DNA from: a virus
Direction: 5' to 3' (one strand)
Virus record (IMG/VR): IMGVR_UViG_3300047459_000178
Coordinates: 1 to 22,276 of that record
Length of the DNA stretch: 22,276 nt
Part shown: positions 1-22,276 of the stretch, in pieces
How positions within the stretch are numbered: position 1 is the first letter of the stretch
Layout: each line of letters starts with the position of its first letter
Position numbers and translations under genes: made by a program
Notes under the pieces: model-generated
What the model saw: the letters and a program-made list of their open reading frames with translations, nothing else
Database searches by the model: none
Told to the model about the DNA's origin: nothing

Positions 1-440
1 TGACTCCAATATGGTTGTATATAATACGCATGATACCACATTGCACCTTCTGTCAAATCAAAATACTGACCGTCCAGTATTTCGTCTGCAAGTTTTAAAC
101 TCTCCGCCCAAGTTTTACTGTCTTTTGGTTTGTCTGATTTGCCATCACAAAACCAAGAGAACTGACACATTCCTAATTTAGGAATGGTCTTACCTGTCCA
201 AGAGGTTCGCCATTCTTTTGTTTGATAAACTACTCCACAAATTGAATCGGGAAATTTATCATGTTCTACACGATTTAAAACTACGTTAGCAACTGCAATC
301 TGTCCTGCAAGAGGTTGATTACCTGCTTCAAAATATATGTTTTGAGCAAGACAATGAGTGTCCATCTCTAGTTCTAAACCTTCCACTTTTGTAGCTCCTA
401 AAAGAAGCGCACAAAATACTAAGATATTTATTAGTTTCAT
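1..440 (-). CDS. SleB-type cell wall hydrolase (Hydrolase_2 family), C-terminus beyond window
   Basis: The reading frame opens at ATG 440 and runs off the window edge after about 146 codons. Residues 1-21 (MKLINILVFCALLLGATKVEG) form a signal peptide with a short basic start and hydrophobic core. The mature part carries hallmarks of the SleB/CwlJ hydrolase family (PF07486): NIYFEAGNQPLAGQIAVANV with the conserved glutamate, VVLNRV, FPDSICGVVYQ and GMCQFSWFCDG. The family cleaves peptidoglycan, so I infer an exported muralytic enzyme: endolysin or exolysin, or a wall-remodelling partner of the curli cassette directly upstream. It has its own promoter (448-486) with no Shine-Dalgarno sequence before the ATG, so it is regulated apart from the cassette that ends at 490. 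Family call is firm; the role in lysis is inference. Confidence 0.88.
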   Translation of the reverse strand, partial: MKLINILVFCALLLGATKVEGLELEMDTHCLAQNIYFEAGNQPLAGQIAVANVVLNRVEHDKFPDSICGVVYQTKEWRTSWTGKTIPKLGMCQFSWFCDGKSDKPKDSKTWAESLKLADEILDGQYFDLTEGAMWYHAYYIQPYWS

Positions 441-447
441 ATACACT

Positions 448-486
448 ATTATACCTCAATGTTTGAGTAATTATAAGAGGGTTTTT
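448..486 (-). promoter_or_regulatory. Promoter, AAAACCCTCT-N20-TATAAT class, for the SleB-like gene
   Basis: On the minus strand a 13-mer AAAAACCCTCTTA (486-474) is followed by exactly 20 nt and then TATAAT (453-448). The start codon A at 440 lies 7 nt after the last T, so the expected transcription start is at or one base before the ATG. The same 13-mer and the same 20-nt spacing precede TATAAT at gp55 (21489-21527), and a close variant precedes the DUF3310-like gene (9530-9568). The class is inferred from this three-fold recurrence. Confidence 0.72.
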
Positions 487-489
487 TAT

Positions 490-1158
490 TTAGTTGCCCT
501 GAGAAACGTTTATACTGCAACCACCTACTGTATGGCAGGTATTTGTTATATTGTATGACTGATTAGTCGAACCTTGTTGTAATAGATTTAAATTAGTATG
601 TTCTGAACCTTGTAGTGTTATTCTTGCTTGATGACTACCACTTCCTTTTTGTTCAATATCTGTGATTGAATCATGTGAATTTTGATAATAGTATATGTGT
701 GCGTAATGACTTCCTGAACCTTCTTGCCAGTTTTCGTGTTCTACACCATTAACGTGAATGTCTAAATTGAATTCGTGAGTTCCATTTTGGTAAACGTCAA
801 CTTCGTTATTGTTACCCCATATGTGTCTACCGTATGTAGCACCGTCAATCTGTGTTACTGTTTCTGTGTTACCAGTACCGTCAACATCACCACCCCAAGT
901 TCTTCCTGAACCCCAGTATGATACCCAAGAGATTGAGTTACCATTCCCTGATTGGGATAGAGTAAAAGTGTTGTTAGCATGTGCAAAAGTAAAATCGATA
1001 TGGTTATCATATCCTATCTGCGTAATGTTAACATTTGCATTATCACCGTCAGCAACTTGGTCTATGTGCACATGATTATGTTCGTCACCAGCAAAGCACT
1101 GTCCTACAAAGAACAATAAAATTACTGCAATCCCTAAATGAGTTCCAGTTATTTTCAT
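490..1158 (-). CDS. Curlin-like secreted amyloid protein (second, distal copy)
   Basis: 222 residues from ATG 1158, which overlaps the stop of the 46-residue gene in an ATGA; a GTG 39 nt further upstream is possible but lies inside that gene. An N-terminal signal peptide (to about residue 23, ending GQCFA) precedes a mature chain very rich in Asn, Gln, Gly, Ser, His and Thr. It has imperfect repeats of the curlin type, alternating beta strands with Gln/Asn ladders (for example ITQIGYDNHIDF, LSQSGNGNSISW, LLQQGSTNQSYNI). Two cysteines flank a short loop near the end (NTCHTVGGCSINVSQGN), as in its paralogue at 2388-3113. CsgG and CsgF lie in the same operon, so this is probably a fibre subunit or nucleator exported through the CsgG pore. 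Which of the two paralogues is CsgA-like and which CsgB-like cannot be decided. Last gene of the cassette. Confidence 0.8.
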   Translation of the reverse strand: MKITGTHLGIAVILLFFVGQCFAGDEHNHVHIDQVADGDNANVNITQIGYDNHIDFTFAHANNTFTLSQSGNGNSISWVSYWGSGRTWGGDVDGTGNTETVTQIDGATYGRHIWGNNNEVDVYQNGTHEFNLDIHVNGVEHENWQEGSGSHYAHIYYYQNSHDSITDIEQKGSGSHQARITLQGSEHTNLNLLQQGSTNQSYNITNTCHTVGGCSINVSQGN

Positions 1159-1295
1159 TCTTGATTGTGACGTGGGTCTTGTTGTTGTTTTATCCACTCT
1201 TCTATTCTTTTTTGTTGTTCTGCAATTGTTTCTGCTTGGTCTTTAATTTTCTTTTCTTGAAATCTAAGTCTTTGCTGTTGTTGTTTTTGGCTCAT
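1155..1295 (-). CDS. 46-residue Gln-rich coiled-coil protein, translationally coupled inside the curli cassette
   Basis: The frame starts at ATG 1295, whose A is shared with the stop of the FecR gene (TAATG), and ends with a TGA overlapping the ATG of the distal curlin gene (ATGA). The product has 46 residues, begins MSQKQQQQRLRFQEKK and is mostly Gln, Glu, Lys and Arg. It is predicted to be one charged alpha-helix or short coiled coil, with no signal peptide or membrane segment. The double overlap is the same coupling seen between recognised genes nearby, which is strong evidence that it is translated. Function is unknown. It could be a cytoplasmic chaperone or timing device for the curlin translated next, or its main task may be to couple translation. 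Confidence 0.7.
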   Translation of the reverse strand: MSQKQQQQRLRFQEKKIKDQAETIAEQQKRIEEWIKQQQDPRHNQE

Positions 1296-2428
1296 TAATT
1301 TTGTTGTGTAATAATAATATTGATTGCTTGGTCGCCACCCATATTAATTACACTCTCCTTTTCGTTAGTTACGGTCACTATTTGTGCCATTGCGTCTACT
1401 GGTAATTTAATACTTATGGTTCCGTTTACTTCACGATAGAACGTAACCAATCCACTTCCTGTATCAACTATTGTATTGTACTGCGTGTCTTTATCAAAAC
1501 CTATAGCAGTACCTTCTATTCCAAATGTATTTCCACCACTGTCTGCAGTTCTGTTTATCCCTACTTTCCTATCTAACTCTTCTACAATATCAAGTAAGTC
1601 CTGTAAAAAGTCAACATCTAATAGGTCTATATCTAATTCAGTAAATTCTAATTCACCTTCTGAGTCTTTCAATGCGTCTGCATCAAGACCGTCAAACTCT
1701 AAAAAGTCTACGTCCAAGATACCACCGTCATTTGATTCTGTAGCAGACTCCTCTATCACCCTAGAAATATCTTTGGGTTGACTCACAATAAACATATTAT
1801 TAATCAAACTTGATGTAATATTGTTTATTACTACAGGTGCAGTTGGGTATGAATTTAAAGTAGATACCATTGTGGCTTGATATGCTTCTTCTAATACTAC
1901 GTCTGTACCCGATTCATTACTAACTGTAATCGAACCTGATGCGTCACCATTTGCGTCAGGCAAAAGTATAATAAGACTTCGCCCGAGTTCATCGATGGTT
2001 GTCGTAAAATCTGTGCCATTAATCGCTATGTTAGCAGTTGGCGTAGAAATCGCAATGTTCGATTTATTCATTTTACCTAGTTTACCTGAGGCAAAACGAG
2101 CTGTACCCATTACCATTCTCATCGACATTTTCGATAAGTCGGGATTAGGGTCATAATATACTTCGTCTATGTAGACCAGTGTATGTTCTGTTAATGCAAG
2201 TTCTTCTTCGTCTAAGAACTCAATTAGCATTCTCCCATTCCCAGTTTCCGCCTCGTCATAGAGGTTTATACTAGGAAAATCAGTAGAGGGTATTTTATTA
2301 CCTTCTCTGATAATGTTTCCAATACCAGTTTGTTCGACTATGTCTCCTATCGTATCCGCATAAGAGGGATACGACAGAAGTATAGCACTAATCGTTAGTA
2401 TCTTTTTGGTTAATTGTAACTGTAGCAT
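1295..2428 (-). CDS. Exported FecR-domain protein of the curli cassette
   Basis: 377 residues with a signal peptide (residues 1-24, cleavage after SYPSYA). Residues about 65-155 match the FecR domain (PF04773): LTEHTLVYIDEVYYDP, then MGTARFASGKLGKMNKSNIA and STPTANIAINGTDF, the usual end of the fold. A middle section rich in Asp, Glu and Leu (about 225-285) looks like a flexible acidic linker, and the chain ends INIIITQQN, resembling the last strand of the two curlin-like proteins. In bacteria, periplasmic FecR-domain proteins occur beside curli or other surface-polymer genes. I infer a periplasmic partner of curlin export or a minor fibre component. It overlaps the upstream curlin gene by 41 nt and the 46-residue gene by 1 nt. 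The start is the only in-frame ATG that keeps the whole signal peptide. Confidence 0.8.
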   Translation of the reverse strand: MLQLQLTKKILTISAILLSYPSYADTIGDIVEQTGIGNIIREGNKIPSTDFPSINLYDEAETGNGRMLIEFLDEEELALTEHTLVYIDEVYYDPNPDLSKMSMRMVMGTARFASGKLGKMNKSNIAISTPTANIAINGTDFTTTIDELGRSLIILLPDANGDASGSITVSNESGTDVVLEEAYQATMVSTLNSYPTAPVVINNITSSLINNMFIVSQPKDISRVIEESATESNDGGILDVDFLEFDGLDADALKDSEGELEFTELDIDLLDVDFLQDLLDIVEELDRKVGINRTADSGGNTFGIEGTAIGFDKDTQYNTIVDTGSGLVTFYREVNGTISIKLPVDAMAQIVTVTNEKESVINMGGDQAINIIITQQN

Positions 2429-3113
2429 TATCAGAACTCAACTGTAAGTCAATCTTGCCTGGGCATGTTTTATTTCCACATGTACCTGACTGTTGAATAA
2501 TATCCATATTGATACTATCACCCGTATGAACCACTTTTAATTCATGGTCAGATGCGTCAAGTTGTTTTGTGTCAACGTTATTACTGTCACCAGTAATTTC
2601 CATTTCCCATTTAGCTTGGTCTGAATCTATGTCTATAAAGAAATCGTTTGAATCTCCTATTAGCGTTAAATCAAAATCCAAATAGTTAGCACTAGCGGCA
2701 TAACCTTGGTCATAATCCCAAGTGTTACTGCTACCTGTAACTGCGACATTGATGTTTGAGTTATCAGAATCACCAGTATCGCCTATATTCCAATCAAAGA
2801 TATTACTGTCACCAGTGAATACCATATTAATGGTAGAACTATCTAACACAACAGGCCCGAATAGTTGGTTGCTGTTACCGATTTGGTCAAGGTTGAACGT
2901 ATTCGTTGTACCTGTCAAAATCATATCAGTAGCAACCTGACCGTTTACTATAGTTCCACCGAATTTATTTCCGTAACCAACTTGGTCAATCGTTAATGTT
3001 AACGTATCACCTGATTGTTGCAAAAATATTTCGTTGTCGTCATCAGCTAAAAGAGGCATTACAGACATTGCAAACAATAAACCTAAACATAATTTTAGTT
3101 TATTCATTTTCAT
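2388..3113 (-). CDS. Curlin-like secreted amyloid protein (first, proximal copy)
   Basis: I choose ATG 3113 (or 3107, two codons later) because the signal peptide MKMNKLKLCLGLLFAMSVMP begins there; more upstream in-frame starts lie deep inside csgG. The mature chain starts DDDNEIFLQQ and contains at least six imperfect repeats built on T-G-x-S-N followed by alternating hydrophobic and polar residues, for example LTGTTNTFNLDQ, FTGDSNIFDWN, VTGSSNTWDYDQ and ITGDSNNVDTKQ. This fits a beta-solenoid amyloid with Asn/Asp/Gln ladders. A Cys pair (SGTCGNKTCPG) and a final strand ATVTINQK close the protein. Length is well above the roughly 150 residues of E. coli CsgA/CsgB. It overlaps csgG by 8-14 nt. 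Identification as curlin rests on composition, repeats and the CsgG/CsgF context, not on a strict CsgA consensus. Confidence 0.8.
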   Translation of the reverse strand: MKMNKLKLCLGLLFAMSVMPLLADDDNEIFLQQSGDTLTLTIDQVGYGNKFGGTIVNGQVATDMILTGTTNTFNLDQIGNSNQLFGPVVLDSSTINMVFTGDSNIFDWNIGDTGDSDNSNINVAVTGSSNTWDYDQGYAASANYLDFDLTLIGDSNDFFIDIDSDQAKWEMEITGDSNNVDTKQLDASDHELKVVHTGDSINMDIIQQSGTCGNKTCPGKIDLQLSSDNATVTINQKDTND

Positions 3114-4008
3114 ATTCGTCTTTATTCTCCTCGATGGCATGTCTTTCATTACCGCCATCTATTTTATGAGGGTGTCTATGTCGGCCGTCAATTGTCCAGT
3201 ATTTTCTATCGTGTCCTTGATAAATCATTTCTAGAACAGCAGCTTCTATAGCAGCCCTCGTTGCAAAAGTCACCGACTCATTCTCTGTCACACCGTCCTC
3301 AATTTCAATGAGTTGGGTATCCATATCTACAAATTTAAATACATCGAATCCTTGCGATACACTTAGTACAGTCTTCTTGGTCTGAACGTTCATAAGAACT
3401 TCACCAGTAAGTGTACTAACTGCTCTTAAAGAAACGACAATCGTATCTCTACGATAAGCAGTCGAGTGTCCAATCCCTAATGTTCTTGCACCTCGGCCAC
3501 CAGTTTCCATATTGGTATCATACCCTATAATTCCACCTTCGAGTATGATGCCAGCAAATAAAAGAGGTTGAATAGTTTCTTTACTTTCACCCTCTTCTTG
3601 AAATTGTTCTCTTGTACTTCTGACTATTTGTCTTTCACGTACAAGATTATCTAATCCTTCTCTTTCAACTACACGGAACCAACTTCCACCCCCTGCAGTT
3701 TTGAGTGCGTCTATCAACATTGCAGTCACTCCTTGACTGACTGCTGTACTAAATGTTGCGACACCGTCTTGTCTTTTTCTTTGTCCTGTTAGGTCTTTAA
3801 ACCCATAAACAGCAACCACTGGCATAACCTCAGCGGCTGGTAAATCTAATAATAATGCATATGCTGGAAGTTTGATTGCTTCAGGCTCTTCAATACATTC
3901 TCCGTACTCATTCATTATCAGAGATGTACAGGAATCTTTCATGTGCGGTATCCCTGCACAACTAGATAGCAAGAGTCCGAGCACTCCAACTAATAAAAGA
4001 TTCTTCAC
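3100..4008 (-). CDS. csgG: CsgG, outer-membrane lipoprotein secretion channel of the curli system
   Basis: 302 residues, GTG start at 4008 in a TAGTG overlap with csgF. The lipoprotein signal ends in the lipobox LSSC with Cys17. The body follows CsgG closely: VVAVYGFKDLTGQRK, FSTAVSQGVTAMLIDAL, RVVEREGLDNLVRERQIVR, IILEGGIIGYDTNMETGG, GARTLGIG, VVSLRAVSTLTGEVL and a late ATRAAIEAAVLEMIYQG. E. coli CsgG forms a nonameric beta-barrel pore in the outer membrane that exports curlin subunits. Expression of this copy would place a constitutively open pore in the infected host. The extension after about residue 275 is His/Asn/Lys/Glu-rich and specific to this copy. Next to csgF and two curlin-like genes, the assignment is among the safest in the window. 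Confidence 0.95.
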   Translation of the reverse strand: MKNLLLVGVLGLLLSSCAGIPHMKDSCTSLIMNEYGECIEEPEAIKLPAYALLLDLPAAEVMPVVAVYGFKDLTGQRKRQDGVATFSTAVSQGVTAMLIDALKTAGGGSWFRVVEREGLDNLVRERQIVRSTREQFQEEGESKETIQPLLFAGIILEGGIIGYDTNMETGGRGARTLGIGHSTAYRRDTIVVSLRAVSTLTGEVLMNVQTKKTVLSVSQGFDVFKFVDMDTQLIEIEDGVTENESVTFATRAAIEAAVLEMIYQGHDRKYWTIDGRHRHPHKIDGGNERHAIEENKDEYENE

Positions 4009-4499
4009 TAAAAACCCCCAGTACCAATTGGAATTTCAATAGTTGTTGTAGTTCCGTCACTACCGACAATTGTCATTACAATCCAATCGTCACATAGTCC
4101 GTCATCAGTACATATGTTCTTCCTTTCGTAAGTAATTGTATTTCCTTCCAGTGTAAACGTTCCGTAGTTTGCACCTTCTTCGTTTGAGAACATGTTTTCA
4201 ACTAACTGTTTTGATAGCTGAGCATAGATTCTCGATTCCAAATTCCTTATGAATTTGGCTAAAACTGTATTTTCTGCTTCTCTTTGCTGTTTCAAAAGAG
4301 CTGCCCTAATGTCCTCAGCAATCTTGTCTGTCCTAGACTTCTCCTGATTCTCAATTGTCAAGTAATGGGCAGAAGTTCCCACGCCACTAAAGCTGGGGTT
4401 TTTAAATTTATGTACCAGTTCGTCTGATTGTACTGTCGGAGAAATGACACATAGTGTTATCATTGCAAATGTTATACCAAAAATTTTACTTCTTTTCAT
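4008..4499 (-). CDS. csgF: CsgF, curli assembly factor
   Basis: 163 residues, with signal peptide about 1-25 (ending PTVQS). The mature start HKFKNPSFSG matches the CsgF opening F-x-F-x-N-P-x-F-G-G, the segment that in E. coli inserts into and constricts the CsgG channel. The C-terminal half has the beta-rich CsgF pattern (FTLEGNTITYERK, then WIVMTIVGSDGTTTTIEIPI). A CDDGL-type Cys pair (ICTDDGLCDD) is an addition not in E. coli CsgF. Residues about 50-110 form a charged helix. ATG 4499 lies inside the end of the preceding gene (14-nt overlap), with GAGG 6 nt before it. CsgF couples the pore to the nucleator at the cell surface. CsgE is not recognisable in this window. Confidence 0.92.
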   Translation of the reverse strand: MKRSKIFGITFAMITLCVISPTVQSDELVHKFKNPSFSGVGTSAHYLTIENQEKSRTDKIAEDIRAALLKQQREAENTVLAKFIRNLESRIYAQLSKQLVENMFSNEEGANYGTFTLEGNTITYERKNICTDDGLCDDWIVMTIVGSDGTTTTIEIPIGTGGF

Positions 4500-4782
4500 T
4501 TGTTACCTCTTCGAGTGCCTGCTTTTCTTTTGCGTCCTGCAAAAGTTCTTGGCGCTCACGATATTCCAAAACAGTGTTCACCTTTTCTTGAAGACGAAGC
4601 ATGTCTTGGTCTAGCATTCTTAGCTGGTCAGTCAATTTTATACTTGCTGTAAACATGCGTCCGAGTGCTGGTTTAACTTCAATGGTAATGAATTTCCAAA
4701 CATACCATATGAAGTATCCCATACCCATAGACATTACAACTGGAAACCCAAACTCTGCGATTAATTGAGCAAGATTTTCCAT
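4486..4782 (-). CDS. Small single-pass membrane protein with cytoplasmic coiled coil (paralogue B)
   Basis: 98 residues. The layout is a short polar N-terminus (MENLAQLIAEFG), one transmembrane helix (about 12-34, FPVVMSMGMGYFIWYVWKF), then a charged helix with heptad character (QLRMLDQDMLRLQEKVNTVL) and a Lys/Glu-rich tail. The gene just upstream (4787-5080) has the same plan and alignable residues (AEFGFPVVMSMGMGYFIWY against SEVGIPIGTAVVMAFFIYL), so the two look like tandem duplicates. The layout also resembles UviB/BhlA-type holin-like proteins. Because it leads directly into csgF with a 14-nt overlap, it may be an inner-membrane accessory of the curli system. No function is established. 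Confidence 0.78.
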   Translation of the reverse strand: MENLAQLIAEFGFPVVMSMGMGYFIWYVWKFITIEVKPALGRMFTASIKLTDQLRMLDQDMLRLQEKVNTVLEYRERQELLQDAKEKQALEEVTNEKK

Positions 4783-4786
4783 GGTC

Positions 4787-5080
4787 TTAGTCTCGTCTGG
4801 CGTCTATACTTCCATCCTCAACAAAGTTTTCTGCTCTAGCAACACGGTCAATTGGTGGTGCTAGTTCTAATGCACTACTTACTAATAAATCTATTTTAAT
4901 AATATCATTATTCATAACACGTGCTCGTGTTTCGAGCATGCTTATAATGTTTTCGGTGGACGAAATCTGACCCAGTACAGACTCAAAAATATATTTTAAG
5001 GTCAGATAGATAAAGAAAGCCATCACTACCGCAGTCCCGATAGGGATTCCGACTTCACTTAAAAATTGAAATATGTCCAT
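4787..5080 (-). CDS. Small single-pass membrane protein with coiled coil (paralogue A), first gene of the late curli operon
   Basis: 97 residues. The N-terminal segment MDIFQFLSEVGIPIG is followed by a transmembrane helix (about 15-33), then a helix with spaced Leu/Ile/Met (ENIISMLETRARVMNNDIIK) and an acidic tail. It is paralogous to the next gene. It directly follows a perfect T4-type late box TATAAATA (5093-5086), with only GTCGT between box and ATG, and no Shine-Dalgarno sequence. The expected +1 is the A of the ATG, so the mRNA should be leaderless. All downstream genes to 490 are overlapping or within 4 nt, so this promoter probably drives the whole cassette. Holin-like or curli-accessory roles are both open. 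Confidence 0.78.
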   Translation of the reverse strand: MDIFQFLSEVGIPIGTAVVMAFFIYLTLKYIFESVLGQISSTENIISMLETRARVMNNDIIKIDLLVSSALELAPPIDRVARAENFVEDGSIDARRD

Positions 5081-5085
5081 ACGAC

Positions 5086-5093
5086 TATTTATA
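5086..5093 (-). promoter_or_regulatory. T4-type late promoter box TATAAATA for the curli cassette
   Basis: Perfect TATAAATA on the minus strand, recognised in T4 by gp55-RNA polymerase with the gp45 clamp; both factors are encoded in this window. It ends 5 nt before ATG 5080. With the T4 spacing (box at -13 to -6), +1 is the A of that ATG. The 17045-17052 copy has identical spacing to its gene. Confidence 0.8.
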
Positions 5094-5147
5094 GATATGG
5101 ACGGTTGGAAGTTGTATTTAGGGCAGAATAATTTCCACCCTTAATAC

Positions 5148-5408
5148 TTATTTTTTTCTGATTTGTTTGATAATCTCAGACTTGGTTTTGGAAGGTGTAA
5201 CAACAATGTTGTTGTTTTCCGCAAACTCAATAAGTTCTTTTTTAGTAAACTTCATAAGTTTGTTAGCAGAAGGCGCTTTAAAAGTTGGTTCTTCTGCAGG
5301 TGCTGGTGGTTTACCCACTGCACTATCAATCCAACCATACTTATCGTTTAAAACGAATAGTACAGGTACTGCGATAATCAAAAGTATCACCCACGTAGAT
5401 AGTTCCAT
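5148..5408 (-). CDS. Membrane-anchored protein with C-terminal HeH/SAP-like helix-extension-helix
   Basis: 86 residues from ATG 5408, chosen because GGAG lies 6 nt upstream; an in-frame ATG at 5420 has no ribosome binding site. An N-terminal membrane segment (MELSTWVILLIIAVPVLFVL) is followed by a Pro/Ala-rich linker (KPPAPAEEP). The final 35 residues (MKFTKKELIEFAENN, then NIVVTPSKTKSEIIKQIRKK) fit the helix-extended-loop-helix fold of SAP, HeH or LEM type modules, which often bind nucleic acid. This architecture occurs in small phage proteins of unknown role. It precedes the late curli promoter and follows two other small membrane proteins. Translation is well supported; function is not. 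Confidence 0.72.
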   Translation of the reverse strand: MELSTWVILLIIAVPVLFVLNDKYGWIDSAVGKPPAPAEEPTFKAPSANKLMKFTKKELIEFAENNNIVVTPSKTKSEIIKQIRKK

Positions 5409-5436
5409 GATATTCTCCATTATTTAATTATATTTA

Positions 5437-5631
5437 TTACACTAAATTCTCTTCTTTGCAAAGAGTATAAATTCCATAAGCTAAAGCGGGCCAAGCCAAT
5501 AGTTTAACAATCGGTGCAGCTACGAGCACTAACACTGATATTGCTATAATCGTAGCACCGTCCCATGAGGTACGTTCTCCGATTCTTGATTTTACCCAAC
5601 TCATTACTAAATCTAGTTTTGCTTTTAACAT
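5437..5631 (-). CDS. Small membrane protein of unknown function
   Basis: 64 residues, with a strong Shine-Dalgarno sequence (AAGGAG, 5 nt before ATG 5631). A basic amphipathic N-terminus (MLKAKLDLVMSWVKSRIGER) is followed by two hydrophobic stretches (about residues 26-42 and 43-56: ATIIAISVLVLVAAPIV and LLAWPALAYGIYTL), probably a helical hairpin in the membrane. The end is short and charged (CKEENLV). It lies 9 nt from the gene upstream and 16 nt from the gene downstream. Holin-like by size and topology, but nothing diagnostic is present. Confidence 0.72.
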   Translation of the reverse strand: MLKAKLDLVMSWVKSRIGERTSWDGATIIAISVLVLVAAPIVKLLAWPALAYGIYTLCKEENLV

Positions 5632-5640
5632 AGATTCTCC

Positions 5641-5871
5641 TTATTTTTGAGATTGAAGGTCTTCTACTTTAGACTCTAAAACCTCAATTCTTTTTTTGAG
5701 CAGTGGATACTTCTCAAACCACCTCTGCTCTTGTTTAATAATATCTAATCCAATTTTCTCTTCACACCACTTGTCTACTTTTAGTAGAGTCGGCATCATA
5801 AAGTTGAATGCTCCAGTTGTTGCTAACTTAAGCACGATATTCTTTAAAATCGTTAAAATAAATCCAAACAT
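5641..5871 (-). CDS. Small membrane-associated protein with C-terminal coiled coil
   Basis: 76 residues. AAGGA lies 8 nt before ATG 5871. A hydrophobic N-terminal helix (MFGFILTILKNIVLKLATTG) and a short amphipathic region are followed by an aromatic/charged stretch (EQRWFEKYPLL) and a heptad-rich tail (KKRIEVLESKVEDLQSQK). The single hydrophobic segment plus coiled coil resembles the other small membrane proteins between RegA and the curli cassette. A near-late box GATAAATA occurs at 5899-5892 on the minus strand, across the end of regA. In T4 the gene after regA is DNA polymerase gp43; here it is this membrane gene. No function assigned. Confidence 0.68.
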   Translation of the reverse strand: MFGFILTILKNIVLKLATTGAFNFMMPTLLKVDKWCEEKIGLDIIKQEQRWFEKYPLLKKRIEVLESKVEDLQSQK

Positions 5872-5898
5872 GTAATGTATCCTTGTAGGGATATTTAT

Positions 5899-6315
5899 CT
5901 ATTCGGGTGCTTTATTGTTACCGATATTGTATTTAGGTGTGAGAATCCATTCCTTTTTCTCTTTAAAAGGAATGATTTTAATCTGTGATAGAGGTGCGGT
6001 AGGTTCTTTGATACTGTCAGGATTCAATACTTTAAGTAGGCTCCATTGTTGTAGAAGGTTGATAATGGTATTCCTTCTACCAATATCATTCTCGTCTAGG
6101 TTACTAGGTTTACCGTCCAGTATGAATAGTTCTTTGAAGTGGGTTATGTAATACTTCCCACGTTTGTGTAGGATATGGCAAGACTGATATAACTCTTGTT
6201 CTTTACGTGACGCTACACCAATCCTAGTGAGAGTCTCACGTATCTTTAAAAAATCGTCTTTTTCGGGGAATGTAACTTCAATTAAGTCTTTGACTTCATT
6301 CTCATAACTTTCCAT
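5899..6315 (-). CDS. regA: RegA, translational repressor of early mRNAs
   Basis: 138 residues from ATG 6315; a GTG at 6327 is an alternative. Residues about 14-60 contain the RegA core (DDFLKIRETLTRIGVASRKE, then LYQSCHILHKRGKYYITHFKE), followed by LFILDGKP and RRNTIINLLQQW. Total length is close to T4 RegA (122) with a slightly longer N-terminus. In T4, RegA binds the start region of early phage mRNAs such as those for gp44 and gp45 and blocks ribosome binding. The position directly after gp62 with a short overlap is the T4 order. The promoter analysis suggests some early genes here are leaderless, which would limit RegA to mRNAs that have leaders. Confidence 0.92.
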   Translation of the reverse strand: MESYENEVKDLIEVTFPEKDDFLKIRETLTRIGVASRKEQELYQSCHILHKRGKYYITHFKELFILDGKPSNLDENDIGRRNTIINLLQQWSLLKVLNPDSIKEPTAPLSQIKIIPFKEKKEWILTPKYNIGNNKAPE

Positions 6316-6700
6316 TATCCTTGCCACCTTTTGTCATTCTTTTTTTCAATTCACGAACCTGCTTATCAGTAAGAACTTCCAAATATTCCTTTGCTTTTAA
6401 GTTACTTACTTGATAGTAGTCCTTGATTGTATCTAACTTTTTACTAATATAGGGTTTAGACCAAGTTGAAAATCTTTGTCTTTTCCTTAGTATATTTAGA
6501 TAAAAAAGGTATTGAAGGCGGTTATCTACACCATGACGTATGTTCATTTCATTTGCAAAATAAACTGCGTCTTGGTGATAGGATAATGCTTTATTAGTTA
6601 TGAATGGTGCATACTGCTTCTCAGCAATATCGTCCACCATAATATCTTTTTTGGTATGGGATACAGATTTAACAAAATCAAACGGATTAGTTTTCTTCAT
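6302..6700 (-). CDS. 62: gp62, small subunit of the sliding-clamp loader
   Basis: 132 residues. Typical gp62 features: NPFDFVKSVSHTKKDIM near the start, the PFITNKALSYHQDAVYFANE region, then RLQYLFYLNILRKRQRFSTW and a C-terminal helical KAKEYLEVLTDKQV. In T4, one gp62 joins four gp44 subunits to load the gp45 clamp. ATG 6700 overlaps the stop of the 91-residue gene by ATGA. In T4, gene 62 directly follows 44 and is translationally coupled to it; here two genes lie between them, although all junctions overlap, so coupling could still pass down the chain. Confidence 0.92.
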   Translation of the reverse strand: MKKTNPFDFVKSVSHTKKDIMVDDIAEKQYAPFITNKALSYHQDAVYFANEMNIRHGVDNRLQYLFYLNILRKRQRFSTWSKPYISKKLDTIKDYYQVSNLKAKEYLEVLTDKQVRELKKRMTKGGKDNGKL

Positions 6701-6972
6701 GCAGTGTGACTTCTAAAAGAATCTACAAGGTCTTCACCTTTCAATTCTTCTCCAAATTTGTATACCTCTTTTCCATTTTGTTCTCTTATGGTTACGCCAC
6801 TGTTATATGTAATATCAGTAACATAACCGTTATCGAGAAATTTTTCGGATTCTTCTGTTTCATAGAACATGGAATACAACCTATGTATTTGTAAGGTATG
6901 TACTCCTTTCGCCCACTCTTCTGCTTCGAGAAGTTCTCGTTGACGTTGTACTATTTCATCAAACTCACTCAT
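6697..6972 (-). CDS. Small acidic protein of unknown function inside the clamp-loader operon
   Basis: 91 residues from ATG 6972, chosen because it overlaps the peroxiredoxin stop (ATGA); an upstream in-frame start would add a basic stretch encoded within that gene. The N-terminal third is a charged helix (MSEFDEIVQRQRELLEAEEW), followed by a probably beta-rich part (YVTDITYNSGVTIREQNGKE). No signal peptide, membrane segment or known motif is visible. It ends in an ATGA overlap with gp62. Placement between peroxiredoxin and gp62 means it is co-translated with the replisome proteins, but no replication role can be read from the sequence. Confidence 0.78.
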   Translation of the reverse strand: MSEFDEIVQRQRELLEAEEWAKGVHTLQIHRLYSMFYETEESEKFLDNGYVTDITYNSGVTIREQNGKEVYKFGEELKGEDLVDSFRSHTA

Positions 6973-7499
6973 GCAACGAAATCGTCTCCTTCGTTCCATT
7001 CACAACCAGTCAATCCACCAGCTTGAATTGCTTTCAAAGTTCTAAGAACTTCTTGAGCATTTCTACCAGTAGATAATCCATTGACTGATACGTGTTGAAT
7101 GACTCTATCTTTATCAAAGATAAATGTTGCACGATTACAGACACCTTGTTCTTCATTGACAATGCCAAGTTCAGAAGATAATTTGAGTCCACAATCAGCC
7201 GCAAGTGTGTGTTTGATTTCTCTAATAACACCATTCGCTTGTTTCCAAGCAGACTTACAGAATTCATTATCACCTGAAATACCAATCACGTTTGCATGGT
7301 CAACTAATATGTCCATACCAGCAATCTCAGTTGGACAGATAAAAGTAAAGTCTTTTGGATAAAAGTAAACTACTGTCCACTCATGTTTGAGTGGCGTATA
7401 ACCCTCAGCGATTTGAACTTCAACGAAGTCATTGTTAGCGTCAATTCCATTTAATTTTACAGGCGGGAATTGGTCACCTACAGTTAGCATTCCTAACAT
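6969..7499 (-). CDS. AhpC/TSA-family peroxiredoxin
   Basis: 176 residues. The peroxidatic site is FYPKDFTFICPTEIAG with Cys55, and Thr52 and the preceding Pro are in place. GRNAQEVLRTL supplies the conserved Arg region and GGLTGCEWNEGDD holds a C-terminal Cys166 at the usual resolving position, so it looks like a complete AhpC-type 2-Cys enzyme that reduces H2O2 or organic peroxides. Additional cysteines at 81, 103 and 121 are unusual. ATG 7499 shares its A with the gp44 stop (TAATG), and AGGAG lies 6 nt before it. It sits inside the DNA replication operon, between gp44 and gp62, so it is made early and would protect replication against oxidative stress. Probably acquired from a bacterial host. 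The reductant is not encoded nearby. Confidence 0.92.
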   Translation of the reverse strand: MLGMLTVGDQFPPVKLNGIDANNDFVEVQIAEGYTPLKHEWTVVYFYPKDFTFICPTEIAGMDILVDHANVIGISGDNEFCKSAWKQANGVIREIKHTLAADCGLKLSSELGIVNEEQGVCNRATFIFDKDRVIQHVSVNGLSTGRNAQEVLRTLKAIQAGGLTGCEWNEGDDFVA

Positions 7500-8446
7500 T
7501 ACTTACTCCTAAATTTACACTCCGACATAATCTCGGTCAAACATGCAACTAAATTAATTTCAGAATCAGCTGCAAATGCAGTCTTGTACTGATAGTCTGC
7601 TATGATTAAAACACATGCAGGTATTGAGGCAGGTTCGAGTTTATGTTCGAGTGCGTTAAAAATCTTTCTATACATTACAGATAAATCATTGTCAGAATTT
7701 TCACCGACCCACTTACGCATTTCAGTCCACTTCTTTTCTTTGAGTGTATTTATCAATGGCGTAATCTTCTCTTCTGCAAGAGTAGAAAGTAATCCAGTAT
7801 CGATTTCACCACCGATACCATATCTTTGAACCTCATTTAGACAACGTCTAAAGTCGGGAAAGAATTTCATGATAAGTTCAGCAAGTACGTCCTTGTTGAA
7901 CTTGATTTCTTCTAGCGTACATATCTCCATGAGTCTTGCTAAGAACACACTTGCAAGTCTAGGTTTTTCACTACTAGGAATCTTGAAGTCAATCACAGTA
8001 CATCTTGAATGCAAAGGATTGATAATTCTGTTCTTGAAATTACAAGTCATAATGAACCTGCAATTAGAACTGAACTCTTCAATGAATCCACGCAGAGCAG
8101 GTTGCACAGATTCGGCACTAATGTAGTCTGCTTCGTCTAGAATAACTACTTTAGGGCCGCCAGACAAACTGGTGGTGGACGCAAAGTTTTTGATTTTGGT
8201 TCTCAAGGTATCAATCAATCTACCTTCATCAGAACCGTTGACAACTATAAAGTCTGCACCTAGTTCATTACAAAGTGCCTTCGCTACAGTTGTTTTACCA
8301 CAACCTGCAGTACCATTCAACATAAGATTAGGTATCTCACCCGTTTCTACTATGTCTTTGAATGTGGCATACAGGTCACTTGGAAGTATACAGTCGTCAA
8401 TCTTTTGAGGACGATACTTCTCTACAAATAAAAATTCATTGTTCAT
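7499..8446 (-). CDS. 44: gp44, AAA+ ATPase subunit of the sliding-clamp loader
   Basis: 315 residues, the usual length (T4 gp44 is 319). N-terminal FVEKYRPQKIDDCILP is the clamp-loader signature. Walker A GTAGCGKT is at 45-52, Walker B VVILDEAD at about 100-107, and the SRC motif (LHSRCTVIDF) with its arginine finger is at 147-149. The C-terminal helical collar follows. With gp62 it opens and loads gp45 onto primed DNA and, for late transcription, provides the DNA-tracking clamp for gp55. A 137-nt intergenic leader with two inverted repeats precedes it; only a weak GAG stands before ATG 8446, so the leader may control its translation. Confidence 0.95.
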   Translation of the reverse strand: MNNEFLFVEKYRPQKIDDCILPSDLYATFKDIVETGEIPNLMLNGTAGCGKTTVAKALCNELGADFIVVNGSDEGRLIDTLRTKIKNFASTTSLSGGPKVVILDEADYISAESVQPALRGFIEEFSSNCRFIMTCNFKNRIINPLHSRCTVIDFKIPSSEKPRLASVFLARLMEICTLEEIKFNKDVLAELIMKFFPDFRRCLNEVQRYGIGGEIDTGLLSTLAEEKITPLINTLKEKKWTEMRKWVGENSDNDLSVMYRKIFNALEHKLEPASIPACVLIIADYQYKTAFAADSEINLVACLTEIMSECKFRSK

Positions 8447-8468
8447 AATTTAGTCTCGTTAAAAGGTT

Positions 8469-8529
8469 GTAAAATCCCCACCGATTTTACGGCGTGACCC
8501 ACCCTAGTTGTGTGATGAGAAGGGGTCAC
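8469..8529 (-). promoter_or_regulatory. Structured leader upstream of gp44 (two inverted repeats)
   Basis: The gap 8447-8583 is the longest non-coding stretch in the window. On the minus strand GTGACCC (8529-8523) can pair with GGGTCAC (8500-8494) across a 22-nt loop, and further down an 8-bp perfect stem GTAAAATC (8490-8483) pairs with GATTTTAC (8476-8469) around a 6-nt loop. No U-tract directly follows the second stem, so a simple terminator is less likely than an mRNA leader structure. A TATAAT at 8576-8571 could start the transcript. Function inferred from position only. Confidence 0.5.
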
Positions 8530-8583
8530 TCCCGAAAGTATTACAGAGACTGGCATAACACTAACACATTATTATATATGCCT

Positions 8584-9249
8584 TTAGGCACTATATTTTG
8601 AATCAGGTTCCAGTGCAATAAAATACTCTAGGTCAATATCCTTATTCTTGAAATGGGATATACCTTTACTTGATACAGATACTGTATAGTTACCTGCAAG
8701 AACTTTTAGGTTCTCAATCTTAAAGTTCATAGAGAACGAAGCACCATTTCCAGTGCCCACGATTCTACTGAACGTGTTTGTAGTCGTGTTCTTTTTATCC
8801 TTGACGGTCAATGATATATTTGTACCGTCTGATTCAAGAACCAAATCACTAACACCCAAAACACTTGACGCTTTGTTCAAGTCACTCAATAGTGTGCTAC
8901 TGATATCGAATACAATTTCTGCCTCTGGCATTGTAATCATTTTCTCAGGTGAAGTTACCATTCCTTCGGAAGCATAGAAATATGACATTGACGAATTGTT
9001 ATCCGTAATAGTCATAGCTGCATCGTTGAATTGAAAGTCGGGGTCTTCAAATAAAGACGTTGCACCCAAAAATTCAGGCAGGTTATACACAGAAAATCCT
9101 TGAGGGAACGATTCATTTACCGTTGCCACTGCAAGAATATTTTTCATATTAGAGATAGTCTCCAATTTGTTTCCAGCACCTACTTTGATGCCAGAGTTTA
9201 TAGTTGAGAAGTTCTTTAGAACTTCCTTAGTTTCATTACTTATCTTCAT
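8584..9249 (-). CDS. 45: gp45, sliding clamp (DNA polymerase processivity factor)
   Basis: 221-222 residues, against 228 in T4. The opening MKISNETKEVLKNFSTINSG matches the gp45 family start. The C-terminal half has LAGNYTVSVSSKG and ends IALEPDSKYSA, matching the T4 VVALEADS ending. It forms a trimeric ring for DNA polymerase and also activates late transcription with gp55. ATG 9249 is preceded by an in-frame GTG (9252); AGGAG lies 8 nt before the GTG and 11 nt before the ATG, so either could be used. It overlaps the DUF3310-like gene by about 14 nt. Confidence 0.92.
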   Translation of the reverse strand: MKISNETKEVLKNFSTINSGIKVGAGNKLETISNMKNILAVATVNESFPQGFSVYNLPEFLGATSLFEDPDFQFNDAAMTITDNNSSMSYFYASEGMVTSPEKMITMPEAEIVFDISSTLLSDLNKASSVLGVSDLVLESDGTNISLTVKDKKNTTTNTFSRIVGTGNGASFSMNFKIENLKVLAGNYTVSVSSKGISHFKNKDIDLEYFIALEPDSKYSA

Positions 9250-9523
9250 CACTTTTTAGTCTCCTATCATGATTGTTTAGAGCAAGGAATCCATAGTGGA
9301 TTACTTTCAAAAGGTCTGCTCTGTTATACCCATCTTTTTTTCCGTATCGTTGTGCATATTTCATAATGTTCCCGATACAAAATCCCTCACCATGACCACT
9401 GTCCATAATAAATTCAGTCGCCTGAAATTGATTATGACTATAGTGTTGGTCATAAGTCTTGTCTATATACGAAGAGAACTCCTTTAAGAGTTCTCTCTCG
9501 TTGTATTTGTAATTAATACTCAT
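9236..9523 (-). CDS. DUF3310-like small phage protein
   Basis: 95 residues. The segment GFCIGNIMKYAQRYGKKDGY followed by NRADLLKVIHYGFLAL fits the DUF3310 (PF11753) pattern G-N-x2-K-Y-x2-R-x2-K-K followed by D-L-x-K-x3-Y. Function of the family is not established; some members are annotated as nucleotide-kinase-like without proof. There is no Shine-Dalgarno sequence; TATAAT (9535-9530) ends 6 nt before ATG 9523, which puts the expected +1 on the A of the start codon. It is the first gene of the gp45 transcription unit started by this promoter. Confidence 0.72.
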   Translation of the reverse strand: MSINYKYNERELLKEFSSYIDKTYDQHYSHNQFQATEFIMDSGHGEGFCIGNIMKYAQRYGKKDGYNRADLLKVIHYGFLALNNHDRRLKSDEDK

Positions 9524-9529
9524 ACCATT

Positions 9530-9568
9530 ATTATATGTCTAGAAGTCAACTTCGTCTAGAGGGTTTTC
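9530..9568 (-). promoter_or_regulatory. Promoter, AAAACCCTCT-N20-TATAAT class, for the DUF3310-like gene and gp45
   Basis: Minus strand: GAAAACCCTCTAG (9568-9556), exactly 20 nt, then TATAAT (9535-9530), 6 nt, then ATG 9523. The upstream motif is embedded in the last codons of the MoxR gene and still keeps ten core bases (AAAACCCTCT) and the exact spacing found at 448-486 and 21489-21527. This would bring expression of the replisome operon under the same control as gp55. Confidence 0.75.
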
Positions 9569-10822
9569 AGAATTTTCTTCTGAACCCTCTTCAACAACCT
9601 CTTCAAAAGGATTAACACCAGCGTCAATCTTAGTGTAGAGGTCAAGGATAGACATTCTAGTCTCTTCATCGAACCTAGATATGCACATCTCAATAGACTT
9701 GAGTTTGTCACCAAACATTCTGAAAGCATTCACAATGTGAACCAACCTTCTAGTAGTCACAACATCATCAATCGCACCTTCATAGAAAGTTTTTCTGATA
9801 ACGTCCGCCCAGTCAACCAACTTCTCACAGAAGTCCATATCAACATCACCACTTAGAGCCATTTCCTTAGAAAGGATTTTTCTCTCAGTCACTACAGGTG
9901 GATATTCCTGTTGCATTGTGACCGCAAATCTTTCAAGCATTGCTTCGTTCATGATTTGAGTCCCTACAAACTTACCGTCATCAGAACCTTGTCCTTTGGT
10001 ATTTGCAGTAGCAAGAATAGTGAAACCTTTAGCAGGAGTAACCCACTCACCAGTTTTCTTGATTAGGTATCCTTTACCCTCAAGAACTGATTGAAGACAC
10101 ATCAACTTGTTTGAACCCAAGTCAACTTCGTCAAGAAGAAGGACAGCGCCTTTTCTCATTGCCTTGATAACAGGGCCTTCTCTGTAGACAATGTTACCAT
10201 TGACAAGAGTGTGACCACCCATTAAATCATCTTCGTCAGTCTCAATCGTAATGTTGACCCTGTAAAGTTCCTTCTTCAATTGAGCACAAACTTGTTCAAC
10301 CATTAAGGTTTTACCGTTACCACTCAATCCAGTAACAAATACTGGAAAGAAAATATCAGACTTGATTATGTTCTTAACGTCAGAAAAGTGACCAAAAGGA
10401 ACATAGTTAGACATTTTCTCAGGAATGATTTTTACATTATCATTCAAGAGGTTGATATCTGCCATTTCAGTCTTCATTGCGACTGGTGACTGCTGGGGTT
10501 TTGCAACCGCAGGAATCGGGGCAGATTTAACTGGTGCGATAGGAACCACTGTCTCAGGTTCATAACCACCATTGTAACCACTCACAACTGCTTCAAGATT
10601 GAAGATAGTCCCGTTGTCGGTGGACGTTTTGAACGGATACCTTTTGGTATTGTTCAACCAGTAAGGTACGTGTCCTAGTGTCTCAATCTCTTCCTTCGTA
10701 AAGGAAGTCTGATTAGGATACTTACCTATTAGACCTTCTAGGAACTCTTTCCTGTCAGGCGTGTAATGAAACGATTTACCGTCAACGGAAATCGACTCAT
10801 TTTTATCATAAGATGCGCTCAT
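9539..10822 (-). CDS. cobS: MoxR-type AAA+ ATPase, CobS-like
   Basis: 427 residues. An N-terminal phage-specific domain (about 1-80) and a Pro/Ala linker (90-115) precede the ATPase. Walker A is GLSGNGKT (165-172), Walker B LLLDEVD (228-234), sensor 1 ATANTKG (271-277) and the arginine-finger region MNEAMLERF (291-299). The order GTQIMNEAMLERF and the insert ETDEDDLMGGHTL follow CobS of cobaltochelatase and related MoxR ATPases. T4-like marine phages are commonly annotated with cobS. MoxR ATPases act with VWA proteins, and such a protein lies two genes upstream, so the pair is better read as a chaperone/remodelling machine than as proof of B12 synthesis: no CobN is seen. Start ATG 10822 has AAGGAG 6 nt upstream. 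Confidence 0.85.
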   Translation of the reverse strand: MSASYDKNESISVDGKSFHYTPDRKEFLEGLIGKYPNQTSFTKEEIETLGHVPYWLNNTKRYPFKTSTDNGTIFNLEAVVSGYNGGYEPETVVPIAPVKSAPIPAVAKPQQSPVAMKTEMADINLLNDNVKIIPEKMSNYVPFGHFSDVKNIIKSDIFFPVFVTGLSGNGKTLMVEQVCAQLKKELYRVNITIETDEDDLMGGHTLVNGNIVYREGPVIKAMRKGAVLLLDEVDLGSNKLMCLQSVLEGKGYLIKKTGEWVTPAKGFTILATANTKGQGSDDGKFVGTQIMNEAMLERFAVTMQQEYPPVVTERKILSKEMALSGDVDMDFCEKLVDWADVIRKTFYEGAIDDVVTTRRLVHIVNAFRMFGDKLKSIEMCISRFDEETRMSILDLYTKIDAGVNPFEEVVEEGSEENSENPLDEVDF

Positions 10823-10857
10823 ATAGTCTCCTTAGTTATTAATTTATTTCTCATCAT
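10819..10857 (-). CDS. Possible 12-residue leader peptide upstream of the MoxR/CobS-like gene
   Basis: The predicted transcript from the promoter at 10864-10893 begins on or near ATG 10857 and encodes MMRNKLITKETI, with a TGA that overlaps the MoxR start codon (ATGA). The same arrangement (ATGAGAAA near the 5' end, stop overlapping the next start) occurs at 13862-13885. The recurrence suggests a translated leader used for coupling, but the ORF is so short that chance remains possible. Confidence 0.35.
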   Translation of the reverse strand: MMRNKLITKETI

Positions 10858-10863
10858 GTGTAT

Positions 10864-10893
10864 AGGCTAACAAAAAATGCATGTCACTGTCAA
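10864..10893 (-). promoter_or_regulatory. Promoter copy A (TTGACA-N18-TAGCCT) for the MoxR/CobS-like gene
   Basis: Minus strand: perfect -35 TTGACA (10893-10888), 18 nt including a T-tract, and TAGCCT (10869-10864), which keeps T, A and final T of a -10 box. It shares AGCTGTTGACA, the following TGACATGC and the T-tract with copies B (13895-13924) and C (13708-13737). The expected +1 is about 10857, the first base of ATGATGAGAAA. Confidence 0.7.
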
Positions 10894-10896
10894 CAG

Positions 10897-11154
10897 CTAT
10901 TTGCATGGTTGAAGTAATTTTCCCATTTTTTTGACCTGTTTTTCGTTCAAATCACCACCATTATTGACCCATATCCTGAATGCGAAGCACTCTACACCCT
11001 CTTCAGCACATTTGGATACCCTATCGCAGTCATTCGCTACGCAGGGCGGGTCTCCTACGTCCATAACAGCGTCTGCGAAAGCAGAATGATTCATACCGTC
11101 AATGTTGATATAGTAAATTGGGTCTACCCTCAATGGGTCTCTAGTCTTAAGCAT
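10897..11154 (-). CDS. Small Cys-containing protein of unknown function
   Basis: 85 residues from ATG 11154, chosen because GGAG lies 8 nt upstream; a GTG at 11163 is in frame but has no ribosome binding site. The sequence has five cysteines in DPPCVANDCDRVSKC, EGVECFAF and a terminal QPCK, which could bind a metal or form disulfides. No signal peptide or membrane segment is present. The first codons overlap the end of the 51-residue gene by 8 nt, and the stop codon TAG merges into the conserved upstream flank of promoter copy A. It lies in the operon started at promoter C. I do not recognise the family. Confidence 0.7.
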   Translation of the reverse strand: MLKTRDPLRVDPIYYINIDGMNHSAFADAVMDVGDPPCVANDCDRVSKCAEEGVECFAFRIWVNNGGDLNEKQVKKMGKLLQPCK

Positions 11155-11302
11155 ATTTCTCACTCCATAGTTTTACGAGGAAACTTGAGTTAGTTCCCCA
11201 CGAATAATATTCACTCACGTCAGCAAAAGGTTTCTCACCCCATGCTTTCCTTTCCATACAGTTCTCAACGAACATGTGTTTTACAAATTCTTCAAAAGTC
11301 AT
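11147..11302 (-). CDS. 51-residue protein of unknown function between the VWA gene and the Cys-rich gene
   Basis: The frame starts at ATG 11302, whose A is shared with the stop of the VWA gene (TAATG), and ends TAA at 11149-11147, overlapping the next gene by 8 nt. The product has 51 residues, begins MTFEEFVKHMFVENCMERKA and ends LVKLWSEKYA, with several aromatic residues (YYSWG) and no membrane segment. Overlap on both sides, in the same style as the recognised genes, argues that it is translated. Function unknown. Confidence 0.68.
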   Translation of the reverse strand: MTFEEFVKHMFVENCMERKAWGEKPFADVSEYYSWGTNSSFLVKLWSEKYA

Positions 11303-13701
11303 TATGCAATCTCCTTTATAAATTCATTAGTTAAAAATCTTGAACCAACTTTGCCACTTCTGTTTTTCTTGAAGTTAGATAGCAGTGTTGATTTCTTAGC
11401 ACCTATCAAGTCATCTGACAATTCGTCATTGATAGTTTTCAAGTTCGAGGAACAGCAAACAAAAAGTTTTCCGTAACCATGAGTCTTGAATACCAAACCT
11501 TCTTTTCTGATTTGACCCCAAGTTTTTCTGTAACCGTCATCGTATCCGAACTTGTTTTCGATTTCTTTTTTCAAGTCATTACATGCATTGTGAAGACCGT
11601 AGAAATCTTGTTTTCTGTCAAGAGCAAAGTATCCAGTAACCGTGACACCAGTTTCTTCATGCAACCAGTGAAGCAGGTTAGCAGTTTTGTCCCAGTCATT
11701 TCTTTCGTATCTACTATAGTTAGAATTTTTTCTAGGAACATTGTATTCATAAGTTTTTCTTGAATAAGGGTCAACAATGTAAGTGTGTTTTTCTATATCC
11801 CAAGTGTCTTCGCCTTCTTTCAATTGGTCTTTCAAACCTTCCATACCGTAACCACTTCTTAGGTGGTCACTCTCATGAGAAAACCCGTCAGTAATTACTG
11901 TAAGAATTAGTTTCTCTAATTGATTGTCATTTCTAAACTCAGGAAGAATTTTTCTCATTGCAAGAAGTGAATTGTTAAGTGGTGTTCCACCAAGTCTGAC
12001 TTTGTATGGGGCGTCCAAACCATTTACATAACCCCAAAATGATTTACCTTCAAACAACTTACCAAACCATTCTTGAAGAATCTCTTCTGACTTGTTCCAG
12101 TTTCTAGTCTCAGCAGTAATGTACTGGTTGTAGATAATTCCAAACACTGTTTGCATTTCTTTTTGAGTCATTTTACTTTTACCATTAGAAAACAGTTCAA
12201 GTAAAGCACTATCTCTTCTTCCGTATTCTTTTTCAGCAGTTTTCCATTGGTCAGAGAAAGCATACACTTTGTAAGGAATGTTTACCTTTTTACAGAACTC
12301 AGCAAGAATGAAAGATTGTTCCAGTAAGTTTTTGACGGAAGAATGAATAGAACCACTCCAATCAAGAAGAACTACGACACCATGGTTTTTACCGTCAGGA
12401 AGGTAAGTAACCCTCTTGAAGATATCGTCCATAACTTGATACTTAGCAACAGCATTCATATCAAGTTTTCCAGTCTTACCTTGAAACGCTTTAACGCTTC
12501 TCATTGCATTCTGTTTCATCTCAAATTCTTTCGCCATGTGAGAGATTAGAGATTTGTTTTTGTCTACGATTTTCTTGTAAGAGAAGTTAGCAGCTTCAAT
12601 AGTGAAACCTATGTCTGCATGTTCTTCTTCATACCAAGATTTGAATTCTTTGACAATTTCCTCAGAAGACACAACCATGTGTTCTGCTTCGCCATCTTTC
12701 CCGAACATTTTAGAGTCTCCGAGATTGATAGTTTGTCTAACAATCGGAGCGTCTTCTAGAAACTCACCTTCATTGTTGTGTGCATTGTATTCAGTGATTG
12801 ATTCCCTTGCACCGTCTTCATCATCAGAATGAGAACCTTCGGGAATGTTTGCAGATGTACCACCTTGTTTAGCAGAGATATCACCTTGTCCACCTTCTTC
12901 TTCTTCTGACTCTTCATCACTCTCTTCACCTTCACCTTCTTCTGTTTCAGGAGCGTCAGGAAGAGAGTCACCCTCTTCACTTGAAGAACCCTGTGACTCA
13001 TCGTCACCCTCTTCATCTTCTTCATTGTCTCCAAATCCACCTGATTCACCCTCTTCACCTTCTTCTTCATCTTCATCATCGAAGTCAAAGTCATCTTGTG
13101 GAAGAGTAGAGACCGCTTGGTCTTCTTGAGTTCTTTGTTCGTTTTCTTTAGACCAATCATAGATTGCCTGAGCACAGACAACAACGTCTTCCCAAGTTAC
13201 ACATGCTTCTGCCATTTCAACAAACTTGAATTCTTCTGGCGTAAACTCACAACCTGCAGTAGAACCCACTTTAGTAAGTAGGTTGATTCTATCAATTAGT
13301 GAAAGTTTGTTTACGTCTTTACCCTTGATTCCAAAGAAGTCTCTTTGAATCAACTCTTTGTATGCTTTGAAGAACTGAGGTCTCAAGCCAGGGTATTTGT
13401 TCTTGATTGCTTTCTCAATCCTAACGTCCTCAATAACGTTAAGATATCCTTTTAATGTTCTGTTTTTTTCTAGTGCACTGTGAAGACCTTCATAAGGTGT
13501 GTTCAATGCATGTCCAACTTCATGACCCATAAACAAGTCATATAAAGCAGGACTGATATCATTCTTAAATATAGGACATGCAAGAACCCTATTCTTTACA
13601 TCAAAATATGCAGTAGGTATCCTTTTATGGACTACGGTCAGATTTTCACCCGCCATTAGTCTCGCAAGGTTGTCTTTTTGTGTGGTTAGTTTCTCATTCA
13701 T
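11302..13701 (-). CDS. Large VWA-domain protein with N-terminal HEXXH metallopeptidase-like domain (CobT-like partner of the MoxR ATPase)
   Basis: 799 residues in three parts. The N-terminal part carries HEVGHALNTP (HEXXH at 60-64) followed by NVIEDVRIEKA, whose Glu91 could be the third zinc ligand, as in gluzincin-type peptidases. Residues about 200-285 are an acidic Glu/Asp/Ser/Gly linker. The C-terminal part is a VWA domain with an intact MIDAS: VVVLLDWSGSIHSS (DxSxS near 447), GGTPLNNS (Thr near 570) and VITDGFSH (Asp near 603). The acidic linker plus VWA recalls CobT, the partner of CobS; here the ATPase is encoded three genes downstream on the same strand. The start has no Shine-Dalgarno sequence and the expected +1 of promoter C is the A of ATG 13701. 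Confidence 0.85.
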   Translation of the reverse strand: MNEKLTTQKDNLARLMAGENLTVVHKRIPTAYFDVKNRVLACPIFKNDISPALYDLFMGHEVGHALNTPYEGLHSALEKNRTLKGYLNVIEDVRIEKAIKNKYPGLRPQFFKAYKELIQRDFFGIKGKDVNKLSLIDRINLLTKVGSTAGCEFTPEEFKFVEMAEACVTWEDVVVCAQAIYDWSKENEQRTQEDQAVSTLPQDDFDFDDEDEEEGEEGESGGFGDNEEDEEGDDESQGSSSEEGDSLPDAPETEEGEGEESDEESEEEEGGQGDISAKQGGTSANIPEGSHSDDEDGARESITEYNAHNNEGEFLEDAPIVRQTINLGDSKMFGKDGEAEHMVVSSEEIVKEFKSWYEEEHADIGFTIEAANFSYKKIVDKNKSLISHMAKEFEMKQNAMRSVKAFQGKTGKLDMNAVAKYQVMDDIFKRVTYLPDGKNHGVVVLLDWSGSIHSSVKNLLEQSFILAEFCKKVNIPYKVYAFSDQWKTAEKEYGRRDSALLELFSNGKSKMTQKEMQTVFGIIYNQYITAETRNWNKSEEILQEWFGKLFEGKSFWGYVNGLDAPYKVRLGGTPLNNSLLAMRKILPEFRNDNQLEKLILTVITDGFSHESDHLRSGYGMEGLKDQLKEGEDTWDIEKHTYIVDPYSRKTYEYNVPRKNSNYSRYERNDWDKTANLLHWLHEETGVTVTGYFALDRKQDFYGLHNACNDLKKEIENKFGYDDGYRKTWGQIRKEGLVFKTHGYGKLFVCCSSNLKTINDELSDDLIGAKKSTLLSNFKKNRSGKVGSRFLTNEFIKEIA

Positions 13702-13707
13702 ACGGCT

Positions 13708-13737
13708 AGCTTACTAAAAAAGTGCTGTCACTGTCAA
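13708..13737 (-). promoter_or_regulatory. Promoter copy C (TTGACA-N18-TAAGCT) for the VWA gene
   Basis: Minus strand: TTGACA (13737-13732), 18 nt with a T-tract, TAAGCT (13713-13708), then 6 nt to ATG 13701. It shares the flank AATGAGCTGTTGACA with copy B and AGCTGTTGACAGTGACA with copy A. The gene starts ATGAATGAGAAA, close to the ATGAGAAA that also stands near the expected 5' end at copies A and B. Confidence 0.72.
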
Positions 13738-13745
13738 CAGCTCAT

Positions 13746-13865
13746 TTACTCCATTTCTTCCGCACATTTCAAAGCGTATGCGGCCGCCTCTTCTTCTGAC
13801 ATTCCTTTCTCTATACCTTCTTCAAAGTATTTTTCAAGGAACATCTCCCTGTATCCACAGCTCAT
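13746..13865 (-). CDS. 39-residue acidic protein of unknown function
   Basis: The frame runs from ATG 13865 to TAA 13748-13746. A textbook ribosome binding site, AAGGAG, lies 6 nt before the ATG. The product starts MSCGYREMFLEKYFEEGIEK, continues with an Ala/Glu-rich helix (SEEEAAAYALKCAEEME) and has two cysteines. It is flanked by promoter B upstream and promoter C downstream, so it forms a short early unit of its own. Small early phage genes of this kind often encode host-takeover proteins, but nothing in the sequence identifies a target. Confidence 0.68.
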   Translation of the reverse strand: MSCGYREMFLEKYFEEGIEKGMSEEEAAAYALKCAEEME

Positions 13866-13885
13866 TTTGAACTCCTTTTTCTCAT
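13862..13885 (-). CDS. Possible 7-residue leader peptide upstream of the 39-residue gene
   Basis: ATG 13885 followed by codons for RKRSSK and a TGA that overlaps the start codon of the 39-residue gene (ATGA). It begins about 3 nt from the expected +1 of promoter B. It parallels the arrangement at 10819-10857. Very short, so evidence rests on the recurrence. Confidence 0.28.
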   Translation of the reverse strand: MRKRSSK

Positions 13886-13894
13886 TACAGGTAT

Positions 13895-13924
13895 AGGCTA
13901 CCAAAAAAGGCATGTCATTGTCAA
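13895..13924 (-). promoter_or_regulatory. Promoter copy B (TTGACA-N18-TAGCCT) for the 39-residue gene
   Basis: Minus strand: TTGACA (13924-13919), 18 nt with a run of six T, TAGCCT (13900-13895) followed by ATAC as in copy A. The flank AATGAGCTGTTGACA matches copy C. It lies in the gap after the stop of the shorter 2OG oxygenase gene. Confidence 0.72.
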
Positions 13925-13945
13925 CAGCTCATTTTCCCTTTAGAA

Positions 13946-14533
13946 TCAAGGGTTTGGGAATTCGGGTCTTATATCTCTAAAATCTGTGGTGAACCACATA
14001 GGTAGGGTGTACCTGTCTCCACGGTACACTTTGGTGACGGAATGTTCAAATTTCATTCCTTGGAATACGACCATTTCTCTTGCGTGGGGCTCGTATTCTA
14101 ACCCCATAGGTATCGATTCACATGGTGTGAATCTTAGTTTACCCCCTTTATAATCGTCTTCTGAATCATTAAGGTACAATACAGCCGCCCATTCTGATTT
14201 GGGAATAACCTGTTCTCCTGTTTCTTGAGAATCGTATACGTCTGTATGAGGTGTAATCTCAGAACCGATTGGTTGACACATAATCTCTGCTTGTTCAGGA
14301 AAGACTTTAGACCCATATTGTCCTACTTCACTTATTACCATGTACTCAAGTCTTCTTACGATTTCACGAATCCATTGAGTTTTGATATTTTCTATTTGTA
14401 TTTTTCTGCCGTCATACTGAGAATTGTTATCTTCTGAACATAAGTGTTTATGTGTTTTATGAAAATGGATTAATTCTTTTGCTTCTTCTGATGTTATTAC
14501 TTCGGGAATTGTTATGAAATTAAAATCAATCAT
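13946..14533 (-). CDS. 2OG-Fe(II) oxygenase (prolyl-4-hydroxylase type), paralogue 2
   Basis: 195 residues. The iron site is visible as ITPHTDVYD (HxD, His96 and Asp98) and KFEHSVTKV (His164), and RGDRYTLPMWF supplies the 2-oxoglutarate-binding Arg174. The WAAVLYLNDSEDDYKGGKLR segment is the usual strand-turn of P4H-type enzymes before GxL. These enzymes use 2-oxoglutarate and O2 to hydroxylate protein or small-molecule substrates; the substrate here is unknown. It is paralogous to the gene upstream (shared HFHKTHKHL / HFHKTHHNL and TQW-R regions) and overlaps it by ATGA. Ends directly before promoter B. Confidence 0.88.
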   Translation of the reverse strand: MIDFNFITIPEVITSEEAKELIHFHKTHKHLCSEDNNSQYDGRKIQIENIKTQWIREIVRRLEYMVISEVGQYGSKVFPEQAEIMCQPIGSEITPHTDVYDSQETGEQVIPKSEWAAVLYLNDSEDDYKGGKLRFTPCESIPMGLEYEPHAREMVVFQGMKFEHSVTKVYRGDRYTLPMWFTTDFRDIRPEFPNP

Positions 14534-15153
14534 AATCTCAATGTTTCTTCATTCTGTGTTAAATCAGTAATTGCGTGAAAAGGCATACACCTATCTTGAT
14601 TATCGGAAAACCAAAATGAAAGAGTATGTCGTTGGTTTCTTCGTATCTTGTTTACACCATGTTCTATGTAAATGCCTTGAAACAATAATCCTGCACCTGT
14701 TTCAGGAACAAAAGTTTCTCCGTTAGGTACATAAGTTTCACCACCTGAGAAATTATCATTTAAATATAAAATACAAGTCCACTCTCTTTGTTTTTCGTTG
14801 GGGTCAAAGTTTGGTAAGTGTTCTGACTGCGTAGAGTAAGTATCTAAATGTGGGTCTTGATATCCACCAATAACCCATTCATTGATTCCAATCATTTCGG
14901 GATAAACAATTTTACCTTGGGTTTTATAAACTTGAGCAACTAATCGTATCCAAACTCTATCTATTAGAGTTCGTACCCATTGTGTTTGGACATGACAAAA
15001 TCTTATACCCTTGTAACCAGCACCGTTTCCTACGGTTCTTAAGTTATGATGCGTTTTGTGAAAGTGTATTATCTGTTGGCACTCGTTCGGAGTCAACAGA
15101 TTTTTCAGCATTTGCGGTTCGTAGGGCTTCTGCGATTGCTCTGCGTTGTTCAT
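14530..15153 (-). CDS. 2OG-Fe(II) oxygenase (prolyl-4-hydroxylase type), paralogue 1
   Basis: 207 residues. The iron ligands are DPHLDTYS (His102, Asp104) and YIEHGVNKI (His165), with RRNQRHTLSFWF supplying Arg175 for 2-oxoglutarate. CILYLNDNFSGGETYVP is the conserved core strand. The start is uncertain: ATG 15153 gives a 110-nt out-of-frame overlap with the peptide deformylase gene, while ATG 15111 (MLKNLLTPNEC) keeps the whole core and reduces it to 68 nt. Neither has a strong ribosome binding site. Substrate unknown; a pair of such enzymes next to peptide deformylase is a pattern of protein-modifying genes in T4-like marine phages. Confidence 0.87.
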   Translation of the reverse strand: MNNAEQSQKPYEPQMLKNLLTPNECQQIIHFHKTHHNLRTVGNGAGYKGIRFCHVQTQWVRTLIDRVWIRLVAQVYKTQGKIVYPEMIGINEWVIGGYQDPHLDTYSTQSEHLPNFDPNEKQREWTCILYLNDNFSGGETYVPNGETFVPETGAGLLFQGIYIEHGVNKIRRNQRHTLSFWFSDNQDRCMPFHAITDLTQNEETLRL

Positions 15154-15655
15154 ATTCTAATCTCTTTGCTCTTTCTTTTGGTCTTGATTTTAGAGCACGT
15201 TCTATTTTTAATTGTGATGCACGTTGTAAAAATATAATACCATTTAAGTGGTCTATTTCATGTTGCACACACCTTGCACCCAATCCTTCTAACTTTATTG
15301 AACGTTTTTCACCGTCAACTGTTTGGTAGTCCATTACAACTACTTTTGGTCGCTTGAGCATAATATATATGTCGGGAAAAGAAAGACAACCTTCCTTCAT
15401 CATTTCTGTTTCTTGAGATATCTGAACTAACTCAGGATTGAAAAATGCAACGATTCCTTCGTCCTGTGTTTGCATAACAAAAACACTCAGGTCTACACCG
15501 ACTTGATTAGCACTTAAACCAAGTCCACCATATTTTCCCATGGTTTCTACGAGACCTGCTTGTAATTCTTTTGGGTCTGTTTGCGGATTATCGAAATCAA
15601 ACTTTTCAGTAGGATTACGTAAGACCTTTGCGGCCTCTTCAACTAGTTCATACAT
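15044..15655 (-). CDS. def: Peptide deformylase
   Basis: 203 residues. All three active-site motifs are intact: GLGLSANQ (44-51), EGCLS (88-92, metal ligand Cys90) and HEIDH (132-136, two His ligands and catalytic Glu). It removes the formyl group from nascent N-terminal Met. After residue 150 an Arg/Lys/Glu-rich helix and Ser/Asp tail of about 50 residues extend beyond the phage-typical catalytic core; this tail is encoded in the region that overlaps the 2OG gene in another frame. Phage deformylases are known from marine cyanophages, where they are thought to favour turnover of particular host or phage proteins. It starts 1 nt after the stop of the late gene upstream. Confidence 0.94.
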   Translation of the reverse strand: MYELVEEAAKVLRNPTEKFDFDNPQTDPKELQAGLVETMGKYGGLGLSANQVGVDLSVFVMQTQDEGIVAFFNPELVQISQETEMMKEGCLSFPDIYIMLKRPKVVVMDYQTVDGEKRSIKLEGLGARCVQHEIDHLNGIIFLQRASQLKIERALKSRPKERAKRLEYEQRRAIAEALRTANAEKSVDSERVPTDNTLSQNAS

Positions 15656-15656
15656 A

Positions 15657-17039
15657 TTATTTTATTCCACTACTGGTTACATATAAAGATTTACCTGACC
15701 AACCCCCTGCTTGTCTAGTTCTTAAAACAACTGGCATGGTTGCGTCAATCTTTAAAGGTTTATAATGCCAAGACAACTTAAACGTTTGTTGTTTACCGTC
15801 ATACGAAGATTTTATTTTACTAAAATCACTAGCATTATCTGACATTAACATTTGTCTAAAACTGTCGTCTCCACTAACGTCTTTAATTGTTGAACCCTTC
15901 TCACTACCTATCAATAGTTTATATGGACATGGTGTTGAATTAGGGTCGTCATATGTATAGTAACCTATAGTATTCAAAAAGTATAGTAGGTTTCTTGGTG
16001 AAGAAACATATTTTGAAAAGTCGTCTAGTAAAGCATTCCTAAAAGGCCAATAGAAATCTTTTGAATAGAAATCTAATTTATCTTTTTGGAATTCTTTTGC
16101 TATTGTAGCGAATGCTCTTTGTGAAGAGGACTCACTATACTTTTCTTTCTTGATATTAAATGAGTTGATTGCTTTGTGAGCATTCTTATATTTGGGGTCT
16201 ATCATGGAAGTCGCTTTGACCCATGCGTTATCAATCATAGATTTAATTCTACCAAGTTGTCCCTTATCTCCTACTTTAGAATAGAATGCAACTAAGTTTG
16301 TATTGATTTTAGGTGTAGCGTCTGCACCACCTGATATCTTGTTAGAGTATCCTTGATATCCGTCTGCAGTTTGAACGATAACGTCCGAAGGATTCTTACC
16401 ACCTATCCCTGCAGGTTTACCTCTTGGAACCCAATATACATTTTTGATTGACCTTCCTTTTAAATCTTTTGCAACTGCTTTTGCATTGTTCATTCCGATT
16501 AGAATATCTCTCAATGAAGTTTCGTCTTTATCTAATAACATAACTATGTCTTCATAGGTGACTTCTTTTCCTGAACCTGCAAGAACTCCTGTTCCGCCAC
16601 TTTGTCCTGCAACCCATTTCTCAAAGTCAAATTGATTTTGAATTTGGTCGGGGTGTATTAAGAAGTGTACGGTTAGTAATTCATTCACGTTGGAAGAAGC
16701 AGTTGAATCCTTTCTACTCTTACTTCCAAAGTGTGCTTTGACTTTTGCTTTAGTTGATTGAATGTAATACGGAGTATCAGAACCGTCTAGTTCTACTTGA
16801 AAATAGTATTTACCATTACCTAATTTTTTGAGAAGTTCACCTGTAGGATTCTCTACTGATTTATAAAGTATCTTTCCTGCACCTACTGTTGCTTTGACAT
16901 CTTTATCGTCTATGTCTAGAACATAATAAGGATTGAATCCGTTTCTGTTTTTGTAGTGTGGTGACACAGTTAACTCACGAATCACATGCTTAGGATTCGT
17001 TACGGTAATTTTGTCTGTGAATTGTGAGAAAGACTTCAT
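15657..17039 (-). CDS. Late gene product of unknown function, possible nuclease-like or virion protein
   Basis: 460 residues from ATG 17039, 5 nt after a TATAAATA late box; an upstream in-frame start would lie inside the diiron gene. The opening MKSFSQFTDKI is a short helix of a kind that starts several virion-associated proteins in T4-like phages. The middle contains GGKNPSDVIVQTADGYQGYS followed by NKIS, a spacing (D, then strand, then x-x-K) that recalls a PD-(D/E)XK nuclease core, though the second acidic residue is not clear. The C-terminal 130 residues are rich in aromatic residues (DFYSKDFYWPFRNALLDDF). The late promoter argues for a packaging, virion or late-host function. I do not recognise the family. 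Confidence 0.8.
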   Translation of the reverse strand: MKSFSQFTDKITVTNPKHVIRELTVSPHYKNRNGFNPYYVLDIDDKDVKATVGAGKILYKSVENPTGELLKKLGNGKYYFQVELDGSDTPYYIQSTKAKVKAHFGSKSRKDSTASSNVNELLTVHFLIHPDQIQNQFDFEKWVAGQSGGTGVLAGSGKEVTYEDIVMLLDKDETSLRDILIGMNNAKAVAKDLKGRSIKNVYWVPRGKPAGIGGKNPSDVIVQTADGYQGYSNKISGGADATPKINTNLVAFYSKVGDKGQLGRIKSMIDNAWVKATSMIDPKYKNAHKAINSFNIKKEKYSESSSQRAFATIAKEFQKDKLDFYSKDFYWPFRNALLDDFSKYVSSPRNLLYFLNTIGYYTYDDPNSTPCPYKLLIGSEKGSTIKDVSGDDSFRQMLMSDNASDFSKIKSSYDGKQQTFKLSWHYKPLKIDATMPVVLRTRQAGGWSGKSLYVTSSGIK

Positions 17040-17044
17040 AATAC

Positions 17045-17052
17045 TATTTATA
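17045..17052 (-). promoter_or_regulatory. T4-type late promoter box TATAAATA for the 460-residue gene
   Basis: Perfect TATAAATA on the minus strand in the 16-nt gap after the diiron gene. GTATT separates it from ATG 17039, the same 5-nt spacing as at 5086-5093. Expected +1 is the A of the start codon and there is no Shine-Dalgarno sequence. Confidence 0.8.
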
Positions 17053-17055
17053 TTT

Positions 17056-18120
17056 TCACTTAAGTGGTTTCGATAATTCTTCCCAACTTGTTTCATAATC
17101 ACTGTCACCTTCTGCGTATCCCATAACACCTAACTTTTCGTATTCAGGTATAAGTTCTTCACGCAGTAGTCCAATCTTTTTAAGGTTTGGCATGATTCTA
17201 GTAAATAGTATGTCTTGGAATTGTGAGGTAAAGATATTATGTTTTTCGTAGTCTAATGTATAATCAACGTCAAATCCATACTTTTCCCATACAGCAGTTG
17301 GTTTAAGTCTATTTCTACTTACAGTACATGCTTCCAAGGCAAAGTTTGCCCTGTCTATTTGTTCTTCTTCTGAAAGTGTTTGGACAAAATCAGTTAGATA
17401 GTTGATACCAAAAGTTACATGTCTTGCTTCGTCCCTAATGATAAGTCCTATCATTTCTTTGTATACAGGGTCGGTACTTGTTTCTCGACTTGCTTGAAAA
17501 GCGGCTAATGCTAAACCTTCAATGACAACTTGCATACCTATAAATTTTAAATCCCAACGTGGGTCAGTTAAAATTTTATCAAGTAATCCTTTTAGACTTC
17601 TGCCAATTGGCCATGAACGTTTGAGTCTTGTCTGTAGATATTTGTTAAAAGCTTCGACATGTCGTGCTTCGTCAAATGTCTGAGAAGCTGCATAGAGTTT
17701 TGCATTGAATGTGGGTGCACAACTGGCTAATTGTGACGCAACTAATAATGCACCTTGTTCTCCATGAAGGAATTGACTTACTGACCATGAATTTAAATCT
17801 TGGTGAAATTCTTCCTTTTCTTCTTGGGTTAATGTTTTGTATTGTTCGTGATTCTTCCATTGATTGTCTTGGAATTCAAAGAACTCAGATGTCATTGGTT
17901 TGAATGGCGGTGACCAATCAACGTCAACTTCTACATTCCAATTTAACTTCTTACCTAGTTCGTATAGTTTTTTGATACGATTATCTTGGACTGTGTAGTC
18001 CCAATTGTAAGAACCTGTTAAAGGTGTTTGGAATATCTCTACAACGTCTGTAGGGTTTAGTTCTTCTTTCGCTGGAAAGTCTCGTACTTCTTTGGGTGTT
18101 TCTGTTTTTAATATTTGCAT
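17056..18120 (-). CDS. Ferritin-like diiron-carboxylate protein (R2-like oxidase/oxygenase)
   Basis: 354 residues, alpha-helical. The full set of diiron ligands is visible in four helices: Glu121 (FLHGEQGALL), Glu151 and His154 (FDEARHVEAF), Glu201 (VVIEGLALAA), and Glu231 and His234 (IIRDEARHVTFG). This matches the ferritin-like superfamily containing ribonucleotide reductase R2, R2-like ligand-binding oxidase and acyl desaturases. The ExxH motifs (DEARH twice) differ from the EAIHS/DESLH type of canonical R2, so it is more likely an oxidase, oxygenase or desaturase than the radical-generating subunit; no large RNR subunit is nearby. The ATG at 18120 lacks a good ribosome binding site, but GATAAATA, a late-box variant, ends 4 nt before it. 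Confidence 0.8.
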   Translation of the reverse strand: MQILKTETPKEVRDFPAKEELNPTDVVEIFQTPLTGSYNWDYTVQDNRIKKLYELGKKLNWNVEVDVDWSPPFKPMTSEFFEFQDNQWKNHEQYKTLTQEEKEEFHQDLNSWSVSQFLHGEQGALLVASQLASCAPTFNAKLYAASQTFDEARHVEAFNKYLQTRLKRSWPIGRSLKGLLDKILTDPRWDLKFIGMQVVIEGLALAAFQASRETSTDPVYKEMIGLIIRDEARHVTFGINYLTDFVQTLSEEEQIDRANFALEACTVSRNRLKPTAVWEKYGFDVDYTLDYEKHNIFTSQFQDILFTRIMPNLKKIGLLREELIPEYEKLGVMGYAEGDSDYETSWEELSKPLK

Positions 18121-18130
18121 CGTTTATTTA

Positions 18131-19846
18131 TCACTCCATAACCCTTGAAAAGTTCTTATATTTCTCAAAACGTAGTACGTCATTGAACTTATCATACAAT
18201 GCGTCCCCTTTATGAGATATGATAAATGCGTTTGTTCTTTCAGGCATACCATTCAATAGTTTTAAGAAGTCGTCTGTACCAGCACTATCTAAACTACTAT
18301 CAAATACTTCGTCAAGAATAAGTAAATTAGTGTTAACACTATTTTTCATTCTTGCAATACTTCTCCAAGTGAATAGTAATGATAAGTCAATTCTCATCTT
18401 TTCACCCTGAGAGAAATTATCGTATTTGAATACGTCTCTGAATCTAGATTTGATTGTTTCTTCAAAAGATTCGTCAATCTCAAAACCAACATAGAACTCT
18501 AGTTGTGCTAGATATTTGTTGATTAGTTTGTTCATAATAGGAACATACTGTTTGATAATCTTTTGTTTTACACCTTGGTCTCTAAGAAGTGTTGAAGCGA
18601 TATCATAGTAGTGAGAAGTTTCTGTTTGTGTTTCTTTCTTCTGTAAAAGAACTTCGAGTTTATCTTCTGAATCTACAATTTTATCTTCTGCATCTGAACC
18701 TGCAGTTGCTTCACCTTTTAGGTCTTCGATTTCTTTTTGCAGTTTAGTAATATACTTTTGATTGGATACTACTTCTGTTTGTAAGAGACTTATTTTTTTC
18801 TGTATCTCTTCTATCTTAGATTGAATTTCTCTTATTTCTTCAAGTCTTCTTGAACACTCTCCGATTTGTTTTTCAATTTCTTCGATAGCAGTTGACAACT
18901 CCGTCTTCTTAGTCTCCTTCTGTTCAATGTGTTCTTTCTTGTGCGTTTCATCTAAGGACTGCTCGCAGGTGGGACATTCGTCATTGTCTTCGTAGAATTT
19001 GATTTCTCTAATTGTTTTCTTACGAGCCGTTTCGAGTTGTCGTTCCAAGTCCATAAGTTCTGTGAGTTTATTTTCTTTAGTATCTTTATCCTCGATAAGT
19101 CGTGCTTGCGCCACCACATCTTGCGTCTTTTCATCTATGTTCTCCATGAGTTGATTAATGTTATCTTGGGTTTCCCCTACTGTGGATTCATACTTTAAGA
19201 TTTTACTCTCTCGGTTTTCACGTAGTACATTAAGTTGCTCATTCAATCCATGAATCCTCTCTTCCATAATATTGATTTCATGACTAGTCTCAGTGATTTC
19301 ATTTTGATGTGTTGATATCCTTTTCCTTAGTATGTCTTGCATAGTAGAGAATATAGAGATATCCAATAGGTCTTCCACTAAGTTTCTTCTGTCCTTTGCT
19401 TTCAACTGCATGAACGGAGTAAAGTTAGCAGAACCTAATATTGCGACCTGTGTAAATGAGCGGAAACTCATTTTCAGAATTTGTTTTTCTAAGTGTTCTT
19501 GGTAGTCTCTTACGTTTGCGTCTTGATTAAGCATTACGTCATCAAGATATAATTCAAACTTGTTTGGTTTTGCACCACGGATTACCTTGTATTGTTTTGT
19601 ACCAATAGAGAATTCAATCTCTACTTCTAGACCTTTCTCGTTGATACTATTGATAAGTAAATCTTTCTTTAGATTACGAAACCCACGTCCATACAATCCA
19701 AAACATAAAGCGTCAAGAAGTGTAGACTTACCACTGCCGTTCTCACCTAATATAAGAGTCGTTTGGTGTTTGTCTAATCGTATTTCGGTAAACTTGTTAC
19801 CACTTGATAATAGATTTTTGTATCTTACTTTTTTAAAATTTATCAT
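18131..19846 (-). CDS. 46: gp46, SbcC/Rad50-like ATPase of the recombination nuclease
   Basis: 571 residues, near the T4 length of 560. Walker A GENGSGKST is near residue 34, a long coiled coil (about 160-450) is interrupted by the zinc hook DECPTC in the middle, and the ABC signature FSQGEKMRIDLSLL and Walker B LLILDEVFDSSLD stand near the C-terminus. With gp47 it processes DNA ends for recombination-dependent replication and host DNA breakdown. The start overlaps the gp47 stop by ATGA. Confidence 0.95.
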   Translation of the reverse strand: MINFKKVRYKNLLSSGNKFTEIRLDKHQTTLILGENGSGKSTLLDALCFGLYGRGFRNLKKDLLINSINEKGLEVEIEFSIGTKQYKVIRGAKPNKFELYLDDVMLNQDANVRDYQEHLEKQILKMSFRSFTQVAILGSANFTPFMQLKAKDRRNLVEDLLDISIFSTMQDILRKRISTHQNEITETSHEINIMEERIHGLNEQLNVLRENRESKILKYESTVGETQDNINQLMENIDEKTQDVVAQARLIEDKDTKENKLTELMDLERQLETARKKTIREIKFYEDNDECPTCEQSLDETHKKEHIEQKETKKTELSTAIEEIEKQIGECSRRLEEIREIQSKIEEIQKKISLLQTEVVSNQKYITKLQKEIEDLKGEATAGSDAEDKIVDSEDKLEVLLQKKETQTETSHYYDIASTLLRDQGVKQKIIKQYVPIMNKLINKYLAQLEFYVGFEIDESFEETIKSRFRDVFKYDNFSQGEKMRIDLSLLFTWRSIARMKNSVNTNLLILDEVFDSSLDSAGTDDFLKLLNGMPERTNAFIISHKGDALYDKFNDVLRFEKYKNFSRVME

Positions 19847-20910
19847 AAAAAGTTATGTTCTTCCAATGCTTCATGGTACAGTGACTTCATTATTTTGTCT
19901 AGTTCTTTTTTCTTACCTTGTATCTCTAGACCTTCAACGTACTTTGATAAGATAGTCAATGTGTCTTCAACATTTTCTATTTCTTCATCATCAAAGAAGT
20001 CCATGTGTTTGTTATCGTCTACAACTGATACGTGTAACGGATTGACACCATGAAGTTTGTCTAGGAATGTATCAAACCAATATGGGTTCTCCTTTTCTAT
20101 TACGATTACCTTTACAAACTTTCCTCTGTACTTTTCATAATCGTCATTAGCAATCGATTCAAAAGATTCTTCGGTATCATTATAGAATGCCTTTTCAAAC
20201 ATTGTTAGTGGATTATGCACAGGTAACATTTCTCTTGTATCAGTATCAAAGATATGGAAATATTTTTCGTCTCCAAAATCTGACCAAGTGAATTGCATTT
20301 GTGAACCTACGTAGCGTATATTCTCTACGTCTGTTTTGTGGTGGAAGTGACCACTGTAAACTTTTTCAAATCTCTTCAAGTAACTTGGGTTTAATCCGTG
20401 TGAACATACCATTGCAGGATTCATCATGGCACCTTCTATTTCAAAGTGTCCCATACAGATTGGTGCTGGTGCGGATTGAAAGAACTCTATATTGTCTGCA
20501 TAGTTTTCATTATTAATCCATGGAACAAGTGCAACATCTAAACCGTCATATTCTTTAACTACAGGTTCTTCATGTACAGTGATATTAGGTTGACCGTATA
20601 GTAATAAGGCAGGTGAGTTTACTTCGTTAGTGTTCTTATAATAGGTATCATGGTTACCTATTATCAAGTCCATTGTAATACCTCTTTCTATCATAGGTTT
20701 TACAAAGTGCTCAATGTTTCTTTGCATGGACGCAAAGTTTATGAATTTTCGTCTATCAAAATAATCACCCATATGAATGATATGTTTGATATCGTGTTGG
20801 TCTAGATATGGAAAGAATATCTCTTTATAGAAACGTCCCTGATAATCAGACATTTCAACCATATCGTTCCTGACACCGCAATGTGTGTCATTCAAAATAG
20901 CTATTTTCAT
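19843..20910 (-). CDS. 47: gp47, SbcD/Mre11-like nuclease
   Basis: 355 residues. The calcineurin-type phosphoesterase motifs occur in order: NDTHCG (8-13), HMGDYFDR (about 46-53), IGNHDTYY (about 83-90), MGHFEIEG and YSGHFHHK (both near the middle). These residues bind the two metal ions of the nuclease site. It forms the nuclease subunit with gp46. It overlaps gp55 by 1 nt (TAATG) and gp46 by 4 nt, so all three are made from one mRNA starting at the gp55 promoter. Confidence 0.95.
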   Translation of the reverse strand: MKIAILNDTHCGVRNDMVEMSDYQGRFYKEIFFPYLDQHDIKHIIHMGDYFDRRKFINFASMQRNIEHFVKPMIERGITMDLIIGNHDTYYKNTNEVNSPALLLYGQPNITVHEEPVVKEYDGLDVALVPWINNENYADNIEFFQSAPAPICMGHFEIEGAMMNPAMVCSHGLNPSYLKRFEKVYSGHFHHKTDVENIRYVGSQMQFTWSDFGDEKYFHIFDTDTREMLPVHNPLTMFEKAFYNDTEESFESIANDDYEKYRGKFVKVIVIEKENPYWFDTFLDKLHGVNPLHVSVVDDNKHMDFFDDEEIENVEDTLTILSKYVEGLEIQGKKKELDKIMKSLYHEALEEHNFL

Positions 20911-21482
20911 TAAGTGTTGTTTTTGCTCAAGTCTTGGTCAAGATTTGCTTTTGCTTTACCTGACTTCTTTTTACTTTTACGTGGTTCATATTCCACGTGG
21001 TTCATGTGTTCCTGCATCCATTCTACGTTTGTATTTACAAATGTAGGGTCATGAGAACCGTCAATAGTAGTATAAGCGTCCATTGTAATACCCGCTTCTT
21101 CTATCTGTTTTTGCTTGATAAAGACTTGTTTCTTTTCTTTTTGAATACGTCTTAGGAATGCATAGTAACAAATTTGTGTAACGTATGCGAATGCATTGTT
21201 AGATTTTTCAACGTTGAAGTTGTTTATATACTGTAGACAGTTTTCTATAGCGTCACAAATCATTTCATCTCTATAGGTATAGTTAATGAAATTTGGACGT
21301 GTGGACAAACGGGTTGCAATCTTGTAAATACACTCACCAATATATTCTGTCATACGTGGTGGTTGTTTACCTTTTTCTTCTGCAAGTTTAACGGACGCAT
21401 TGTACTCCGCAACGGCAGCTGTAAACTCTTTGTTATTTACGTAATGTTCCGCTTGTTTCTTATCAGTGGTTTTTTTAGTCAT
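20910..21482 (-). CDS. 55: gp55, late-transcription sigma factor
   Basis: 190 residues. The N-terminal YVNNKEFTAAVAEY matches the gp55 opening (YVNNKELLQAI in T4); the core RDEMICDAIENCLQYINNFN, then NAFAYVTQICYYAFLRRIQK and EKKQVF corresponds to the sigma region 2-like part that recognises TATAAATA. In T4 it needs the gp45 clamp and gp33; no gp33 is evident in this window. The expected transcription start from the TATAAT at 21494-21489 is exactly the A of ATG 21482, with no Shine-Dalgarno sequence. Confidence 0.93.
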   Translation of the reverse strand: MTKKTTDKKQAEHYVNNKEFTAAVAEYNASVKLAEEKGKQPPRMTEYIGECIYKIATRLSTRPNFINYTYRDEMICDAIENCLQYINNFNVEKSNNAFAYVTQICYYAFLRRIQKEKKQVFIKQKQIEEAGITMDAYTTIDGSHDPTFVNTNVEWMQEHMNHVEYEPRKSKKKSGKAKANLDQDLSKNNT

Positions 21483-21488
21483 GTATCT

Positions 21489-21527
21489 ATTATATGTTAA
21501 TACTTACTAATATGTAAGAGGGTTTTT
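21489..21527 (-). promoter_or_regulatory. Promoter, AAAACCCTCT-N20-TATAAT class, for the gp55-gp47-gp46 operon
   Basis: Minus strand: AAAAACCCTCTTA (21527-21515), exactly 20 nt, TATAAT (21494-21489), 6 nt, ATG 21482. The 13-mer is identical to the one at 474-486. No good -35 TTGACA stands at the usual distance, so the conserved motif at about -44 to -33 probably takes its place, perhaps by binding a phage activator. Confidence 0.75.
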
Positions 21528-21532
21528 AGTAT

Positions 21533-21796
21533 TTATCCAACTGAAAGTTGTATCAGATAAAAGGATAACAACATCATACCCATTGCAGAAAACTGTATCA
21601 CTGACGCAATTGCAACAAACAATAAAGCTCTATCCGCCCACCATTTACCTTCCGTCTCTTGCCATTTAGCAATCTGTTCAGGTGTAGCGTCTCTAGGTTG
21701 GAATTGGAACTTTAACTGTTCAGGAATTATATCGGAATCGGAGTCCTCTACTTCTATTGGTCTTTTCCAAGAATCTAAGATTTTTCGTTTACTCAT
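21533..21796 (-). CDS. Small single-pass membrane protein of unknown function
   Basis: 87 residues. A charged N-terminal half (MSKRKILDSWKRPIEVEDSD; then FQFQPRDATPEQIAKWQETE) precedes a C-terminal membrane helix of about 25 residues (ALLFVAIASVIQFSAMGMML; then LSFYLIQ). Topology with a long cytoplasmic domain and short tail resembles C-tail-anchored proteins. No motif known to me. It ends 50 nt before the gp55 start. Upstream, the stretch TTTTTACATTAAATTATT contains no clear ribosome binding site. Confidence 0.7.
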   Translation of the reverse strand: MSKRKILDSWKRPIEVEDSDSDIIPEQLKFQFQPRDATPEQIAKWQETEGKWWADRALLFVAIASVIQFSAMGMMLLSFYLIQLSVG

Positions 21797-21884
21797 AATA
21801 ATTTAATGTAAAAAGTATCTAGACAGAATCATTTCTATCTGATATCCTAACTATGTCGCCCCGACAAGCTAGCTTATATAATGA
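21797..21884 (-). other. Short intergenic region with a 10-bp palindrome and a small hairpin
   Basis: The gap between the 87- and 57-residue genes holds a perfect palindrome AAGCTAGCTT (21866-21875) adjacent to GTCG-CCC-CGAC (21855-21865), a 4-bp stem with a 3-nt loop. No T-run follows, so it is not a convincing terminator. It could be a protein-binding site; no promoter is convincing here. Confidence 0.35.
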
Positions 21885-22058
21885 TTACAATCTATACTGT
21901 AGTATCGTAAGATACATTATTATAAAAGGTATCGCTATTGGAAGAGTCATTAGTGTGACCATTTGCACTGCATCGCAGAATCGGCAATAAATGCCATTTT
22001 CTCTTAGTCCGTCAACCTTTCGCACCATGCTCTTCATTGCGTATGCAATTGTGGTCAT
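21885..22058 (-). CDS. 57-residue membrane protein with CxxC
   Basis: The frame runs from ATG 22058 to TAA 21887-21885, with GGAG 5 nt before the ATG. The product begins MTTIAYAMKSMVRKVDGLRE, carries YCRFC (two Cys with two residues between) and then one hydrophobic helix (MVTLMTLPIAIPFIIMYLTI) before a short tail. It probably sits in the membrane with the CxxC at one face. A late box TATAAATA at 22127-22120 lies about 60 nt upstream, which would make it a late gene. Function unknown. Confidence 0.68.
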   Translation of the reverse strand: MTTIAYAMKSMVRKVDGLRENGIYCRFCDAVQMVTLMTLPIAIPFIIMYLTILQYRL

Positions 22059-22090
22059 GGTTTCTCCATATAAACAGGGTTAATGAAACA

Positions 22091-22109
22091 ATATAACTGA
22101 ATGTTATAT
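22091..22109 (-). other. Small hairpin in the leader of the 57-residue gene
   Basis: Perfect 7-bp inverted repeat ATATAAC / GTTATAT with a 5-nt loop, lying between the possible late promoter at 22120-22127 and the ribosome binding site before ATG 22058. It is AT-rich and therefore weak. It may shape the 5' leader, or be chance. Confidence 0.35.
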
Positions 22110-22119
22110 CAATCCGTTT

Positions 22120-22127
22120 TATTTATA
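22120..22127 (-). promoter_or_regulatory. Possible T4-type late box TATAAATA for the 57-residue gene
   Basis: Perfect TATAAATA on the minus strand, overlapping the TAA stop of the upstream gene. Unlike the copies at 5086-5093 and 17045-17052 it is not placed next to an ATG; the transcript would have a leader of about 57 nt with a GGAG site. Consensus match is exact, activity is inferred. Confidence 0.55.
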
Positions 22128-22276
22128 ACTGTAAAATTCCTAAGACATAATTCTCAGCAGCTGACTCTGCATATGATTCAGAATGATTCTTATACACGAT
22201 ATCCTTCTTCCACATATGGTCTTCGTAATACCTGCAACCATACCCTTGGTCAGTTACATATACCTCTGCCTTTTTC
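22123..22276 (-). CDS. C-terminal end of an unknown protein (start beyond window)
   Basis: Open from the window edge to TAA at 22125-22123, giving about 50 residues. The visible part includes YVTDQGYGCRYYEDHMWKKD and ends with an Ala/Glu-rich helix (SESYAESAAENYVLGILQL). The aromatic and charged composition and absence of a stop over the whole stretch support coding. Family cannot be told from the fragment. Confidence 0.55.
   Translation of the reverse strand, partial: KKAEVYVTDQGYGCRYYEDHMWKKDIVYKNHSESYAESAAENYVLGILQL

Follow-up and report, generated by a model that had tools for sequence, protein, structure and literature searches.

Organization of the curli locus

The window (the entire 22,276-nucleotide stretch of viral DNA that was analyzed, from IMG/VR record IMGVR_UViG_3300047459_000178) carries, on the minus strand between positions 490 and 5080, eight overlapping or nearly touching genes that encode CsgF, CsgG, two curlin-type proteins, an exported FecR-domain protein, a 46 amino acid (aa) ORF and two paralogous membrane proteins; cassette coordinates below refer to this strand. 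From the first gene (small 1) to the last (curlin 2), the junctions measure +4, -14, -1, -59, -41, -1 and -43 nt, where positive values are gaps and negative values are overlaps. The flanking genes belong to the T4 core (RegA, two clamp-loader subunits and the sliding clamp), and three small ORFs separate RegA from the cassette; searches for Rfam families and tRNAs across the whole window yielded no matches. An earlier note, prepared from the sequence alone, had described a csgF/csgG/curlin/FecR gene set inside a T4-like core, and this description holds: the ORFs are located where the note placed them, and the csgG, csgF and FecR products score above the curated cut-offs of their profiles (PF03783, PF10614 and PF04773, respectively). 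The cassette can be called 'complete', as in the note, if a cyclase gene beyond the window is counted, but not within the window alone.

The gene order small pair-CsgF-CsgG-curlin-FecR-curlin-cyclase is maintained in all 83 compared loci (the window, 2 named phages and 80 viral contigs), as far as each contig extends, and the cassette was found in 80 of the 80 fetched viral loci; the note had named an assembly chimera as the alternative, and this recurrence in relatives rules it out. Cassettes of this type are already in print (PMC7029224, PMC9004378, PMC9599517), and the window adds another member: HTVC008M, Melnitz and uncultured pelagiphages have the same gene set in the same order, in agreement with the statement in the note that CsgG and CsgF had been reported from some marine T4-like phages without a demonstrated function. 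Over the aligned parts, CsgG of the window is 45.5% identical to that of HTVC008M and 50.2% to that of Melnitz. The lineage of the window differs from these phages in that the cassette lies between RegA and the next module and includes an extra 46-aa ORF as well as a hydrolase gene before the cyclase. The 46-aa ORF (1155-1295), a translationally coupled, charged coiled-coil protein, is confined to this lineage (16/83 loci). Purifying selection acts on the cyclase and on each of the seven cassette genes of the window for which dN/dS was estimated, the medians being 0.055-0.129 (regA, 0.060); these values are rough because dS is near saturation.

The secretion pore and its substrates

The product of 3100-4008 is a CsgG-family outer-membrane lipoprotein pore (PF03783, 1.7e-53, above the cut-off). 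Its residues 47-277 align to the solved CsgG structure 4uv3 (9.3e-47), which bears out the resemblance on which the earlier note had staked its reading, and 127 of the 141 distinct CsgG sequences from phages have a lipobox. CsgF (4008-4499; PF10614, 2.3e-14, above the cut-off) has an FxNPxF-type N-terminal segment, FKNPSF; among 149 distinct phage sequences, this motif is found in a loose form in 145 and in the strict form in 105. Comparison of CsgF with PDB sequences gave chance matches only. CsgG and CsgF together would form the outer-membrane pore through which the curlins exit.

Curlin 1 (2388-3158) is an exported curlin-type repeat protein, predicted to be all-beta, that has no Pfam match and hits the NCBIfam CsgA model far below the cut-off (6.9e-4); its Melnitz orthologue (L002), by contrast, matches PF07012 above the cut-off (8.6e-6). 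The AlphaFold2 model of curlin 1 (pLDDT 80.4, pTM 0.75) retrieved no solved structure at E < 1e-3, the best hits being loose beta-helix resemblances. Curlin 2 (490-1197), also exported, matches PF07012 above the cut-off (8.8e-7, three stretches), which gives the system a recognizable curlin-repeat substrate. In HTVC008M, curlin 2 contains a PA14 domain (2.7e-6) fused to the curlin repeats, which is missing in the window; this fusion is consistent with an adhesive fiber. The exported curlins would assemble into beta-solenoid fibers on the surface of the infected cell.

A search for CsgE was negative in 10 of 10 records, with a positive E. coli control, and the cassette proteins show no match to CsgC or CsgD. 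According to the excerpted text of PMC3521004, csgE is missing from all Alphaproteobacteria, and therefore CsgE is not a defining feature of such systems outside Gammaproteobacteria and their like. This bears on the proposal that ungated CsgG admits nutrients or cofactors to a starved host (PMC7029224, PMC9599517). The missing CsgE gate is what such an uptake pore would call for, but its absence is the rule in alphaproteobacterial curli, the curlins and the tail of the FecR protein described below would serve no purpose, and late expression would leave little time for feeding, so that this function appears very improbable.

A late promoter motif upstream of the cassette

A T4-type late promoter motif, TATAAATA (5086-5093), is located 5 nt upstream of small 1, the first gene. 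Of the 153 distinct sequences upstream of this gene, 110 have ATAAATA within 120 nt of it, compared with 6.2% of shuffled sequences, whereas the regions upstream of small 2, csgF, csgG, curlin 1, FecR, the cyclase and regA have 0-4 matches each, and those upstream of curlin 2 have 10 among 99. Late-type control, which the note had assumed, is thus borne out by the motif and its enrichment before the first gene; no published description of a T4-type late promoter ahead of a phage curli cassette was found. A single promoter of this type would drive the entire cassette late in infection.

The timing is relevant to two alternative uses of the fibers. A curlin layer could shield the infected cell against other phages, as proposed in PMC9599517, where defense against superinfection is named as a possible benefit. 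The same export machinery would suffice for such a coat, but an exclusion gene is expected to be expressed early and the sole clear promoter motif is of the late type, which makes exclusion rather unlikely as the main role. Alternatively, the fibers might act after the burst, on released virions or lysis debris, a scenario that fits late expression and the PA14-curlin fusion of HTVC008M; export, however, depends on Sec and CsgG being in place in the envelope of a live cell, and the chance that the fibers act at this stage instead of on the infected cell seems small.

The FecR-domain protein and its curlin-like tail

The exported FecR-domain protein (1295-2428; PF04773, 2.6e-6, above the cut-off) is modeled by AlphaFold2 as a signal helix (residues 2-18), a FecR fold starting at about residue 24, an acidic disordered linker and a C-terminal beta domain, with a pTM of 0.49, such that the relative placement of the domains is not fixed by the model. 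The model superimposes on PupR (6ovk; Z 16.2, rmsd 2.4, 137 aligned residues), and residues 24-118 also resemble 5ix9, a 'cell surface anchoring domain' (Z 9.5), whereas a profile search against PDB sequences gave zero matches up to E 1. The linker has a median net charge of -23 (n = 122).

The last nine residues of this protein, INIIITQQN (1298-1324), constitute a curlin-like terminal strand identified by comparison of tail motifs. The motif [ILV]x[ILV]xQ, sought at the C-termini (the final nine residues for FecR proteins, the final 14 for curlin 1), is present in all 122 distinct phage FecR proteins, against a background of 245 among 40,680 internal 9-mers (0.6%), as well as in 129 of 132 curlin 1 and 47 of 55 curlin 2 sequences. 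It is nearly absent from the other cassette proteins (CsgF, 1/147; CsgG, 0/135; cyclase, 0/35; small 1, 0/137). The motif is also missing in FecR-domain proteins encoded at other locations in the same bacterial order (0/27; the ORFs covering each match, 28 of them closed, minus L358, which is the gene of the bacterial operon L092 itself), and, among the three related bacterial operons considered below, in the FecR protein of one (L092). No published description of a curlin-like C-terminal strand on phage FecR proteins was found.

The possibility that this protein is an anti-sigma regulator was considered and rejected: the fold agrees, but there is no cytoplasmic anti-sigma domain before the helix and PF04773 is the sole match at E-values up to 1. 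The published reading of FecR as an iron regulator is corrected here. The protein is more plausibly a periplasmic plug, resembling a retention module, than an inner-membrane anti-sigma factor; its acidic linker and curlin-like last strand might hold or seed the fiber at the pore, a role that in E. coli belongs to CsgB. The tail hints, by its sequence similarity to the curlin ends, at how the fiber may be tethered or sensed, although it could equally be an export signal instead of a tether.

The CHASE2 cyclase and a possible feedback

Judging from near-identical contigs, the cassette ends outside the window with a CHASE2-adenylate cyclase gene, located 3' of the hydrolase. The cyclase of one of the compared loci (L003) has clear CHASE2 (3e-32) and cyclase (4.4e-19) domains. 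In an alignment of 52 rows (45 complete cyclases, 3 truncated by contig ends and 4 unrelated ORFs), all six metal-binding, substrate-binding and transition-state residues are present in 42 of the 45 complete sequences, the remaining 3 having Ser in place of Asn. Decay of the cyclase, raised by a crude pattern that 20 of 35 sequences passed, is ruled out by this alignment. The enzyme would make a cyclic nucleotide inside the cell, and the FecR domain could report fiber assembly to it.

A precedent exists for CHASE2 cyclases that work with an outer-membrane beta-barrel protein (PMC13001267). In Sinorhizobium meliloti (CyaD1, CyaD2, CyaK, NsrA, SMc02177), a CHASE2 cyclase, a beta-barrel partner and an exported FecR-domain protein belong to one pathway (PMC13001267, PMC5498481), the FecR-domain protein being in the same regulon (PMC5498481). 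This pathway, however, includes neither curlins nor CsgG, and in the excerpts of these papers the FecR-domain protein is an output rather than a demonstrated sensor; its gene is dispensable for signal perception (PMC5498481), which weakens the analogy. An elaborate version of the scheme, a self-checking device spanning three envelope layers in which the periplasmic FecR plug both tethers and seeds the fiber, with its last strand threaded to CsgG-CsgF, and, late in infection, signals the fiber state via the CHASE2 cyclase into the host cytoplasm as a cyclic nucleotide, is considered rather unlikely. If true, it would be a case of a virus with its own outer-membrane secretion system and its own transenvelope second-messenger feedback.

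The small membrane pair, the hydrolase and lysis

Small 1 (4787-5080; 97 aa) and small 2 (4486-4782; 98 aa) are one-helix membrane proteins with a coiled coil; both match phrog_18771 (2.1e-24 and 4.5e-23, respectively), which confirms that they are paralogous, as the note had maintained. Charge bias places the coiled coil in the cytoplasm for 130 of 137 distinct small 1 sequences and for 142 of 145 distinct small 2 sequences. The published 'histidine kinases' of the phage cassette probably are this pair; searches with 11 small 1 and 12 small 2 members (E-values up to 0.1) gave no match to a kinase family, and these proteins of 97-98 aa with one helix have neither a kinase dimerization nor an ATPase domain. 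The published reading of a histidine kinase ahead of the operon is corrected as well. No published description of the pair as kinase-free, cytoplasm-facing and cassette-bound was found. Of 80 genome loci with curli genes, 66 are not phage-like, and none of these 66 encodes the pair at 1e-3; even under lax limits, the best E-value outside phage-like loci is 0.57. Phages appear to have added this cytoplasm-facing pair to the cassette. The note had suggested that, with CsgE absent, specificity may come from these proteins; the absence is real, but it is the rule in Alphaproteobacteria, the coiled coils are placed in the cytoplasm and three bacterial operons lack the pair, so that the suggestion is not supported.

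An exported cell wall hydrolase of the SleB type (3-446; PF07486 Hydrolase_2, 5.8e-24), truncated at the end of the window, adjoins the cassette; neither it nor the cyclase was part of the account given in the note. A hydrolase occupies this slot in 17 of the 83 loci. The gene is single-copy, and of six large contigs that encode one, five have it at a distance of 46-317 kb; in Melnitz, it is about 7 kb from the cassette. Because the hydrolase is single-copy and located elsewhere in other phages, it is not a part of the cassette, and its candidacy as a core gene was dismissed; given these locations, it is best interpreted as a relocated phage lysin. No published description of the hydrolase next to the cassette as an incoming lysin was found.

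These observations bear on lysis control, proposed for Melnitz (PMC9004378), whereby CsgG-CsgF, perhaps with a holin-like small pair, would form pores that time or help lysis; the earlier note likewise listed outer-membrane opening for lysis among the possible roles. A weak match of small 2 (residues 1-21) to the phage holin family phrog_4898 (9.4e-4), not seen in small 1, and the presence of the hydrolase within the cassette in the lineage of the window favor this idea. However, the hydrolase is remote in most of the large contigs, which counts against outer-membrane opening, and the small pair, when searched for separately, is confined to the cassette and absent from lysis modules (126 of 128 occurrences are with csgF/csgG and the remaining 2 near the cyclase, where the contig had room). 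Furthermore, RegA is found in 2310 records compared with 7 of 50,697 phage records for csgG, Pelagibacter phage Mosig being among those without csgG; most of the RegA-bearing relatives lack csgG, and therefore lysis works without the cassette. As lysis control also leaves the curlins, FecR and the cyclase unexplained, it is judged a poor candidate.

Bacterial relatives

Three contigs of alphaproteobacterial metagenome-assembled genomes, two from Caulobacteraceae (L090 and L091) and one from Hyphomonas TMED17 (L092), encode csgF-csgG-curlin-FecR-CHASE2 cyclase in the same order as the phage cassette but have bacterial flanks and lack the small pair. No published description of such a bacterial operon was found, and it is apparently rare: a FecR match at E < 1e-50 was detected in 1 of 299 genomes of the respective order. 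A CsgG tree of 93 rows, in which branches are long, places L090 and L092 within the phage sequences. This topology suggests transfer from phage to bacterium, but phage CsgG as a single group is not rejected by the AU test (p 0.457), and the transfer may have gone in either direction. Compared with E. coli curli (csgBAC-csgDEFG), the window cassette shares the CsgG and CsgF families and the curlin repeats but, in place of CsgE, CsgC and CsgD, has the FecR protein, the CHASE2 cyclase and the small pair.

Role of the cassette

The reading favored here, one that falls a little short of being probable, is that this curli (type VIII secretion) cassette of the pelagimyophage type exports surface fibers late in infection, with a FecR protein that is tethered and may act as a sensor. 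Such a coat would most likely make infected cells, and what remains of them, adhesive, resulting in more encounters with the next host. Host aggregation, exclusion of other phages and coating of virions or debris, all listed in the note, are further candidate roles. Clumping was not seen in Melnitz infections, according to the excerpt of PMC9004378; Melnitz carries the whole cassette. As far as the excerpt of PMC9599517 shows, the hosts of pelagiphages lack this secretion system, so that phages infecting the most numerous bacteria of the sea would import a machinery missing from their hosts. The late promoter, the FecR tail and the existence of a bacterial operon that lacks the small pair can turn the published guesses on the use of the cassette into experiments. 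Metatranscripts of phage curli genes are already known (PMC9599517).

Organization of the curli cassette

In the window, an IMG/VR fragment of 22,276 bases, the cassette consists of eight genes in series on the minus strand, separated by overlaps or a 4-nt gap: two small paralogous membrane proteins, small 1 (4787-5080) and small 2 (4486-4782), csgF (4008-4499), csgG (3100-4008), curlin 1 (2388-3158), FecR (1295-2428), a called ORF of 46 aa (1155-1295) and curlin 2 (490-1197), followed on the same strand by a cell wall hydrolase gene that is incomplete at the window end (3-446). Upstream are a T4-type replication block (RegA, two clamp-loader subunits and the sliding clamp) and then three small ORFs. 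Families were assigned by profile searches: PHROGs for the small pair, NCBIfam for curlin 1 (a match below the cut-off of its model), and Pfam for CsgF, CsgG, FecR, curlin 2 and the hydrolase. Together with the alignment of the window CsgG to the solved structure of Escherichia coli CsgG, these matches bear out the claim of the earlier note that a csgF-csgG-curlin-FecR cassette resides in a T4-like core. Curlin 1 is the weakest assignment because the window copy has no Pfam match; its orthologue in Methylophilales phage Melnitz matches the curlin repeat. Amid the clamp-loader genes is a peroxiredoxin-like gene (6969-7499, minus strand; phrog_20402, 3.1e-9) that, in our judgement of its sequence, is probably of the AhpC/TSA type.

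Conservation among related viruses

Among 50,697 annotated phage records, seven match in a CsgG protein search: Pelagibacter phage HTVC008M (two accessions), four Melnitz strains and an unannotated 'Salmonella phage' fragment of 1,499 bases (OR851715.1), which encodes a pelagiphage-like CsgG (43% identity) and may be a stray piece of marine origin. IMG/VR contains 167 stretches coding for a relative; the best 80 of these, the window, HTVC008M and Melnitz make up 83 compared loci, a set of closest relatives and not a random sample. Wherever the contig has room, each neighbor is on the expected side: csgF in 81/81 loci, small 2 in 78/78, small 1 in 76/76, curlin 1 in 82/82, FecR in 71/71, the second curlin in 52/52 and the cyclase in 39/39. 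No deviating order appears in the gene strings of the 83 loci, so that the expected synteny holds as far as the contigs reach; in one contig (L056), FecR is broken into two frames. In ten loci of the window lineage, the cassette evolves under purifying selection, with median dN/dS from 0.055 (small 1) to 0.129 (curlin 1), next to 0.155 for the hydrolase and 0.060 for regA, all rough values because dS is high. Very large T4-like phages also bear the cassette: contigs L311 (357,559 bases), L281 (339,794 bases) and L255 (250,519 bases) encode the T4-type Gp23 capsid protein, and in L311 the cassette is partly rearranged.

The small membrane proteins

Separate searches of viral contigs with small 1 and small 2 yielded at least 155 new loci, counted among the best 80 matches per protein. 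Of these, 128 extend 1.5 kb or more downstream: 126 contain csgF/csgG, and in L273 and L311 the cyclase is on the opposite strand, in L311 along with a curlin. In annotated phages, the pair occurs in six records, all of them with csgG, and it is absent from those 66 genome loci (of 80) that lack phage-like character. The helix is followed on its C-terminal side by Lys/Arg in 130/137 distinct small 1 and 142/145 small 2 sequences, so that the coiled coil should be cytoplasmic and a CsgE-like periplasmic gate is therefore unlikely; the proposal that the pair takes over the specificity role of CsgE thus loses ground. The 'histidine kinase' placed in front of the phage operon in the available parts of PMC9599517 is taken, by position, to correspond to these genes, and a profile search found no kinase domain in 11 small 1 and 12 small 2 sequences. 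Small 2 weakly matches a phage holin family in PHROGs.

The FecR protein and its curlin-like tail

The FecR protein has a signal helix and lacks the anti-sigma domain (Pfam, AlphaFold2). Its AlphaFold2 model (mean pLDDT 73.8, pTM 0.49) comprises a FecR fold resembling the cell-surface signalling domain of PupR (6ovk, Z 16.2), a disordered stretch (~214-300) and a beta domain (~302-374). Model residues 24-118 also resemble 5ix9, a 'cell surface anchoring domain' from a giant ice-binding adhesin (Z 9.5, rmsd 2.4, 73/76 residues). The linker is acidic, with a median net charge of -23 in 122 sequences.

The count of phage FecR proteins took in 122 distinct, closed sequences of at least 330 aa and omits split proteins and the FecR of the 357-kb contig. 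All 122 contain [ILV]x[ILV]xQ within the last nine residues, mostly followed by one further residue and Asn; by comparison, the motif occurs in 245/40,680 of their internal 9-mers. It is also present in the last 14 residues of curlin 1 (129/132) and curlin 2 (47/55), and is nearly or completely missing from CsgF (1/147), CsgG (0/135), the cyclase (0/35), small 1 (0/137) and the hydrolase (0/11), as well as from other FecR-domain proteins of one bacterial order (0/27). The tail therefore belongs with curli cassettes rather than with FecR domains. Possible functions are seeding or capping of the fibre, its attachment to the pore, or export, as a signal common to FecR and both curlins.

The cyclase and the variable slot

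In near-identical contigs (L003-L007 and L009-L011), the hydrolase is followed by a 616-aa cyclase with CHASE2 (3e-32) and class III cyclase (4.4e-19) domains. Among 45 complete aligned cyclases (42 from phage-like loci and three bacterial), all six catalytic residues are intact in 42, and three have Asn replaced by Ser. In 17/83 loci, the hydrolase is the gene that separates curlin 2 from the cyclase. Six of seven large contigs encode exactly one hydrolase; in five, its distance to FecR is 46-317 kb, and only G008, a relative of the window, has it within the cassette. In Melnitz, it is ~7 kb upstream of the cassette. The curlin 2-cyclase interval is a variable slot, occupied in other loci by a NifU-type protein, small membrane proteins or arginine-rich proteins. 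The NifU-type iron-sulphur scaffold protein precedes the cyclase in L036 (11984-12466, 2.7e-38) and, judging from sequence likeness, occurs also in L042, L045, L047, L048, L057, L060 and L065; series of very Arg/Lys-rich small proteins are in or adjoin the slot in L055 (9662-10425) and L071 (10242-11717).

Bacterial counterparts

By our judgement of gene order, 14 of the 80 genome loci (L084-L089, L093-L096, L101, L103, L106 and L110) are phage-like contigs binned into genomes labeled Bacteroidota, Planctomycetota, Synechococcus, Rhodobacteraceae and Pelagibacter, likely a binning contamination. Three others, from Caulobacteraceae (L090, L091) and Hyphomonas TMED17 (L092), have the order csgF-csgG-curlin-(curlin)-FecR-cyclase without the small pair, and their ten flanking proteins are bacterial (TonB receptors, acetyl-CoA hydrolase, fumarylacetoacetate hydrolase, glycosyl transferase, peptidase and amidohydrolase). 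The FecR tail is present in L090 and L091 and missing in L092. According to the available parts of PMC9599517, cyclase and histidine kinase do not occur inside bacterial T8SS operons, whereas these three loci show that FecR and the cyclase can. Such operons are rare: FecR matches at E 1e-20 or better in 4/299 genomes of the order searched for tails, and at E <1e-50 in 1/299. In the CsgG tree, a 100/99 branch sets 28 ordinary bacterial CsgG apart, and L090 and L092 are among the phages; an alternative with the phage CsgG as one group was not rejected (AU test, p 0.457).

Proposed late expression and possible role of the fibre

The 120 nt that precede small 1 contain ATAAATA in 110/153 distinct regions, compared with 6.2% of shuffled regions, and TATAAATA, the T4 late promoter consensus, in 68/153. 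ATAAATA is rare upstream of the later genes (small 2, 0/154; csgF, 1/152; csgG, 0/145; curlin 1, 4/143; FecR, 0/125; curlin 2, 10/99; cyclase, 1/42) and absent upstream of regA (0/69). In the window, TATAAATA (5086-5093, minus strand) ends exactly 5 nt before the small 1 ATG, a spacing seen in 62/156 upstream regions, with 35/156 lacking the motif; in Melnitz, it overlaps the start codon. If the T4 spacing holds, the message would start at or adjoining the ATG and be leaderless or nearly so.

From these parts we infer that, late in infection, a phage CsgG-CsgF pore would be placed in the outer membrane and two curlin-type proteins exported, with FecR holding or seeding the fibre and perhaps reporting to the cyclase. 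The fibre might serve mainly to exclude other phages, or in feeding, but late control speaks against both. We favor an adhesive role, in which the infected cell or what is left of it would stick to new hosts, much like the 'sibling capture' proposed in the available parts of PMC7029224; Melnitz infections proceed without clumping according to those of PMC9004378, which counts against adhesion.

The cassette, curlins, FecR and cyclase are already in print (PMC7029224, PMC9004378 and PMC9599517, as far as available), in agreement with the mention in the earlier note of CsgG- and CsgF-like genes in some marine T4-like phages. For the FecR tail, the late promoter and the bacterial FecR-cyclase curli operon, no publication was found in the full-text literature (main texts of non-subscription papers). 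Curlin 2 of HTVC008M (L001, 10638-11963), in a fusion not mentioned in the available parts of the three accounts, joins a PA14 domain (2.7e-6) to curlin repeats, possibly forming a sugar-binding fibre tip.
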